Notes under the pieces: model-generated
Database searches by the model: none
The model's input: only the letters and a program-made list of their open reading frames with translations
Told to the model about the DNA's origin: nothing
In this document: positions 1 through 64,000 of the stretch, piece after piece
How positions within the stretch are numbered: the stretch's first letter is position 1
Layout: each line of letters opens with the position of its first letter
Source of the DNA: Streptomonospora salina
Lineage (GTDB): Bacteria > Actinomycetota > Actinomycetes > Streptosporangiales > Streptosporangiaceae
Length of the DNA: 64,000 bases
Direction of reading: 5' to 3'
Assembly (NCBI RefSeq): GCF_014204715.1
Contig: NZ_JACHLY010000001.1
Span: 2,573,001-2,637,000, forward strand
Position numbers and translations under genes: made by a program

Positions 1-55
1 ACGTCAGCACGCCTCCCGCCGCTCCCCCGCTGCTCACACACCTCAGCCGTTACAA

Positions 56-89
56 CAGAAGGTTGGGGGTTCGAATCCTCTCGAGCGCA
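56..89 (+). other. 3' remnant of a tRNA-Arg gene, probable attachment-site core
   Basis: The segment reads as the 3' part of an actinobacterial tRNA-Arg: the end of the anticodon stem, the variable loop, a T arm with loop TTCGAAT, acceptor strand CGAGCGC and discriminator A. The roughly 40 bases upstream cannot form the D arm or the 5' acceptor strand (GCGCTCG expected), so this is not a whole gene. A tRNA 3' end duplicated and followed by the tRNA's own terminator is what an integrase leaves at the distal end of an integrated element. The element body and the intact tRNA would then lie left of the window. Confidence 0.6.
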
Positions 90-110
90 CTCCAGGTCAC
101 AGACCCGAGC

Positions 111-148
111 GAAGGCCCTGAGCAGGGAGAACCCGGCTCAGGGCCTTC
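111..148 (+). terminator. Hairpin terminator after the tRNA-Arg remnant
   Basis: A 13-bp perfect stem, GAAGGCCCTGAGC paired with GCTCAGGGCCTTC, with a 12-base loop. It sits 21 bases after the tRNA discriminator base and was presumably the terminator of the original tRNA gene. From 149 to 360 I see no gene. Confidence 0.75.
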
Positions 149-360
149 GTCGTGGTGTACGCCTGCATACGGCCGGAGCCGGCCGGCTACCGCTGTCTGT
201 GTCGAATCCCGTCCGCGCCCAGACCACCCGCCGGCTTCAGGCCCCAGCGGGCACGGGTACTACGCGCCGCTTACGCCGACCCGCGCGGGTGAGCACACCC
301 GGCGTGCTCAGCTCGTGGACTCGCGGCGCTCATCCGCCGCAGCCGCCTCACGGTCGCCGG

Positions 361-596
361 CTACGCAGCGCCAGTTCGACGAACCGTCGCGGCGCTTCCG
401 CCTCCTGTCCGGGGGGAGTTGGCGATGACCCCGGCATTCTCCTTGAGGATCAGCAGCACATCATGGACAGTCACGTCATCTCGCAGGGCGCCGTCGGCTT
501 GTGCGTGTGTCATCAACAGCGCGAGGGCGTCGAGGATCGGTTGGCGGACCGACGGCTCGGATGGGGCGGACAGGATCTGCGCGATGGATCCGGCTA
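361..596 (-). pseudogene. C-terminal remnant of a TetR-family regulator, cut by an IS
   Basis: The minus strand encodes about 78 residues (LAGSIAQILSA ... QADGALRDDVTVHDVLLILK) resembling the C-terminal ligand domain of TetR regulators of the SbtR-like type, with its pattern AGAxRxDVTxxDVL. The N-terminal helix-turn-helix is absent. The reading frame is interrupted by the IS whose left end is at 597. Across the IS the frame continues for about 16 codons (to about 1680) but then meets the leader of the gene at 1694, so the N-terminal half was lost as well. Non-functional. Confidence 0.5.
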
Positions 597-1630
597 GGCC
601 CTGTTTAAGAAGCCCTGGTTGATCGGGCTTGCCCGGCATGTCGGGACTGCGCACAAGCGAGGTCTCCGGTAAATGGAGCAACGACCAAGCAGCCCATCTA
701 CACGGAGACCTCGGTGGCCAGGGTACCGATCGGAGGACGTAAAGACCTGACCGACAAGCAGTGGCGGGCCCTGAAACCGCTGCTGCCCCCGCGACCCGCA
801 GGCGGGAGGCCGCCGACATGGACGCGGCGCCAACTGCTGGACGGCATCCGCTGGCGCACCCGCGCCGGTGTGCCCTGGCGCGACGTGCCCGAACGCTACG
901 GCCATTGGCAGTCGGTCTACCATCTGCTGCGGAGCTGGCAGCGCGCCGGGATCTGGGCGCTGATCGCGGCCAAGCTGCGGGCCTGGACCGATGCCGCCGG
1001 GCTCATCGGCTGGACGGTCGCGGTCGACTCCACCACCTGCCGTGCCCACCCCCACGCCGCCGGGGCGCGCCGCCGTCCCGGCCGCCAGGCCGAGCCGCCC
1101 GGCGACGAACCCGGCGACCACGCGCTGGGGCGTTCGCGCGGCGGGTTCTCCACCAAGCTCCACCTGGCCGGAGAGCAGCACCGCAAACCGCTGTCGGTGG
1201 TATTGACGGCGGGCCAGCGCGGTGACAGCCCGCAGTTCGCGCGGGTTCTGGAGCGCATCCGTGTGGCCCGCTCCGGGCCGGGGCGCCCGCGTATTCGGCC
1301 CGAGCGGGTGTTGGCCGACAAGGCCTACTCCTCGCGGGCCAACCGGGCCTACCTGCGGCGGCGCAAGATCCCGGCGACCATCGCCGAGCCCCGCGACCAG
1401 CGGTGCCATCGCAAGGCGAAGGGGTCGGCGGGCGGCCGGCCGCCGAGGGTGGACCGACAGGCGTATAAGCAGCGCCACGTGGTGGAGTGCGGGATCGGGC
1501 GGCTCAAGCAGTTCCGTGCTGTGGCCACCCGCTTCGACAAGCTCGCCCTGCGCTACGAGGCCACGATCCAGGTCGCCGTGATCGACATCTGGCTGCGCGA
1601 CCTCGCAGCGACACCTTCTTAAACAGGGCC
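597..1630 (+). mobile_element. Complete IS5-family insertion sequence, 1034 bp
   Basis: Perfect 16-bp terminal inverted repeats, GGCCCTGTTTAAGAAG at 597-612 and its complement at 1615-1630, enclose a single transposase gene. Each end is flanked by the dinucleotide TA (595-596 and 1631-1632), the target duplication typical of the IS427-like branch of IS5. Identical ends and an intact transposase suggest recent insertion. The target was an already damaged TetR gene. No second copy lies in the window. Confidence 0.93.
714..1622 (+). CDS. IS5-family DDE transposase
   Basis: 302 residues in one uninterrupted frame, unlike the two-frame arrangement of many IS427 relatives. The N-terminal DUF4096-type domain (about residues 10-90; LTDKQWRALKPLLPP) should bind the terminal repeats. 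The DDE core shows D105 (AVDSTTCRAH), D202 (VLADKAYSS) and E258 (VVECGIGRLKQF), the last followed by the usual RFDK. The start is GTG, nine bases after GGAGA. The gene fills the IS and stops eight bases before its right end. Likely functional; catalyses cut-and-paste transposition of the surrounding element. Confidence 0.92.
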   Translation: MARVPIGGRKDLTDKQWRALKPLLPPRPAGGRPPTWTRRQLLDGIRWRTRAGVPWRDVPERYGHWQSVYHLLRSWQRAGIWALIAAKLRAWTDAAGLIGWTVAVDSTTCRAHPHAAGARRRPGRQAEPPGDEPGDHALGRSRGGFSTKLHLAGEQHRKPLSVVLTAGQRGDSPQFARVLERIRVARSGPGRPRIRPERVLADKAYSSRANRAYLRRRKIPATIAEPRDQRCHRKAKGSAGGRPPRVDRQAYKQRHVVECGIGRLKQFRAVATRFDKLALRYEATIQVAVIDIWLRDLAATPS

Positions 1631-1693
1631 TAGGCCGGGACTCGCCGCTCGAAGTCGGCCTCGATCCGCCTCCGAGCGAAAGAGAGGCAGGCG

Positions 1694-1957
1694 ATGAGCA
1701 CGATGGTCAGCGGATGGCTGTATATCGCCGCAGGAGTCACGTGGGCAGTAGCCGCGGCCCTGCACTACGTCGGTGGATCGCTTGCGCCCGGTGTGCTGAT
1801 GACCTTCGCGGCCCTGATGTTCCTCGCCGGAGGGGCGGTGTGGCTGGTGCGCTACTCCCGTGACCGGAGACAGCGGTCCGACCACGCCTCCCCTCCGCCG
1901 AGGGGCATGCGGAATGCGGATGAGCCCCGGACATACGGTCGATTCCGGTATCGGTGA
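1694..1957 (+). CDS. Small two-helix membrane protein, unknown function
   Basis: 87 residues with two hydrophobic segments (about 4-24, GWLYIAAGVTWAVAAALHYV, and 30-52, APGVLMTFAALMFLAGGAVWLV) and a basic cytoplasmic tail. A good ribosome site (GAGAGGCAGGCG) precedes the ATG. It resembles no family I can name. It starts about 60 bases after the IS right end, so insertion may have replaced its promoter. The C-terminal 25 residues overlap a decayed gene on the other strand and may be a read-through tail. Confidence 0.5.
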   Translation: MSTMVSGWLYIAAGVTWAVAAALHYVGGSLAPGVLMTFAALMFLAGGAVWLVRYSRDRRQRSDHASPPPRGMRNADEPRTYGRFRYR

Positions 1958-2080
1958 CGAATGCGGCCCGCGCTCGCACCGGGACCGGCGATTCTTCCAG
2001 CTTCACGAAGGCGACGCCGGGCAAGTCGGGGTCGATCAGGTGCGCATTGCCGCCGCGATCCCTGCCCCTGACCCGTGCAC
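1940..2080 (-). pseudogene. Probable FtsK/SpoIIIE-type DNA translocase remnant
   Basis: A short minus-strand stretch (RGGNAHLIDPDLPGV, then ESPVPVRARAAFVTDTGIDRM) resembles the C-terminal part of FtsK-like transfer proteins of actinobacterial integrative elements, where a phrase of the type PVRVRAAYVTDxxI is common. The flanking frames are scrambled and no ATPase motifs remain. Assignment is by eye from a short match. The rest of the 430-base interval 1958-2386 shows no credible gene. Confidence 0.33.
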
Positions 2081-2386
2081 CATGCCGGACCGGCTCACCT
2101 CGTCCGGACGCGGGACGGTCGTGTCGGGGAACAGGTTGCGCAGGTGGGGTGTACCGCCTGAGCAGGAACGGGAGTGTGCGGTGCGCGGAAGGCCGGATTC
2201 CGTTGTCGGATTCGTCCTGCAACACACGGGTTCCATATCGATGCTTGCTTCGGTAGCATTCCAGCCGTTTCGCCCTCATCTCGACGCGGCGGATCCCTCT
2301 GGCGCCGTACCGCTGATCCGTGTTTCGGCCCGCCCGCTCCGGTCGGCGACCGGAGCCGATCTGTGTGACCGGTCGCGGAGCCCGGT

Positions 2387-4000
2387 GTGGAGCGGCGTGC
2401 GATCTGCCGGGCTGATGCTCCCCGTCCGAAACGAAAGATCCCCGTGCCCCGAAAGCGCGACACACCACGCGTCGCCGACGGCGCTCGGCGCCGCTCCGAG
2501 AAGGCGCCGCGACGGGCGCCCGCGGATGGAGCGGCACCGCGGCGCATGTCCACCGGCGGCTGGGTCGCCTGCGTGCTGACCGCCCTGCTCATCGCGGGCA
2601 GCCTGAGCGCCTATTCGGCCTACTACAGCATCACGGGCAACATCGACACCGCCCAGGTGGACACCGACGGATGGGACCGGCCCACAGACATCGAGGGCAT
2701 CCACAACATCCTGATCATGGGCGCGGACGTGCGAACCGGCGAGAACGCCGAATACGGAAAGGTCGCGGGCATCCGCCCCGACGTGACCGCCGTCGCCAGC
2801 TTCAACGCCGACAACGGCGCGGTCACACTGGTCAATCTGCCGCGCGACCTGATGGTCGACATCCCCCGGTGCGATCCCGCAGGAGAGGACTTCCCCGGTA
2901 CCCCCGGCCGCTTCGACCAGATCAACCACGCCATGGCCTACGGCGGCGCGTCCTGCCAGTGGAAGACGGTCGAGGAACTGACCGGCGTCCATCTGGACCA
3001 TTTCACGCTCGTGGATTTCGTCGGTTTCAAGGACATCGTGAACACGATCGGCGGCGTGCCGATGTGCATCCCGGAGCCCATCGACGACCCCAAGGCCAAG
3101 CTGCACCTGGAGGCCGGCGAACAGGTCCTCGACGGCGAGCAGGCTCTGGGACTGGCGCGTAGCCGAGACAGCACGGAGTTCGGCAGCGACCTGGGCCGGA
3201 TCGACAACCAGCAGCGGATGATGGGCTCCATCGTGCGCACGGTGACCGGTGGGGACACCCTGTCCCGTCCCACGACCGTGTACGACTTCCTCGGCGCCGT
3301 CACCGACTCGCTGAGGACCGACGACGAGTTCACGGTCGAGGCGATGGCCGATCTCGCGATCGCGATGCGGGATGTGGACCTGGACCGGATCTCCTTCGTG
3401 ACTCCGCCCGTCGTGGAGTATCCGCAGAACGAGAACAAGGTCGTCCTGAAGGAGCGGCCGGCCTCCGAGCTGTTCGAGGCCGTCGCGGCGGGCGAGGTCC
3501 TGCCCGGGGAAGCGGAGGAGGAGAAGGAGGACGGCTCCGACGACGACGGCGGCGATGGCGGGTCCGGAGAGGGCGACGGCGGCGTCGACCCGGCGGATGT
3601 GTCGGTGAGCGTGCTGAACAATACGGCGCGATCGGGTCTGGGGGCCGAGACCGGCGACGCGCTGGGCGCGCTGGGCTTCACCGTGGCCGACGTCGGCAAC
3701 CCGGTCGCGCGCTTCCCGGAGGCGACCACCGTCTACCACGGTCCGGGCCGGAAACCCCGGGCCGAGGCGCTTTCCGCGGTCCTCGGGGCGGCGGCGACGG
3801 AGGAGGTCGCGGGCATGAGCGGCGGTGTCGAACTCGTCATCGCCGACGACTGGGCGGGCGTCGAGGGCGGTGGCGCAGCCGGCGAGGGCTCGTCGGCCTC
3901 TGCAGAAAGCGCGGGGGACGAGGAACAGGACACCTCGGTCGCCGAGGAGCTGGGCGGCACGACGGCCGCCACCGACGAGAAGGCCCGCACCTGCGATTGA
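2387..4000 (+). CDS. LytR-CpsA-Psr (LCP) family cell-wall glycopolymer ligase with LytR_C domain
   Basis: 537 residues: basic cytoplasmic tail, one membrane anchor (about 58-80), extracellular LCP domain (about 105-330) and a Gly/Asp/Glu-rich linker. A LytR_C domain follows (about 400-495; VSVSVLNNTARSGLG, ending VELVIADDW). LCP hallmarks are visible: ILIMGADVR, RPDVTAV, VNLPRDLMVDIP and the arginine run GLARSRDS ... GRIDNQQRMM that contacts the polyprenyl diphosphate. LCP enzymes transfer teichoic-acid-like or arabinogalactan-type polymers from lipid carriers to peptidoglycan. The GTG at 2387 is the longest start. A GTG at 2444 behind GAAACGAAAG gives a 518-residue form and may be the true start. 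No operon partner. Confidence 0.9.
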   Translation: MERRAICRADAPRPKRKIPVPRKRDTPRVADGARRRSEKAPRRAPADGAAPRRMSTGGWVACVLTALLIAGSLSAYSAYYSITGNIDTAQVDTDGWDRPTDIEGIHNILIMGADVRTGENAEYGKVAGIRPDVTAVASFNADNGAVTLVNLPRDLMVDIPRCDPAGEDFPGTPGRFDQINHAMAYGGASCQWKTVEELTGVHLDHFTLVDFVGFKDIVNTIGGVPMCIPEPIDDPKAKLHLEAGEQVLDGEQALGLARSRDSTEFGSDLGRIDNQQRMMGSIVRTVTGGDTLSRPTTVYDFLGAVTDSLRTDDEFTVEAMADLAIAMRDVDLDRISFVTPPVVEYPQNENKVVLKERPASELFEAVAAGEVLPGEAEEEKEDGSDDDGGDGGSGEGDGGVDPADVSVSVLNNTARSGLGAETGDALGALGFTVADVGNPVARFPEATTVYHGPGRKPRAEALSAVLGAAATEEVAGMSGGVELVIADDWAGVEGGGAAGEGSSASAESAGDEEQDTSVAEELGGTTAATDEKARTCD

Positions 4001-4080
4001 CGCTGTGGCGGGGCGGGCGGCCCCATGCGTCGCGGGTGTGGCCGCGGGCCTGGCCTAGGCGATGCTCGTCGGGTACGCGC

Positions 4081-4375
4081 CGCATTTCGCCCGAGCACCT
4101 TCAGGGCACAGCGATCGCGCTCGTCATGGCGGGGATTCCGGCCGCACTCTCGCTCGGAGTACCCGCAGGTACGTTCATCGGCACCTACCTCGGCTGGCGC
4201 GTGACGTTCACCTTCATGAGCCTGCTCGCCGTACTCGTCATCGGCTGGATCCTCCTGCTCGCTCCCGAGCGTCCCGGGCAGCAGCCGGGCGGCCGAACGC
4301 CGGTCCTGCGAGCGCTCACCATCCGCGGTGTCGTGCCCATTCTGTTCGTCACCCTGGCCTTCGTGCTGGCAGGGC
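4081..4375 (+). pseudogene. Internal fragment of an MFS transporter
   Basis: About 98 codons encode a mid-protein MFS piece: HLQGTAIALVMAGIPAALSL, GVPAGTFIGTYLGWRVTFTF, then a helix and PERPGQQPG. This matches transmembrane helices 4-6 of drug/arabinose-type DHA1 transporters (the pattern GVPxGTxxGxxxGWRxTF is typical). No start, no N-terminal helices and no C-terminal half are present. The frame runs out into the convergent gene at 4419. Non-functional relic. Confidence 0.7.
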
Positions 4376-4418
4376 GCGGAGCAGCACCGATCAGCCGCCG
4401 GACGGGTGCGGATCCCGG

Positions 4419-5234
4419 TTACCGGTGCGGCTTCTTCGCACCGTGCACGGCGGTGTGTTCGGCGGCGAGCCACGGCCCCAGGTCGTCGATGAGCATACCG
4501 ATGACCTCGGGATCGCTCGTGGGCGTGCGGGCGGTGGCGGCGGCGATCCGCATCTGCCGCGAACGCTCCGGGTAGTAGTGGCCGAACAGGGCCGCCGAGC
4601 GGTAAAGGTCGCTGGTCCAGCCGCCCCAAGCGGGCATGATCAGGGTGAACCCCGTGCGGACGATGCGCCGGGCGACGGTGCGGGACAGCGCGAGCCGTGC
4701 ATCGGCGGTCGTGGATTCGGCGGCGCGCGCGCTCCACCGCATGAGCACGGCAGCGAGGTCGCCGTTGGTGTCGCGGGCGATCCGGCCGGTGGGACGGTAC
4801 CGCGGCAAGTACCGGGCGAGGTCTTCGCCGAGCAGCGGCGTGCACAGGCACGCGACGAAAAAGCCGTCGTCGTAGCGTTCGCGTTCGCTGAGCAGGGCTC
4901 GGGTGCCGTCCACCAGGATCCCGGCTCCCTGGATCTGCGGGAAGCCGCGATCGAGTTCCGCCCCGATCGCCTTCGCGGTCGCGAGATCGGCGTCGGCGGG
5001 CTCGTCGCGGAGGGCGATCAGCATATCGAGATCGGATACACCGGGTATCGCGCTGCCGCGGGGGACGCTGCCGTAGAGATAGGCGCTGTGGAGCCGGCCG
5101 CCGGAGAACGCCGCGGCGATACGAGCCCGAGCGGCGTCGACGACGGGGGTGAACGCTGCGGGCACGCGGTCCAGGGCGCCTTCCCGAGCGACGGTTCCGT
5201 CCGCAGCGAGTCCCCGATCGTCCATAGCGGGCAT
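4419..5234 (-). CDS. Nucleotidyltransferase-fold protein (MNT/aminoglycoside adenylyltransferase type)
   Basis: About 271 residues. The N-terminal catalytic motif YLYGSVPRGSAIPGVSDLDMLI is a classic Pol-beta nucleotidyltransferase signature (hGS, then DxD metal ligands). The C-terminal part is helical (ALSRTVARRIVRTGFTLIMP), as in substrate-binding domains of streptomycin/spectinomycin adenylyltransferase relatives. Substrate unknown; it is too divergent to call a resistance gene. Start uncertain: ATG codons at 5234 and 5225 and a GTG at 5261 all lack a clear ribosome site. It converges with the MFS relic. Confidence 0.75.
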   Translation of the reverse strand: MPAMDDRGLAADGTVAREGALDRVPAAFTPVVDAARARIAAAFSGGRLHSAYLYGSVPRGSAIPGVSDLDMLIALRDEPADADLATAKAIGAELDRGFPQIQGAGILVDGTRALLSERERYDDGFFVACLCTPLLGEDLARYLPRYRPTGRIARDTNGDLAAVLMRWSARAAESTTADARLALSRTVARRIVRTGFTLIMPAWGGWTSDLYRSAALFGHYYPERSRQMRIAAATARTPTSDPEVIGMLIDDLGPWLAAEHTAVHGAKKPHR

Positions 5235-5338
5235 TGTGACCGGGGTGTACCGTGCTGTCACCTGGTTTTCGGGCGGTCGGGAGGCGGACGGATTCGCCGG
5301 GCACCGGCGAGCACGGGCTACCTGCCCGCGCTCCTACG

Positions 5339-6169
5339 TCACGTTTCGGCCCCGTCCCAGCGGCCTACGCCGCAGACGGCCCAGACCTGCTCGGGTTCGT
5401 AGTGCGGCTCGTCGGAGCGGGGGCGCCAGTCGGCGAGGTGGACCACGCCCGGTTCCAGCAGGGTGAGGCCGTCGAAGAAGCGGCGGATCTCGGCCCGGGT
5501 GCGGATCCGGCCGGAGGAACCGGTCGACGGGTAGAGCTTCTCGATCTCTTCGGCCCGCTCGGGGTGGGTGTCCTTCTCGGCGTGGCTGATGGCCACATAC
5601 GACCCGGCGGGCAACCGCTCCAGGTAGCGCCCCACGAGTGCGTAGGGTTCCTGTTCGTCGTCGAGGAAGTGCAGCATCGCCACCAGCAGCAGCCCGACCG
5701 GTCGGGAGAGATCCAGGCGCTCGGTCACCGCGGGGTGGCCGACGACCGCTTCGGGGTCGCGCATGTCGGCCTGGACGACCCCGGTGACGGCGGGCCGGTC
5801 GGCCAGAAGCGCTTCAGCGTGCACGCGCACCATCGGATCGTGGTCGACGTAGACGACACGGGCGCCGGGACGGTGGCGGCGGGCCACCTCGTGCACCGGG
5901 CTTTCGGCGGGCAGGCCGGCCCCGATGTCCAGGAACTGGTCGACGCCCCGGTCGCACATCGTCTCCACGGCCCTGGCCATGAAGGCCCGGTTGGCGCGGG
6001 CCCACATGCGGATCTCGGGGAACACGGACAGCATCTGCTCGGCTGCCTCGCGATCGGCGGCGTAGTTGTTCTTACCTCCGAGGAAATAGTCGTAGAGCCG
6101 GGCGGGGCTGGGAACCGTGGGATCCACGCCCGGGAGCGTACCGGGGGCGGGAGCGGCGTCGTCGGCCAT
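5339..6169 (-). CDS. S-adenosylmethionine-dependent methyltransferase, DUF574/Methyltransf_19 family
   Basis: 276 residues. The N-terminal signature (PSPARLYDYFLGGKNNY, AADREAAEQM) is the hallmark of the large actinobacterial DUF574 family. The SAM-binding loop is FLDIGAGLPAES, followed by VVYVDHDPMV and QADMRDPE. Family members are abundant in Streptomyces-like genomes, often near DUF397 and Scr1-like genes; physiological substrates are unknown. The ATG at 6169 follows GAGGCGCT. A perfect 32-bp palindrome lies 31 bases upstream. Confidence 0.9.
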   Translation of the reverse strand: MADDAAPAPGTLPGVDPTVPSPARLYDYFLGGKNNYAADREAAEQMLSVFPEIRMWARANRAFMARAVETMCDRGVDQFLDIGAGLPAESPVHEVARRHRPGARVVYVDHDPMVRVHAEALLADRPAVTGVVQADMRDPEAVVGHPAVTERLDLSRPVGLLLVAMLHFLDDEQEPYALVGRYLERLPAGSYVAISHAEKDTHPERAEEIEKLYPSTGSSGRIRTRAEIRRFFDGLTLLEPGVVHLADWRPRSDEPHYEPEQVWAVCGVGRWDGAET

Positions 6170-6199
6170 GAGCGCCTCAGAGGTCGGGGGCGGTGCTTG

Positions 6200-6231
6200 C
6201 CGGGCGTGCGCCGTCGACGGCGCACGCCCGG
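6200..6231. promoter_or_regulatory. Perfect 32-bp palindrome upstream of the methyltransferase
   Basis: CCGGGCGTGCGCCGTC at 6200-6215 is followed without spacer by its exact complement to 6231. It sits 31 bases upstream of the methyltransferase start at 6169. It could be a dimeric repressor operator or a hairpin in the leader RNA. It is not a terminator of a visible upstream gene: the next gene on this strand ends at 6471, and no T-run follows. About 230 bases to the right of it (6240-6470) hold no gene. Confidence 0.6.
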
Positions 6232-6470
6232 GAACGCCCCGACTCTAATCGGTGCCGGTGTTGTGCAGAAGGGGCCGCAGGGCGCCGGTTCTCCCCATGT
6301 GCGGTCGATCCGGGCTTCGGTCGCGATTGCGGGACCCGGTCCGCGGTTCCGGCGGCGCGTGCGGCGCGGCCACCTCGGCGCGCGGGCGGCGAGTCTGCGC
6401 AGCGGCCGGCGAGCACCGGTGCGCGGGCGGCACGGGCCGGTCGCGGGACCTGCGTCGCCGGCGGACGCTG

Positions 6471-7025
6471 TTACAGCCGCTGCACGACGTGGGTGAACTC
6501 GTCGGGGGTGAGGACGCCGCGGTCGCGCAGGATACGCACGAGTTCCGACGACGGCACCTGCGGCAGCGGGTCGGCAGGCGCCTGCGGCTGGTGCTGCTCG
6601 AAAGCCGCCGGCGGCGGCGCGGCCACCTGCGCCGCCGGGGGCGTGCCGCCTGCGACGGCGTTGTCGACGGCGTCGACCAGCGCTTTGCCGTCGTCCTTGA
6701 GCACCTTGTCGAAGGCGGCGCCGGCCCCGGACGCGTCGACGGTGATCTCCCCCGACATGATCCCGCTCTGCCACCGCACGGACGAGATCCGCTCCAGATC
6801 GAACGTCTGCGCGGCTTCGGCCCCCCGCTCTTCGTCGATGAACAGCAGCCGCCGGTTCGTCAGGGCGAGCAGGCCCGCCGAGTCCTCGTACCGCCCGCCC
6901 GCGAGGCGGGAGACCTGTTCGCCGTCCCGGAGGTGGTCGGCGAGCGCCGCGATCTCCCGGTTGGGGCGGTAGCTCAAGCGCTCCCGCGCGGCGCGGATGT
7001 CCGGTCGCAGCTCCTCGTCGGCCAT
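6471..7025 (-). CDS. PH-like domain (bPH, YokE type) plus SHOCT domain protein
   Basis: 184 residues. The region around 30-125 is a bacterial PH-like fold (GLLALTNRRLLFIDEE, FDLERISSVRWQSGIMSG is the usual b-strand signature). A Pro/Ala/Gln-rich linker follows, then a C-terminal SHOCT helix pair (SSELVRILRDRGVLTPDEF). SHOCT domains mediate oligomerisation. The ATG at 7025 is chosen because GAGGAG lies seven bases upstream; a longer frame upstream has no ribosome site. Function unknown; no TM segment. Confidence 0.85.
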   Translation of the reverse strand: MADEELRPDIRAARERLSYRPNREIAALADHLRDGEQVSRLAGGRYEDSAGLLALTNRRLLFIDEERGAEAAQTFDLERISSVRWQSGIMSGEITVDASGAGAAFDKVLKDDGKALVDAVDNAVAGGTPPAAQVAAPPPAAFEQHQPQAPADPLPQVPSSELVRILRDRGVLTPDEFTHVVQRL

Positions 7026-7265
7026 GGTGTGACTCCTCATGGGATGGGGGGATGCGAGCAAGGTTACACACGGGCCCGGCTCCCCCGGCGGCAGCCCCGC
7101 GGCGGAGCCCGGAAGCGGCAGGCGGGGGCTCGGCGCCGGGGCGGCTCCGCCCTCGGACCCGCCTGGGGGCCCGGCTGGAACCGGGCGGCCCGGTTGTACC
7201 GACCGTCATCTGCGGACTTGCCGGAACATCTGCGCGAGCGCCCGGCTGGATGCCAGGGTTTTCGC

Positions 7266-8015
7266 ATGTCACAGGTCCACATCATCGAACGGCCCCAGTG
7301 GGGGGCGCGCGCTCCGCGCAGCCGGGACTACGTCCCGTGGGACGCGCGCACGGAGTTCGTCGTGCACCATTCCGCCGGGCCGCCCTCGCAGACGGTGCGC
7401 TCGATCCAGGACTTCCACTTGGACGGCCGCGGCTGGTCCGACGTGGGCTACAACCTGCTCGTCGACGACGACGGCAACGCTTATGAGGGCCGCGGTTGGC
7501 TCGTCGTCGGCGCCCACGCCGTCGGCCACAACACCTCGGGCATCGGGGTCTGCTACATCGGCCAGGACAACCCGGCCCCGGAGGCCAAGGCCACGATCCG
7601 CGCGCTGTACGACGAGGCGTGCGCGACGGCGGGGCGGACGCTGGAGCCCAAGGGCCACCGCGACGTCAACGAGACCAGCTGCCCCGGCGACCACCTGCAC
7701 ACCTGGGTCCACGACGGCATGCCCGCAGACGGGCTCGACGGAGGAGACGAGATGTCTTTGATCAACCTCAAGAAGGGCGACGGCGCGTCTACGGGCAAGG
7801 AGGAGCACGTGATCGCGCTGCAGGCGCTCATCGAGCGCGCCGGGGTCGAGCTGGCCGAGTACGGCGTCGACGGCGACTACGGCGACGAGACCGCCGAAGC
7901 GTTCCGGCGGGTGCGCGAGAGCGTCGGGTCCAAGGCGCTGGAGGGCTACGGCGACCGTGTCAGCGGCTGGGGCTACGCCCAGCTCATGCAGGCGGTGGCC
8001 CGCCACCAGGACTGA
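7266..8015 (+). CDS. PGRP-type N-acetylmuramoyl-L-alanine amidase
   Basis: 249 residues. The N-terminal amidase_2/PGRP domain (about 5-155) has the zinc ligands in EFVVHHSAGP (first His), PKGHRDVNETSCPG (second His, terminal Cys) and the conserved YNLLVDDDGNAYEGRGW and HAVGHNTSGIGVCYIG segments. It should cleave the MurNAc-L-Ala bond of peptidoglycan. The C-terminal 75 residues (EHVIALQALIERAG, YGVDGDYGDETAEAFRRV) resemble a peptidoglycan-binding repeat. No signal peptide is visible, unusual for an exported amidase; phage-derived endolysins also lack one. The ATG at 7266 has only a weak ribosome site. Confidence 0.88.
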   Translation: MSQVHIIERPQWGARAPRSRDYVPWDARTEFVVHHSAGPPSQTVRSIQDFHLDGRGWSDVGYNLLVDDDGNAYEGRGWLVVGAHAVGHNTSGIGVCYIGQDNPAPEAKATIRALYDEACATAGRTLEPKGHRDVNETSCPGDHLHTWVHDGMPADGLDGGDEMSLINLKKGDGASTGKEEHVIALQALIERAGVELAEYGVDGDYGDETAEAFRRVRESVGSKALEGYGDRVSGWGYAQLMQAVARHQD

Positions 8016-8020
8016 TACGG

Positions 8021-8054
8021 GTGAGCGCCCGCCCGGCTGCGGGCGGGCGCTCAC
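8021..8054. terminator. Bidirectional terminator between convergent genes
   Basis: 15-bp perfect stem GTGAGCGCCCGCCCG with loop GCTG, between the amidase stop (8015) and the dehydrogenase stop (8074), which converge. Confidence 0.8.
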
Positions 8055-8073
8055 CACCGGGCGGGGCCGGGGA

Positions 8074-9567
8074 TCAGGCGTCGCGGACGGCCGGTGCGCC
8101 GTCGCGGCTGCGGGGCACGCCCAGCGGGTTGGCGTCCTGCAGCGCCTCGGGCAGCAGGGCGTCGGGAAGCGACTGGTAGGTCACGGGGCGCAAGAACCGG
8201 TCGATGGCGGCGGTGCCCACCGACGTGTGCAGCGGCGCCGACGTTGCCGGGTACGGCCCGCCGTGCTGCATCGCGTGCGACACGGCGACCCCGGTGGGCC
8301 AGCCGTTCCACAGGACGCGTCCGGCGCGGTCGGCGAGTTCGTCCAGCAGCTCGCGCACCGGGCCGGCGTCCGCTCCGGCGTCGGCGTCGGTGCCCTGAAC
8401 CGTTGCGGTGAGCTGGCCCTTCAGCGCCCGTGCCGCCTCGGCCAGCTGGTGTTCGCCGTCGTAGGCGACCAGCAGCGAAGCCGGGCCGAAGCACTCGGTG
8501 AGGAGGTCCTCGCCGTGGCGCAGCAGGTCGTCGGCGGTGGTGGTGAACAGCGACGGGCTGCGCTCGCCCGCTGCGCCGGTTCCGGCGACGGCGGTGTGCA
8601 CCGCGGGGTGGCCCGAGAGCCGTTCGACGCCCCGGTCGAACCCTTCGGCGACACGGTCGTTGAGGAGCGGGGCGGCCGCCAGACCGCGCACCCGTTCGGC
8701 GACGGCCTCTTCGAACCCGGCGCCGGCGGGTGCGAACAGGATCCCGGGTTTGGTGCAGAACTGGCCGACGCCCAAGGTGAAGGAGCCGACGTAGCCGTCG
8801 ATCACGTCGTCGCGCCGCCGGCGGGCGGCGTCGGCGGTCACGAAGACCGGGTTGAGGCTCTCCATCTCGGCGTAGAACGGGATGGGTTCGGGGCGTGCGG
8901 CCGCGATGTCGGCCAGGGCGCGGCCTCCGGCCAGGGAGCCGGTGAACGCGCCCGCCGTGATCCGCGGGTCCTGCACGGCGGCGCGGCCTGCCTGTTCGCC
9001 CCGCACCAGGGCGAAGGCGCCCTCGGGCGCTCCCGCGCCGGTCACGGCGGCGGCGACGATCCCGGCGGTGCGTTCGGAGAGTTCGGGGTGTCCCGGGTGC
9101 GCCTTGACGACGACGGGGCAGCCCGCGGCCAGGGCCGATGCGGTGTCTCCCCCGGCGACGCTGAACGCGAAGGGGAAGTTGCCGGCGCCGAAGACCGCGA
9201 CGGGTCCCAGGGCCGCCATCATCCGCCGCAGGTCGGGGCGGGGTCCGGGCGGCCACTCCGCGTCGGGGGTGTCGATGGCCGCCCGCAGGAACCCGCCGTC
9301 CTCGACGGTGTCGGCGAACAGCCGCAGTTGGAACGTGGTGCGGGCGAGTTCTCCGCGCAGCCGCGGCTCGGGCAGGTGCGACTCCCGCCGGGCGATCGGC
9401 ACGAGCTCGTCGCCGGCCGCGTCGAGGCCGTCGGCCGCGGCGCGCAGCGCGGCGGCGCGGGCGTGCGGCCGCATCCGCCCGAAGGCGCGGGCGGCGCCCT
9501 GTGCGGCGGCGAGGATCTCCTCAAGCCGGTCCGGCTCGGTGGCGGTTTCGGGCCCGGTGTTGCTCAC
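8074..9567 (-). CDS. Alpha-ketoglutarate semialdehyde (2,5-dioxovalerate) dehydrogenase
   Basis: 497 residues, aldehyde dehydrogenase superfamily, last gene of the leftward aldarate operon. It oxidises 2-oxoglutarate semialdehyde to 2-oxoglutarate with NAD(P)+. Visible: GPVAVFGAGNFPFAFSVAGG (cofactor loop), FTGSLAGGR, general base in YAEMESLNPVF, and nucleophile in GQFCTKPG. The phrase FAFSVAGGDTASALAAGCPV is typical of the KGSADH branch. GTG start at 9567 behind GGAAGGAAACGTTAC, 79 bases after the preceding gene. The operon converges on the amidase gene. Confidence 0.9.
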   Translation of the reverse strand: MSNTGPETATEPDRLEEILAAAQGAARAFGRMRPHARAAALRAAADGLDAAGDELVPIARRESHLPEPRLRGELARTTFQLRLFADTVEDGGFLRAAIDTPDAEWPPGPRPDLRRMMAALGPVAVFGAGNFPFAFSVAGGDTASALAAGCPVVVKAHPGHPELSERTAGIVAAAVTGAGAPEGAFALVRGEQAGRAAVQDPRITAGAFTGSLAGGRALADIAAARPEPIPFYAEMESLNPVFVTADAARRRRDDVIDGYVGSFTLGVGQFCTKPGILFAPAGAGFEEAVAERVRGLAAAPLLNDRVAEGFDRGVERLSGHPAVHTAVAGTGAAGERSPSLFTTTADDLLRHGEDLLTECFGPASLLVAYDGEHQLAEAARALKGQLTATVQGTDADAGADAGPVRELLDELADRAGRVLWNGWPTGVAVSHAMQHGGPYPATSAPLHTSVGTAAIDRFLRPVTYQSLPDALLPEALQDANPLGVPRSRDGAPAVRDA

Positions 9568-9646
9568 GTAACGTTTCCTTCCTTCGCGCGTGCGGTGGAG
9601 GCCGGATGTGGCGGCGGTCGCGGTGGCGTCCGCGTCCGCCGGGGGG

Positions 9647-10717
9647 TCACCGCGCAGGCTCGGCGAACGCCAGCCCGTGCCCCGGCGGGGTGTCGCTGGT
9701 GGCTCCCGCCGCGCCGACGGACACGCCGGAGGGCCGCTCCAGGGCGCCGAGGTCGGCGAAGGACGCCTGCTCGATGTCCTCGACCATGGCCACGGCGGGG
9801 ACGCACTGCGCCAGCTGCGCGGACAGGTCCGGCAGGAGGTGGGGGGCGACGGGAACGCTGAACGCGGCGGCGAGGTCGGCGATGCGCAGGAAAGCCGTGA
9901 TCCCTCCGACGCGCACCACGTTGGGCTGGGCGACGTCGCAGACGCCGCCCACCAGGGCGTCGCGGAAGGCCCGGACCGTGCGCAGGTTCTCGCCGACCGC
10001 GAACGGCACGGTCGTGGTCGCACGCAGCCGGGCGTGGGCGTGGAGGTCGTCGGCCGGCAGCGGTTCCTCGATCCAGTACGGGTCGAACCGGCTGAGGGCC
10101 CGCATCGCGTCGATGGCGCGGGGCAGGTTCCAGCGCTGGTTGGCGTCGATCATGAGCCGGCCGCCGGGACCCAGGAGCTCGCGGACGCGGGCGACCCGCT
10201 CCGTGTCGCGTTCGAGGTCGGCCGAACCGACCTTCATCTTGACGGCGGTGTGGCCGGCCGCGGTGAACCGGCGCACCTGCTCCAGCAGCTCGTCCAGGTC
10301 GCGGTCCAGGTTGACCCCGCTGCCGTAGCAGGGGGCGCTGTCGCGCCGGCGGCCGATGAGGTCGACCAGGCTCAGTCCGAGGCTGCGGGCGCGCAGGTCC
10401 CACAGCGCGATGTCGACCGCGGCCAGCGCCATCGCGCTGATGCCGCCGGGGCCGGCTTCGTGCAGGTGGGCGTAGAGGTCTTCCCACCGGGGCGCGGGGG
10501 CGGGGTCGCGTCCGTGCAGCAAGGGGGCGCAGTCGTGCTCCACGACGGCGCGCACCGCCTCGCCGCCGACACGCGGGGTCCAGCCGAACCCGGTGCCCTG
10601 GTCCCCGGTGTCGGCGGTGACCGTGACGACGACGCAGTCGTGGGAGAAGACTCCGCCGTCCCAGGTGTCGTGCAGCGGGAACCGCCGCACCGCGCACTCG
10701 GCGCCGGCGATGTGCAT
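9647..10717 (-). CDS. Enolase-superfamily (mandelate racemase/MLE group) aldarate enzyme
   Basis: 356 residues. N-terminal capping domain (1-120), then a barrel with KMK at about 160-162 (catalytic Lys), metal ligands D191 (DANQRWN), E217 (IEEPL) and E243 (VGEN), and H293 (APHLLPD). Its place between uronate dehydrogenase and KdgD suggests galactarolactone cycloisomerase (Gci-like) or a glucarate/galactarate dehydratase. Both yield 3-deoxy-2-keto-hexarate, and sequence alone does not separate them. Start ATG overlaps the kdgD stop by one base (TGATG), so translation is coupled. Confidence 0.85.
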   Translation of the reverse strand: MHIAGAECAVRRFPLHDTWDGGVFSHDCVVVTVTADTGDQGTGFGWTPRVGGEAVRAVVEHDCAPLLHGRDPAPAPRWEDLYAHLHEAGPGGISAMALAAVDIALWDLRARSLGLSLVDLIGRRRDSAPCYGSGVNLDRDLDELLEQVRRFTAAGHTAVKMKVGSADLERDTERVARVRELLGPGGRLMIDANQRWNLPRAIDAMRALSRFDPYWIEEPLPADDLHAHARLRATTTVPFAVGENLRTVRAFRDALVGGVCDVAQPNVVRVGGITAFLRIADLAAAFSVPVAPHLLPDLSAQLAQCVPAVAMVEDIEQASFADLGALERPSGVSVGAAGATSDTPPGHGLAFAEPAR

Positions 10718-11628
10718 CAGGCGGCTCCCCCGGCGACGAGGCCGAGCCCGTGGCGCGTCACCCGTTCGAGTTCGGCGGTGTCGTCGGCGGAGGGCTCGAC
10801 GAAGGGCGGGCGCACCGGCCCCGGGTCGGTGCCGCGCAACCGCAGTCCGGCCTTGATGAGTGCGACCGCGTAGCCGGGTGAGCGGTCGCGGATGGCGGCC
10901 AGGGGGCGGTAGAACTCGTCGAGCAGCCGCTCGGCGAGCGGGTCGCCGGCGCGCCACGCCCGGTAGAAACCGGCGGCGATCTCCGGGGCGAAGGCGAACG
11001 CCGCGGAGGAGTAGAGCTCGACCCCGATTCCCTGGTAGGCGTGCACGGTCAGTTCGGCGGTGGGCAGTCCGTTGAAGAACACGAAGTCGTCGCCGACCCG
11101 GGCGCGGACGGCCATCACGTTCTGCCGCATGCGGTCGAGGTCGCCGATTCCGTCCTTGATGCCGACCACGCCGGGCAGCGCCGCGATCTCGGCGGCGGAG
11201 GCGGGGCCGAGTGCCATGGTCGAGCGCTGGTAGACGATCACGGGGAGGTCCGCGGACTCGGCGACCGCCCGGACGTAGTCGATCAGCCCTTGCTGCGGGG
11301 CGCCGACCAGGTAGGGCGGCAGAAGCAGGATCCCGTCGGCGCCGGCGGCGCGGGCCGCGGCGGCCTGTTCGACGGCGGTGCCGAGGCTGCCGCCGACACC
11401 GGCGACGACGGGGACGCGGCCGCCGGTCTCGGTGACGGCGGTGCGTACGACCGCCTCCTGCTCGGCGGTCGAGAGGGCGTGGATCTCGCCGGTGCCGCAC
11501 GCGGCGAATACGCCGCCGGGGCCGTGTTCCAGCCGGGTGCGGATGTGGTCGGCCAGGGCCGCGTGGTCCACGGCCCGGTCGCTGCCGAAGGGAGTGACGG
11601 GGAAGAACAGGATGCCGTCCAGGTTCAT
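10717..11628 (-). CDS. 5-dehydro-4-deoxyglucarate dehydratase, KdgD type
   Basis: 303 residues of the DHDPS/NAL aldolase superfamily. Visible: GVFAACGTGEIHALSTAEQ (substrate carboxylate loop), Y133 (VIVYQRS) and Schiff-base K158 (VVGIKDGIGD). The family converts 5-keto-4-deoxy-D-glucarate to 2-oxoglutarate semialdehyde, losing water and CO2; FFPVTPF near the N-terminus is typical of this branch. ATG at 11628 behind GAGGAGCACC, 32 bases after the uronate dehydrogenase gene. It feeds the semialdehyde dehydrogenase two genes downstream. Confidence 0.9.
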   Translation of the reverse strand: MNLDGILFFPVTPFGSDRAVDHAALADHIRTRLEHGPGGVFAACGTGEIHALSTAEQEAVVRTAVTETGGRVPVVAGVGGSLGTAVEQAAAARAAGADGILLLPPYLVGAPQQGLIDYVRAVAESADLPVIVYQRSTMALGPASAAEIAALPGVVGIKDGIGDLDRMRQNVMAVRARVGDDFVFFNGLPTAELTVHAYQGIGVELYSSAAFAFAPEIAAGFYRAWRAGDPLAERLLDEFYRPLAAIRDRSPGYAVALIKAGLRLRGTDPGPVRPPFVEPSADDTAELERVTRHGLGLVAGGAA

Positions 11629-11660
11629 GGTGCTCCTCGAATCGTGCGGCACGGGCGGGG

Positions 11661-12536
11661 TCAGCCGAGTTCGGTGCGCCAGGATCGGCGCGGGCGCCAG
11701 CCCAGCAGGTCCTGTGCCTTGCGGCTGGAGAATGCGGGAGAGCTCCCGTCCAGGCCGGCGGCCGCCTCTTCGGAGATCTCGGTGTAGCGCGGGAGCAGTT
11801 CGCTCAGCGGAGCGTCGGCGAGCGCGTCGTCGGCGCCGACGAAGAACGTCTGGCCGTTGGGGACGGTGTGCGCGCGCTCCACGAGCAGACCGGCGAAGTC
11901 CGCCGCGTCCCGGGCGTCGACGTAGTTGAACAGCGACACCGCCGCGGATTCGGGGCGCTCCAAGCGGTCGCGGATGGTGCCTCCGCCCTGGACGGGCGCG
12001 CCGTTCCAGTCGTCCTCGGCGACCACGAAGCAGGGGCGGAACGCGTGGAAGGCGCCGTGTCCGCGGGAGGCGAAGCCCTGGACGACCTGTTCGGCCGCCG
12101 CTTTGGAGACGCTGTAGGAGTTCCACGGCCGGATGGGGTGGTTCTCGTCCAGCGGCAGGTACGAGGGCTGCCAGCCGGCGGGGTTGCCGTACCCCACGAC
12201 GGTGGGGCTGCTGGCGATCAGGACCGTTCCCACGCCGAGGTCGAACGCCGCTTGGCAGAGGTTGAACGCCAGGCGGCTGTTGGTTTCGAAGGTGGCGACG
12301 TCGCTGCGCTGGAACGGCGCCGGTACGGCGGCGAGGTGGACGACGGCGTCCGGGCGGAAGTGCGCCAGGACCGAATAGCATTCACCGGCGTCGGCGAGGT
12401 CTGCGGGCAGGAACGGGAAGTCGGCGTCGCGCGGCGGGGCCGCGTCGGCGCAGCAGACCTCGTGTCCGCGCTCGGACAGGCCGCGCAGGACGTCGCGTCC
12501 GAGCCGGCCTGATCCTCCGGTCACTAGCACACGCAT
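11661..12536 (-). CDS. NAD-dependent uronate dehydrogenase-like extended SDR
   Basis: 291 residues. Rossmann glycine motif GGSGRLG (7-13), catalytic S110 (IASSPTVVGYG), Y141 and K145 (YSVSK). It matches the uronate dehydrogenase/epimerase group that oxidises D-galacturonate or D-glucuronate to the aldaro-lactone with NAD+. Specificity is inferred from the three downstream enzymes, which complete the oxidative route to 2-oxoglutarate. First gene of the operon; ATG at 12536 behind GAGGAGTCAGCACGA. The LacI operator is 260 bases upstream, leaving a long leader occupied by a remnant on the other strand. Confidence 0.82.
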   Translation of the reverse strand: MRVLVTGGSGRLGRDVLRGLSERGHEVCCADAAPPRDADFPFLPADLADAGECYSVLAHFRPDAVVHLAAVPAPFQRSDVATFETNSRLAFNLCQAAFDLGVGTVLIASSPTVVGYGNPAGWQPSYLPLDENHPIRPWNSYSVSKAAAEQVVQGFASRGHGAFHAFRPCFVVAEDDWNGAPVQGGGTIRDRLERPESAAVSLFNYVDARDAADFAGLLVERAHTVPNGQTFFVGADDALADAPLSELLPRYTEISEEAAAGLDGSSPAFSSRKAQDLLGWRPRRSWRTELG

Positions 12537-12599
12537 TCGTGCTGACTCCTCGTCTCTCGGGGCGGGGCGGGGCGGATCCGCACCGCACCGTGTTCGGGC

Positions 12600-12800
12600 T
12601 GCTCGAGGGCGGGCGGCGTCGAGCGCGTCGAAGCTGTCGCCGACGTCGTCTTCGTGGGCCGTACCGGACGTCTCTTTCCGGGGTTCGCGGAAGGGCTGGT
12701 GGTCGTCGGTCCCGGTCGCCTCGACGCCCGCGCCGTCGAGCACGCCGCGGCTGCGTCCGACGTCGTCCGCACACGGTTCGTGTTGCTCGGCGATCGTTAG
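12600..12800 (+). pseudogene. Unidentified coding remnant inside the operon leader
   Basis: In one plus-strand frame about 62 codons have strongly GC-rich third positions and a sensible protein texture (GGVERVEAVADVVFVGRTGR, LFPGFAEGLVVVGPGRLDAR, TRFVLLGDR), ending at TAG 12798-12800 inside the LacI operator. There is no start codon with a ribosome site and no recognisable N-terminus. I do not recognise the family. It looks like the C-terminal end of a lost gene. It could instead be untranslated leader DNA with coincidental codon bias. Confidence 0.35.
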
Positions 12801-12815
12801 AAACCGGTTTCTAAC
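12796..12815. promoter_or_regulatory. LacI-family operator 1 (aldarate operon)
   Basis: Perfect 20-bp palindrome GTTAGAAACCGGTTTCTAAC with the central CG step typical of LacI/GalR operators. It lies upstream of the uronate dehydrogenase operon and downstream of the lacI-type gene that ends at 12990. Close variants occur at 14095 and 14324. Confidence 0.85.
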
Positions 12816-12989
12816 CTAGCGAACGTGACGTGCGTGTCAACCCCGAATGCGTGCCGTCACCCTGGGCGTCCGGGGCGGAACCGGCCGGGCGGTCGCGGCA
12901 CGACCAGCGGGGATGCGGAAACGGCGACTGCGCGGGCGTCCGCGGTCCGTGCGCCCGGCCTGCGGTGGTGCGTGCGGGCGCGTCGTGCG

Positions 12990-14072
12990 TTAGCGCGCCG
13001 CGGGACCGGTGCTCTGGCGCACCTCAAGGCGCGGTGTGAAACACACGTCGGCCGGCGGCGCCTCGTCGCGGAGCATGGCGGCGAGGCGCTGCCATGCCTC
13101 GCGTCCCAGTTCCTCCTGCGGGATCGCGACGGTGGTCAGGCGCGGTGCGGTATAGCGCGACAACGGGATGTCGTCGAACCCGACCACGCTGACCTGGTCG
13201 GGGACGCGCACCCCGATCTCGTTCAGCTTGCCGTGGGCCCCCAGCGCGACCAGGTCGTTGTAGCCGACGATCGCCGTGGCCCCCGTGGCCAGGGCCCGGT
13301 CGGCGGCGTCGAACCCGTCCTCCAGCATCGACCCGCATTCGACGACGTGCAGCTCGAAGCGGCCCTCGGCCGCCTCTTGCAGTGTTTCCCGGCGTTCCCG
13401 GTTGGGGATGCTGGCGCGCGGCCCTTCCAGGTAGGCGACCCGGCTGTGGCCCAGCCAGGCCAGATGGGCGCACACCGCGCGCATCCCCGAGGCGTAGTCG
13501 ACCGAGACGGTAGGCGCGTCCAGGTCCGCGACACTGCGGTTGACCAGCACGAACGGCTCGATCGTGTGCGCCAGTTCCGCCAGCTCGCGCTCGTGGCTGC
13601 GGGGAGAGCACAGGACCAGGCCGTCGGCCCTAAGCCTGCTCTCCTGGGCCAATACCAGCTCTTCCAGCGGAAGTTCGTGGCTGTCGGTCACCAGCAGACG
13701 GTAGCCGTCCCGCCCCGCGGCCCGGCTGAGACCGCGCAGGACCGACTGGAACATGGGGTTGCCCAGGTCGGGAACGGTGATCGCGACGAGTCCGGTGCGC
13801 CCTCGGGCGAGGCCCTGCGCGACGGCGCTGGGCCGGTACCCCAGGGAGGCGGCGGTCTGCTGCACCCGCCGGGCGAGCTCCGGGGCCACCGACTCGCGGT
13901 TGTTCATCACCCGCGAGACCGTCGCCGGCGAAACCCCGGCCGCCTTGGCCACGTCCCGGATGGTGACGGTCTGGCCGCGTCCGCGCTGCGCAGCGCCGAT
14001 GTCCAGCGGATCGGCGTCAGATCCGCCGACCTCACCCGCGTCCACGTCGACCCCGATTCCGTCGTGCTGCAT
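12990..14072 (-). CDS. LacI-family transcriptional repressor of sugar-acid catabolism
   Basis: 360 residues. Helix-turn-helix VTIRDVAKAAGVSPATVSRV (about 36-55) with hinge SLGYRPSAVAQGL, then a periplasmic-binding-protein-like ligand domain (VAITVPDLGNPMFQSVLRGL ... VSVVGFDDIPLSRYTAPRLT). About 35 extra residues precede the HTH if ATG 14072 is used. A GTG in front of TIRDVAK would give the usual length, so the start is uncertain. An operator 23 bases upstream implies autoregulation. Target sites and position make it the repressor of the neighbouring aldarate operon; the effector, perhaps a uronate or aldarate, is inferred. Confidence 0.92.
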   Translation of the reverse strand: MQHDGIGVDVDAGEVGGSDADPLDIGAAQRGRGQTVTIRDVAKAAGVSPATVSRVMNNRESVAPELARRVQQTAASLGYRPSAVAQGLARGRTGLVAITVPDLGNPMFQSVLRGLSRAAGRDGYRLLVTDSHELPLEELVLAQESRLRADGLVLCSPRSHERELAELAHTIEPFVLVNRSVADLDAPTVSVDYASGMRAVCAHLAWLGHSRVAYLEGPRASIPNRERRETLQEAAEGRFELHVVECGSMLEDGFDAADRALATGATAIVGYNDLVALGAHGKLNEIGVRVPDQVSVVGFDDIPLSRYTAPRLTTVAIPQEELGREAWQRLAAMLRDEAPPADVCFTPRLEVRQSTGPAAR

Positions 14073-14094
14073 CGTCCGTCGCTGCGCCCATTGC

Positions 14095-14112
14095 CTGGAA
14101 ACCGTTTTCTAT
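14095..14112. promoter_or_regulatory. LacI-family operator 2 (autoregulatory)
   Basis: CTGGAAACCGTTTTCTAT, an imperfect copy of operator 1 sharing GAAACCG and TTTCTA. It is just upstream of the repressor gene start at 14072. Confidence 0.75.
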
Positions 14113-14323
14113 CAGTCAGGATACCGGAACCGCCCGGCACCGCCGATGGTACGGGGTGAGCTCACACGCTCTGGGACCCGCGGACGTTCCCGAACGGCGC
14201 CACCCGGGCTGAGTACCCCGTTCCACGGGAGGTGACCGGGGCTCCGGCGGGAGTCCTGCGGCGGAACGGTCTGCCCGGTCCCATTCTGCGCCCTCGGCAG
14301 TATGGGAACATATCCAGCCGATG

Positions 14324-14341
14324 CTAGAAACCGGTTCCACG
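14324..14341. promoter_or_regulatory. LacI-family operator 3
   Basis: CTAGAAACCGGTTCCACG, matching operator 1 in the left half and centre. It lies 220 bases upstream of the kinase gene at 14561 in the 490-base interval 14073-14560, which otherwise holds no gene. It may control the kinase or help loop with operator 2. Confidence 0.7.
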
Positions 14342-14560
14342 ACTCTCCCGACCACCACGGCGCCACTATAGCGACCGGAACCGACGCACCGGTCGCGCAA
14401 AATCCGCTGCACACGGATATGCATAGGGCATCTGCGGAGTCGACGCGCACTCCGGCGGCCGGGTACCAGCGGTCGGTCCGCCCCTTTCCTGTTTCCGGGG
14501 AATCGCCGTCCCGGGGCGTACCCCGCCCAGCGTGCCCGGGGCCTGCCTAGAGTGGGGTGC

Positions 14561-15211
14561 ATGCTGCTGGAGGAGCTGGCCGCCGACGCGACCGGGATGG
14601 CCACACGGACCGCATCGCGGGACTTCCTGGGACTCGCCGGGCCGCCGGGCGCGGGAAAGTCGGCGCTGGCGCGCTACCTCGTCCACGAGGTCTGCCAAGG
14701 CCTGGGAGCCGGCGCCGCGGCGTATCTGCCGATGGACGGATTCCACCTGTCCAACGCGCAGTTGGACCGGCTCGGCCGCCGCGACCGCAAGGGGGCGCCC
14801 GACACCTTCGACGTACGCGGCTACCTGGCGCTGCTGCGCCGCCTGCACTCCGTCGGCGTCGGCTCGGTCTACGCGCCGGACTTCGACCGCACCCTCGACG
14901 AGCCCGTCGCGGCCCGGCTGAGGATCGGCCCCGGAGTCCGCCTGGTGGTGACCGAAGGCAACTACCTCGCCGAGGACGCCCCGCTGTGGCGCGAGGTACA
15001 GGCGCTGCTGACCGACCTGTGGTATGTCGACGCCGACGACGACACCCGGGAAGCCCGGCTGATCGACCGCCAGCTCGACGGCGGCCGCAGCCCCGAGGAC
15101 GCGCGGGAGTGGGTGCAGCGCAGCGACCGGCCCAACGGGGAGATCGTCAAGGCCACGCGCGAGAAGTGCTCCCGGATCGTCCGGCTCCAGGACAGCCCGC
15201 GGCTGCAGTGA
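14561..15211 (+). CDS. P-loop nucleoside/sugar kinase-like protein (PanK/uridine-kinase fold)
   Basis: 216 residues. Walker A GPPGAGKS (27-34), LPMDGFHLSN, FDVRGYLALLRRL, YAPDFDRTLDEPV and VVTEGNYLA match the small family of P-loop kinases related to pantothenate kinase and uridine kinase, some annotated as fructose or nucleoside kinases. The phosphorylated substrate is unknown. A LacI operator upstream suggests a role in the same sugar regulon. ATG 14561 has AGTGGGG four bases upstream; a GTG at 14552 adds three residues. Confidence 0.8.
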   Translation: MLLEELAADATGMATRTASRDFLGLAGPPGAGKSALARYLVHEVCQGLGAGAAAYLPMDGFHLSNAQLDRLGRRDRKGAPDTFDVRGYLALLRRLHSVGVGSVYAPDFDRTLDEPVAARLRIGPGVRLVVTEGNYLAEDAPLWREVQALLTDLWYVDADDDTREARLIDRQLDGGRSPEDAREWVQRSDRPNGEIVKATREKCSRIVRLQDSPRLQ

Positions 15212-15425
15212 GGGATCGCCCGGGCACGCGCGGCCGGGCCGCTCTCGCCGCCGCGTTCCGCTTCCCTCCCGGCCTCCGCCTCCGCCTCCGCGGCGTAGCG
15301 CGGGAACCGACCGCGGTGTACACCGCCCCGGAGAACGGCACCGGCCGAACGATCCGCCCGGCCGATGACAGGATGTTTCCATCCCTTTACACAGCGCTTC
15401 GCCTCCATTAAGGTCCGTCGGTATA

Positions 15426-15439
15426 TGGGAGCGCTCCCA
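15426..15439. promoter_or_regulatory. CelR operator upstream of the GH6 cellulase
   Basis: Exact TGGGAGCGCTCCCA palindrome, the 14-bp site bound by the LacI-type cellulase regulator CelR in Thermobifida fusca (relieved by cellobiose). It is 60 bases upstream of the cellulase start. The regulator itself is not in the window. Confidence 0.93.
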
Positions 15440-15486
15440 ATGCCGTGGGCGCCTTCCCTGTCCACGGGGGCCGCGCAACGACATAA

Positions 15487-16812
<1,326 letters not shown>

Positions 16813-16856
16813 CGCACCAGCCCCCTGCACCGTCGAGCGCAGGGGCGCGGCGACAG

Positions 16857-16895
16857 GAGAAGGGGGAGGGCGCACCCGGCGCCCTCCCCCTTCTC
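16857..16895. terminator. Strong hairpin between convergent genes
   Basis: 17-bp perfect stem GAGAAGGGGGAGGGCGC with loop ACCCG, 45 bases after the cellulase stop and before the stop of the convergent membrane protein gene. Confidence 0.85.
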
Positions 16896-16924
16896 GCCTG
16901 CCGCGGCACGGGTGCCGGGAGCGA

Positions 16925-17335
16925 TCAGTCCCGGATCCGGCGGACGGGACGCAGCCACGATCCGACGAGCACGATCAGGACCAGCACCACCAGCAGCAGC
17001 GCCGCGGGAACGTGCAGGGCGAGCATGAGGTGGCTGCCGAAGTAGGCCTGGGCGAAGCCGGTGCCGAAAGCCGCGGCGCTGAGGACGGCCGGCCAGACGG
17101 GGCCGTTGCCCGGGCGCACGAGCAGCACCGCGGCCAGCACCTGCGCGCCTCCGGCGACGTGCACCGCGACGGCGGCACCCGAGTGCAGCGGCAGGGCCGA
17201 CAGCTCCTCCCCCAGCAGCTCCTGCATCAGCAGCTGCCCCGCCGTCAGGAACTCCACCGCGATCAGCGCCGCCTGGACCAGGGCGGTGATGCGCAGCCCC
17301 CACAGGTAGGGCGGCGCCGGTTGGTGCTGAGCCAT
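16925..17335 (-). CDS. Small four-helix membrane protein, unknown function
   Basis: 136 residues with four predicted helices (about 14-35, 54-75, 83-100, 106-127) and short charged ends. The pattern resembles actinobacterial DoxX-like or hypothetical integral membrane proteins, but no diagnostic motif is visible. ATG at 17335, with GGAGGCAGCAGC upstream. Monocistronic. Confidence 0.65.
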   Translation of the reverse strand: MAQHQPAPPYLWGLRITALVQAALIAVEFLTAGQLLMQELLGEELSALPLHSGAAVAVHVAGGAQVLAAVLLVRPGNGPVWPAVLSAAAFGTGFAQAYFGSHLMLALHVPAALLLVVLVLIVLVGSWLRPVRRIRD

Positions 17336-17491
17336 GCTGCTGCCTCCGATGCCCGACGAATCGGACCGCCGCGCCCGGCGGCCTCGGGCGAATGCTACTC
17401 ATGCCCGCGCGCACCGCCGGAACATCCACACCTTGTGGAAACCCGAAGCCCGGTCCGGCCCGCGCGCCGCCGGGAAGCCGGCGCGGCCGGG

Positions 17492-18094
17492 TCAGCGGGC
17501 GAAGGCGACCTCCACGCGGCGGTTCTCGGCCCGTCCGTCCGGGTTGTCCTCCCCGTCGACCTCGTTGGGCGCCACCGGATCGGCCGAGCCGTGCCCGGCC
17601 GTCTCGAAGGTGATGTCGGCACCGTCCAGCAGCGAGGACAGCTCCTGCTCGACCGCCGCGGCCCGGTCCTCGGACAGGGACCGGTTGTAGGACTCCTCGC
17701 CCTTGGAATCGGTGTAGCCGTCGATGCTGACCGTCTTGCTCGGCGCGTCGTCCCGCAGGATTTCGGCGGTGTCCTCCAGCGTCTTCCGGGCGTCGTCGCT
17801 CAGTTCGGCCTCGTCGAAGGCGAAGAGGACGTCGGCGTCCAGGGTCACGATCCGCTCTTCGGCGTTCTCGGAGTCGGTCATGGAGCCGTCCTCGGTGGAC
17901 GTGCTCAGGGTGAGGTCGTCGACGCCGCCCGCGAGGTCCTGAGCGGGGAGGGTGAGGTCGTGGACCGGGGCCGAGTCGACCTCGGTGCCCGCCTGCTCGG
18001 GTACGTACTCCTCCGCAGCGGCCGACTGCGGGAGGGCGACGAGCGCGGCGGCCAGGACGCCGGCGCCGGCCGCGGCCCTAGCTGAGCGGGACAT
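17492..18094 (-). CDS. Secreted OmpA-family (peptidoglycan-associating) protein
   Basis: 200 residues. Signal peptide (about 1-30, LPQSAAAEEY), variable region, then an OmpA_C domain (about 85-200) with LFAFDEAELSDDARKTLEDTAEIL, VSIDGYTDSKGEESYNRSLSEDRA and GRAENRRVEVAF, the residues that grip diaminopimelate in peptidoglycan. In Gram-positives this anchors proteins in the wall. ATG 18094 overlaps the upstream lipoprotein gene by 17 bases, so the two are co-transcribed. Confidence 0.88.
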   Translation of the reverse strand: MSRSARAAAGAGVLAAALVALPQSAAAEEYVPEQAGTEVDSAPVHDLTLPAQDLAGGVDDLTLSTSTEDGSMTDSENAEERIVTLDADVLFAFDEAELSDDARKTLEDTAEILRDDAPSKTVSIDGYTDSKGEESYNRSLSEDRAAAVEQELSSLLDGADITFETAGHGSADPVAPNEVDGEDNPDGRAENRRVEVAFAR

Positions 18095-18674
18095 CGTTGA
18101 AAGTTCCGGCACGGGGGATACGCACGCCCATCTTCTCGACGCCCTCCGGCGGGGCCGCGAAAGTGGCGCTCAGCAGGGCGGAGTCGTCCGGGGACAGCAC
18201 GATGCCGTTCAGATCCCCGGAGCACACGCAGTGGCCGTCCCCGTCACGGGCGACCGGGTGCACCTTCGCGTTCTCGGAATCGATCAGCTCCACGGTGGAC
18301 AGTTCGTTCTGGAGCGCGGACGAGGGAGTCAGAAAGGACAGGGAAGGGTCGCTGTCGCTGTCGCCGGTCCGGGTGATCGAAAAGGTGAGTTCGACGGTCT
18401 CGCCGCGGCGGGCGAGTTCGTGTACCGCGATGTGCAGATCCGCGCCGTCGACGCCGATGTCCTGGCTGGCGAGGGTCTCGCGGGACTCGCTGTCGCCGGG
18501 CTCGACCTGGCCGGCGTTCACCGGCTCCTGGCCCCCGCCGCCGTTCGCGCCACCGTCGGCGCCGGAGTCCCCGCCGCCGAACACCCCGCCGCCGAACACC
18601 CCGCAGCCGGTGAGGAGCAGCCCGCCGACGACCGCGATGATCGGGAGACGCCGTGCCCTGAGGGGAGATGCCAT
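18078..18674 (-). CDS. Lipoprotein partner of the OmpA-family protein
   Basis: 198 residues. Lipobox LLLTGC (about 20-25), a Gly-rich spacer with a repeated GVFGGG unit, and a soluble beta-rich domain (VELTFSITRTGDSDSDPSL, HPVARDGDGHCVCSGDLNG). No named family recognised. Overlap with the OmpA gene suggests the pair forms a membrane-to-wall link. Confidence 0.75.
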   Translation of the reverse strand: MASPLRARRLPIIAVVGGLLLTGCGVFGGGVFGGGDSGADGGANGGGGQEPVNAGQVEPGDSESRETLASQDIGVDGADLHIAVHELARRGETVELTFSITRTGDSDSDPSLSFLTPSSALQNELSTVELIDSENAKVHPVARDGDGHCVCSGDLNGIVLSPDDSALLSATFAAPPEGVEKMGVRIPRAGTFNDVPLS

Positions 18675-18884
18675 GGCCGAACAGTAGCGCCGCGATCCCG
18701 CGCTGTGCGGTGATCCGCCGACGCAAACGACTGACCGGATCCGGCCCGCACCCCGCGACCGGATCTCCGTGCAGGTCGCCGGGAACGCGTCCCGGATCCG
18801 GGGCGGTCCCCCGACGCCCGATGCACGACCGAATCTCTTTCGGCGCTGTGCGCACCATCCGCGCGGCGCCCGGGCACGGACCGG

Positions 18885-19868
18885 TTATGTCCGACCGGTA
18901 CCGGGGTTCCTTCCGGCGCCGTGCGCCTCCGTCCCCGCGGCGCGGCGGGACCAGAACGAAGCGAGCAGGGCGCCGGAGACGTTGTGCCAGACGGAGAACA
19001 GCGCCGCCGGCAGTGCTGCCAGCGGCGCGAAGTGGGCGGTGGCCAGCGCGGCGGACAGGCCGGAGTTCTGCATCCCGACCTCGATGGAGGCCGCGCGCCG
19101 CGACGACTCCGGCAGCCGCAGCACGGCGCCCGCCGTGTAGCCCAGGGCCAGGCCGAAGACGTTGTGCAGGACCACGGCGAGCACCACCAGAGCGCCCGTG
19201 GACAGCAGTGCGTCGGCGTTGGCGCCCACCACGGCGAACACCACGACCATGATCCCCGCGACCGAGACGAGCGGCAGCACCGGCAGCACCTTCTCCACGG
19301 CGCGGGACAGCAAAGCCCGAACCACGATGCCCAGGACCACCGGAACCAGCACCACCTGCAGGATCGAGACGAGCAGGTCGCCGGCGTCGACCGGAAGCGT
19401 CGAGCCGGCCAGCCACAGCACCAGAAGCGGGGTGGCGAAGGGGGCCAGCAGCGTCGAGACCGACGTCATGGCCACCGACAGCGCGACGTCGCCGCGGGCC
19501 AGGTAGACGATGACGTTGGAGGCCGTGCCTCCGGGTGCGGCGCCGACCAGCACCATGCCGACCACCAGCAGCGGGGGCAGCTGGAGCGTCTGGGCCAGCG
19601 CCCAGCCGGCCACCGGCATGATCGTGAACTGGGCGAGCAGCCCGATCAGGACCGCCTGCGGCCGGGTGAGGACGGGGGCGAAATCTGCGGGCCGAAGTGT
19701 CAGGCCCATGCCGAACATGATGACGCCGAGCAAAGCGCTGATCCAGGGCGTGAGCTGAGCCGCTTGGTCGGGAACGAGCAGGCCCAGCAGCGCACTCGCG
19801 AGGATGAGCAGGCCGAACCAGCGTCCGGCGAACGCCGCGGCCGTAGCCAGAATCCGCATGGCCGACAT
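18885..19868 (-). CDS. BASS-family (bile acid:sodium symporter-like) transporter
   Basis: 327 residues with about nine to ten membrane helices. Family signatures: GVIMFGMGLTLRPADFAPVL, VGAAPGGTASNVIVYLARGD (crossover motif) and ASIEVGMQNSGLSAALA. These carriers import organic anions such as pantoate or keto acids with Na+. Substrate unknown. A LysR gene lies upstream on the same strand (108 bases from stop to start) and may regulate it. Confidence 0.9.
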   Translation of the reverse strand: MSAMRILATAAAFAGRWFGLLILASALLGLLVPDQAAQLTPWISALLGVIMFGMGLTLRPADFAPVLTRPQAVLIGLLAQFTIMPVAGWALAQTLQLPPLLVVGMVLVGAAPGGTASNVIVYLARGDVALSVAMTSVSTLLAPFATPLLVLWLAGSTLPVDAGDLLVSILQVVLVPVVLGIVVRALLSRAVEKVLPVLPLVSVAGIMVVVFAVVGANADALLSTGALVVLAVVLHNVFGLALGYTAGAVLRLPESSRRAASIEVGMQNSGLSAALATAHFAPLAALPAALFSVWHNVSGALLASFWSRRAAGTEAHGAGRNPGTGRT

Positions 19869-19976
19869 TCCAGCACCCGGGATCCGTGCGGCGGACAGCG
19901 GGGCCGTGGCAGCGGGTGGCGGCGGGGCGCGGCGCGGGCGTCGCGGGAGCGCCGATCCGGAGGCGTCCGGGCCGGT

Positions 19977-20879
19977 TCAGCCGTTCGCGGCGGCCGTCGC
20001 GCGCAGCGTGCGCACGGCCGCTGTGACGGCGGGGCGGCGTGCGGCGTCATGGCGCCAGAACGCGAAGACCTGGCGGGTCAGCGCCGGCTGCACCGGAACC
20101 AGCCGCACCCCGTCGGGAACCGGCCCCAGGCCGAGCCGCGGTATCACCGCCGCGCCCAGCCCCGCGGCGATCATGGCCAGCTTGGTCTGATGCTCGTCGA
20201 CGCTGTGGGCGATGGTCGGCTCGGCGCCGCGGGCACGCAGCACCCCCTGCAGCCAGTCGTGGCAGATGGACCCCGTTCCCCAGCTGATCCACGGTTCACC
20301 GACGACCTCGTCGAGTTCCAACAGGTCGCGGTGGGCCAGCGGGTGGCCGGCCGGCAGCGCGACGTCGGCGACGTCCAGCATGATCGGGGCCTTGACCATG
20401 GACTTGGGCAGCCGGATGGGCGAACCCTCCCAGTCGACGGCCAGTGCCATGTCGGAATCGCCGCGGGCCACGGCCGGGATGCTGTCGTCGGGTTCCATCT
20501 CGCGCAGCCGCACCCGGAGCTTGGGGTGTTCGTGCGCGAGCATGTCCAGTGCGGGCGTGACCAGGCCGCGCGCACCCGAGGCGAACGACGCCAGCTCCAG
20601 GGTCCCGCTGATCTCGCCCCGGTGGGACTCCAGTGCCGCTTCGGCCTGCTGCACCAGCGAGATGATCTGCCCGGTGTGCTCGACGAGGATCTGCGCCGCC
20701 TCGGTCAGCCGCACACCGCGGCCGTTGCGCTCCACGAGGGCCTGGCCGACCTCGCGCTCCAGTTTGGACAGCTGCTGAGAGACGGCGGAGCTGGTCACGT
20801 GCAGCGCTTCGGCGGCCCCGTTGAGCGAGCCGTTGGCTGCGATCGCGTGCAGGATGCGCATCCGGTCGAGGCTGAGCAT
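19977..20879 (-). CDS. LysR-family transcriptional regulator
   Basis: 300 residues. N-terminal winged HTH (3-62; MRILHAIAANGSLNGAAEAL, VTSSAVSQQLSKLEREVGQ), then a LysR substrate-binding domain (about 90-295). It precedes the BASS transporter on the same strand, so it may control that gene or itself. ATG 20879; no clear inverted repeat is seen in the short upstream region. Confidence 0.92.
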   Translation of the reverse strand: MLSLDRMRILHAIAANGSLNGAAEALHVTSSAVSQQLSKLEREVGQALVERNGRGVRLTEAAQILVEHTGQIISLVQQAEAALESHRGEISGTLELASFASGARGLVTPALDMLAHEHPKLRVRLREMEPDDSIPAVARGDSDMALAVDWEGSPIRLPKSMVKAPIMLDVADVALPAGHPLAHRDLLELDEVVGEPWISWGTGSICHDWLQGVLRARGAEPTIAHSVDEHQTKLAMIAAGLGAAVIPRLGLGPVPDGVRLVPVQPALTRQVFAFWRHDAARRPAVTAAVRTLRATAAANG

Positions 20880-21049
20880 GTAAGCGATGGTAACCCGCTC
20901 AAAATGGACGCTGAAGGCAGGCTAACCCCCGGTGCGGAACGCGGTACACGCGAGGAGGGCCCGGTACAGCGAACAGGGCGCTCTTCCCGCCCCATCAGGC
21001 CGCCGCCGAGAGGCGGATGCCGACACCGGGTTCGGCCCGCGTCCCACGG

Positions 21050-21245
21050 GCGCGCGGGCGGCGGTCGGCCCCACAACAGGTACCAGCCCTCGCCGGCCTG
21101 CACCGCGACCACCGCGACGCGGCGCCCGCCGCGGACGGTGTAGGGGACGGGGTGGTCGGACTCGGCGAGCGCGACGAGAGCCGGAGCACCGAGCTTGCGC
21201 AGCTCGGCAGCGAGGGAGGCGAGGTGGGAGCGGCGCGTCGCCCCT
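21050..21245 (-). pseudogene. Remnant of a small conserved actinobacterial protein
   Basis: Minus-strand piece HLASLAAELRKLGAPALVAL, VPYTVRGGRRVAVVAVQAGE, GWYLLWGR resembles the short proteins often encoded divergently from Scr1-type regulators. After WGR the frame becomes arginine/proline nonsense, and no start is found. The rest of 20880-21260 holds no gene. Confidence 0.45.
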
Positions 21246-21263
21246 GTGTGTACTGCAAGACAT

Positions 21264-21623
21264 GCTGGAGACCTCCAGTCGGATTCCTTGGACGAAGCGG
21301 TCCTCCGCCGCCAGGTGGGCGGCGCATCGGTCATGGAGAAGCAGCTTCGACACCTGGTCAGGCTGAGCGAAATCAGCCATGTGACGATACGCGTCCTGCC
21401 GTTCTCCGCAGGAGCGCACGCCGGACTCGACGGCGCGTTCTACCTTCTGGAATTTCCCGACCAGGAAGATCCCGACGTCGTCTACCTGGAGCAAGCGACC
21501 AGCGGACTCGTCCCGGAAGCCCCCGAAGAGGTCCGCCGCTATACGCTCATGTTCGGCACTGTGCTCGCCAAGGCGCTTTCGCCAGCGGAGTCGACCGCGC
21601 TACTGGCCTCGATGGCAGAATGA
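21264..21623 (+). pseudogene. Scr1/DUF5753 regulator lacking its HTH half
   Basis: The frame encodes a clean DUF5753 C-terminal domain (DEAVLRRQVGGASVMEKQLR, LSEISHVTIRVLPFSAGAHA, DVVYLEQATSGLV). Complete family members are about 280 residues with an N-terminal XRE helix-turn-helix, missing here: the frame begins in scrambled sequence shared with the divergent remnant. The partner DUF397 gene directly downstream is intact. A deletion across the divergent promoter would explain both truncated neighbours. Confidence 0.65.
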
Positions 21624-21657
21624 ATGCCGACGTATCCCCCACGAGAGGAAGCGCGGG

Positions 21658-21858
21658 ATGAGCGATCCCAGCGCCCGCGCCGGTTGGCGCACGAGCAGTT
21701 ACAGCACCAACGGCGGTGAATGCGTCGAATGCGCCGTTCTCGCCGAGGACACGGCCGTGCGCGATTCCACGCGCCCCCACCACGGGCACCTCTCGTTCAC
21801 CCGGACGGAGTGGGCCGCCTTCCTCACCGCCGTGAAACACTCCGCGCTCGGGGCCTGA
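21658..21858 (+). CDS. DUF397 protein
   Basis: 66 residues with the family core WRTSSYSTNGGECVECA and AVRDSTRPHHGHLSFTRTEW ending WAAFLTAVK. DUF397 proteins pair with Scr1/WhiJ-type DUF5753 regulators and appear to antagonise them. Here the regulator is broken, so this gene is probably orphaned. ATG behind GAGAGGAAGCGCGGG, 34 bases after the remnant. The next 354 bases (21859-22212) show no gene. Confidence 0.88.
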   Translation: MSDPSARAGWRTSSYSTNGGECVECAVLAEDTAVRDSTRPHHGHLSFTRTEWAAFLTAVKHSALGA

Positions 21859-22212
21859 CCCGCGCCGGCAGGCCGCGGCCGAGGGGCACCCGCCGACATG
21901 TGCGCCGGGCGGCGCTGGCTATGCTGTCGCGAAAGCCGGTGCACCGGAATCGCCCCGGTGCCGATCGTTCTCCCGTCCGGACCGTGCGCCCCTCCCCTCG
22001 CTTTCGCGGCGCCCTGAACGGATCCCCGCAGCGGTCGCGGCGGCCCTGCCGCCGACCGCCGGGGACGGCGCCGGAACCGGCCGCCCCGACGCACACTCGC
22101 GCGCACAGCACGGCGGCCCGTCTGCGGCCGCACGGACACGTGAACGAGATCCGACTCTGCCAGACTCGCGTGGGTCCAGTGCTGTGTGTCCTGATTCGGG
22201 AGTTGAGACCTG

Positions 22213-23826
22213 ATGCCTGCGTGGACCTCCCAAGTGCCGTGGTGGGTGATCGCCGCGGCCGCGCTGCTGCTGGTGATCGTCGCGCTCTCCGGCCTGCGCA
22301 CCCTGCTCGCCCGGCGGCCCTCCAGGACCGCCGACTCCGACTCCGGCCTGCACAGCGGCTACCTCGTCGCCACCGTCCTCATCGCCGCCTCCGCACTGCT
22401 GCTCATCACCGTCGCCTTCACGATGAGCTACGCCGCGCTGTACGACTCGGCCACCTGGCTGGAGCGCACCCAGCTCACCGCGATCAACGGCGGCGACCTG
22501 CGGTTCCTGTTCCCGCTGGGCATCGACGCCGTCATCGTCTACTTCCTGGCGATGGACCTGGTCATGGAGTGGCAGGGCCGCCGCCACCCCCTGAACCGCT
22601 GGTCGGCCTACGGGCTCTCGGCCATCACCATCGTGCTCAACGTCTCCCAGGGTGAAGGGACCACGTCGTCGTACCTGGGCCACGCCGGGCCGCCGGTGGT
22701 CATCATCCTCATCGCCGAAGGCGTGGCCGCCTGGGTCCGCCACCTGGCCGGGCTCGCCCACGGCACGTCCGCCGACCGCATCCCCGCCGGACGCTGGATC
22801 GCCCATCCGCTGTCCACGCTCAAGGTCGCCCGCCTGATGCTCGGATCGGGCCTGACCTCCTACCCCGATGCGCTGGAACGCGAGCAGCAGCGGCAGTTGG
22901 CCTACGCGATGCTGCGCGAGCAGTACGCGCGCCGATGGCGCCGCGCCACCCCGCACCACCTGAAGTGGATGCTGGACAACGGCTACGACCTGCCCGCCGC
23001 CTTCCGGATCATCCGCGCGATGACCGCCTCGCGCGTCGCGATGACCGCCGACGAAGCTCGTGTGCTGCAGGGCGACGCGGTCCCCGCTCCGGCCGCCCCG
23101 GACGCCGACGGTGCGCAGTGGCGCGCCGTTCCCATTCACGGCACCGGCGAGGCGCCGAACAGGACCGGCACGACCGCCGACGGAGGCGCCGGGAGCCGGG
23201 AGAGCGACGCGGCGGCCGCGGCGGCCGGAGCCGGCGACGACCACGCCGAACGCGGCCACACCCCGGTGTTCCAGGCGCCCGGGCCGGCATCCGGCTTCGC
23301 CGCCGAGCACGAACCGGAGTCGGCGGCGACGGAGGCCGCCGTATCCCCGGCCGCCGGGACCGCCTCCGGCCGCGACGGAACCGGCGAGCCGGACACCGCC
23401 GGCGCGGTCGGCGAGCCGGAGCCGGCCCCCGAGTCGGCGACCGGATCCGCACCCGCCGCTGAGCCCGAAACCGATCCGGTACCGCAATCGGACCCCGCTC
23501 CGACCGCTCCCGTGGAGATCGGTGCCGAACCGCAGTCCGACGCGGAACCGGAACCGGCGGCTACCGATGCGCCCCCGCGGCGCAACGCGCGTTCCCTGCC
23601 GAGGGCCAGTTCGCAGGAGAAGCGCCAGCGGGTCCGCCAACTCATGGAGACCATCCCCGACATCACCGACGAGGAGATCGCCGGGCAGATCGGCGTGGCT
23701 CCCCGGACTGCGCGGCGCTACCGCAACGAGATCCTCAACAGCGCCGCTGCCAGCAACGGCGACGTCCGCGTCGAGGAGTCCGAGGACGGCCGGCCGCGCC
23801 TGGTGAGTACCGCCTACGGGGAGTGA
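22213..23826 (+). CDS. DUF2637 membrane protein fused to a C-terminal HTH-like domain
   Basis: 537 residues. Four helices within 1-180 (WWVIAAAALLLVIVALSGL, YLVATVLIAASALLLITVAF, FPLGIDAVIVYFLAMDLVME) and ITIVLNVSQGE match DUF2637, found in plasmid and integrative-element transfer (Spd-like) and in SsgA-era membrane genes. Residues 185-280 are charged helices, 285-460 a low-complexity Ala/Pro/Glu region. The last 75 (EKRQRVRQLMETIPDITDEE, IGVAPRTARRYRNEI) form a helix-turn-helix. A membrane-bound DNA-binding role is plausible; no transfer genes flank it now. Confidence 0.78.
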   Translation: MPAWTSQVPWWVIAAAALLLVIVALSGLRTLLARRPSRTADSDSGLHSGYLVATVLIAASALLLITVAFTMSYAALYDSATWLERTQLTAINGGDLRFLFPLGIDAVIVYFLAMDLVMEWQGRRHPLNRWSAYGLSAITIVLNVSQGEGTTSSYLGHAGPPVVIILIAEGVAAWVRHLAGLAHGTSADRIPAGRWIAHPLSTLKVARLMLGSGLTSYPDALEREQQRQLAYAMLREQYARRWRRATPHHLKWMLDNGYDLPAAFRIIRAMTASRVAMTADEARVLQGDAVPAPAAPDADGAQWRAVPIHGTGEAPNRTGTTADGGAGSRESDAAAAAAGAGDDHAERGHTPVFQAPGPASGFAAEHEPESAATEAAVSPAAGTASGRDGTGEPDTAGAVGEPEPAPESATGSAPAAEPETDPVPQSDPAPTAPVEIGAEPQSDAEPEPAATDAPPRRNARSLPRASSQEKRQRVRQLMETIPDITDEEIAGQIGVAPRTARRYRNEILNSAAASNGDVRVEESEDGRPRLVSTAYGE

Positions 23827-23939
23827 GGGCCGCTCTCGGCAGGCAGGCGGGGTCGGGAGCCGTGTCAGGGCTGATGAGCGTCCGTATTCTGCCGGACCAG
23901 CTCCTGCGTGCGCCGCAGCAGCGCCTCTCGGCCAGGAGA

Positions 23940-24172
23940 GCTCGGCCGGGCTGGAGTTCAGCCGCCTGGACGACTACCGCCGCCCGACCTGGCCCGATCC
24001 CGAGCAGGAGAAGCAGGCCCGCATCGAACCGAGCGTCGACGACGTGGACGCCGCCCAGCCCGGGATGTCGGCGCTCGGTGCCGCCGAGCCCTGGTTCCAG
24101 CCCGATCCCGACCGGTGGCGGGTGCTGCTGGACCCCGCGGGCCGCCCCTTCTGCATCACCGTCCTGGCCTGA
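23940..24172 (+). pseudogene. C-terminal remnant of a glyoxalase/VOC-family protein
   Basis: About 75 codons (GLEFSRLDDYRRPTWPDPEQ, PSVDDVDAAQPGMSALGAAE, FQPDPDRWRVLLDPAGRPFC) correspond to the second half of a Glyoxalase_6-type VOC protein with the typical DPAGxPFC ending. No N-terminal half or start codon is present. Confidence 0.65.
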
Positions 24173-24343
24173 GGCGCCCGCGTATCCGCCCGGCGGGCGG
24201 GGTGCGCCCGCCGGCGGCGCATGCCCTCTGGTCACCTCGGGTAGCGGCGACGCGGTTGCGACGTCGTTCGATCCGCGGGAAGGCACCGGCGGCCGCGTGC
24301 GGGACGGTGGCCGGCCGGCCGCCGTTGCCGGGGTGGGGGAAGC

Positions 24344-25312
24344 ATGTTGATCGGCTACAAACTGTTCGCCGAGGGATACTCGCCGCAGGAGATGGTGCGC
24401 CAGGCCGAGCGCGCCGAGGAGGTCGGCTTCGACTTCGTCGAGATCAGCGACCACTACCACCCGTGGCTGCGAAGCCACGGGCATTCCGGCTTCGCCTGGT
24501 CGATCCTGGCGGCCATCGCCGCGCGCACCCGGCGCATCGGCCTGGCCACCGGTGTCACCTGCCCGTTCATCCGCTACCACCCTGCTGTGATCGCCCAAGC
24601 CGCGGCGACGACGGCGCTGCTGTCCGACGGCCGCTTCGTGCTGGGGGTCGGGGCGGGCGAGCAGCTCAACGAGCACGTGGTCGGCAAGCCGTGGCCTTCG
24701 GTCGGCGAGCGCCACGAGATGCTGCGGGAGTCGCTGCAGATCATCCGGCTGCTGTGGCGGGGCGGCAACCGCTCATTCGAGGGCAGACACCTGCGGCTGG
24801 TCGACGCCCAGGTATACGACCTACCCGAAACCCCGCCGGAGATCGCGGTCGCGATCAGCGGCACGTCGTCGGCACGGGTGGCCGCGGAACTGGGCGACGG
24901 CGTCTTCGCCACCCAGCCCGATCCCGGACCGGTGCGCGCCTATCGCGAGGCCGGCGGCAGCGGACCATGTTACGCCGAGGTGCCGCTGTCCTGGGCAGCC
25001 GACGAGGAGACCGCCCTGGAGTCCGCGCACCGGATGTTCCGCTTCGGCGTGACGGGCTGGAAGGTGCAGGCCGAACTGCCCGACGTGGTGAACTTCGAGG
25101 CCGCGACCGCCTTCGTCCGCACGGAGGACATGCGGTCGGCGTTCGGCTACGGCCCCGATCCCGAGCGCCACGTGGCCGCCGTCCAGGAGTTCGCCGACGC
25201 GGGGTTCGACCGGCTCGCTCTGGTCAACGCCGGACCCGACCCCGACGGCTTTTTCGACTTCTACGCCGCGGAACTCAGCGGCCGCCTGCGCGCGATCGCG
25301 CCGGCCGGGTGA
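24344..25312 (+). CDS. F420-dependent LLM-class oxidoreductase (FGD-like)
   Basis: 322 residues, luciferase-like barrel. MLIGYKLFAEGYSPQEMVRQ, EISDHYHPW, IGLATGVTCPFIRYHPAVIA, SDGRFVLGVGAGEQLNEHVVG and PEIAVAISGTSSARVAAELGDG match the F420-dependent family related to glucose-6-phosphate dehydrogenase FGD. Hydride transfer with coenzyme F420 is expected; substrate unknown. ATG behind GGGGGAAGC. Monocistronic. Confidence 0.88.
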   Translation: MLIGYKLFAEGYSPQEMVRQAERAEEVGFDFVEISDHYHPWLRSHGHSGFAWSILAAIAARTRRIGLATGVTCPFIRYHPAVIAQAAATTALLSDGRFVLGVGAGEQLNEHVVGKPWPSVGERHEMLRESLQIIRLLWRGGNRSFEGRHLRLVDAQVYDLPETPPEIAVAISGTSSARVAAELGDGVFATQPDPGPVRAYREAGGSGPCYAEVPLSWAADEETALESAHRMFRFGVTGWKVQAELPDVVNFEAATAFVRTEDMRSAFGYGPDPERHVAAVQEFADAGFDRLALVNAGPDPDGFFDFYAAELSGRLRAIAPAG

Positions 25313-25549
25313 GGACGCGGGGCGTCCCGGCGCGACGTCCGGACCGCGGGGCGCCACCGCGACGAGATCCTCCCCACAGCCCACGGCAGCGGAGCCGACC
25401 GCAGCGAGGAGGGCGAGGGCGGCCCCCGCGACCGGTGCGGGCCGCCCACGCGATCCGACGAACGGACCGTCCCAGGTCAGCACCGGCCCGGCGCGCCACC
25501 GCGTATCGCGCCGGGCGCACTCCGGCGCCTCCCGCCCGGCCCGAGACAG

Positions 25550-25629
25550 CAACACTTAAGTTTCACTAACCACAAGATTAAGAAGAATCAAGTAGACCTA
25601 ACCGTGCGGGCGACGATACCCCTTGAGGC
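25550..25629 (+). promoter_or_regulatory. AT-rich promoter region of the EamA transporter gene
   Basis: Within the gene-free interval 25313-25629, bases 25550-25605 are unusually A/T-rich for this chromosome and contain ACTTAAGTTTCACTAACC and AAGATTAAGAAGAATCAAG, with three TTAAG/GATTAAG-like words. This probably holds the promoter and an operator for the gene at 25630; no consensus hexamers can be assigned. Confidence 0.45.
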
Positions 25630-26679
25630 ATGAGCCTCGATCCGTCCCGGCGCGACTCCACCGGAACCGCCGCATCCCCCGCCCCGCCCTCCGATCCGAT
25701 CGGCACGGCGCCGGAGCCGTCCGCCGGGGGCACGGCGCCGCGGGCCGCGGTCGACTGGCGGCTGAAGTTCCTGCTGCTCGCGCTGGTCTGGGGCACCAGC
25801 TTCATGTTCATCGGCATCTCCGGGCAGTACCTGGAGCCCGTCCAGATCACGCTGGGCCGCATGCTCACCGGCGTCGTCCCGCTCGCCGGCTTCCTGCTGT
25901 TGAGCGGCAGCCGCCTACCGCGCGGCGCGCGGATCTGGTTCCACCTTTCGGTGACCGCCTTCATCGTCAACCTGGTGCCGTTCACGTTCTACGGCTACGC
26001 CGGGCAGCTGATCCCGTCGGCGGTCAGCGGAATCGTCAACGCGGCCACACCGCTGTTCGTCGTACTGTTCTCACTCCTGCTGCTGCCGGACGAGCGCCCG
26101 ACACGCACCCGCACGGCAGGACTGCTCGTCGGCTTCCTCGGCGTACTCGTCGTCTTCGGCGTCTGGACCGGCTTCGCGGGGGCGAGCGCGGCCGGTCTGC
26201 TCATGGCGCTGGGCGCCACCGTCGGCTACGGGATCGGCACCCCCTACCTGCGGCGCTTCGTCGCGGGCAGCGGGTACTCGTCGCTGGAACTGGTCACCGC
26301 GCAGTTGCTGACGGGGACCGTGCAGATCGCGGTCGTCGCGCTGGTGTTCACCGACGCCCCGCAGGAACTGCCCCCGCACGCCGTCGCCGCAGTCACGGCT
26401 CTGGGCGTGTTCGGTACCGGGGCCGCGTTCCTGCTGCAGTACGGCGTCATCCGCGAGGCGGGGGTGACGGTGGCTTCCACCGTCACCTACCTGGCGCCGA
26501 TCGTCGCCATCGGAGCGGGCGTCCTCCTGATGGGCGAGCACCTGGCCTGGAACCAGCCGGTCGGTGCCCTGGTCGTCATCGCCGGCGCCGCGCTGGCCCA
26601 GCACCACCGCCGTACCGGAGCGCAACCGCCGGGCGCCGCAGGAGGGGCACCGGCCGGGACACGCGCGCCGGGGCGCTGA
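25630..26679 (+). CDS. EamA-family (DMT superfamily) transporter
   Basis: 349 residues, about ten helices in two EamA repeats (about 40-175 and 185-325). WRLKFLLLALVWGTSFMFIG, GILVNAATPLF-like NAATPLFVVLFSLLLLPDE and VTYLAPIVAIGAGVLLMGEHL are characteristic. Probably exports or imports a metabolite or drug across the membrane; substrate not predictable. ATG behind CCTTGAGGC. The N-terminal 35 residues are Pro/Ala-rich and may be cytoplasmic. Confidence 0.9.
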   Translation: MSLDPSRRDSTGTAASPAPPSDPIGTAPEPSAGGTAPRAAVDWRLKFLLLALVWGTSFMFIGISGQYLEPVQITLGRMLTGVVPLAGFLLLSGSRLPRGARIWFHLSVTAFIVNLVPFTFYGYAGQLIPSAVSGIVNAATPLFVVLFSLLLLPDERPTRTRTAGLLVGFLGVLVVFGVWTGFAGASAAGLLMALGATVGYGIGTPYLRRFVAGSGYSSLELVTAQLLTGTVQIAVVALVFTDAPQELPPHAVAAVTALGVFGTGAAFLLQYGVIREAGVTVASTVTYLAPIVAIGAGVLLMGEHLAWNQPVGALVVIAGAALAQHHRRTGAQPPGAAGGAPAGTRAPGR

Positions 26680-26689
26680 CGGGGGCGCC

Positions 26690-27231
26690 TACAGGTCGTC
26701 GGAGCCGTCGGGATCGCCGCCGCCGGCCCCGGGTCGGCTCCCACAGGCTGTGGTACACGATCAGCGACACCAGCATGACCAGTATCGATCCGACCACGGC
26801 CGCGGCCAGCCGGGACGCGCCCACGGTCGTCGCCAGCTCCCACACCGTGGTGGCGATCGTGTCGAACGCGCTGAGCGAAGGCGCCCACCAGCGGCCCGGT
26901 CAGGCCGAACACCAGTTGCCAGGGCCGGTTGTTGCGCACCATGCCCACCAGCAGCCGCGCCCTGCCGCGGGAGGCCAGAATGCGCGTATCGATGCCGGGC
27001 TACTCGGGTGCGATGCGGCGGAAGCGGCGCGACAGGGCGGGCAGGCGGCGCCCCTTGGGTACGGGACGGCCGCGCATCCTGACGCGGACGTCGGACGTGA
27101 GCATGTCCGCGATGAGCTGGGCGACGACGCCGCGCACGTTGCGGCCCAGCGCCGCCGATAGCCGGAATGGACACGACGCCGACCGTGGTCCTCGCCTTCG
27201 TCTTCGCCCGCTCGCTGTCGTCTGATCCCAT
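26690..27231 (-). pseudogene. Broken gene for a conserved two-helix membrane protein
   Basis: Pieces in different minus-strand frames line up into one protein: MGSDDSERAKTKARTTVGVV SIPAIG, then a shift to AALGRNVRGVVAQLIADMLT ... FRRIAPE, an in-frame TAG, then GIDTRILASRGRARLLVGMV, NNRPWQLVFGLTGPLVGAFA, another shift, and TIATTVWELATTVGASRLAA ... IVYHSLWEP. The order resembles a common actinobacterial hypothetical membrane protein. At least two frameshifts and one stop make it non-functional unless they are sequencing errors. Confidence 0.6.
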
Positions 27232-27410
27232 GCCCAACCCGATTCCGTTCCGTTCCCGCCCCGTGCCGCTCCGCTCTGCGAGCGCAGCGGCGCGGGCCCA
27301 GCGCCCGGGCAGCGGGTCACCTACCGCCTAACCACCGTCCGTGCGGACATGTGCGCGGACGTCGCCGGAAGCGGCGCGCGGCGGCAGTGGAGCGAGCCGG
27401 GAATCCGGCG

Positions 27411-27920
27411 TCAGCGCACGTCCATGTCCACCACCCAGGCCCCGTCGACGTGGTAGAAGACGAAACCGTCCGCCTTCATCCCCGTTTCGTTGTCCACACC
27501 CTCGGGATAGACGATTTCGGCGTGGGCGGCGGGCGCGTCGCGCGGGGTCTCGCCGTCGACCGGAACCGTCACCTCGCCGACCTCCATGCCGCCCACGTGG
27601 GCCCGGTCGGCGGCGAAGGCCGCGAAACCGGCGGCGCAGGAATCCCGCCCCTCCTCTTGTGCGGCCAGATCCGCGAGGGCCGCCCGCATCTCGGCGGAGA
27701 CGACGCCGCACCCGGCTTCGCCGTCGCCTGCCTCCATGGCGGCGACATACGTCCGGGCCGTCTCCGCGGCGGCCTCTTCGGCCCCCGGGCCGGAACTCGG
27801 CTGCGCGGTCGGCGACGGCTGTTCGGCACTGCTCGTTTCGGCCGATTCGCCGGCGGAACAGCCGGTTCCGGCGGCGAGGACCAATGCGAAGGGGATGAGG
27901 GCTCGGTAGAGCGGTCGCAC
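27411..27920 (-). CDS. Predicted lipoprotein, unknown function
   Basis: 169 residues. Signal and lipobox LVLAAGTGCS (Cys about 21), a Ser/Ala/Pro linker, then a compact domain (ETARTYVAAMEAGDGEAGCG, ADGFVFYHVDGAWVVDMDVR) like the SnoaL/DUF4878-type lumazine folds seen in actinobacterial lipoproteins. GTG at 27920 is chosen as it sets a normal signal peptide and follows AGGAAGG; a longer upstream frame is unlikely. Confidence 0.75.
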   Translation of the reverse strand: MRPLYRALIPFALVLAAGTGCSAGESAETSSAEQPSPTAQPSSGPGAEEAAAETARTYVAAMEAGDGEAGCGVVSAEMRAALADLAAQEEGRDSCAAGFAAFAADRAHVGGMEVGEVTVPVDGETPRDAPAAHAEIVYPEGVDNETGMKADGFVFYHVDGAWVVDMDVR

Positions 27921-28246
27921 GTGCAGACTGCCTTCCTGTTGCGATCGTCGGGGCACCGGTCGCGTTCCGGTGCCGCACTGCCCCGTGTGACGACCGTTCC
28001 GGAGCCGCGGTTCACCGGAAAACCGGCGAATCCGACAGATTCGGCAGACGTGACCGCGGTTGCGCACGCGCCGCGCACGCCGCGGAGGCAGCTCGGGAAC
28101 CGCGAGTCGGCCCCCGCCGCAGGGCGGCGGGGGCCTCTCCCGGGTCGGCCGGAATGGGGGATGCGGACCGGCCGATCCGGTGGTCTCCGTGCCCGGCCCC
28201 GGCACCGGTCACTGCCGGTACCGGCGTGGCCCGGGCGGGGTCGGGG

Positions 28247-29713
28247 CTAGGAGACCGAGCAGGATTCCCCGTTGAGGGTGAAGGAGTCCGGCTCGGCGCT
28301 GCTGCCGCTGTGGTCGGCGTTGAAGCCGATGCTCACCGACTCCCCGGCCGGTAGGCTGCCGTTCCAGTCCGTGTTCGAGGCCGTCACGGTGGAGCCGGAC
28401 TGCGACCAGTCGGCGCTCCAGCCGTTGGTGATCTGCTGCCCGCCGGGGAAGTCGAACTCCAGGTCCCAGCCGTTCAGCGCGGAGCCGCCGTCGTTGGTCA
28501 CGGTGATCTGGCCGGTGAAACCGGATCCCCACTCGTTGGCGACGCTGTAGGACACGTCGCACGGCCCGGAGGAGGGCGGCGGGTCCTCGTCACCCGGGTC
28601 CTCGTCACCCGGGTCCTCTCCGCCGGTGGATCCGCCGAGCGCCTCGTGGACGGCGTCGTAGGCGGGCTTGCGCTGGTAGTTGTCGTCGAACAGCAGCGGG
28701 GCGCCCTGGCCGTCGAAGGTGTCGGGGACCCAGGAGTACTGGTCGGAGACACCCCAGACGGTCACGGCGACACAGCCGTCGACCGCGCCGCAGGCGTCCA
28801 TGACGGTGCGGTAGTCCTGCGCCTGCTGCTCCAGGTCGCTCTGGTCGGCCGGCATGTCGATGCGCACGTCCAGCTCGGTGATGGCCACCTCGATGCCGAG
28901 GTCGGCGAAGCGCTGGATGTTCTGCTGCAGGTCGCCCGGAACCTGACCGTTGATCAGGTGCGCCTGCAGGCCGATGCCGTCGATCGGGACACCCTGGGAC
29001 TGCAGGTCCTGGATCAGGTTGTAGTAGGCGTCGCTCTTGGCGTTGATCCCGTCGATGCTGTAGTCGTTCAGCCACAGCTCGGCGTTGGGGTCGGCTTCGG
29101 CGGTCATGCGCAGCGCGTCGGCCACGAAGTCGGGGCCGAGGGTGTCGTAGAAGACCGAGTTCCGCCACGAGCCGTCGCCCATGAAGATCTCGTTGGCGAC
29201 GTCCCAGTAGGCGATATCGCCGGCGTAGCGGCCTGCCACCTCGTCGATGTGGTTCTCCATCACCGAGCGCAGCTCACTCTGGCTGAAGTTGCCGTTCTCC
29301 ACCCACGAGGGGAGCTGGCTGTGCCACACCAGCGTGTGCCCGCGCACCTTCTGGTCGTTCTGCTGGGCGAAGTCCATGAAGGTGTCGGCGTTGCCGAAGT
29401 CGAACTGGCCGCGGGACGGCTCGGTGGACTCCCACTTCATGGAGTTCTCGGGCGTGGCGGCGTTGAACTCCGAGCCCGCCAGATCGGCGTACTGGCTGTC
29501 GTTTTGCAGATGGTCCGAGGCCAGCGCCGCTCCGATCTCGAAGCCCTGCTGAGCGGCGTGGTCCCGGAGCGGGGAATCGGCGGCCGCCGGCGCGGCCGGC
29601 GCCAGAACCGCCGCCCCCAGGAACGCCGCGAGCGCCGCGCCGGTGACCCGCCGGGCGCTGCCCGCACGGGTGCGGCGCGGGGTCTCGTGACCCCCGTGTC
29701 TGTCGAGTCTCAC
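28247..29713 (-). CDS. Secreted GH10 endo-1,4-beta-xylanase with C-terminal CBM2
   Basis: 488 residues. Twin-arginine-like or Sec signal (about 1-46, RRVTGAALAAFLGAAVLAPA). GH10 barrel (about 50-355) with acid/base E175 (DVANEIF), nucleophile E280 (AITELDVRI), HTLVWHSQLPSWV and VWGVSDQYSWVPD. Short linker with three GDEDPG-type units, then CBM2 (about 385-488; CDVSYSVANEWGSGFTGQIT). Retaining hydrolysis of xylan outside the cell. GTG 29713 follows GGAG at nine bases; a GTG at 29722 is possible. Confidence 0.95.
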   Translation of the reverse strand: MRLDRHGGHETPRRTRAGSARRVTGAALAAFLGAAVLAPAAPAAADSPLRDHAAQQGFEIGAALASDHLQNDSQYADLAGSEFNAATPENSMKWESTEPSRGQFDFGNADTFMDFAQQNDQKVRGHTLVWHSQLPSWVENGNFSQSELRSVMENHIDEVAGRYAGDIAYWDVANEIFMGDGSWRNSVFYDTLGPDFVADALRMTAEADPNAELWLNDYSIDGINAKSDAYYNLIQDLQSQGVPIDGIGLQAHLINGQVPGDLQQNIQRFADLGIEVAITELDVRIDMPADQSDLEQQAQDYRTVMDACGAVDGCVAVTVWGVSDQYSWVPDTFDGQGAPLLFDDNYQRKPAYDAVHEALGGSTGGEDPGDEDPGDEDPPPSSGPCDVSYSVANEWGSGFTGQITVTNDGGSALNGWDLEFDFPGGQQITNGWSADWSQSGSTVTASNTDWNGSLPAGESVSIGFNADHSGSSAEPDSFTLNGESCSVS

Positions 29714-29755
29714 GTCAGGCACCTCCAGGTGCGCGAGTCCGATGGAATCCGAAGG

Positions 29756-30037
29756 TGGGAGCTCCCCCGCTCATGAGCGTGATGAACGTAACACCGGTTC
29801 TGAAGGCTCGAAAAGAAGAGATTCCGGACCAATCTGACCCCGCAATTCACGCGAGCCGCACACCAGGAACTTCGCTATGTCTCGACTGTGAATTCGAAAC
29901 TATCGGATCGTCGACCCCCTATTGGGACGAACCGAAACCGTGCACACGTGCAGACCTTTACCCACGTACTCGCGATCGCACCACGCAGCGATCACGGGAA
30001 CGTGAGACGTGAATGCGATCGCTATCCGATACTTTCG
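29756..30037. promoter_or_regulatory. Xylanase upstream region with operator-like repeats
   Basis: The gene-free interval 29714-30109 is A/T-rich. It contains CGAAACTATCG (29895-29905) and CGATACTTTCG (30027-30037), each one mismatch from CGAAA-N-TTTCG, a repeat reported upstream of Streptomyces xylanase genes. TGGGAGCTCCC at 29756-29766 resembles a shortened CelR box 43 bases upstream of the start. Which of these acts is unproven. Confidence 0.5.
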
Positions 30038-30109
30038 AACCCACTGTCGCAATACAGGCCGACCACATTCCGGGCTAAGCGATCGACCGGAAAACGCCTC
30101 ACCGGTGGT

Positions 30110-30433
30110 TCACGGTCGGCGGTGCGACACCGGGCCGCGAACCTGAGCTGCGAGGCGCTCCAACGCGTCCAGATGGCGCAGCAAGGCGGACCGGCCCTGT
30201 TCCGTCAGCCGGATCCACGTGCGGCGGCGCCGGCGCTCGGTCATCTTGCACACCTCGGTGTAGCCGGCCTCCTGCAGCGCGCTGACCTGCTTGGACAACG
30301 CCGAATCGCTGCACCCGACACTCTGGCGCACCTGAGTGAACTCGACCCAGCCCCCGCGCGCGAGCCTGACCAGGATGGTCAATCGCGGTCGGACGTGGAT
30401 GAAGTCGTCGAACAGGGTGTCGGTGATCGGCAT
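30110..30433 (-). CDS. Winged-helix (MarR/HTH_34-type) transcriptional regulator
   Basis: 107 residues: helix-turn-helix (VEFTQVRQSVGCSDSALSKQ) and basic wing (KMTERRRRRTWIRLTEQGRS), followed by a dimerisation helix (ALLRHLDALERLAAQ). This is the short single-domain MarR-like family PF13601. ATG 30433 behind GGGAGGCAGCAC. The sequence TGGGAGCCGCTCCC (30451-30464), a CelR-like box with a one-base insertion, lies just upstream. Lies between the xylanase and pdxH on the same strand; targets unknown. Confidence 0.85.
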   Translation of the reverse strand: MPITDTLFDDFIHVRPRLTILVRLARGGWVEFTQVRQSVGCSDSALSKQVSALQEAGYTEVCKMTERRRRRTWIRLTEQGRSALLRHLDALERLAAQVRGPVSHRRP

Positions 30434-30608
30434 GTGCTGCCTCCCTGGCGTGGGAGCCGCTCCCCCGCCCGAGCCGGGTCGGGCGGCGCCCGGCGCCGCG
30501 AGGTCGGGCGCCCCGACCTGCGCGTTCTCTCCAGCCGAACACGCGCCGTCGCGCGGGCGTCGGTGCCACGCCGGATCCGGGCGGGCCGCCGCGCCCCGCC
30601 GGTCGGCC

Positions 30609-31316
30609 TCACGGGCGCAGCAGGGTGCGCTCCCAGGCGCCGGCGGAGGTGGCCGTGTAGCGCAGCCGGATGTGGTTGCGGTCCTTGGCGCCCTGCCAGA
30701 ACTCCACATAGTCGGGGCGCAGCGTGTAAAGCGTCCACTCGGGGGCGACGAGCTCGGGGTCGGCGGCGAGGCGGGCGCGGGCCTCGGCCAGCTCGCGCTC
30801 GTGGCGGGCGACCGAGTCCATCGGGGCGCTCTGCCCGCCTACCAGCGCTTCGGCGCGGGCGTCGGGTGAGCGGGCCAGGAAGTCGGCGGCGCTGGTGCGC
30901 GAGCTCTCCGGTGCCGCGGTGCCGGTGATGCGGACCTGGCGCCCCACAGGCGGCCAGTAGCAGGAGAGGGCTGCGCGGGCGTTGTCCTTCAGATCGCGCC
31001 CCTTGGGGCTTTGCGCACTGGTGGCGAAGGACCACCCGTGCGGTCCGACGTCTTTGAGGATCAGGAAGCGCGAGTCGACCCGGTCGGCCGCGTCGGCGGT
31101 CGCCAGGTTCATCACGTGCGGCTCGGGAACGCCGGCGTCCACAGCGTGGTCGAGCCACTGCGCGAACAGCTCGACCGGGTCCTCGGGAGCCGAGTCGGGG
31201 TCGAACGAGGGGATCGCGCCGGCGAACACCGGGATCCTCCGCAACCGATCGCGCATGGGACCGCCGAGGGCGTCCTGCGCCGGTCCCGATTCCGCACCGC
31301 CGGGATCGCGTTCCAC
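30609..31316 (-). CDS. pdxH: Pyridoxamine/pyridoxine 5'-phosphate oxidase family protein (PdxH type)
   Basis: 235 residues. FMN-binding barrel (DSRFLILKDVGPHGWSFATS, DNARAALSCYWPPVGRQVRI) and the PdxH C-terminal dimerisation motif (PDYVEFWQGAKDRNHIRLRY ... WERTLLRP). Oxidises pyridoxine or pyridoxamine 5'-phosphate to pyridoxal phosphate with O2. The GTG at 31316 is preferred because AGGGGAG lies five bases upstream; ATG 31256 gives a 215-residue form. Divergent from the DUF1349 gene. Confidence 0.85.
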   Translation of the reverse strand: MERDPGGAESGPAQDALGGPMRDRLRRIPVFAGAIPSFDPDSAPEDPVELFAQWLDHAVDAGVPEPHVMNLATADAADRVDSRFLILKDVGPHGWSFATSAQSPKGRDLKDNARAALSCYWPPVGRQVRITGTAAPESSRTSAADFLARSPDARAEALVGGQSAPMDSVARHERELAEARARLAADPELVAPEWTLYTLRPDYVEFWQGAKDRNHIRLRYTATSAGAWERTLLRP

Positions 31317-31516
31317 CTGAACTCCCCTTCTTCGTCCGCCGCCGACCGCTGAATCCCGCCCACCGGAACCGGCGGACCCGAGGATCAGCATAGGCGCTCG
31401 CCCGATCCGGCGGAGTTCCGGTGATCTCCCGCACGCCGCGAACCGGGTGGACCGGGCACCGGAGCGCCTGTTGTACTGGGCATACGCGTGCTCCCAGGGG
31501 GAATGCGGGAAACACT

Positions 31517-31530
31517 CGGGAGCGCTCCCA
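31517..31530. promoter_or_regulatory. CelR-like operator upstream of the DUF1349 gene
   Basis: CGGGAGCGCTCCCA, one mismatch from the CelR site found before the GH6 gene, in the divergent promoter region 31317-31699, 170 bases upstream of the DUF1349 start. Confidence 0.75.
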
Positions 31531-31699
31531 TAAATGTTCGGAACCGCCGTGCACAACCGTCGACAGTCCCTTGCCGTATTCGATCGGCCGCCAGTACGTT
31601 CCCGGAAGAACCCGGCGAATTCGCCGACGCGACGCGGGCCCGCCCCGCCCCTTCCGCTGCCGCGTGATGCACCCGCGACACGTGCCCCTTGGAGCCCTC

Positions 31700-32305
31700 A
31701 TGTCCGACTCCGTCGTGATCCCCGCCTTCCCGGTCCCGCTGCGCCGGCTCAACGCCCCTGAGCCCTGCGAGGCCGACGGATACGACCGGCTGGTGGTGGG
31801 AGCCGCCGCAGGGACCGACCTGTTCGTCGATCCCGCCGACGGCGCGCGCCGCGACACCGCTCCTGCGCTCGTGGGCGGTCTCGACGGCGACTTCCGTGTC
31901 AGCGCGCTGGTGCGTGCCGGAATGTCCGCCGCATTCGACGCCGCGGTGCTACTCGTCTACGCCTCCCCCGACGCCTGGGCGAAACTGTGTCTGGAGTCGT
32001 CCCCGCAGGGCCGGCCCACGATCGTCTCGGTGGTCAACCGCGGGGTCAGCGACGACTGCACCTCCTTCGCGGTCGATCCGCGCTCGGAGGACGTGCGGCT
32101 GCGTGTCAGCCGGCTCGGCTCCGCCTACGCCTTCCACGCGCGGGTCGGCGAAGGCCCCTGGGAACTGATCCGCTATTTCGCCCTGTGCGAGTCGGCCGAG
32201 GTCGGCTTCAGCGTCCAGAGCCCCACCGGTTCGGGCGCCACCGCCCGCTTCGAAGAGATCGCCTACTCCGCCGAACGCCTCGCCGACGTGCGCGACGGCA
32301 GCTGA
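31700..32305 (+). CDS. DUF1349 (concanavalin-like) protein
   Basis: 201 residues with no signal peptide. DUF1349 fold, also seen as the C-terminal beta-sandwich of some beta-xylosidases and in YuxK/Ree1-type proteins: DGDFRVSALVRAGMSAAFDA, VLLVYASPDAWAKLCLESSP, VSVVNRGVSDDCTSF, FSVQSPTGSGATARF. Probably binds a carbohydrate in the cytoplasm. A CelR-like box upstream supports a link to cellulose use. ATG behind TTGGAGCCCTC. Confidence 0.8.
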   Translation: MSDSVVIPAFPVPLRRLNAPEPCEADGYDRLVVGAAAGTDLFVDPADGARRDTAPALVGGLDGDFRVSALVRAGMSAAFDAAVLLVYASPDAWAKLCLESSPQGRPTIVSVVNRGVSDDCTSFAVDPRSEDVRLRVSRLGSAYAFHARVGEGPWELIRYFALCESAEVGFSVQSPTGSGATARFEEIAYSAERLADVRDGS

Positions 32306-32367
32306 TCCGGCGCGCCGCCGCGACCGGGCGGCCGATGCGCGCCCTCGGCCCCGGGGAGCCGCAGCGG

Positions 32368-33279
32368 TCAGCCGCTCCCGGCCGAGGCGCCGGTGTCCTC
32401 GCCCGACCCCCCCGCGGCGGAACGGCCTTCTCCGTTCCACCGGCTGCGCCCGTACCAGGGCCACCAGTAGACCGTGCGCCCTTCGGGGATCAGCCGGTCC
32501 AGCCGGATGGTCAGCACCAGGGCGAGACCGCCGGCGACCATTCCGGTCATCAGGTCGGTGAACCAGTGGAAATGCAGGTATACCGACACCATCGCCTGCA
32601 GCACCGCGATGCCCACGATGCAGTACCCCAGCCGGCGCACGATGTTCGGCCGCGCAGCCCGGTAGCGGATGATCAAGAACAGCACCAGGCCGTAGATCAG
32701 GATGGCGTTGGCGCCGTGCCCGGAGGGGAAGGAGACCCCGGAATCGTCGAAGAACGACGGGTCGCCGGTGCGCGGGTGGCTGCGCATGAACAGCAGTTTC
32801 ATCGACGCCACCAGGCACACCATGCTGAAGGGGCCGACGGCGCCCAGGATGATCGGCCGCCAGGAGCGGTGCCAGTAGGCCAGCTGCAGGCAGGTCACTC
32901 CCAGTACCGGAAGCGCGACGAAACGCGAGGCGACGGTGTCGGGCCCGAGGATGAGCGGCATCCGCAGCTCGTGCCAGAACGGCCGAGGTGCGTTGTTGAT
33001 CAGATTGTCGATAGGGTGGAGCGGGCCGGCTGAGAGAACGGTCATGATGATCAGTGCCACAGCGAGCATGATCGCCGCCTTGTCGGAGGCCAGCCCCCAT
33101 GCGATCTCGCTGACGCTCGGCCAGGCGCCGCGGGGATCCCCGGGGCGACGCCTGGACACGGCACCGCCGTCGGAGGCCCGGGACCCGGTTCCGGGCGGAC
33201 GTCGGGCGGCCCACGACAGGGGCCTGGATATCCCGGCGTTCAGCGGCGGGTTCGGCCGGATCCGCAATGTATGCATCAT
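32368..33279 (-). CDS. PAP2-family membrane phosphatase
   Basis: 303 residues, about six helices after a 60-residue basic N-terminus. The three phosphatase motifs are present: KLLFMRSHPR (K-x6-RP like), GVSFPSGHGANA (PSGH) and HFHWFTDLMTGM (R/H-x5-H-x3-D like, with His before FTD). Likely dephosphorylates undecaprenyl or phosphatidyl substrates at the outer face. ATG 33279 lacks a clear ribosome site and the true start may be internal. The interval 33280-33750 to the next gene shows only the divergent leader; I see no gene in it. Confidence 0.85.
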   Translation of the reverse strand: MMHTLRIRPNPPLNAGISRPLSWAARRPPGTGSRASDGGAVSRRRPGDPRGAWPSVSEIAWGLASDKAAIMLAVALIIMTVLSAGPLHPIDNLINNAPRPFWHELRMPLILGPDTVASRFVALPVLGVTCLQLAYWHRSWRPIILGAVGPFSMVCLVASMKLLFMRSHPRTGDPSFFDDSGVSFPSGHGANAILIYGLVLFLIIRYRAARPNIVRRLGYCIVGIAVLQAMVSVYLHFHWFTDLMTGMVAGGLALVLTIRLDRLIPEGRTVYWWPWYGRSRWNGEGRSAAGGSGEDTGASAGSG

Positions 33280-33750
33280 GTGCTCAGTGCTGTCTCACGA
33301 TTCGTGGGCTGGCCTGCGGCACGTTCGTGCGTCGGGGGACGGGCTCGCCGCTCGGTCTGGATCGGGCAGGGAACGTAGGCGCTGGGGCGTCGGGGACGCG
33401 ATGGTCGAGGCCTCCCCGGGATCGGGACGGCCGCACCGCAGGATCGGTGCACACGGTCACGCTACCCAGCAGTCGAGGAACATTTCCGACCGCCGAGCAT
33501 AGCGTCCCGCCACCTGGCGCGGCACTGACATTCGCACAGCGCCGCGCCGACGACCTCGGGATTCACCCGATCGTCAGCACACTCCCCGACACTGTTCACC
33601 CCGCTGCCGACCGGCGGCGGTCGCGCTGCGGAGGGGAGCCCGGCAGGGGTGTCGGCGGCGCCGCGTATGGCACGCTTCGTGGTGGCATCCCCCCCGACGA
33701 CGTTCGATCGCGCGACGCCCTGCCCGGGGCTCTGAGCAGAAAGGCCGTTG

Positions 33751-34428
33751 ATGGTCGACCTCCCCCAGTGGCCGGAGGACCCCGCCCGCTTGGCCCGGAA
33801 CCCGTTGCGGGAACAGATCCGGCGCATGCTGGTGGACGGGCTGCTGTCGGGCCGCTGGCAACCGGGCGAGCGCATCGTCGAGCGCCGCGTGGCGAGCGAG
33901 TTCAACGTCAGCCAGGCGCCCGTGCGCGAGGCGCTGCGCGAACTGGAGAACCTGCGCCTGATCGAGTCGGTGCCCAACAAGGGCGCGCGGGTGCGCGACT
34001 TCGGCGTAGCCGACATGGCCGAGATCTACCCGGTGCGCGCGGGCCTGGAGCTGGTAGCGGCCGAGCTGGCGGCGCCGCGGCTGTCGGCCGATCCGCGTCC
34101 GCTGGAGCGCGAGGTCGAGTCGCTGCGGCGCGCCACCGCCGACGGCGACGTCGAGGAGCAGATCAAGCACAGCGTGGAGTTCCACCGCGAGATCGTCCGC
34201 GCCGCCGACAACAGTGTGCTGTCCCACACGTGGGAGTCGCTGGGGGTGGAAGTGTGGACCCGGCTGTCGGTGCGGTGGCTCAGCATGGAGCTGCACGCCA
34301 AGGCCGTCGACCACGCGCAGATCACTGACGCGTTCCGCAGAGGCGACCCGGACGTGGGGCGGATGGTGCGCGAGCACGTCCTCAACTACGTCGAGGCCGC
34401 CCTTAAGACGTCCGGACACGCCCAGTGA
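33751..34428 (+). CDS. GntR-family (FadR subfamily, FCD) regulator
   Basis: 225 residues. Winged HTH (about 18-85; LREQIRRMLVDGLLSGRWQP, VSQAPVREALRELENLRLIE) and an FCD ligand domain (about 95-215) with metal-binding pattern residues in EFHREIVRAADN and the terminal MVREHVLNYVEAAL. ATG 33751 behind AGAAAGG. It lies directly upstream of a perfect palindrome and of the pyruvate-dehydrogenase-type operon on the same strand, like PdhR in enterobacteria, suggesting it senses a keto acid or related organic acid. Confidence 0.92.
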   Translation: MVDLPQWPEDPARLARNPLREQIRRMLVDGLLSGRWQPGERIVERRVASEFNVSQAPVREALRELENLRLIESVPNKGARVRDFGVADMAEIYPVRAGLELVAAELAAPRLSADPRPLEREVESLRRATADGDVEEQIKHSVEFHREIVRAADNSVLSHTWESLGVEVWTRLSVRWLSMELHAKAVDHAQITDAFRRGDPDVGRMVREHVLNYVEAALKTSGHAQ

Positions 34429-34484
34429 CCCCGGCGGTGCGCACCGCGCCACCTGCCCGATTCGCCGTGCGCATCCCGTAAAGT

Positions 34485-34511
34485 CGTATTGATCGATCAT
34501 CGATCAATACG
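34485..34511. promoter_or_regulatory. Perfect 27-bp palindrome, probable GntR operator of the PDH operon
   Basis: Half-site CGTATTGATCGAT (34485-34497), central C at 34498, then the exact complement of the half-site to 34511. Contains overlapping GATC words. It is 57 bases after the gntR-type stop and 285 bases before the E1alpha start. The A/T-rich arms stand out in this GC-rich DNA. The interval 34429-34795 contains no gene. Confidence 0.85.
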
Positions 34512-34795
34512 TAGGGTGTGCCACGACACACGTCACACGCTATGTGGGTCGACGGAGCTACACGAGCCGACCGAAACGGGTGACCCGAGCCCGGAACCGG
34601 GGAAGGGTGACTCGGGAGGCGGGCGGACCGCGAGTCCAGCCACGAACAGCTACCAGCCACTTGCGCGCCCCGCCGATCGAGCCCGGCGTCGGCGCACCCT
34701 CTCCCGGGCCCCGGTTCCGACCGCGATCCCGGGTTGCGGCTCTCCCGGACCCACCGGCCCGGGAAAGCCGCCTCCGCACGTAGAAAGGCACCAGC

Positions 34796-35923
34796 ATGGC
34801 TGACACGGCCAAGGCGAAGGGCGGCGGCACCGCTAAGAGCACGGGAGGCCGCCGGCGGAGCCGGAAAGACAGCACCACCCCGGCCGCCGGCGGCACCACC
34901 CCCGGTGTCGCCGACGAGAAACCCGACGTACTACTCGACTACTACCGGCGGATGGTCCTCGTCCGCCGGTTCGAGGAGCGCACGGGACAGGCCTACACCC
35001 AAGCCCGCATCGGCGGCTACTGCCACCTGAACCTGGGCGAGGAGGCCACGGTCGTCGGGCTCATGGACGCCCTCCGAGAGCGCGACTACCTCTACACCAA
35101 CTACCGGGACCACGGCTACGCGATCCTCAAGGGCATGAGCCCGCGGCGGGTCATGGCCGAGCTCTACGGCCGCAGCGACGGCGTCGCCAAAGGCTGGGGC
35201 GGCTCCATGCACATGTACGACACCGAAGCCCGCATGCTGGGCGGCTACGGCATCGTCGGCGGCCAGTTGCCTCTGGCCACCGGCGCCGCGCTCGCCGTGA
35301 CCTACCGCGGCGGCGACGAGGTCGTCATGTGCCAGATGGGCGACGGCACCACGAACATCGGCGCCTGGCACGAGTCCCTCAACCTCGCGTCGCTGTGGAA
35401 CCTGCCCATCGTCTACACCATCGTGAACAACTTCACCGGCATGGGCACCTCGGTCGACGCTTCCTCGGCCGAACCCGACCTGTACAAGCGGGGTTCGGCC
35501 TTCCGCATCGAGGGCGTGCGCGTCGACGGCCGCGACGTGCTCGCGGTGCGCGACGCCGCCGCCGACGTCGTCGAGAAGGCCCGCTCCGAGCAGCGGCCCT
35601 ACATCCTGGAGTGCACGAGCCACCGCCTCAAGGGGCACTCGGTGGTCGACCCCGCCAAGTACCGCACCGAGGAGCAGGTGGCCGAGGCCCGCGCCAACGA
35701 CCCCGTCGCCGCGTTCGAGCAGCATCTGGAGAAGGCCGGCGTGCTGACCGAGGAGAAGAAGAAGGAGATCTCCGACGCGGTCAAGGAGGAGGTCGCCGAC
35801 GCCGCCGACTTCGCGGAGAACAGTCCTTCCCCCGACGTCTCCACGTTGTTCGACTACACCTACGCCACCCCCGTGGCGAACGAGTCGCGCCGCATGCCCG
35901 CCGACCCGGTGTTCGCCGAATAG
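34796..35923 (+). CDS. pdhA: 2-oxoacid (pyruvate) dehydrogenase E1 component, alpha subunit
   Basis: 375 residues. A basic 45-residue leader precedes the thiamine-diphosphate domain: GYCHLNLGEEATVVGLMDAL, YLYTNYRDHGYAILKG, GKGGSMHM-like GWGGSMHMYD, and the ThDP/Mg motif MGDGTTNIGAWHESLNLASL with VNNFTGMGTSV. Decarboxylates pyruvate (or a related keto acid such as acetoin) and reductively acetylates E2 lipoyl. ATG behind GAAAGG. First gene of a three-gene operon without its own E3. Confidence 0.92.
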   Translation: MADTAKAKGGGTAKSTGGRRRSRKDSTTPAAGGTTPGVADEKPDVLLDYYRRMVLVRRFEERTGQAYTQARIGGYCHLNLGEEATVVGLMDALRERDYLYTNYRDHGYAILKGMSPRRVMAELYGRSDGVAKGWGGSMHMYDTEARMLGGYGIVGGQLPLATGAALAVTYRGGDEVVMCQMGDGTTNIGAWHESLNLASLWNLPIVYTIVNNFTGMGTSVDASSAEPDLYKRGSAFRIEGVRVDGRDVLAVRDAAADVVEKARSEQRPYILECTSHRLKGHSVVDPAKYRTEEQVAEARANDPVAAFEQHLEKAGVLTEEKKKEISDAVKEEVADAADFAENSPSPDVSTLFDYTYATPVANESRRMPADPVFAE

Positions 35924-35941
35924 ACCTCAAGGAGCGGGTAC

Positions 35942-36940
35942 ATGTCTGTGATCACTTACCGCCAAGCCCTGCGCGACACGCTGCGGGCGGAGATGCTCCG
36001 CGACGACGACGTGCTGCTTCTCGGCGAGGAGATCGGGCTCTTCGAGGGCTCCTACAAGATCACCGAAGGGCTGCTGAACGAATTCGGCGAGCAGCGGGTG
36101 CGCGACACCCCGATCTCGGAAGAGGGCTTCGTCGGCGCCGCCGTGGGAACGGCGATGATGGGGCTGCGCCCCGTCGTCGAGCTGATGACGATCAACTTCT
36201 CGCTGATCGCCGTCGACCAGATCATCAACCACGCCGCCAAGGTCTACGGGATGTTCGGCGGCCAGACCAGCGTGCCGATGGTGATCCGCACGCCGGGCGG
36301 CGGCGGGCAGCAGCTCGGCGCCACGCACTCCCAGAACATCGAGCTCTTCTACGCTTTCGTCCCCGGGCTGAAGGTCCTCGCCCCCAGCTCTCCCGCCGAC
36401 GCCGCCGCGATGCTGCGCGCCGCCGTCCGCGACGACGACCCGGTGATGCTGCTGGAGAACCTGGGTCTGTACAACTCCAAGGGCGAGGTTCCCGACGGCG
36501 ACGAATCGGTCGCCGAAATCGGCCGCGCCGCCGTCACCCGCGAAGGCAGCGACATCACCCTCATCGGGTACTCGCGCATGGCCGCCATGAGTCTGCGGGT
36601 CGCCGAGGAGCTGGCCGAGCAGGACGTCAGCGTGGAGGTCGTCGACCTGCGCAGTCTGCGCCCCCTCGACCGGCAGACCGTCGTGGACTCGGTCCGCAAG
36701 ACCGGGTGCGCGGTGATCGCCGAGGACGACTGGCTGACCTACGGCATCGGCGCCGAGGTCGCCGCATCCATCCAGGAGGGCGCCTTCGACTACCTCGACG
36801 CCCCGGTGCGCCGGGTGGCCATGGCCGAGGTGCCCCTCCCCTACGCCAAGCCGCTGGAGAACGCGGCGCTGCCGTCGACCGAGTCGATCACCACCGCCGT
36901 CAAGGAGACCTTGAGCGCTGTGGGCAAGCGAGTCGGGTGA
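35942..36940 (+). CDS. pdhB: 2-oxoacid (pyruvate) dehydrogenase E1 component, beta subunit
   Basis: 332 residues. Transketolase-type pyrimidine domain (about 1-175) with LLLGEEIGLFEGSYKIT, VRDTPISEEGFVGAAVGTAM and VMIRTPGGGGQQ-like VIRTPGGGGQQLGATHSQ, then the transketolase C-terminal domain (about 190-330; VEVVDLRSLRPLDRQTVVDS). Forms the alpha2beta2 E1 with the upstream gene. ATG behind AAGGAGCGGGTAC, 18 bases after pdhA. Confidence 0.93.
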   Translation: MSVITYRQALRDTLRAEMLRDDDVLLLGEEIGLFEGSYKITEGLLNEFGEQRVRDTPISEEGFVGAAVGTAMMGLRPVVELMTINFSLIAVDQIINHAAKVYGMFGGQTSVPMVIRTPGGGGQQLGATHSQNIELFYAFVPGLKVLAPSSPADAAAMLRAAVRDDDPVMLLENLGLYNSKGEVPDGDESVAEIGRAAVTREGSDITLIGYSRMAAMSLRVAEELAEQDVSVEVVDLRSLRPLDRQTVVDSVRKTGCAVIAEDDWLTYGIGAEVAASIQEGAFDYLDAPVRRVAMAEVPLPYAKPLENAALPSTESITTAVKETLSAVGKRVG

Positions 36941-36954
36941 AGGGGAACCACACG

Positions 36955-38259
36955 ATGTCAGAGATCTACATGCCGCGCCTCTCCGACACCATGGAGGAAG
37001 GCGTCATCAGCTCCTGGGTCAAGAACGTCGGCGAGGAGGTCGCCTCGGGCGACGTGCTGGTCGAGATCGAGACCGACAAGGCCGTCATGGAGTACGAGGC
37101 CTATGAGGACGGCTACCTCGTCAAACAGACGGTCTCCGAGGGAGACACGGTCCCGATCGGCGAGGTGATCGGCTACCTCGGCGACACGCCCGACGCGGTT
37201 CCCGAGGAGCCCTCCTCCGGGGGAGCGGCGGCACCCGCCGAGCCGGGGCCCGCCGAGGACGGCCGGTCGCAGGAGGGGGCCGGGGAGCCGGCGCAGGCGC
37301 CGCAGCCCGCCGCGTCCGGCTCCGACGCCAGCGGCTCCGGCGGCGAGGAGGGCACGCGCCCGCGCAGTTCCCCGCTGGCGCGCCGCCTCGCCCGCGAGTA
37401 CGGCGTGGACATCGCGTCCATCAGCGGTTCCGGGCCCAAGGGCCGGATCGTGCGCGCCGACATCGAGGCCGCCGCCCAGCAGCGCCCGGCCGAGGCGCCG
37501 GCGGCCGCTGCGGCTCCGCAAGCGGCGGCGCCGGCGGCAGCCGCCGACCGGCAGGCCTACGACGACGGCCGGGACTCCTCCGAGGTCCAGGTGAGCAACG
37601 TGCGCAAGGTGATCGCACGCCGCCTGGTCCAGAGCAAGCAGGAGGCCCCGCACTTCTACCTGCGGCGCACGATCGACGCCGAGGCGCTCAAGGCGTTCCG
37701 GTCCCAGATCAACGCCCAGTTGGAGAGCACCGGCGACAAGATCAGCTTCAACGACCTGATCGTCAAGGCCTGCGCCACGACACTGCGGACCCACCCCGAG
37801 GTCAACCGGTCGTGGGTGGACGAGAAGCTGCTGCAGCACGGCCGCATCAACGTGGGCGTCGCGGTGGCCGTGGAGGCCGGACTGATCGTCCCGGTGCTGC
37901 ACGACGCCGACAAGACGCCGCTCTCCGAGGTCGGCGCGCGCAGCCGCGAGCTCGCCGAGCGCGCCCGCGACGGCAAGCTGAAGCCGCAGGAGATGAGCGG
38001 CGGCACCTTCAGCGTCAGCAACCTCGGCATGTACGGGATGGACAGCTTCTCGGCGGTCATCAACCCGCCGGAAGCGGCGATCCTGGCCGTGGGCGCGATG
38101 AAGCGGCAGCCGGTGGTGCACGAGGGCGAGGTCGTGGCCCGCACCACCATGTCCCTGGAACTGTCGGTGGACCACCGCGCGGTCGACGGCGCGGTCGGAG
38201 CGGCCTTCCTCAAGGACCTCGCCGAGGTTCTGGAGAACCCGGTGCGGATCGTCGTCTAG
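36955..38259 (+). CDS. pdhC: Dihydrolipoamide acyltransferase E2 of the pyruvate-dehydrogenase-type complex
   Basis: 434 residues. One lipoyl domain (about 1-78) with lipoyl-lysine in EIETDKAVMEYE, an Ala/Pro/Gly linker, the E1/E3-binding domain (about 135-170; SSPLARRLAREYGVDIASIS, GPKGRIVRADIE) and a catalytic domain (about 205-434) ending with the active-site SVDHRAVDGAVGA. ATG behind AGGGGAACCACACG, 14 bases after pdhB. E3 must be supplied elsewhere in the genome. Followed by a terminator. Confidence 0.93.
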   Translation: MSEIYMPRLSDTMEEGVISSWVKNVGEEVASGDVLVEIETDKAVMEYEAYEDGYLVKQTVSEGDTVPIGEVIGYLGDTPDAVPEEPSSGGAAAPAEPGPAEDGRSQEGAGEPAQAPQPAASGSDASGSGGEEGTRPRSSPLARRLAREYGVDIASISGSGPKGRIVRADIEAAAQQRPAEAPAAAAAPQAAAPAAAADRQAYDDGRDSSEVQVSNVRKVIARRLVQSKQEAPHFYLRRTIDAEALKAFRSQINAQLESTGDKISFNDLIVKACATTLRTHPEVNRSWVDEKLLQHGRINVGVAVAVEAGLIVPVLHDADKTPLSEVGARSRELAERARDGKLKPQEMSGGTFSVSNLGMYGMDSFSAVINPPEAAILAVGAMKRQPVVHEGEVVARTTMSLELSVDHRAVDGAVGAAFLKDLAEVLENPVRIVV

Positions 38260-38277
38260 CCGGTTCGCGCAACACGG

Positions 38278-38309
38278 CGGCGCCCGTCCCGTCCGCGGGG
38301 CGGGCGCCG
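38278..38309 (+). terminator. Terminator of the PDH-type operon
   Basis: 14-bp stem CGGCGCCCGTCCCG (one T:G pair) with loop TCCG, 18 bases after the E2 stop. Confidence 0.8.
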
Positions 38310-38590
38310 TCGTGTGCCGGACCCGCCGCTCCCTCGCAGGAGGCGCCGCGCCTCGCCTTCTTTCGGGTGCCGCACCCCGTGCGGCGGCCCTGACCACGGG
38401 ATTCCCGCGGAGTACCGCGGCAGGCGCGTGGCCGGTTTCACGTGGAACCGCGTGTGCCTGCGCATGCGCGGGACGCCGCCCCGATAGGCGCGGCGGGACC
38501 CCGCGGTGGCGTCGGCCTCGGTGCATGCGCAAAGCTGGGCTCCGCACTCGGCCTCAGCCGTCCCCCAGCGACGTCCAGGAGATCCCCCGC

Positions 38591-39109
38591 ATGACGACCC
38601 CCGCCCGCCCTTCAGGCGCCCCCGCCCCGCTGCTGACCGCCGCGGCCATCGCACCCGGGCCCGATCGCACCCTGACCTTCGTGCTGCAGAACCGGGGCGT
38701 GTTCGCGGGCCACTGGCTGCTGCCGGGCGGACGCGTCCGGGAGGGCGAGAGCGCCGAGCAGGCCGCGCGCCGCGAGGCCGCCGAAGAGGCGGGGGTGATC
38801 CTGGGACCGCTGGCGCCCACCGGGATCTACGACATCCGCGGGCGCACCGGCGAAAGCGGGCCGTTCTGGTTCCGCATGCACATCTACCGGGCGCTGCGGC
38901 CCTGCGCAGTACCAGAGGGATTCGCCCCCGACCCCGCGGAGATCGGCGGTGTCTGCCAAGGGCACACGCGCGACGTCCTGCCCCACCCCACCGACATGGT
39001 CGTGCTCAACGAGGCCGGATTGGCCGACTACGACCCCGCGCTGGTGGACCGGCTGCTGACGGCCGACGGTGTCGCGATGGCGCCCGCGGACATGGCCGTG
39101 CCCCGCTGA
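38591..39109 (+). CDS. NUDIX hydrolase
   Basis: 172 residues. The Nudix box GGRVREGESAEQAARREAAE EAGV fits GX5EX7REUXEEXGU. Substrate is a nucleoside diphosphate linked to an unknown moiety; the C-terminal half (RMHIYRALRPCAVPEGFAPD) is not diagnostic. The interval 38310-38590 has no gene. ATG at 38591 follows AGGAGATCCCCCGC. Downstream gene starts 72 bases later. Confidence 0.88.
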   Translation: MTTPARPSGAPAPLLTAAAIAPGPDRTLTFVLQNRGVFAGHWLLPGGRVREGESAEQAARREAAEEAGVILGPLAPTGIYDIRGRTGESGPFWFRMHIYRALRPCAVPEGFAPDPAEIGGVCQGHTRDVLPHPTDMVVLNEAGLADYDPALVDRLLTADGVAMAPADMAVPR

Positions 39110-39181
39110 TCGCCTCCGCGCGAACGCCTCGATGATCGATTCGCGCACATCAGGCCCGCACAGGCTGCTTTACTGGAGATC

Positions 39182-41014
39182 ATGGGTGAGCCTTGGCAGG
39201 AGCGGTTCCGCGCGGGCAGGGTCAGCCTTCCCTCGTGGGCGAAGGATGCGCCGGACCGTTCCCTTTTCCGGAGCAATATCAGCGGCACATGGGAGCTGCA
39301 CGCCTGGGACCGCGCGACGGGCGGGCGGCGGCAGCTGACCGAACGCCCCGCCGGCACCGGGGCCGGTGCGCTCGATCCCGAGGGCACCTGGGTGTGGTGG
39401 TTCGACGACACCGACGGCGACGAGTTCGGCGTCTGGCGCCGCCAGCCGTTCGCCGGGGGCACCGCGGAGACCCCGCTGCCCGGCCTCAGCCCCTCCTATA
39501 TCGGCGGCTTGGCGCTGGGCAGGGACGGGTTCGCCGTCGCGGGCCGTTCGACCGACGCCGGCTTCAGTGCACACGCGGGCGCCGCCGGTGCGGCCGCGCG
39601 CACCCGCACCGTCTACGCGCACCGCTGCGAGGGCTCGGTGTCCGACCTGTCCGACGACGGGTCGCTGCTGGCGCTGGCCCACAGCGAGCACGGCGACAGC
39701 CGGAACATGGCGGTGCGCGTGCTGCGCCTGCACCGGGACGTGCTGGACGGGGCCGGCGCCGACGGCGGAGAGGACACGGACGCGGCGGAAACCGTCGCCG
39801 ACCTGTGGGACGGCCCCGGACGGGATCTGACCCCCGTGGCCTTCGAACCCGGCGGCCGCCGGCTGCTGGTGCTGCACGAGCGCGACGGCCGACGCGCCCC
39901 GCTGCTCTGGGACCCGGTGACCGGCGCCGAGCAGGACATCGACACCGGGCTGCCCGGCGAGCTGGGCGCCGACTGGACACCCGACGCCGCGGCGCTGCTG
40001 ATCTCCCAGGAGAGCCGGGGCCGTGTGCTGCTGCACCGCTACGAGCTGGCTTCAGGCACGCTCACCGCCCTCGACGTCCCACCCGGGGTCGTTTCGGCCG
40101 CTGCGGCACGCCCCGACGGCACCGTCGAGTACGCGTGGTCCGACTCCGCGCACCCGCCCGCCGTACGCTCGACCTCCGGGGACGTGGTGCTCGAACCAGA
40201 CGGCCCGGCGGCTCCCCCGTCGGTTCCCGTGCACGACGTGCACGTGGACGGCCCCGGCGGGAGCATCCACGCACTGGTCTCCCTGCCGGAAGGCGAACGC
40301 CCTCACCCGACCGTCTTCGTCGTCCACGGCGGCCCGGAGGCCCAGGACTGCGACGCGTTCATGCCCGACGTCGCTGCGTGGGTCGACCACGGATTCGCGG
40401 TGGTGCGCGTCAACTACCGGGGCTCCACCGGATACGGCGCCGCCTGGCGCAACGCCCTGGAAGGCCGGGTGGGCGTCACCGAGCTGGAGGACATCACCGC
40501 TGTGCGCGACTGGGCCGTCGGAAGCGGCCTGGCCGACCCCGAACGGCTGATCGTCGAAGGCGGATCCTGGGGCGGCTATCTCGCACTTCTCGCGGTCGGC
40601 CGCAGGCCCCGCGACTGGAGCGCGGGTATCGCGGCGGTCCCCGTCGCCGACTTCGAAGCCGCCTATGCCGACGAGATGGAGGCGCTGCGCGCCTTCGACC
40701 GATCGATGTTCGGCGGCTCTCCCGAGGAGGTACCCGAGCGGTACCGGACCTCTTCGCCCATCACCTACGCCGCCGACGTCCGCGCGCCCGTGCTGGTGCT
40801 GGCCGGCGAGAACGATCCGCGCTGCCCCATCCGGCAGATCGACAACTACCTCTCCCGGCTCGCCGAGCTCGGCACGCCCCACGAGGTCTACCGCTTCGAC
40901 GCCGGGCACGGATCGTTCGTCGTGGAGGAGAGCATCGGCCAGATGGCGGTCGAGCTCGACTTCGCGCTGAGAGTCACCGGCCTGCGGGAAGGCACGGCGC
41001 CGGGAGCGTCGTAG
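39182..41014 (+). CDS. S9-family (prolyl oligopeptidase-like) serine peptidase
   Basis: 610 residues. N-terminal beta-propeller (about 30-350; WELHAWDRATGGRRQLTERP, WVWWFDDTDGDEFGVWR) and C-terminal alpha/beta-hydrolase domain (about 370-605). Catalytic triad: Ser near 463 (EGGSWGGYLAL), Asp near 545 (AGENDPRCP) and His near 576 (DAGHGSFV). No signal peptide, so cytoplasmic; cleaves short peptides or acyl-peptides. The stop codon is two bases from the start of a GntR gene, implying coupling. Confidence 0.92.
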   Translation: MGEPWQERFRAGRVSLPSWAKDAPDRSLFRSNISGTWELHAWDRATGGRRQLTERPAGTGAGALDPEGTWVWWFDDTDGDEFGVWRRQPFAGGTAETPLPGLSPSYIGGLALGRDGFAVAGRSTDAGFSAHAGAAGAAARTRTVYAHRCEGSVSDLSDDGSLLALAHSEHGDSRNMAVRVLRLHRDVLDGAGADGGEDTDAAETVADLWDGPGRDLTPVAFEPGGRRLLVLHERDGRRAPLLWDPVTGAEQDIDTGLPGELGADWTPDAAALLISQESRGRVLLHRYELASGTLTALDVPPGVVSAAAARPDGTVEYAWSDSAHPPAVRSTSGDVVLEPDGPAAPPSVPVHDVHVDGPGGSIHALVSLPEGERPHPTVFVVHGGPEAQDCDAFMPDVAAWVDHGFAVVRVNYRGSTGYGAAWRNALEGRVGVTELEDITAVRDWAVGSGLADPERLIVEGGSWGGYLALLAVGRRPRDWSAGIAAVPVADFEAAYADEMEALRAFDRSMFGGSPEEVPERYRTSSPITYAADVRAPVLVLAGENDPRCPIRQIDNYLSRLAELGTPHEVYRFDAGHGSFVVEESIGQMAVELDFALRVTGLREGTAPGAS

Positions 41015-41016
41015 CC

Positions 41017-41751
41017 GTGGACGGGCGACCGCGTTACCAAGGCGTAGCCGACGTGGTGCGCAGCAGCATCCTCAGCGGCGAGTTCGATCCCGGTTCGCGC
41101 CTGCCCTCGCGCACCCGGCTGGCCCGTGCCCACGGGGTCAGCGAGCAGGTGTCCCGGCACGCGCTGCGGCTCCTGGTCAGCGAAGGGCTCGTGGAGGCCC
41201 GGCCCGGGTCGGGGTACTACGTGCGGTCGGTGCCGCAGATCCACCGGTTCTCCCGTACCGACCGCGCATCGGGGTCCGGGGTCGATCCGCTCCGGCACGA
41301 GGACATGGGCACCGGCACGGAGGCCGCGTGCGGCCTCGTCGCCCGGCGGCTGGACGTGCGCGACGGCGTACGCGTCTTTCGCACCCGCTGCCTGGGCACG
41401 GCCGACGGCGTTCCCGTGGCGCTGCACACCGCATGGGAGCCGGCCGCACTTACCCAGGGCACGCTGCGCACTCCCGCCGACGCCGATCCGGGTTCCGGTG
41501 TGCTACAGCGGCTGGCGGCCGCGGGAGTGACGATCGACCGGGTCGTCGAAGAGGTGGGCGTGCGCCCGCTGCGCGATCCCGAGTCCAGCCTGCTGAAGCT
41601 GGCGCCGGGGCTGCCCGTGCTTGTGGTGGAGCGGACCCATTACCAGGGGCGGCGCCCGGTCGAAACCTCCGACTTGGTCGGCTCGACCGACCACTGCCGG
41701 CTGATCTACCGCCTCGGCCTGGCGCGCTCGCCCCGCCAAGAGACACGCTAG
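41017..41751 (+). CDS. GntR-family regulator (HutC/UTRA type)
   Basis: 244 residues. Winged HTH (about 5-70; YQGVADVVRSSILSGEFDPG, VSEQVSRHALRLLVSEGLVE) and UTRA ligand domain (about 95-235; RVFRTRCLGTADGVPVALHT, LVVERTHYQGRRPVETSD). GTG start two bases after the peptidase stop, so the two are translated together. Effector unknown; typical UTRA ligands are small sugars, amino acids or organic acids. Confidence 0.9.
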   Translation: MDGRPRYQGVADVVRSSILSGEFDPGSRLPSRTRLARAHGVSEQVSRHALRLLVSEGLVEARPGSGYYVRSVPQIHRFSRTDRASGSGVDPLRHEDMGTGTEAACGLVARRLDVRDGVRVFRTRCLGTADGVPVALHTAWEPAALTQGTLRTPADADPGSGVLQRLAAAGVTIDRVVEEVGVRPLRDPESSLLKLAPGLPVLVVERTHYQGRRPVETSDLVGSTDHCRLIYRLGLARSPRQETR

Positions 41752-41794
41752 CCAGGCCCTGCTTTCCGTGCCGGTCGGGCCGGTCAACGGACGT

Positions 41795-41960
41795 CCCCGG
41801 CCCGGGGGGGCGTCCGCGCACCATCGCCCAGGTCAACGGGCGCACTGCGGCGGCCGAACGCACCGGCGTTTCCCTCGCCCGCGCCTTGACGACCGCCGAC
41901 ATCAACGCCGTCGCCGCGGCACTTCGGGAGTATCCCGCGGCTCGGAGGCGCCGACCCCCG
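41795..41960 (+). pseudogene. Unidentified coding remnant
   Basis: Plus-strand frame RTIAQVNGRTAAAERTGVSL, ARALTTADINAVAAALREYP has strongly GC-rich third positions and helical character but no start and no recognisable family. It lies between the gntR stop and the asd terminator. Probably the relic of a deleted gene. Confidence 0.3.
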
Positions 41961-41968
41961 TGGCGCGC

Positions 41969-42004
41969 GACGGTCGGCCGCCGTACGCGCGGCGGCCGAC
42001 CGTC
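41969..42004. terminator. Bidirectional terminator near asd
   Basis: 14-bp perfect stem GACGGTCGGCCGCC with loop GTACGCGC, 17 bases beyond the asd stop and facing the end of the GntR gene. Confidence 0.85.
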
Positions 42005-42020
42005 GGTACGGCGGATCGCG

Positions 42021-43082
42021 TCAGGAGCCGGCGAACTCCGCGGCCACGACCTCGGCGATCTGCGCGGTGTTCAGCGCGGCGCCCTTGCGCAGGTTGTCGC
42101 CGCACATGAACAGCTCCAACGACGCGGGGTCGTCCAGCGAGCGCCGGATGCGGCCCACCCACGTGGGGTCGGTTCCCACCACGTCGGCCGGCGTGGGGAA
42201 CTCGCCGGCGGCCGGGTCGTCCTGGACGACCACGCCCGGCGCCGACGACAGCACCTCGCGGGCGCGGTCGGCGTCGACCTCGCTGTCGAAGGACGCGTGC
42301 ACGACCAGCGAGTGGGTGGTGACGACGGGGACCCGCACGCAGGTGGCCGCCACCGGAAGGTCGGGCATACCCAGGATCTTGCGGGACTCGTTGCGGACCT
42401 TCAGCTCCTCGGAGGCGTAGCCGTCCTCCTTCAGCGAACCGGCGAAGGGCACGACGTTCAGCGCGAGCGGAGCCGGGAACGGGCCCTGGTCGCCCACCGC
42501 CGCACGCACGTCTCCGGCGCGGCTGCCCAGTGTGCGGTCGGTGGCCGCCTTCTCGATCTGATCGTGGAGGGTGTCGATCCCCTCCTGACCGGAGCCCGAC
42601 GCCGCCTGGTAGGAGGCCACCACGAGAGAGGACAGGCCGTAGGCGCGGTGCAGCGCGCCCATGGCCACGATCATCGACAGCGTGGTGCAGTTGGGGTTGC
42701 TGACGATACCGCGGGGGCGGTTGCGGGTCTGGTCGGCGTTGACCTCGGGCACCACCAGGGGAACGTCCGGATCCATCCGGTAGGCGCCGGAGTTGTCCAC
42801 GGCCACCGCGCCGCGCTCGACGGCGACGGGCGCCCACTGCTTGGAGACCTCGTCGGGCACGTCGAACATCGCGACGTCGACGCCGTCGAAGACCTCCGGT
42901 GCCAGCGCCTGGACCTCGACTTCCTCGCCGCGGACGGTGAGCCGCTTGCCCGCCGAGCGCGGCGACGCGACGAGGCGGATCTCGCCCCAGACGTCCTCGC
43001 GGGTGGAGAGGATGTCGAGCATCACGGTGCCGACGGCGCCGGTGGCACCGACGACGGCCAGGGTGGGGCGGCGTTCACTCAT
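42021..43082 (-). CDS. asd: Aspartate-semialdehyde dehydrogenase
   Basis: 353 residues. NADP-binding [12 protein letters not shown], catalytic Cys132 in [12 protein letters not shown], and the base in the conserved [11 protein letters not shown] segment. Reduces aspartyl phosphate to the semialdehyde for lysine, methionine, threonine and diaminopimelate. ATG overlaps the lysC stop by four bases (43079-43082), so asd is translationally coupled to lysC. Conserved actinobacterial order. Confidence 0.95.
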
Positions 43083-43600
43083 CGTCCGGTACCTCCGTAC
43101 ACAACGGCTTCGACCTGCTCGGCGTCGAGCTGGAATTCGGAATGGGCGGCCGCCACGGCGGTGTCGACCTGGTCCTGCTCCACGACCACGGAGATGCGGA
43201 TCTCCGAGGTGGAGATCATCTCGATGTTGGTGCCCGACTTGGCGATGGAGTCGAAGAAGCGTGCGGTGACGCCGGGGTAGGAACGCATGCCCGCCCCGAT
43301 CAGCGAGACCTTGCCGATCTGGTCGTCGTAGCGCAGCGACTCGAAGCCGACCTTCTCCTGGACCTTCTTCAACGCGGACAGCGCGGTCTGACCGGCGTCC
43401 ATCGGGACGGTGAAGGAGATGTCAGTGCGCGACGTCGAGGCGGCCGACACGTTCTGCACGATCATGTCGATGTTGATCTCGGCGTCGGCGAGGACCGAGA
43501 ACAGCGTGGCCGCTTCGCCGATCCTGTCGGGGACGCCCACGACCGTGATCTTGGCTTCGCTCCGGTCGTGTGCGACACCGGAGATGATCGGTTGTTCCAT
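43079..43600 (-). CDS. lysC: Aspartokinase, internal start for a putative beta (regulatory) subunit
   Basis: An in-frame ATG at 43600 (protein [20 protein letters not shown], 173 residues) sits at the start of the ACT domains and is preceded by GAGGAATCCGAAGGC. Corynebacterium, Bacillus and relatives make the alpha2beta2 enzyme from exactly this kind of internal start. Present here by sequence; its use is inferred. Confidence 0.65.
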
Positions 43601-44350
43601 GCCTTCGGATTCCTCAACTTCTGAAACGACCCAGGTGCCGGGCTTCTGACTGAACGACGAGCGGACATGCAGCGGGATCCGGTACCGGCGGGCGTACTCG
43701 ACGCAGCGCAGGTGCAGGATCTTGGTGCCGCAGGCGGCCATCTCCAGCATCTCCTCGTAGGAGATGCGCGGGATGCGCCGGGCGTTGGGCGCGATCCGCG
43801 GGTCGGCGGTGAACACGCCGTCGACGTCGCTGTAGATCTCGCAGGCGTCGGCGTTCAGCGCCGCCGCGAGGGCGACTGCGGTGGTGTCGGAGCCTCCGCG
43901 GCCCAGGGTGGTGATGTCCTTGCTGTCCTCGGAGACGCCCTGGAAGCCGGCGACGATGCAGATGGAGCCTTCGTCCAGGGCTTCCTGGATGCGCCCGGGA
44001 GTGACATCGATGATCTTGGCGTTGCCGTGGATGGACGTCGTTATGACGCCGGCCTGCGACCCGGTGAACGAACGGGCCTCGTAGCCGAGGTTGCCGATCG
44101 CCATGGCCACCAGGGCCATGGACATGCGCTCACCGGAGGTCATCAGCATGTCCAGCTCGCGACCGGGCGGCAGCGGCGAGACCTGCTCGGCGAGGTCGAG
44201 GAGCTCGTCGGTGGTGTCGCCCATGGCCGAGACCACGACGACGACGTCGTAACCCGCCTTTTTCTGAGCGACGATCCGTTGGGCCACTCGCTTGATGGCG
44301 TCTGCGTCGGCGACGGAAGACCCACCGTACTTTTGCACGATCAGAGCCAC
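43079..44350 (-). CDS. lysC: Aspartokinase, alpha subunit
   Basis: 423 residues. Kinase domain (1-250; [50 protein letters not shown]) and two ACT regulatory domains (about 265-410; [36 protein letters not shown]). First step of the aspartate pathway, probably feedback-inhibited by lysine plus threonine as usual for actinobacteria. GTG 44350 behind AGGAGCAACGACC. A second, internal start for the regulatory subunit is described separately. The interval 44351-44600 has only its promoter. Confidence 0.95.
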
Positions 44351-44600
44351 GGTCGTTGCTCCTGAGGGTTCGGGATCACGGTAATCAACTCGAAAGTGTA
44401 GCTAGCGGAATGTCGCGGATGCCGTCTCACCTGCGCAACCGTCGGGGCCGGAAGGCGGCGGGTCGCACAATACCGGCACGGTGGCATACCCCGTGCGTGG
44501 TCGGATACTCGCGTTCTCCGCGAAGTCGTGCCGCCACCTCGGAAAACGCCGGGCACCGTGCGGAACCTTCCCGCCGAGCGCCCGGCCGCGGACGTGTGAG

Positions 44601-45200
44601 CTAAAACTCCAAGCTCCGCCGGCCTTCGAAGGCCCGGCCGAGGGTCACCTCGTCGGCGTATTCGAGGTCGCCGCCGACGGGCAGCCCGCTGGCCAGCCGG
44701 GTGACTTTCAGCCCCATGGGTTTGACCATCCGCGCCAGGTAGGTCGCGGTGGCCTCCCCTTCCAGATTGGGATCGGTGGCCAGGATGAGCTCGGTGATCT
44801 GGCCGTCGGAGAGCCGGGACATGAGCTCCTTGATGCGCAGGTCGTCCGGGCCGACGCCCTCGATCGGGCTGATGGCGCCGCCGAGGACGTGGTAGCGGCC
44901 GCGGAACTCGCGGGTGCGCTCGATGGCCACGACGTCCTTGGACTCCTCGACGACGCAGACGACGGCGGAGTCGCGCCGGGCGTCGCGGCAGATGCCGCAT
45001 TCGGTCTCCTCGGAGACGTTGCCGCATACATCGCAGAACCGCACCCGGTCCTTGACCTCGATCAGCGCGTCGGCGAGGCGCCGGACGTCGGCGGTCTCCG
45101 ACGCCAGCAGGTGGAAGGCGATACGCTGCGCGCTCTTGGGACCGACGCCCGGTAGCCGCCCGAGCTCGTCGATCAGATTCTGAACCGCGCCTTCGTACAT
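44601..45200 (-). CDS. recR: Recombination mediator RecR
   Basis: 199 residues. Helix-hairpin-helix ([18 protein letters not shown]), four-cysteine zinc site ([16 protein letters not shown]), Toprim domain ([55 protein letters not shown]). Loads RecA at gaps with RecFO. ATG at 45200. Part of the conserved recR-ybaB-dnaX group. Confidence 0.95.
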
Positions 45201-45376
45201 AGCCCATCCACGTGTGTGATCGCTGCGCTTACCACGGTAGCCCAGTCGGCGGCGGCCTGCCGCCACTGGCGGGCGCCCCGGGCGGCCGCCGGTGGCGGCC
45301 CCGGGGGTCGCGGCCAGGACCGGAATCCCGCGGGCGCGCACGCGTTCACGCCCGCCGCTGCGCGCAGCGGGAAGTA

Positions 45377-45412
45377 CCGCGCCGCCGGCGGGAGCCGCGC
45401 CGCCGGCGGGAG
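45377..45412. repeat. Tandem 18-bp duplication near recR
   Basis: Two perfect copies of CCGCGCCGCCGGCGGGAG, followed by a partial third, in the 234-base interval between the recR start and the ybaB stop. Nothing suggests a regulatory role. Confidence 0.7.
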
Positions 45413-45434
45413 CCGCGCGGGCGGCGGCCGGACC

Positions 45435-45821
45435 CTAGAAGCCCGGAAGCCCCGGCATGCCGCCGCCGCCCGGCATTCCGCCGGGCATGCCGCCGCCCAG
45501 GCCTTCGGCGAGCGGGCCCATCTTCTCCTGCTGCAGCTCCTCCACCGAGGACTCGGCGTCGCGGATGGCGGCCAGCACCATGTCCGCGACGGTCTGCGCG
45601 GTCTCGCCGGCGTCTTCGGCGTCGATGGTCTGGGGATCGATCGTGATGTCCTCCACCGAGCCGCGGCCGTTGACCGTGACCTTGACCAGACCGCCGCCCG
45701 AGGTGCCCTCGACCTTGGCTTCGTCGAGCTGCTGCTGGGCCTCCATAAGCTGCTGCTGCATCTGCTGAGCCTGCTGCAGGAGGGCCTGCATGTCCATTCC
45801 GCTTTCGCCGCCAGCGTTCAC
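45435..45821 (-). CDS. YbaB/EbfC-family nucleoid-associated protein
   Basis: 128 residues. Gln-rich helix (MQALLQQAQQMQQQLMEAQQ), beta strand (GGLVKVTVNGRGSVEDITID) and a Gly/Met/Pro tail (GGGMPGGMPGGGGMPGLPGF). Binds DNA as a dimer. GTG start at 45821. Between dnaX and recR as in nearly all actinobacteria. Confidence 0.93.
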   Translation of the reverse strand: MNAGGESGMDMQALLQQAQQMQQQLMEAQQQLDEAKVEGTSGGGLVKVTVNGRGSVEDITIDPQTIDAEDAGETAQTVADMVLAAIRDAESSVEELQQEKMGPLAEGLGGGMPGGMPGGGGMPGLPGF

Positions 45822-46036
45822 TGCATCTCTCCTTGCCTGCGCTGTCCGTGCTTGCGAGCGTATCCGCTATAGGCACCGCGGTCCGCGTGTGCGCCCGGCG
45901 GTGCCGGTGGTGCCTGAGGCGCACCCGGCCGCGGCGGCGGTAGGAGCGGCGGCCCCTGGCCTGCCCCGGCCGCGGGGACGGTATGCGGGTGTGCCGCCGG
46001 TTCGGGCCGACGCGCCGACGCGGGGCGGCCCCGCGC

Positions 46037-48280
46037 TCACTCGGCGGTGTGGTCGATCTCGTTGATGATCTTGCCGCCGAGTTCGGACTCGATCAGCGCG
46101 AATCCGGAAGACCCGGATCGCGGGGCGGTGCCGCCGTCCGCCGGACCGGGCGGCGACGGCGCCGGTGCGGACTCGGGAACCGGCGCGGGTTCCGAGGCCG
46201 GCGCGGAGCCGTCGCCGCCCCCCGGCCCGGGCCCGTGATCGGGCTGCGGAGCCGGGACGGGACTCTCAAAAGGGTCGGGCGGCGGGGCCTGTGCATCCTC
46301 GAACGGGTCGGGCGGCGGTTCCTGCTGGTGCGGCATGGCGGGCGGCCCCGGCGCGGCGGACGCCCGCGGACCGGCACCGCCGCCGTGCGTGTCGGGTTCG
46401 TCGGCAGCGAGGGCCGCCGACGGCGAGGGCCCCGGCCCGTGATCGGGCCGCGCAGCCGCGGACGTGTCCCAGTCGGCGGGCTCGGGGGCCGCCGCCGGCG
46501 GGGACGGCTGCGGGGGCGCCGAGCGCTGCGGCGCCTGGTTGGCCGCGATCCCGCTGACGCGCGCGTCGACGCCCAGGACCTGGCGGACCGCCTGGACGAC
46601 CACCTGGTCGTTGCCGCTGCTGGCCAACGCCTTGGCGTCGTTGGCGCGGGAGAACCCGAGTTGGATGGTGCCGTTCTCGGCCGCGACCGGTTTCACGTCC
46701 ATGCCGCTGAGCCATATCCAGACGGACTTCTTGACTCCGTAGACCGCCTGCATGATCCGGCCCCAGGCTTCCTGGACCGTCGCGAGGTCGAGGGCACCGC
46801 CCTGCTGCGCCGGCGCGTCGGCCGATCCCGCGGGCGCGGCGGGCGCCGGGTCCGGCTGCGGAGCGGGTGGCGCCGCCTGGCCGGAACGGCCGGCTGCGGG
46901 GCCGGGGCCCGGGTCGTCGGGCACGCCCCAGTCCGCATCGGCGGCGGGGGCCGGCCGGGGTTCCTCGTCCGCCCCGCCCGCCGCGGCGGGCGGGGCGGAC
47001 GGCTGCCGCTGCGCGGGACCGGGCTCACGGCTCGGGGCGGGCGAGGGGTCCGGCGCGGAAGGCGCCGCGGGCTGCGCGGGCGCCGGCGACGGCACGGCCG
47101 CCTGCCCGGAGGACATCCGCCGCTCCAGCTGCTCCAACCGGGCCACCAGCGCACCCGAGTCGTCCCCGCCCCCGCCGGCGGCACCCGGCAGCAGGATCCG
47201 CGCGCACGTCAGCTCCAGCAGCAGGCGCGGCGAGGTGGCGCCGCGCATGTCGGTCAGGCCGTCGTTGAGGATGTCGGCGGCCCGGGTGAGCCGCGCCGCT
47301 CCGACGCTTCGGGCCTGCTCGCCCATGCGCTCCACAGCGTCGGGCGCGACGTTGATCAGGCCTTTGTCCAACGCGTCGGGCACCGCGGCCAGCACCACAA
47401 GATCGCGGACCCGCTCCAGCAGGTCCGCGGTGAACCGGCGGGGGTCGTGGCCGCCTTCCATCACACGGTCGATCAGCCCGAACACCGCGGCGCCGTCGGC
47501 CCCGCCGAGCGCGTCGACCATGTCGCCGAGCAGACCGGAATCGGTGAAGCCCAGCAGCCCCACCGCGCCGTCGCGGGTGACGCCGTTCTCGTCGGAGCCC
47601 GCCAGCAGCTGGTCCATGATGGACAGCGAGTCGCGCGCCGAACCGGCGCCGGCGCGCACCACCAGCGGCAAAGCTGCGGGATCGAAAGCGACGCCCTCGT
47701 CGGTGAGGATCTCCTCGATGAGCTCGCGCAGCGTACTCGGCGGGATCAGCCGGAACGGGTAGTGGTGGGTGCGCGAGCGGATGGTGCCGATGACCTTGTC
47801 CGGCTCGGTGGTGGCGAAGACGAATTTCAGGTGGGGCGGGGGCTCTTCGACGAGCTTGAGCAGCGCGTTGAAACCCTCGCGGGTCACCATGTGCGCCTCG
47901 TCGATGATGTAGACCTTGAAGCGCGAGTTCACCGGCGCGAAGAACGCGCGCTCGCGCAGGTCGCGAGCGTCGTCGACACCGCCGTGGGACGCGGCGTCGA
48001 TCTCGATGACGTCGATGCTGCCGGGGCCGTCGGGCGCCAGCGCGACGCAGGCCTCGCATTCGCCGCAGGGATCGGGCGTGGGGCCCTGGTCGCAGTTGAG
48101 CGACCGGGCCAGGATCCGCGCGCTGGACGTCTTGCCGCAGCCCCGGGGGCCGCTGAACAGGTAGGCGTGGTTGACGCGGCCGTTGCGCAGCGCCTGGCGC
48201 AGCGGTTCGGTGACGTGCTCCTGCCCGCGGACCTCGCCGAATGTCGCAGGCCGGTACTTGCGATACAGCGCGATGCTCAC
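46037..48280 (-). CDS. dnaX: DNA polymerase III subunits gamma and tau
   Basis: 747 residues. AAA+ domain with Walker A GPRGCGKTSSARI, zinc site (CDQGPTPDPCGECEAC), Walker B YIIDEAHMV, sensor ATTEPDKVIGTIRSR; domain III follows (to about 380), then a very long Pro/Ala/Asp-rich tail with an embedded folded segment near 500-600 (WGRIMQAVYGVKKSVWIWLS). Loads the sliding clamp and dimerises the polymerase. GTG 48280 (VSIALYRKYRP) is the usual start; an upstream Met would add 11 residues. The SRP RNA gene is just upstream on the same strand. Confidence 0.95.
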   Translation of the reverse strand: MSIALYRKYRPATFGEVRGQEHVTEPLRQALRNGRVNHAYLFSGPRGCGKTSSARILARSLNCDQGPTPDPCGECEACVALAPDGPGSIDVIEIDAASHGGVDDARDLRERAFFAPVNSRFKVYIIDEAHMVTREGFNALLKLVEEPPPHLKFVFATTEPDKVIGTIRSRTHHYPFRLIPPSTLRELIEEILTDEGVAFDPAALPLVVRAGAGSARDSLSIMDQLLAGSDENGVTRDGAVGLLGFTDSGLLGDMVDALGGADGAAVFGLIDRVMEGGHDPRRFTADLLERVRDLVVLAAVPDALDKGLINVAPDAVERMGEQARSVGAARLTRAADILNDGLTDMRGATSPRLLLELTCARILLPGAAGGGGDDSGALVARLEQLERRMSSGQAAVPSPAPAQPAAPSAPDPSPAPSREPGPAQRQPSAPPAAAGGADEEPRPAPAADADWGVPDDPGPGPAAGRSGQAAPPAPQPDPAPAAPAGSADAPAQQGGALDLATVQEAWGRIMQAVYGVKKSVWIWLSGMDVKPVAAENGTIQLGFSRANDAKALASSGNDQVVVQAVRQVLGVDARVSGIAANQAPQRSAPPQPSPPAAAPEPADWDTSAAARPDHGPGPSPSAALAADEPDTHGGGAGPRASAAPGPPAMPHQQEPPPDPFEDAQAPPPDPFESPVPAPQPDHGPGPGGGDGSAPASEPAPVPESAPAPSPPGPADGGTAPRSGSSGFALIESELGGKIINEIDHTAE

Positions 48281-48442
48281 GGCGCGCTCACTGCTCCCTC
48301 CGCGGACCGGCACGGTGCGGTAGTCCGGGGCGACCGATCGCCCCCGGCCGTGTCCGCGAGTCCATTCAACCCTGTACCTGCGACAGTTCGCACGGAGCGG
48401 CGCCGAAGAGGCGGGGGCGAAAAAGGCCTCCCGAGAAAGAGA

Positions 48443-48532
48443 AGGACCCCCCGCGCACCCGCCAGAGCTTACTTATCCTTGCTGCCTTCCGGCCCTGGGG
48501 AGGTTCATAAGGTGACGCCGCACGAGGGGTCT
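48443..48532 (-). ncRNA. ffs: Signal recognition particle RNA (small type, 4.5S-like)
   Basis: Minus strand carries the SRP core CCAGGGCCGGAAGGCAGCAA with the GGAAG-type tetraloop region and the asymmetric loop partner. The ends AGACCCCTCGTGC and GCGCGGGGGGTCCT pair with minor mismatches to close the hairpin. Binds Ffh for membrane-protein targeting. Lies immediately before dnaX, its usual actinobacterial place. Exact ends are approximate by a few bases. Confidence 0.9.
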
Positions 48533-48598
48533 GCCCCCTACTGTATCGGACGTGCGCGCCTTGGCGAACCCGTTCGGGCCGTCGCCCGGTGACGGTGC

Positions 48599-49375
48599 TC
48601 ACGCATGCGAAGAGCGCCCCTCCCCGGCCGGCGCGGACACCGCGCCGGCCCGTTCCCGCCGCGGCGCGGCGGCGGCCGCGCCGGCGCGGGCCTGCCGGTC
48701 CCGAATCCGGCCCAGCCAGAGCTCGGCGACGATCAGGTTGACCACCCAGCTCATCCAGGCCGACACCCCGACCGCCTGCCTGAGTGCCTCCAGGTCGGGT
48801 CGGCCGCCCGTGAGGACCTCGGGCGCGAAGACCGCCATGGACAGCATCAGCCAGATCCGGTTGGCGACGATGGAGAACGCCAGCGCGAAGCTGCGCACCA
48901 TCCACTCCCGATGCCGGGTGAAATCGCGCCGGCGGGCGGCGCGGTAGCCGAACACGGTCGAGGCGATCCACAACGCGGCCGCCACGGCATTGCCGACCTG
49001 CTGGTTGGGGCCCATCTGCACGTAGGGGGTGATGGCCAGGACCGCGATCCCCGTCGGCAGGGCCGCGAGCACGTAGATCCGTCCGCTCCACCGGTGCACG
49101 GCGGGCAGGCGGACCCGCAGCCGGGGCCAGACCTGCAGGCACGCGGTGACCAGCGCGACCGCGCCGAGGAAGATGTGGGCGACCAGCACGGGGTAGTAGT
49201 ACGGCGGCGCCGACTCCGGGACCGCGTTGCGTGCCTCGCCGGGATCGAGGCCGACGTAGGGCGGCAGCGCATGCAGCAGGAAGACGGCGGTGACCAGCGC
49301 CAGCGGGCCGATCCACGGACGGGCGGGCAGGGGGCGGACGCGGGACGGTGCGGTCGGCGGCGGATCAGGGCTCAT
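48599..49375 (-). CDS. DUF2306 membrane protein
   Basis: 258 residues, about seven helices (WIGPLALVTAVFLLHALP, VLVAHIFLGAVALVTACLQV, VYVLAALPTGIAVLAITPY-like YVLAALPTGIAVLAITPYV). His residues in VHRWSGRIYV and RHREWMVRSFALAFS suit a haem- or quinone-type membrane protein. Function unknown. ATG 49375 follows AAGAGGACC. The 210 bases before the tRNA-Ser gene hold no gene. Confidence 0.85.
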   Translation of the reverse strand: MSPDPPPTAPSRVRPLPARPWIGPLALVTAVFLLHALPPYVGLDPGEARNAVPESAPPYYYPVLVAHIFLGAVALVTACLQVWPRLRVRLPAVHRWSGRIYVLAALPTGIAVLAITPYVQMGPNQQVGNAVAAALWIASTVFGYRAARRRDFTRHREWMVRSFALAFSIVANRIWLMLSMAVFAPEVLTGGRPDLEALRQAVGVSAWMSWVVNLIVAELWLGRIRDRQARAGAAAAAPRRERAGAVSAPAGEGRSSHA

Positions 49376-49585
49376 GGCGGTCCTCTTCTGCCGGTTCTTC
49401 GGGCTGGGACGTTCATCGTCGCCGCGCGCCGCCTGCGCGTCTGGAGTGCTGAGTCGAAGCCCGGGGTGGTGCCGCCCCCACGGCGCCCGTAGCAGCGCTC
49501 CCCCGGTGCGGACGGCGGAGTCCACCACGCACCGGACCGCCGCCGATGGTCACAGCACTGGACCGCGTCCTGTAGAGTCGTCGGT

Positions 49586-49670
49586 GGAGGATTCGCCTAG
49601 CGGCCTAGGGCGCGCGCCTGGAAAGTGCGTTGGGGGCAACCCCTCACGAGTTCGAATCTCGTATCCTCCG
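49586..49670 (+). tRNA. tRNA-Ser (GGA)
   Basis: 85-base class II tRNA: acceptor GGAGGAT with ATCCTCC, discriminator G, anticodon loop CTGGAAA (anticodon GGA), long variable arm and T loop TTCGAAT. The 3' CCA is not encoded. A terminator hairpin follows 20 bases later. Confidence 0.95.
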
Positions 49671-49690
49671 CCGCCTCTACGAAGGCAGTA

Positions 49691-49726
49691 CGAAGGCCCC
49701 GACCGGGTGCGCGGTCGGGGCCTTCG
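49691..49726 (+). terminator. Terminator of tRNA-Ser(GGA)
   Basis: 14-bp perfect stem CGAAGGCCCCGACC, loop GGGTGCGC, followed by TCGTCGTTT. Confidence 0.85.
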
Positions 49727-49886
49727 TCGTTTCCGGCCCCGCGCCCGGAGGTGCGGGGCGCCGGATCGGCCGGAACCGGTCGGACGGTTTCGTTCCGCGC
49801 CCGTTCCGGGGAACAGTGGGGGTGCCGCGGGCGCGTCTTCGGTCCCTGCGTCCGCCTGTCCCCCACCGCTGCGAGGAGAATCCCGG

Positions 49887-50849
49887 ATGCACGACGACGG
49901 CAGTCTCGTGCTCGACCGCTTGACGCGCTACTACAAGCGGGTACGCGCACTGGACCGACTGTCGATGTCGGTCGGTCCCGGCGAACTGTTCGGGTTCGTC
50001 GGCGGCAACGGCGCGGGAAAGACCACCGCCATGCGCATCGTGCTGGGCGTCCTCGCAGCCGACAGCGGAACGGTGTCCTGGCAGGGGCGCCCGCTGGATC
50101 TGCCGACACGCCGGCGGATCGGCTACATGCCCGAAGAGCGCGGCCTCTACCCGAAAATGGGCGTCCGCGAGCAATTGGAGCACCTCGCGCGGCTGCACGG
50201 TATCGACCCCCCCGGCGCCCGGCGCCGTGCCGACCACTGGGTCGAGCGGTTCGGCCTCACCGGACGCGCCAGAGACGAGGTGAACAACCTCAGCCTGGGC
50301 AACCAGCAGCGCGTCCAGCTCGCCGCGGCTCTGGTACACGATCCCGTGCTGCTGGTGCTGGACGAGCCCTTCTCCGGGCTGGATCCCGAAGCGGTCGACA
50401 TGATGAGCGGGGTACTGCGGGAACGCGCCGCCGAAGGTGTGCCGGTCCTGTTCTCCAGCCACCAGCTGGAGCTGGTCGAGCAGCTGTGCGACCGCGTCGG
50501 AATCATCAAAGAGGGCGCCCTGATCGACGAAGGCGACGTGGACGGACTGCGCGACCGCGGCCCCCGGCGCTACGCCGTGCGCGTCGACGCCGAGGGCGCC
50601 GACGAAGGCGCCTGGCTGTCCGGCGTCGCGGGCGCACGCGCGGCCGGCACCGCGGACGGCGCCCTCCTGGTCGAGCTGCCCGACGGCGCCGACGACCAGG
50701 ACCTGCTGCGCGCCGCGCTGAGCGCCGGGCCGGTGCGCTCGTTCGCGCCGCACCGGCCGCGGCTGGCCGAGCTCTACCGCGAAGCCGTCGAGCCGTCCCG
50801 CGACGCCGCCGAAACCGAAGGTCCCGCCCCGGAGAGGAACGCGGCATGA
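49887..50849 (+). CDS. ABC transporter ATP-binding protein (NatA-like exporter)
   Basis: 320 residues. Walker A GGNGAGKTT, signature LSLGNQQRVQLAAAL (Q-loop PEERGLYP), Walker B VLLVLDEPFSGLD, H-loop SSHQLELVEQ. A C-terminal extension of about 90 residues follows the nucleotide-binding domain. NatA/NatB-type exporters extrude ions, lipids or drugs. ATG 49887 behind GAGGAGAATCCCGG. The stop overlaps the permease start. Confidence 0.92.
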   Translation: MHDDGSLVLDRLTRYYKRVRALDRLSMSVGPGELFGFVGGNGAGKTTAMRIVLGVLAADSGTVSWQGRPLDLPTRRRIGYMPEERGLYPKMGVREQLEHLARLHGIDPPGARRRADHWVERFGLTGRARDEVNNLSLGNQQRVQLAAALVHDPVLLVLDEPFSGLDPEAVDMMSGVLRERAAEGVPVLFSSHQLELVEQLCDRVGIIKEGALIDEGDVDGLRDRGPRRYAVRVDAEGADEGAWLSGVAGARAAGTADGALLVELPDGADDQDLLRAALSAGPVRSFAPHRPRLAELYREAVEPSRDAAETEGPAPERNAA

Positions 50850-52117
50850 ACCCCGAGGACACCAGCGGCCCCGCAGCCGGGTCCGCTCCGGGCGGTGCCG
50901 GTGCCGAGCTCGGTTCCGGCCGGGCCGTGTGGCTGGTCGCCCGCCGGGAGATCCTGGCCCGCGTGCGCAACAAGGCGTTCATCCTCGGCACGCTGGGGCT
51001 GGTCGCCGCGATCGGGTTCGTGGGCGCGATCCCCGCGGTGATGAACCTGCTGTTCGACGACGACGCTGCGGCGCGGGTGGCGGCCGCGCCGCAGGCCCGG
51101 GAGATCGTGGACCGGGCCGGATCCGACGCCGGCGGCTCCCCCGGAGCGAGCATCGAGACCGTCCGGTGGCCGGGGCGCGATCAGGCCGAACAAGCCGTGT
51201 CCGACGGCGACCTGGACGCGGCGCTGGTGGCCGGGGACGGCGAGACCGTCCTGCTGCTGGTCGCCGACACCCCCGAGACCGGCCTGACCGGCCTACTGAA
51301 CACCGCCTATGCCGAACACAGGACGATGGAGGCGCTGGAGGGCTCCGGAGCCGACACCCGGGCGGTCGACGCGGCCATGGACGCGTCGCTGACGGTGCAG
51401 CGGGTCGGGGGCGGCGACGGGGGCGAGGCCGCGTTCTTCACCCGCATGATGATCGGCTTCGGCGCGACCTTCCTGCTCTACATGTCCATCCTGGTCTTCG
51501 GCGTCTACGTGGCCCAGGGCGTGGTCGAGGAGAAGGCGAGCCGCGTCGTGGAACTGCTGCTGGCCACCGTGCGGCCCTGGCAGCTGCTCTTCGGCAAGAT
51601 CGTGGGGATCGGGGCGCTGGGACTGCTCCAGGTCGGCCTGGTCCTGGTGGCGGCGGCGGGTGTCGGCGTGGCGACGGACTACTTCGCCGAGATTCCGGTC
51701 TCCCTGCCCGTCCTCACGGTCAGCCTCGTGGCCTGGTTCGTCGTGGGTTACCTGTTCTTCGCCTCCCTGCTGGCCGGGTCGGCGTCGCTGGTCTCCCGCC
51801 AAGAGGACGTGCAGTCGGCGATCCAGCCGGTCATCGTCCTGATCGCGGTTCCGCTCGCCGTGACGTTCATGACGTTCAGCGTGAACAACGCGGTCCTGGA
51901 CGTCCTGGCGATCCTGCCGCCCTTCTCGCCGTTCATGATGCCGATGCGGCTGGCGATGGGCGAAGCGGCACTCTGGGAGAACCTCCTCGCCCTGGCGCTT
52001 CTCACCGCCGCGCTGATCGGAGCGGTGTGGCTGGCGGCCCGCGTCTACACCGGCGCCGTGCTCGGCACGGGGGCCAAGCTCAAGGCGACGGAGGCGTTCC
52101 GCGCCGGCTCCCGTTGA
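50846..52117 (+). CDS. ABC-2-type permease (NatB-like)
   Basis: 423 residues. First helix (IGFVGAIPAVMNLLF), a large extracellular domain (about 75-195), then five helices (FGATFLLYMSILVFGVYVAQ, IVGIGALGLLQVGLVLVAAA, LVAWFVVGYLFFASLLAGSA, IAVPLAVTFMTF, LLALALLTAALIGAVWLAA). The phrase GVVEEKASRVVELLLATVRP is typical of the YhaP/NatB group. Four-base overlap (ATGA) with the ATPase gene shows a single exporter. Confidence 0.9.
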   Translation: MNPEDTSGPAAGSAPGGAGAELGSGRAVWLVARREILARVRNKAFILGTLGLVAAIGFVGAIPAVMNLLFDDDAAARVAAAPQAREIVDRAGSDAGGSPGASIETVRWPGRDQAEQAVSDGDLDAALVAGDGETVLLLVADTPETGLTGLLNTAYAEHRTMEALEGSGADTRAVDAAMDASLTVQRVGGGDGGEAAFFTRMMIGFGATFLLYMSILVFGVYVAQGVVEEKASRVVELLLATVRPWQLLFGKIVGIGALGLLQVGLVLVAAAGVGVATDYFAEIPVSLPVLTVSLVAWFVVGYLFFASLLAGSASLVSRQEDVQSAIQPVIVLIAVPLAVTFMTFSVNNAVLDVLAILPPFSPFMMPMRLAMGEAALWENLLALALLTAALIGAVWLAARVYTGAVLGTGAKLKATEAFRAGSR

Positions 52118-52240
52118 GCGGTATCGGCACGTCGGTCCGGCTACCGGGCCCGGCGGCCGGGTCCAGGTGTCGGCACGGCGCCGAAGCGACGTATCGACAC
52201 GCCGCGCCGGGGTGCGGCGGCCGCCTGACCGGGGTGTTCA

Positions 52241-52678
52241 CTAAGTGCAGGAGGTCCGGCCGTCCCCGCGCTGCGAGGGGACCGCACCCGATGCGGAGCC
52301 CCGCTTGCGTTCCGCGAAGCGCTCCAGCAGGCCCCGTTCCGCTTCGGTGCGGTCGCTGTGGGTGTACAGCAACCGGGTGAGTCCGGAGCCGTTCAGGATC
52401 CGCGCGGCCGGCGATCCGGCGCCCAGCACGAGTGAGAGTTCGATGCCGCGCGCTTCGGCGCGGGTGTGGACGCGTTCCATCGCCTCACGCATCCCGGCCG
52501 CACACGAGACCGTAAACGTGAAGTCGATCACGATCTCGCTGATGCGCTGGTCGAGCAACCACAGCAGTTGCTCGCGCAAACAGCGGGTGTGCCAAGGCTC
52601 GATGCTCTGCGGCACGGTGACGACGGCGCCGCGCCCGACGTAGTCGACCTTGGCGACGATCTGTGTGGGTTGCTTCAT
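52241..52678 (-). CDS. STAS-domain protein lacking the phosphorylatable serine
   Basis: 145 residues, STAS/anti-anti-sigma fold (YVGRGAVVTVPQSIEPWHTR, IVIDFTFTVSCAAGMREAME). Where SpoIIAA-type antagonists read D-[ST]-S-G, this has S-C-A-A-G, so phosphorylation by a partner-switching kinase is unlikely. The 40-residue tail is charged. Diverges from a normal STAS gene at 53013 across 334 bases without another gene. Confidence 0.75.
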   Translation of the reverse strand: MKQPTQIVAKVDYVGRGAVVTVPQSIEPWHTRCLREQLLWLLDQRISEIVIDFTFTVSCAAGMREAMERVHTRAEARGIELSLVLGAGSPAARILNGSGLTRLLYTHSDRTEAERGLLERFAERKRGSASGAVPSQRGDGRTSCT

Positions 52679-53012
52679 AGTCGTCCGACCGGAAGCCCGG
52701 CCCCTCCTAACGGGACCCCGTGTGCACGAATGCCCCCGCACTCAAGTGATCGGTGTTCGGGGGCGCTCTCGCTCCGCGCCTCCCGACCCACCCTGTCGCT
52801 TCCCCTCTGCACCGATACGCAAACCTGGAAATCGATCGACGCGTTACGGCACCAGAATGTGACGCTATGCCTGATGTGCGCAGAATGGCGGATACATAAC
52901 TTCGATTTGCTCGGCGTTGACAGGGCGGTTGGTAGACATGATGCAGACCGCCGAGGACTCCCGGTCCGGCCAAGGGCCGCCTCACCGCCTTGGGTCCGAA
53001 GGACGAAGTCTT

Positions 53013-53372
53013 ATGCGTACAGCCGCCTCATCGCCGGCCCGCTCCGCCGGCCGGCCCACCGTCGCCGCGATGCCCGCCGAGATCGACATCCACAATCGCG
53101 ACGCCCTGGTACAGCGCATGTGCGGACTGCTCGACGCGGCATCCGATGTCCTCGTCGTGGACATGACCGATACGACCTTCTGCGACTCCTCCGGCGTGCA
53201 CGCACTGCTCAGCGTCCGCCGCCGCGCTCTGGAACACGGCAAGCGGATCCGCGTCGCCGCACCCGGCCACAACGTGCGGCGGGTGCTGGAGATCTGCGGA
53301 ATCGCCAAACTGATGCCGGTGCACGCGAGCATGGCGGACGCCCTTTCGGACCGCCCTTCTACGGGGGTATGA
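53013..53372 (+). CDS. Anti-anti-sigma factor (STAS domain)
   Basis: 119 residues. PAEIDIHNRDALVQRMCGLL and the phospho-acceptor DTTFCDSSGVHALL define a SpoIIAA-type antagonist, which releases a sigma factor from its anti-sigma kinase. ATG 53013 with AAGGACGAAG upstream is preferred; Met codons upstream (52938 and 52941) would add a non-conserved leader. No cognate anti-sigma gene is near. The 300 bases after it (53373-53675) are gene-free. Confidence 0.88.
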   Translation: MRTAASSPARSAGRPTVAAMPAEIDIHNRDALVQRMCGLLDAASDVLVVDMTDTTFCDSSGVHALLSVRRRALEHGKRIRVAAPGHNVRRVLEICGIAKLMPVHASMADALSDRPSTGV

Positions 53373-53675
53373 GAGCCGGCGCCTGAAGGGCCGTTCCCGT
53401 CGGCGCCGCCGTTCCGTCGGAATCCGGCGGTGCGTTCGGGTATCCGGTCCCGGGAACGAACGACGATCCGTTTGCGGCCCAGATCCGAAACGGATTTCGT
53501 CGCGTTGGGACGAAACGGCAGGTGGAGCACAACGGCCGCGCCGACCGCCCCGACTCCCCCGGCGACGGGGATCGTCCACCCGCGCCCCGGGGTCGCGGCC
53601 GATGCGACGAAACCCGGGCGCTACCCCGGCGGGGAGGCTGCCGCCGAGCGCACGCGGGGTACCCGAGCGGGGCGG

Positions 53676-54631
53676 TCACCCCGGAGTCCCCCCGGCACCG
53701 GATACGCCTGCCGCGCCGGATACGTCATGGAGGGCGTGCCGGAGCCACCGCGGACTCCGCGGATCCCGCAGGACGCTGCGCATCGCCGTGCGCAGCCGGC
53801 GCCGGTTGCGTCCGGAGGCCACCTCCTCCAGCATCGCGAGCACGCCTGTCAGCGCCTCCTCGCACGCGCGCCATGCACGCGCCCGGGCGTAGCACTCGAC
53901 GAGCGACACCTGGAAGTACAGGCCGCCGCGCGCATCGGCGCGCGAGGCCGCCAGGTGCGCGGCGTGTTCCACGCGGTCCGCCGCTTCGGCGGCGTCGCCC
54001 TGCGCGAGGAGGACCGCGCCCTCGTGCGCGCCCAGCTCGCACTCGTCGACCCACCAGGTCCACGCCGGGTCGCGGGGCGAAAGCGAGTCCGCCACCGCCG
54101 CCCGGGCGGCACGCAGATCGCCCGCGGCGGGCGTCCCGGCGCCCAGGTCCGCGAGCGCGCGTGCCCGCCGGATGCGCGCCAGCGCCGCCACGCGCGGCGG
54201 GATCCGCGGCCGGGCGAGGATCCCGTCGGAGATGCGCAGTGCCTCCCCGGACCGCCCGACCTCCACATCCTGCATCGCGAGATTGGTCAGCGCGAAGCGC
54301 TCCGTCGACCGGTCGCCGGCACGGCGCGCCAGCCTGTAGGCGTGCAGCGTGGCGGTGCGGGACCCCGGCTGGTCGTCAGCGTCGAAGAGCAGCCATCCGG
54401 CGAGTTCGGCGGCCTCGGCTACAGCGGCGCGGAGGTCGTTGCGGCGCGCGCCGGGCACCCGGCCGCTGCCCAGGCGCCGCTGCGCCCCCCACCAGAGCCC
54501 GACCGCGGCAGCGGAGATCGCATCGGCTCCGTAGCGGCCGTCGTGGGCGACGAGCGAGCCGATCGCGGCGCCGATCCGCTCGATCTCGGCGTCGACGTCG
54601 GGATCGCCGCCGCCGTCGTCCGCGCATGCGA
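53676..54631 (-). pseudogene. C-terminal part of an XRE/TPR-type regulator without its HTH
   Basis: About 318 codons of helical, TPR-like sequence (AEIERIGAAIGSLVAHDGRY, GADAISAAAVGLWWGAQRRL, ALTNLAMQDVEVGRSGEAL, AADRVEHAAHLAASRADARG) match the C-terminal half of actinobacterial XRE regulators. The frame continues upstream into the tRNA-Ser terminator with no HTH and no start. The preserved frame suggests a recent loss of the N-terminal part at the tRNA boundary. Confidence 0.5.
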
Positions 54632-54665
54632 AGGGCCGACCCCCGGATCCCCGGAGACCGGCCCT
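54632..54665 (-). terminator. Terminator of tRNA-Ser(CGA)
   Basis: Stem AGGGCCG paired with CGGCCCT around a 20-base GC-rich loop that itself contains CCGG and GGATCC pairings, just beyond the tRNA 3' end on the minus strand. Confidence 0.65.
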
Positions 54666-54673
54666 CGCGACCG

Positions 54674-54758
54674 CGGTGGAGGTGGGATTCGAACCCACGG
54701 AAGGTTTCCCTTCACTCGCTTTCGAGGCGAGCGCCCTCGGCCACTAGGCGACTCCACC
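54674..54758 (-). tRNA. tRNA-Ser (CGA)
   Basis: Minus strand class II tRNA: acceptor GGTGGAG with CTCCACC, discriminator G, anticodon loop CTCGAAA (anticodon CGA), extra arm with GAAGGGAAACCTTC, T loop TTCGAAT. No encoded CCA. Ten bases after the tadA stop on the same strand. Confidence 0.95.
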
Positions 54759-54768
54759 GCTGAGTACT

Positions 54769-55278
54769 CTACCGGATACGGCGGAGTGAGAAGAACTCGG
54801 AGAGGATCGATCCGCACCGAGCGGCCAGATCCGGGGAGACGAGGTCGGGCGGGACCACCTCGGGGCGGTGGTTGAGCCGGGGGTCGCGGACCACGTCCCA
54901 CAGGGATCCGACCGCTCCCGCCTTGGGATCCCGGGCGCCGTAGACCAGCCGGTCGACACGGGCCTGCACGAGGGCTCCGGCGCACATCGTGCACGGTTCC
55001 AGGGTGACCGCCAGGGTGCAGCCGCTCAAGCGCCACTCGCCGCGGTGGCGGGCCGCGGCGCGCACGGCGAGGATTTCGGCATGGGCGGTGGGGTCGCCGA
55101 CGGCTTCGCGCTCGTTGCGGCCGGTCCCGATCACCTCGTCCGCGGCGTCCACGACGACGGCCCCCACGGGAACGTCGCCGCTTCCGGCGGTGCTCCGGCT
55201 CTCCTCCAGGGCCCGGCGCAGCGCCGCGTCGATCCGGGCACGGCCCATGGGAGCCGGGTCGTTCCCGGTCACCGTCAC
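54769..55278 (-). CDS. tadA: tRNA-specific adenosine deaminase
   Basis: 169 residues. Zinc-deaminase motifs H66-A-E68 (PTAHAEIL) and PCTMC (C96, C99). Converts adenosine 34 of tRNA-Arg(ACG) to inosine. Overlaps the upstream associated-protein gene by four bases (55275-55278). A further 11 residues precede MGRARIDAALRRAL, an alternative start. Confidence 0.95.
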   Translation of the reverse strand: MTVTGNDPAPMGRARIDAALRRALEESRSTAGSGDVPVGAVVVDAADEVIGTGRNEREAVGDPTAHAEILAVRAAARHRGEWRLSGCTLAVTLEPCTMCAGALVQARVDRLVYGARDPKAGAVGSLWDVVRDPRLNHRPEVVPPDLVSPDLAARCGSILSEFFSLRRIR

Positions 55279-55760
55279 AGCCGCAGCGCTTCCAGCGGCT
55301 CGCCGAATCCGGCGCGTTCGGCGACGTCGGTGAGGACGTCGCCCGGCAGGAGCCCTTCGCTGGTGGTCAGCGCCTCCAGATCGCTCGCCGGTGTGCCGAG
55401 GTCGTCGAGCAGGCGGGAGTCGCCGCCGGGCTGGGGATAGGGTTTCTGACCGGTGCCCTCCGCCTGCTCCGGCGCCTCGATTTCGCCGCTGTCCAGCAGC
55501 AGCGCCGCGACCTGGCTCTCATGCACGACGCGGACGTCGGAGAGGAAGACCCGGGGGTCGGCGTGGTCCTCGACGCGGACGACGGCGAACCATTCGTCGT
55601 CGGCCTCCATCACCAGAACCATCGTGCCCTCGGCCGCACCGCCGCAGGCGTCGCGCATGGCGTCGGCGACATCGTCGATGGTCGCCGCGTCGTCGAGCTC
55701 CGTCTCCGTACCCGTCCACTCGTCGGCGACGCGGCAGAAGACCGCTGAGAAGATCGACAC
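55275..55760 (-). CDS. tRNA adenosine deaminase-associated protein
   Basis: 161 residues of the actinobacterial family found beside tadA (FSAVFCRVADEWTGTETELD, MVLVMEADDEWFAVVRVEDH, VFLSDVRVVHESQVAALLLD, LLDDLGTPASDLEALT, DVLTDVAERAGFGEPLEALR). Cytoplasmic, function unknown. Coupled to tadA by overlap. Confidence 0.92.
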   Translation of the reverse strand: MSIFSAVFCRVADEWTGTETELDDAATIDDVADAMRDACGGAAEGTMVLVMEADDEWFAVVRVEDHADPRVFLSDVRVVHESQVAALLLDSGEIEAPEQAEGTGQKPYPQPGGDSRLLDDLGTPASDLEALTTSEGLLPGDVLTDVAERAGFGEPLEALRL

Positions 55761-55835
55761 CGAACGCTCTCCCGTCCTCTCTCGCGGGCGACGGGCCGGC
55801 CGTCGGCCTGCCTCGAATGATCGAACCGGGGATCC

Positions 55836-56330
55836 TTACCCCATCGAGTCCACGGCACGCTGGAACGCCTGATGGAATCCGACACGCTCGGCGATGCTGG
55901 CCAGGACCTCGTCGGGGTAGAGGTCGAGGTCGCCGGCGAGGGCGCCCAGTTCCATCTCGTCCAACCCCAAGTCCGCCAGCACCGACATGTCGCCGGCGGG
56001 CAGAACCTGGTCCAGGTCCTCGTCATCGGGCACGGAGATGTCGAGGTACACCAGCACGTCGCGTGCGACCTGCCAGTCCACAGAGGCCGTGACGTCGGAG
56101 AGGAACGCGCTCACATCGTCGCCGTAGACCCGCACGATGACGAAGAAGTCGTCGCCGATCGCCAGCATGCCGATGGACCCGCTGATGCTGGGTTGCTGCC
56201 GCAACGCGTGCAGCAAGCCCTTGAAGTCCCGAGTGAGGGCTACCGGAAGCAGGTAGAGGTCCCAGAAGTCCTCCTCGCGGTAGGCCACGGCGGCGAAGTC
56301 GCCGCCGTCGTCCTCGTCGAGTTCCGTCAT
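55836..56330 (-). CDS. Second tRNA adenosine deaminase-associated-type protein (paralogue)
   Basis: 164 residues resembling its neighbour over its full length: acidic N-terminus, GMLAIGDDFFVIVRVYGDDV, AFLSDVTASVDWQVARDVLV, VLADLGLDEMELGALAGDLD, VLASIAERVGFHQAFQRAVD. The two differ enough to suggest an old duplication or a hetero-oligomer. ATG 56330; a GTG at 56336 is possible. It lies 75 bases upstream of the first copy. The 322 bases to upp hold no other gene. Confidence 0.88.
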   Translation of the reverse strand: MTELDEDDGGDFAAVAYREEDFWDLYLLPVALTRDFKGLLHALRQQPSISGSIGMLAIGDDFFVIVRVYGDDVSAFLSDVTASVDWQVARDVLVYLDISVPDDEDLDQVLPAGDMSVLADLGLDEMELGALAGDLDLYPDEVLASIAERVGFHQAFQRAVDSMG

Positions 56331-56652
56331 CGTCACCCCACCAGCCCGGCTGTGATCGGGCCAGGATCGCAGATCGTCCGGTGCGGCGTCATCGTAGCGG
56401 CCGCGGTCGCCCGCAGCCCGGTTTTCCCAGAGGGAATCTGCCTCGTGATAGAAGTCGGCGCTCACGCCCCCTATTACATCGGACGCCCGGGTCCCAGCAG
56501 AACACTACGGACCACCCGATCTGTTTACGGATACGTCGCCTGGCTGCGGGCAGCGCCGAATCTCCCGCCGTACGCAGGCATCGGGCCGCTGCGGCGCGGA
56601 TAGACTCGGACGCCGATTTCCCATCGTTTTCCCAGCTCAACCGGAGTACTCA

Positions 56653-57294
56653 ATGGAGACCCTGGTCGTCGACCACCCGCTGGTCGCGCACAAGCTCACC
56701 ACGCTGCGCGACGCGCGCACGGATTCGCCTACGTTCCGCCGGCTCACCGACGAGCTCGTGACGCTGCTCGCCTACGAGGCGACCCGCGACGTGCGCGTGG
56801 CCGACGTGACCGTGGAGACGCCGCTGATGCCGATGGAGGGTACCCGGCTGACCCGGCCGACACCGCTGGTGGTCCCCATCCTCCGGGCCGGTCTGGGCAT
56901 GCTCGACGGGATGACGCGGCTGCTGCCCACCGCCAAAGTCGGCTTTCTGGGCATGGCGCGCGACGAGGAGACCCTGCAACCCGCCACGTACGCCGACCGG
57001 CTGCCCAACGACCTGTCCGGCCGGCAGTGCTACGTGCTCGACCCGATGCTGGCTACCGGCGGCACACTGGCCGCGGCGCTGCGCCTGCTGGTCGACCGCG
57101 GCGCCGACCACGTCACCGCTATCTGCCTACTGGCCGCCCCCGAGGGTCTGCATACGCTGACCGAAAATCTGGGTGAACGGACCGACGCGACGCTGCGGGT
57201 GGTCACCGCGGCCGTCGACGACCGGTTGAACGAGCAGGGCTTCATCCTGCCGGGCTTGGGCGACGCCGGCGACCGGCTCTACGGCTCGGTCTGA
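56653..57294 (+). CDS. upp: Uracil phosphoribosyltransferase
   Basis: 213 residues. PRPP loop [60 protein letters not shown]. Salvages uracil to UMP. ATG behind CCGGAGTACTCA; a TAGACT hexamer about 50 bases upstream may be the -10 box. Divergent from the tadA group. Confidence 0.95.
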
Positions 57295-57606
57295 ACCCGC
57301 CGCAGAAATCCGTCCGAACCTGAGCGGGGTTGCGGGCATCCGACCCGATGACGGTGGTTGTCCCGGTGCATGCGGCGCCGGCGGCATCCGCTGCGTGCGG
57401 CGGGCCTCGCCGGACGGACCGGGACGAACAGGACGACACCAGACTTTTTTGTATCAATCCGGATCATGATGATTGGACGTCCGAAAACAGGGAACGACGC
57501 CAGAGTGCTCGACCACTCGCCGGCATTCTCCCTGGGCGGGCGTTCTGAGCACGCAGTACATGCCGATTTGCGGAGGCCGAATTCAGACTGAGACGGAGTC
57601 GTGACA

Positions 57607-57702
57607 CATAAGGCCGATCATGGTGCACAGTCGTCCGATCGACCACAGCCGAACAGCCCCACCCGCCCCCATCTCCACCTACTGACCACCATCGGCCTTA
57701 TG
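57607..57702. other. Long-range inverted repeat in a 500-base gene-free interval
   Basis: CATAAGGCCGAT (57607-57618) pairs with ATCGGCCTTATG (57691-57702), and TGGTG just inside pairs with CACCA after a two-base bulge. The loop is about 60 bases. The interval 57295-57795 carries no gene; the repeat could form a structured RNA or bind a protein. It lies 94 bases upstream of the small gene at 57796. Confidence 0.5.
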
Positions 57703-57795
57703 CCTGACCCCTAGACTGACCCTGAGGGCGGTTACGAAGCGACTGCTTGTGGGTACACAGCGCAACCGGTCACCCTTTTCCCTCGAAGGAGTGAG

Positions 57796-58017
57796 ATGCC
57801 CGAGAAGACCACCACACCGCGCGACCTCTCCCCCGTCGTCGACCGGCTGAACACCGAGTTCACCGGTGTCCACGACGCCGCCACCGTCACGCGATGTGTG
57901 GACGCGGCCTACCAAGGCGCTCTCGACGTCACCGGCCGGGCCGGCCCCGAACTCGTGGAACGCATCGCGCGCCAGCACCTGCAGGTACTCGCCCTGGCCT
58001 TCTCGGAACGCCGCTGA
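57796..58017 (+). CDS. Small three-helix-bundle domain protein
   Basis: 73 residues, all helical (LSPVVDRLNTEFTGVHDAAT, VTRCVDAAYQGALDVTGRAG, PELVERIARQHLQVLALAFS). The motif TRxVDxAxxxxxxxxGxxxxxLVExIARxHL belongs to a small actinobacterial dimerisation domain also found beside signalling proteins. ATG behind AAGGAGTGAG. Confidence 0.8.
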   Translation: MPEKTTTPRDLSPVVDRLNTEFTGVHDAATVTRCVDAAYQGALDVTGRAGPELVERIARQHLQVLALAFSERR

Positions 58018-58172
58018 CCGACGACCCGACCCGCCGGCCGAGGGTGATCAGGTCCACACCGCGCTCACCGGGAACGCCACGCCGGTAACGGTGATCTAGC
58101 TTTACGGGCCCGTATGTCGGTGTAACAATCACCTTGGGTCAGTGGGTCATCAGCATTCGTGGGGAGTCGGTC

Positions 58173-58337
58173 ATGGCGAGGTTGAAAAAGTGGACGGGGT
58201 ACGCCCTCATCGCTTTCGTCGCGTTCTATCTACTGACACAACCGGAAAGCGCTGCCGGAGTCATCCAGACTGGCGTCGGAGGACTCATGTCGGCCGCCGA
58301 ATCACTGTCTCGATTCGTGAACACCCTGGGCGCATAG
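58173..58337 (+). CDS. Small single-helix membrane peptide
   Basis: 54 residues: basic start (MARLKKW), one membrane helix (TGYALIAFVAFYLLTQ) and an amphipathic tail (GVGGLMSAAESLSRFVNTLG). ATG behind GGGGAGTCGGTC. A similarly sized gene often precedes PH-domain membrane proteins in actinomycetes. Thirteen bases separate it from the next gene, suggesting an operon. Confidence 0.7.
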   Translation: MARLKKWTGYALIAFVAFYLLTQPESAAGVIQTGVGGLMSAAESLSRFVNTLGA

Positions 58338-58350
58338 GGGCCATCCGGCC

Positions 58351-58869
58351 ATGAGGCTCGTCGCACCGCCGAACCAGGCACCGGCATCGGTCAACCGCTA
58401 CCTGCTGCCCTACGAGCAGGACGTCGTCACCATCCGGCGGCACCCCGCAGTGCTGATCGGCCCTGTCGCCGCAGTGCTCGGCGCACTGATCTTCGCGGGC
58501 ATCCTCAGCAACACCGCCATCGCCGCGAGTGCGGCCGCCCTGGCGGTCATCTGGTGGGTGTGGCTGCTGATCCTGGTCTGGTTCGTCTGGCGCGTCGCCG
58601 AATGGTCGGTCGACTATTTCGTCATCACGTCGCAGCGCCTCCTGCTGACCCAGGGCCTCATCACCCGCCAGGTGAACATGATGCCGCTGGGCAAGGTCAC
58701 CGACATGCGCTTCGAGCGCTCGATCCTCGGGCGCTTCCTCGGGTTCGGCACCTTCGTCATGGAGTCGGCGGGTCAGGACCAGGCGCTGAGCCGGATCCAG
58801 TTCGTGCCCTACCCGGAACAGCTCTACCTGGAGGTCGTCGGGCTGATCTTCAAGGATCCCAACGAATAA
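58351..58869 (+). CDS. Membrane-anchored bacterial PH-domain protein (bPH2)
   Basis: 172 residues. Two helices (PVAAVLGALIFAGILSN, AALAVIWWVWLLILVWFVWR) and a bPH_2/DUF304-type domain (FVITSQRLLLTQGLITRQVN, GKVTDMRFERSILGRFLGFG, SAGQDQALSRIQFVPYPEQL). Function unknown; found across actinobacteria. Followed by a strong terminator. Confidence 0.9.
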   Translation: MRLVAPPNQAPASVNRYLLPYEQDVVTIRRHPAVLIGPVAAVLGALIFAGILSNTAIAASAAALAVIWWVWLLILVWFVWRVAEWSVDYFVITSQRLLLTQGLITRQVNMMPLGKVTDMRFERSILGRFLGFGTFVMESAGQDQALSRIQFVPYPEQLYLEVVGLIFKDPNE

Positions 58870-58936
58870 GACGACGGCCGGGCCGGCGCGCACCACTGCC
58901 GACACCCGGCGACCAGGTTTCGTCCACGACGACACG

Positions 58937-58969
58937 GCGAGGGCCCGGCCGCTGCGGCCGGGCCCTCGC
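58937..58969 (+). terminator. Terminator after the PH-domain operon
   Basis: 14-bp perfect stem GCGAGGGCCCGGCC with loop GCTGC, then CGTTTGC. Confidence 0.85.
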
Positions 58970-59055
58970 CGTTTGCCGTGTCCTCCGTGCTGCCCCCGGC
59001 GCGCTCCCCCGCCTCTCCGACCGTTCGACCTCCCGTTCGGCCGGGCGTTCCGTCT

Positions 59056-59192
59056 GTTCACCTGACGTTCACTTTCGTGGCGCCACGCCAGGTGGGAGCC
59101 ATGGCCATTCAGGGCTCTCCGCGGACACGCGGAGCATCGAGATTGACTTCAAGGTGAACGAAGGGTTAACTGTAGTCTTCACGAAGGCGAAC
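59056..59192. promoter_or_regulatory. PHO-box-like array of 11-nt direct repeats
   Basis: Plus strand: GTTCACCTGAC then GTTCACTTTCG in register (59056-59077). Minus strand: GTTCGCCTTCG (59192-59182), an 11-base spacer, GTTAACCCTTC (59170-59160) and GTTCACCTTGA (59159-59149), again in exact 11-nt register. Streptomyces PhoP binds direct repeats of about G[GT]TCAYYYRSG. Contained in the gene-free interval 58970-59206, upstream of the small gene at 59207. Confidence 0.6.
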
Positions 59193-59206
59193 AAAGGGGT
59201 GCCGAA

Positions 59207-59413
59207 ATGAACCGACCGGTGATCCCGGCGCCGCTGAAGACGACCCGTCGACGCACGCGCAAGACGGCACGGCGCGCGACCGGCGCACCCGCGCCCGCCG
59301 CACCGCGGCCGCGCGCGGCCCCGGAGGCCGCCGCCTCCGACCGACCACTGCTGACCTGGGTGCTGGTGACCGACGACAACGGACGCACGCGCCCCGAGGC
59401 CCGCTGGGTCTGA
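59207..59413 (+). CDS. Small basic protein, unknown function
   Basis: 68 residues: Arg/Lys-rich first half (TTRRRTRKTARRATG), Ala/Pro middle, and a conserved-looking end (PLLTWVLVTDDNGRTRPEAR W). ATG behind AAAGGGGTGCCGAA, a good ribosome site. The upstream repeat array and downstream terminator support a real, regulated gene. Confidence 0.65.
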   Translation: MNRPVIPAPLKTTRRRTRKTARRATGAPAPAAPRPRAAPEAAASDRPLLTWVLVTDDNGRTRPEARWV

Positions 59414-59425
59414 GACCGGCGTCCC

Positions 59426-59475
59426 CGGATACGCCGAGGGCCGACCGCGTTCGCGGTCGGCCCTCGGCGTATCCG
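59426..59475 (+). terminator. Strong terminator after the small basic protein gene
   Basis: 24-bp perfect stem starting CGGATACGCCGAGGGCC, tip GTTC, 13 bases after the stop. Confidence 0.88.
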
Positions 59476-59628
59476 CCGCACCGCTCCCTCACTGTCGACA
59501 CGTCGACCGGCGGACATGCCGCCGTGTCGACCGATCGGTTCGTCGACAGGACACCGCGGGCTCCGCCACCGGCCGCCCGCGTTCCCGGAGATCTCTCTTG
59601 CACGACCGCCCGCGACCGCCCCGGGGTG

Positions 59629-60162
59629 CTACGCGGTTCTGCCCTCGGCGCGCGCCCGGATACCGCGCAGGGTGATCTCCATACCGGTGCGCAGCTCGTC
59701 GAGCCGGCCGATCACCAGCTGCTCTTCGAGATCGGGCATGCGGTCGATCGCGGCAGTGAGCCCGGAGCGGCCCGGTCCCAGCCGCACCGACTGCAGCAGC
59801 ACGGCGCCGCCGTCCTGCGGCTCCACCGAGTAGCGCCACACCGCCATCGGGTGGGCGGGATCGTCGGAGGGCGGGCCGAAGCGCCCGTCGGCGTCGAGGA
59901 CCGCCCAGCCGAACACGCGCTCGGGAACGAACTCGACCACTTCGGCGACGGTCCGCCACTCACCGAGGTGGCGGTTGCGGTTGTGCCCGGCGAAGCGCGC
60001 TCCCAGGGCCGGAACCCCCGCAGGGGTGAGCCACTCCGCACGCATCAGCTCGGGACTGAACTCGGCGGCGAGCCCGATGTCGGTGACCAGCTCCCACACC
60101 CGTGCCGGGGCAGCGTCGACCTGCGTCGCGCTCTCCGTCCCCGGTCCGTCCGCCAGACGCAT
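59629..60162 (-). CDS. SRPBCC-fold (polyketide cyclase/START-like) protein
   Basis: 177 residues. TQVDAAPARVWELVTDIGLA, SPELMRAEWL, GARFAGHNRNRHLGEWRTVA, EFVPERVFGWAVLD, WRYSVEPQDGGAVLLQSVRL match the SRPBCC ligand-binding fold. Ligand unknown. ATG 60162 behind AAGGAGGAATCGGC, an excellent site. It lies downstream of dnaB on the same strand, separated by 188 bases. Confidence 0.88.
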   Translation of the reverse strand: MRLADGPGTESATQVDAAPARVWELVTDIGLAAEFSPELMRAEWLTPAGVPALGARFAGHNRNRHLGEWRTVAEVVEFVPERVFGWAVLDADGRFGPPSDDPAHPMAVWRYSVEPQDGGAVLLQSVRLGPGRSGLTAAIDRMPDLEEQLVIGRLDELRTGMEITLRGIRARAEGRTA

Positions 60163-60350
60163 GCCGATTCCTCCTTCGCTCGCAGCTCCGCCTGCCCCGG
60201 ACCGCAACCGGCGGACCCCGGAACCGGCACGTCGTTTTGTCGACAAATCGGCCCCTCGGTAGTCGGCCTTGCGGAGGGCCGAAACAAGGGATCGAAGGAA
60301 CCGGCCGACGGACGGGGCGCCGACCGGGCGGGATCCTCCGTGTCGGCCCG

Positions 60351-63300
60351 TCATCCCGGAGCCATGTCGACGAAACGACTGTAGTGGCCCTGGAACGCCA
60401 CGGTGACCGTGGCCGTGGGGCCGTTGCGGTGCTTGGCGACGATGATGTCGGCCTCGCCGGCGCGCGGGGACTCCTTGTCGTGGGCGTCCTCGCGATAGAG
60501 CAGGACGACCATGTCGGCGTCCTGCTCGATGCTGTTGTGGACGTTGATCCCGCCGGCCACGAAATTGTGCGTCCCTGCGACGGTGGCGTCGAAGACCTCC
60601 TGCTCGCCGAGCGGCTCGATCTCGGCGATCTCGTCCCAGAAGACATCGTTGGTGGCCAGCATCTCAAGGTCCGAGTCGTCGAGGACGGCAGCCACCCGCT
60701 GCAGCCGCGGACGGCTCGGCGCCGTCGTCCGCAGCGCGCTCCCGCAGTGCTGCGTCTCGGTCTGCGCCGCGTACTCCCGGTGCGTCATCCCACGCTCGGA
60801 CAGGGCCGTCCCCACTCGGTCCCACACCTGTACAGGAACCGTATCGAGGTTAGTGTCGTCCTGCGTTCCGCTCACCCGCTCCAGGCACGAACGCGCCTGC
60901 TTCCCGCGTTCGCCGTAGACGCCGACCTCCTCCAGAAAGCGCCTCTGGGCGTCCGGTCCGTCGACCACAAGGCGGTAGCCGGGCCGATCCCCCTCCTCGG
61001 CGACGGTTCGGATGCGCGTCATGATCCCGAACCGCAACAGCAGGCGAGAGACGTCGTCCACGAGCCGCCGACTCGTCGACGCGTAGCGGATCCGGGCGTG
61101 GCCCGCCTTCTCGTCCCAGTGCGCACAGCCGTCCGTCGCCCAGAGGTGGTGCAGGAACAGGGCGATCTGCTCCTTGGGCAGATTCCACACCCCCTCCGGC
61201 ACGAACTTCTCATGGCTGCGCAGGCCGAAGAGTCCGAGGCCGTCCAACCACTGCGCAACGGGGTCCGGGCTCCCGCGGCTCACGCGATACGGCTCCGGCA
61301 GGCGCAGCGTCGTGACGCGGGCCGCCGCGTCTTCGCCGCGCACCGGCGCCGCGCCGAAGTGAGCGGCAGCACGGGTGACGGCCTGCAGATTCGCTTCGTC
61401 TATCGACGCGTATCGAACAGGTTGTCCCCGCACGAACGCGCCCTCCCCGATGAGGTGCGCCAGAAGGACGACCTCGTCGTCGGGCCACGCGCATACGCGC
61501 TCGGGTTCGGGGACCCGCCGAGGCACGGAGAGCCGGTCTCCGGGCGCGAGCCGCTCCAGCGGTTTCCATCCGTCGTAGGTGAGGAACGGATGGTTCCCCG
61601 AAGCCGTGACTTCCCGTCCCGACGTCAGGCGCAAGCGGAAGGTCTGCTTCGTGCCGCTATGGAACACCCGTGTCATCGTCTGAGGGACCAGCCGCAGCGT
61701 TTCGTCGAGGGACCACACGGAAACGTCGCGGGCGCCGGAAGCGTACAGCTCGCCGATCGTGGTCTCGGCTCCCGTGTCGGCACGCAGAATCCGTGTGTCG
61801 GCGGTCAGGCACCCCGATTCACGGAGATCGCTGACTTGGGGCTTCTTGTCGGTTCGCTGCTCCGGTCCGCGGTTGAGCTGGGAGAGGGCGATGACCGGCA
61901 CATCCAGCTCCTTGGCCAGCAGCTTCAGCGATCGCGACATCTCCGAGACTTCCTGCTGGCGGCTTTCCACGCGCCCGGCCGAGCTCATCAGCTGCAGATA
62001 GTCCACGACGATCAGCTTGAGGTCGTGCTGCTGCTTGAGCCGCCGGCACTTCGCGCGGATCTCCATCATCGACAGGTTCGGTGAGTCGTCGATGAACAGG
62101 GGCGCGCTGGCGACTTCGCCCATGCGGCGGGCCAGGCGCGCCCAGTCGTCGTCGGTCATCAGCCCCGACCGCATCGTGTGCAGCGCCACCCGCGCCTCGG
62201 CTGAGAGCAGGCGCATGACGATCTCGTTGCGCCCCATCTCCAGGCTGAAGAACACGCTGGTCAGCTGGTTCTTGATGGAGGCCGCCCGCGCGAAGTCCAG
62301 TGCGAGCGTGGAGTTGTGCGTGGGGATCCGCGCCCGCGTGGCCAGGTAGAGGCGGTCGGGGTGGTCGACCTGGACGCAGCGCACCGGAACACTGGCCACC
62401 CGCCGGGCGGCGATCACGCGGTGCGGAGCGCCGCCGCGCCCGGCGGATCCGTCCACAGGCTGGGGATCGAGCAGGGCCGCGGCGCCCGGAGTGCGGGCGG
62501 CCGCCGCTGCACGGCATCCGGATTCCGCGGCGGTGTTCTCCCCCGGACGCCGAGCGGCGATCGCGATGCCCGCAGGCCCGCCGCCGGCGGGCGCGTGCTC
62601 CAGCTCGGCGGCGAGTTCACCGGTGGTGGCCAGGCCGTGCACCGGCCCGCCCGACCCTTCCCGCAGCGTGGGCCACTGGTGCCGGGCGTCGGCGACCACC
62701 GCGGTGCCGTCGGCGAACTCCAGCTCGTAGCAGGGCCGCCCGCGCATCACCTCGGTCGCCGCGACCACCCGCGTGGGTGTGCCGTCGGCGGCCACGAGCT
62801 CGCCTCCCACGGCGACGTCGCCCATGGTGGTCCAGCCGTGCGGGGTGGGCAGCGGGGTGTCCAGCGCCAGCGCCTTGCCCACGGCCGGGCGTGCGGCGAC
62901 GATGACCATCTGCCCCGGGTGCAGTCCGTTGGAGAGCTGGTCCAAGTCGGTGAACCCGGTGGGCACACCGGTCATGGAGCCGTCGTGGGCGGAGATCGCC
63001 TCGATCTCGTCCAGAGCCCCCGGCATGATGTCGCTGAGCGGCAGATAGTCCTCGCCGGTGCGCTTCTCGGCGACGCGATGGATCTCGGCTTGGGCGTGGT
63101 CGACCAGGTCGTCGACTTCGCCGTCGCCGGAGTAGCCGATCTGGGCGATGCGTGTGCCGACCTCCACGAGGCGGCGCAGCACCGCGCGGTCGGAGACGAT
63201 GCGCGCGTAGTAGCCGGCGTTGGCCGCGGTGGGGATGGCCTCGGTGAGCGTGTGCAGGTACGGCGCTCCCCCGACCCGGGCGATCTCGCCGCGCTTGGTG

Positions 63301-63548
63301 AGCTCGGCGTTGACCGAGATGGCGTCGACCGGCTCGCCGCGCGAGAACAGGTCGACGGTCACGTCGAAGACGGTCTGGTGGGCCGGGCGGTAGAAGTCCG
63401 CGGACCGCACGATCTCGACGACCTGGGTGATGGCCTCCTTGGACAGCAGCATGCCCCCCAGCACGCTCTGCTCGGCCATGATGTCGTGCGGCGGTGTGCG
63501 CTCGAATCCGCTGCCGGTGTTCTCCGGCGGGTGTTCGGCGACGCTCAC
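60351..63548 (-). CDS. dnaB: Replicative DNA helicase DnaB with two inteins
   Basis: 1065-residue precursor. Extein 1 (1-225) is the N-terminal domain plus the helicase start, ending in ARPAVGK. Extein 2 (413-579) resumes STLALDFARA and includes Walker B LIVVDYLQLM, and QLNRGPEQRTDKKPQVSDLRESG-type motif 3. Extein 3 (1006-1065) resumes SIEQDADMVVLLYR. Removing inteins of 187 and 426 residues gives a 452-residue helicase, the normal DnaB size. Without splicing the Walker A loop is broken. GTG 63548 follows GCAGGGGGAATCCAC; ATGs further upstream are unlikely. Core replication gene, preceded by a DnaA-box cluster. Confidence 0.97.
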   Translation of the reverse strand: MSVAEHPPENTGSGFERTPPHDIMAEQSVLGGMLLSKEAITQVVEIVRSADFYRPAHQTVFDVTVDLFSRGEPVDAISVNAELTKRGEIARVGGAPYLHTLTEAIPTAANAGYYARIVSDRAVLRRLVEVGTRIAQIGYSGDGEVDDLVDHAQAEIHRVAEKRTGEDYLPLSDIMPGALDEIEAISAHDGSMTGVPTGFTDLDQLSNGLHPGQMVIVAARPAVGKALALDTPLPTPHGWTTMGDVAVGGELVAADGTPTRVVAATEVMRGRPCYELEFADGTAVVADARHQWPTLREGSGGPVHGLATTGELAAELEHAPAGGGPAGIAIAARRPGENTAAESGCRAAAAARTPGAAALLDPQPVDGSAGRGGAPHRVIAARRVASVPVRCVQVDHPDRLYLATRARIPTHNSTLALDFARAASIKNQLTSVFFSLEMGRNEIVMRLLSAEARVALHTMRSGLMTDDDWARLARRMGEVASAPLFIDDSPNLSMMEIRAKCRRLKQQHDLKLIVVDYLQLMSSAGRVESRQQEVSEMSRSLKLLAKELDVPVIALSQLNRGPEQRTDKKPQVSDLRESGCLTADTRILRADTGAETTIGELYASGARDVSVWSLDETLRLVPQTMTRVFHSGTKQTFRLRLTSGREVTASGNHPFLTYDGWKPLERLAPGDRLSVPRRVPEPERVCAWPDDEVVLLAHLIGEGAFVRGQPVRYASIDEANLQAVTRAAAHFGAAPVRGEDAAARVTTLRLPEPYRVSRGSPDPVAQWLDGLGLFGLRSHEKFVPEGVWNLPKEQIALFLHHLWATDGCAHWDEKAGHARIRYASTSRRLVDDVSRLLLRFGIMTRIRTVAEEGDRPGYRLVVDGPDAQRRFLEEVGVYGERGKQARSCLERVSGTQDDTNLDTVPVQVWDRVGTALSERGMTHREYAAQTETQHCGSALRTTAPSRPRLQRVAAVLDDSDLEMLATNDVFWDEIAEIEPLGEQEVFDATVAGTHNFVAGGINVHNSIEQDADMVVLLYREDAHDKESPRAGEADIIVAKHRNGPTATVTVAFQGHYSRFVDMAPG
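60534..61811 (-). other. DnaB intein 2: class 1 intein with LAGLIDADG endonuclease
   Basis: Residues 580-1005 (426). Block A CLTADTRILRADTGA with Cys1, block B GNHPFLTYDG, block F EVFDATVAGTHNFVAGG and block G GINVHN before Ser1006. The central DOD endonuclease has VVLLAHLIGEGA and ALFLHHLWATDG, both with an acidic residue in the active position, so nuclease activity is plausible. Inserted at SG|SIEQ, the site of many bacterial DnaB inteins. Confidence 0.92.
62313..62873 (-). other. DnaB intein 1: class 3 mini-intein in the Walker A loop
   Basis: Residues 226-412 (187). It starts with Ala (ALALDTPLPTPHGW) rather than Cys/Ser and ends THN before Ser413. The W-C-T triplet of class 3 inteins is visible: Trp in block B (GTAVVADARHQW, two after the His), Cys in block F (VRCVQVDHPDRLY) and Thr in block G (RIPTHN). 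A 90-residue Ala/Gly-rich middle replaces any homing endonuclease. It interrupts GK|ST of the ATP site, so splicing is needed for helicase activity. Confidence 0.88.
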
Positions 63549-63634
63549 GTGGATTCCCCCTGCTTCACGATCGGCATGCCGTGCATGCCCGAGCTTGGAT
63601 TCTCGCGACTGCGGGACCCGTAGCGCAAAGCAGC

Positions 63635-63838
63635 TTGTGGACGCAGCTGGGGAGATCCTGTGGACGAGTGGGGACATCCTGCGGATAGCTTGTGCACAGA
63701 GCTTGTGGATAACTCTGCACGTGTATGTCGATATCCCCTATGGCCAGCGGATACTCTGTGCACCGGCTGTGCGCGAAAGAAATTTCTGCCGCCCCTGTCC
63801 ACAAGTTATCCACAAGCTCCCCCGGCAGTGGTGGACAA
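63635..63838. promoter_or_regulatory. Cluster of DnaA-box-like sequences upstream of dnaB
   Basis: TTGTGGACG (63635), CTGTGGACG (63658), TTGTGCACA (63690), TTGTGGATAA (63703), CTGTCCACA (63795), TTATCCACAA (63806) and GGTGGACAA (63830) lie within 204 bases between dnaB and the MATE gene. Two form the consensus box exactly, facing each other. No gene is encoded in 63549-63884. It could be a secondary origin region, a DnaA-titrating site, or DnaA-regulated promoters for dnaB. Confidence 0.7.
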
Positions 63839-63884
63839 CCCCCGCACACCCAGTCGAACACCTGTCCGCTAAGGTCGCAACGAC

Positions 63885-64000
63885 ATGTCCGCTCTCCTCT
63901 CCGCGCCGCCCTTCCGCCACCCCCACGACCGCGAGATCTTCCGGCTGGCCGTGCCCACCTTCTTCGCCCTGGTGTCCGAGCCGCTGTTCCTGCTCAGCGA
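63885..64000 (+). CDS. Start of a MATE-family efflux transporter (partial)
   Basis: First 38 residues, running off the window: MSALLSAPPFRHPHDREIFR, then LAVPTFFALVSEPLFLLSE. The phrase REIxRLAxPxxxALxxEPLFLL is the usual N-terminus of MATE (DinF-type) transporters, which use Na+ or H+ gradients to export cationic drugs or metabolites. Location beside dnaB is conserved in actinomycetes. Confidence 0.8.
   Translation, partial: MSALLSAPPFRHPHDREIFRLAVPTFFALVSEPLFLLS

Follow-up and report, generated by a model that had tools for sequence, protein, structure and literature searches.

The closest described counterpart of the gene reported here is the DnaB helicase of M. smegmatis, which according to excerpts of the published study (PMC6195587) carries two inteins: a class 3 mini-intein in the P-loop (DnaBi1) and a class 1, endonuclease-bearing intein in the H4 loop (DnaBi2). 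In the same excerpts, splicing is fast for the H4-loop intein and slow for the P-loop intein, and under oxidation Cys48 becomes linked to the block F Cys and splicing halts. The double-intein architecture itself is already published through that account. The dnaB gene of Streptomonospora salina shares with it the two insertion sites and the order, classes and contents of the inteins, extending the M. smegmatis double-intein helicase to Streptomonospora and indicating that the arrangement recurs in actinomycetes. A search of one open-access library by title or abstract start found no paper on Nocardiopsis or Streptomonospora dnaB inteins. Within the genus, dnaB of Streptomonospora alba YIM 90003 (L006/L046) likewise has inteins of 186 and 426 aa at these two sites; its exteins are 98.9% identical to those of S. 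salina, whereas the inteins are only 77% (intein 1) and 83% (intein 2) identical.

The window analysed, 64,000 nucleotides of S. salina DNA, sits in the 5.07-Mb contig C1. The precursor encoded at 60351-63548 matches the NCBIfam DnaB family TIGR00665 (E 3.3e-155, residues 19-1063) and NF005852 (1239.6 bits), while Pfam places the DnaB N and C domains (PF00772 and PF03796) over the exteins, identifying a replicative helicase DnaB. A ribosomal protein L9 gene is located ~2.7 kb upstream on the same strand (L151:2791-3237). The gene is the chromosomal replicative helicase dnaB. An upstream ATG in a 1108-residue frame offers a possible alternative N-terminus. The ATG of an open frame at 59629-60354 overlaps the dnaB stop codon; this frame has no NCBIfam match and an uncertain start, and translational coupling with dnaB is possible.

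Two in-frame inserts interrupt the helicase, one running from ALALDT to IPTHN and the other from CLTADT to INVHN, each followed by S. Subtracting their 187 and 426 residues from the 1065 of the precursor leaves 452 extein residues; an earlier note on this DNA had given the same inserts and extein length, and its coordinates and frame are also exact, the gene lying on the minus strand. Four intein-free DnaB chains align either side of both inserts with the extein residues complete at the junctions, and alignment to the intein-free DnaB of a relative (L018) leaves zero-length gaps at GK^STL and RESG^SLEQ. The alignment to intein-free DnaB that the note had proposed as a check therefore confirms the junctions. 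The inserts cannot be DnaB sequence proper, as intein-free DnaBs align across without them, and a frameshift or pseudogene was rejected on account of the single open frame and the constrained splicing domains. Table 1 lists the features.

Table 1. Features of the S. salina dnaB locus (positions in the window; intein residues numbered from the first residue of each intein).
Feature	Position	Strand	Detail or basis
dnaB precursor gene	60351..63548	minus	GTG start at 63548, 1065 residues
N-extein, residues 1-225	62874..63548	minus	C-terminal ...ARPAVGK; alignment to intein-free DnaB
Intein 1, class 3, residues 226-412	62313..62873	minus	187 aa, without endonuclease; residues, PDB matches, AlphaFold
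Intein 1 Ala1, Asp62, His65, Asn187		minus	
Intein 1 Cys48	62730-62732	minus	
Intein 1 Trp67	62673-62675	minus	
Intein 1 Cys166	62376-62378	minus	
Intein 1 Thr185	62319-62321	minus	
Middle extein, residues 413-579	61812..62312	minus	STLAL...RESG; alignment to intein-free DnaB
Intein 2, class 1, residues 580-1005	60534..61811	minus	426 aa, Cys1...His425-Asn426, +1 Ser; Pfam, residues, PDB matches, AlphaFold
Intein 2 endonuclease region, intein residues ~101-380	60672..61511	minus	PF14528, motifs, dN/dS
LAGLIDADG motif 1	61440-61466	minus	LLAHLIGEG
LAGLIDADG motif 2	61128-61157	minus	FLHHLWATDG
C-extein, residues 1006-1065	60351..60533	minus	starts SIEQDAD, includes stop codon; alignment to intein-free DnaB

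Intein 1 is located between the P-loop residues Lys225 and Ser413. Position 1 is Ala, so no Cys, Ser or Thr nucleophile is available there, and the triad Trp67-Cys166-Thr185 is found in blocks B, F and G, both features of class 3 inteins. The insert is not a chance sequence, because it matches the solved class 3 DnaB inteins of M. chimaera and M. smegmatis in the PDB (E 1e-43 to 2.3e-41). No match was obtained to the Pfam intein models, and no intein family occurs among the NCBIfam matches listed (25 of 31). The AlphaFold model (pLDDT 82.7 overall, <50 for residues 118-145) finds its best PDB matches in the M. chimaera and M. smegmatis class 3 structures 6rix, 6riy and 6bs8, consistent with a HINT fold; TM-scores by target are 0.86-0.92 over the best seven matches to class 3 DnaB inteins. 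The same residues occupy positions 48, 62, 65 and 67 in the M. smegmatis intein, which is 139 aa long compared to 187 aa here, with the linker longer here and containing a third Cys (Cys120). Among 76 dereplicated inteins at the P-loop site, 72 begin with Ala and four with Cys. Ala1, Cys48, Asp62, His65, Trp67, Thr(-3), His and Asn are invariant in all 72 Ala1 inteins; the block F Cys was recovered in 71 of these by regular expression and in the remaining one (L078), which lies outside the reach of the pattern, by eye from the printed row.

The linker between blocks B and F comprises 82 residues, from residue 67 to the last 38 residues, and is largely Ala/Pro/Gly-rich and partly disordered in the model. 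It opens with TTGELAAEL, resembling TTEEIARTL and TTRQIAETL of the longer L016 and L017 inteins. Given this start and the Ala/Pro/Gly-rich stretch that follows, the linker is most readily explained as what is left of a lost endonuclease. Between S. salina and S. alba, dN/dS is 0.196 and 0.192 for the two splicing blocks and 0.645 for the linker. Five within-genus comparisons give 0.49-0.67 for the linker and 0.11-0.26 for the C block; the N block ranges from 0.17 to 0.26 against three genomes and is less constrained against two others, G003 and G004 (0.51-0.52). A linker of this length and composition could slow intein 1 splicing.

Intein 2, inserted at RESG^SIEQ, opens with Cys and closes with a terminal His-Asn followed by Ser+1, which places it in class 1. 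Pfam detects an intein-splicing domain and LAGLIDADG_3 (PF14528) within the insert, and chance can be set aside because it matches solved DnaB mini-inteins (E 2.9e-25 to 7.1e-22). The AlphaFold model (pLDDT 89.8) shows a splicing domain with a LAGLIDADG endonuclease, and its best PDB matches are endonuclease-bearing inteins. All 69 inteins at this site have Cys1 and Ser+1, and 68 end in HN (one in KN). The assignment of the two inserts to different classes in the earlier note (Ala1 with W-C-T versus Cys1) is thus supported by the class-defining residues. Its placement of both inteins at sites essential for ATPase function applies to intein 1 in the P-loop but not to intein 2, which sits in a DNA-binding loop according to the excerpts of PMC6195587.

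Both LAGLIDADG motifs of intein 2 are present (LIGEG and WATDG), and most relatives have Asp as the motif 1 acid. Of the 55 full-length copies among the 69, S. salina included, 48 have Asp at this acid position, three Gly, two Glu and one each His and Ala, with S. salina having Glu; in the comparison with M. smegmatis, this Glu was read on the S. salina side only. For motif 2 the pattern returns Asp in 42, Glu in 2 and Gly in 2, and the nine copies missed by the pattern all have Asp as printed. Here S. salina has Asp, while S. alba carries its Glu in motif 2 rather than motif 1. Between these two species dN/dS reaches 0.385 in the endonuclease region, compared to 0.106 and 0.079 in the splicing halves (0.10 for the splicing part); it is the highest endonuclease value of ten pairs, the others being 0.08-0.30, although these pairs were hand-picked and the comparison is descriptive only. 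Each of the sister lineages seems to have replaced one catalytic acid under continued constraint on splicing, as would fit an endonuclease that falls out of use once the intein is fixed; such a course is described for other inteins in excerpts of PMC8966425. Judged by its sequence, the intein 2 endonuclease looks to be decaying in this way. The earlier contrast between a mini-intein and an endonuclease-bearing intein hence holds for content, with the qualification that the endonuclease shows relaxed constraint and Glu for Asp in motif 1.

The junctions, class-defining residues, predicted folds and constraint on both splicing domains make it very probable that chromosomal dnaB yields one precursor from which the two inteins remove themselves to leave a 452-residue DnaB. 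In intein 2, Cys1 would start the reaction, with transfer to Ser+1 and cyclisation of the last Asn. Intein 1, having no position 1 nucleophile, would instead use Cys166, set by the Trp67-Cys166-Thr185 triad, to attack the junction after Lys225; the N-extein would then pass to Ser+1, the P-loop serine, and Asn187 would cyclise. By analogy with M. smegmatis, intein 2 may be fast and intein 1 slow, and a disulfide between Cys48 and the block F Cys may reversibly block intein 1 under oxidation. The homologue that is the source of the redox behaviour (6bs8) is 42-43% identical to intein 1 in the structural alignment. Comparison among relatives suggests a long presence of intein 1 in the genus together with loss of its endonuclease; intein 2 would already have been carried by the common ancestor of S. 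salina and S. alba, its endonuclease now presumably decaying.

Cys48 was termed non-conserved in the M. smegmatis paper, as far as the excerpts go (PMC6195587), and its invariance at the P-loop site bears on this open remark. It is present in all 72 dereplicated Ala1 inteins, as one of 14 invariant positions in the first 67. In 12 phage inteins with the Trp and a terminal THN, hand-picked from the best 30 of 320 records, Cys occupies the position nine times and Ser or Thr three times; L148, one of these inteins, appears to have Cys as its first residue. On the sequences compared, Cys48 is conserved within the P-loop-site family and not across every relative. A doubtful reading would have the P-loop class 3 intein retained across actinomycetes as a redox-gated brake on replication; it draws on the invariance of Cys48 outside the splicing blocks, on its replacement by Ser or Thr in three of the 12 phage inteins and on the persistence of intein 1 without endonuclease in 6/6 Streptomonospora. 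That Cys48 is simply required for splicing is an equally good reading, because all seven Cys48 substitutions abolished splicing in M. smegmatis, as given in those same excerpts. A splicing need and a sensing role would predict conservation equally well, so that conservation by itself cannot separate the two.

The distribution of the inteins was read from relatives, with a dnaB match in 58 of the 60 searched. For 49 of these 58 the gene was read: both inteins occur in 8, intein 1 alone in 20 and intein 2 alone in 2, and the remaining 19 were scored as having none, one of the latter (L039, G040) holding the start of intein 2 cut by a contig end. The other 9 were called intein-free by open-frame length alone (451-500 aa). 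Among the 36 of 37 same-family genomes with a dnaB match, both inteins occur in 8, intein 1 alone in 15, intein 2 alone in 2 and neither in 11. Across the 133 loci read, less 8 duplicates, 45 genes carry both inteins, 76 a P-loop insert and 69 an insert at the other site. A pattern scan with the S. salina precursor covered at least 80 loci and, among the matches listed, gave 40 with both, 23 with intein 2 only, 15 with intein 1 only and 2 with none; the scan is biased, as some patterns fall inside inteins, and its two 'none' loci reflect a contig cut in L115 and a frame that breaks off in L098. Given the 8 of 36 same-family genomes and the 45 genes with both, a dnaB with two inteins is no rarity in this part of the actinomycetes, and the description of such genes as 'not common' in the earlier note does not stand. 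In Streptomonospora, intein 1 is present in 6/6 genomes (184-201 aa) and intein 2 in 2/6; intein 1 has presumably lost its endonuclease, and that of intein 2 is apparently decaying. The genus thereby provides a compact natural series for testing intein persistence in an essential gene.

This uneven occurrence bears on whether the inteins share a history. A single event bringing in both would account for their joint presence in S. salina and S. alba, yet the two differ in mechanism and sequence family as well as in their spread through the genus. On a tree of 102 exteins each intein needs at least 27 changes, and presence of one is not associated with presence of the other (16 independent pairs, median sign-test p 0.73; on average 3.4 pairs differ in the same way, 5.2 in opposite ways and 7.5 show no difference). 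One plasmid copy and 22 loci that did not parse, many of the latter intein-free, are missing from the tree, which therefore over-represents intein-bearing genes. Phage records also divide unequally, with 320 matching intein 1, none covering 80% of it, and 8 matching intein 2. We therefore consider joint entry extremely unlikely. Separate histories, which the earlier note had proposed as independent arrival, are supported by the 6/6 versus 2/6 occurrence and the lack of association on the tree.

The phage matches of intein 1 are in line with the link between class 3 inteins and phage made in excerpts of PMC5050341. The intein of the DnaB-like helicase of Brevibacterium phage Rousseau (L139) is class 3-like, lies after GK and has Cys48, Asp62, His65 and Trp67; it differs in residing in a phage gene, in having Thr at +1 and in its 59.4% identity to intein 1, which extends over the first 69 residues only. 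In the intein 1 tree, based on only 110 columns, the six Streptomonospora form one clade (100/82). The intein 2 tree groups S. salina with S. alba (100/100) inside a clade of nine Nocardiopsidaceae copies (98/99). Synonymous divergence between S. salina and S. alba (dS: exteins, 0.25; intein 1, 0.37; intein 2, 0.32) fits the presence of both inteins in their common ancestor. Intein 2 is 63-67% identical to four Nocardiopsis-type copies and L015, and 66% identical to one Streptosporangium and one Thermoactinospora copy. Import from outside the family, considered in view of these near-equal distances, was rejected as the tree nests intein 2 within the Nocardiopsidaceae clade. Gain from within the family, or old presence with loss, fits better, the two being indistinguishable here.

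The DnaB N-domain family is matched twice in the genome. The second match, on contig C3 (28,986 bases; L002 / L126:14718-16280), is a DnaB that has both the N and the C domain but lacks the two inserts. One or both chromosomal inteins might then no longer splice, with the cell relying on this intein-free protein. We regard this as very unlikely, since the chromosomal exteins are very strongly constrained (dN/dS 0.02 between S. salina and S. alba), the splicing residues inspected are intact and the other five genomes of the genus have one dnaB match each (E up to 1e-10). Against the three exteins, the protein from C3 shows 56, 57 and 74% identity, and genes resembling primase, FtsK and GntR share its contig. 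Among plasmid records, those ranking best for the protein are from Nocardiopsis and Streptomyces, with DnaBs 52-56% identical to it. These neighbours and matches suggest that it is most likely a plasmid's own helicase. The existence of the intein-free C3 DnaB makes dependence of the cell on splicing of chromosomal DnaB, which the earlier note took as given, likely and strongly indicated rather than a fact.

Further intein-like inserts were seen in passing. The four Cys1 inteins at the P-loop site of relatives' dnaB (L036, L088, L091 and L093; 4/76 dereplicated) end in VHN and by eye are without the WCT residues. From their sequences they look to be class 1, in which case the P-loop site is occupied by two mechanistic classes; no title on two intein classes at one site was found among the papers listed by an open-access library. 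Elsewhere on C1, a gene that reads by eye as RecA (L004:43-2562; C1:1036046-1039294) contains an intein-like insert with an intein_Nterm match, and a gene that by eye encodes a radical SAM protein of the Rv2578c type (L005:1231-2823; C1:2227032-2230256) contains a short intein-like insert.
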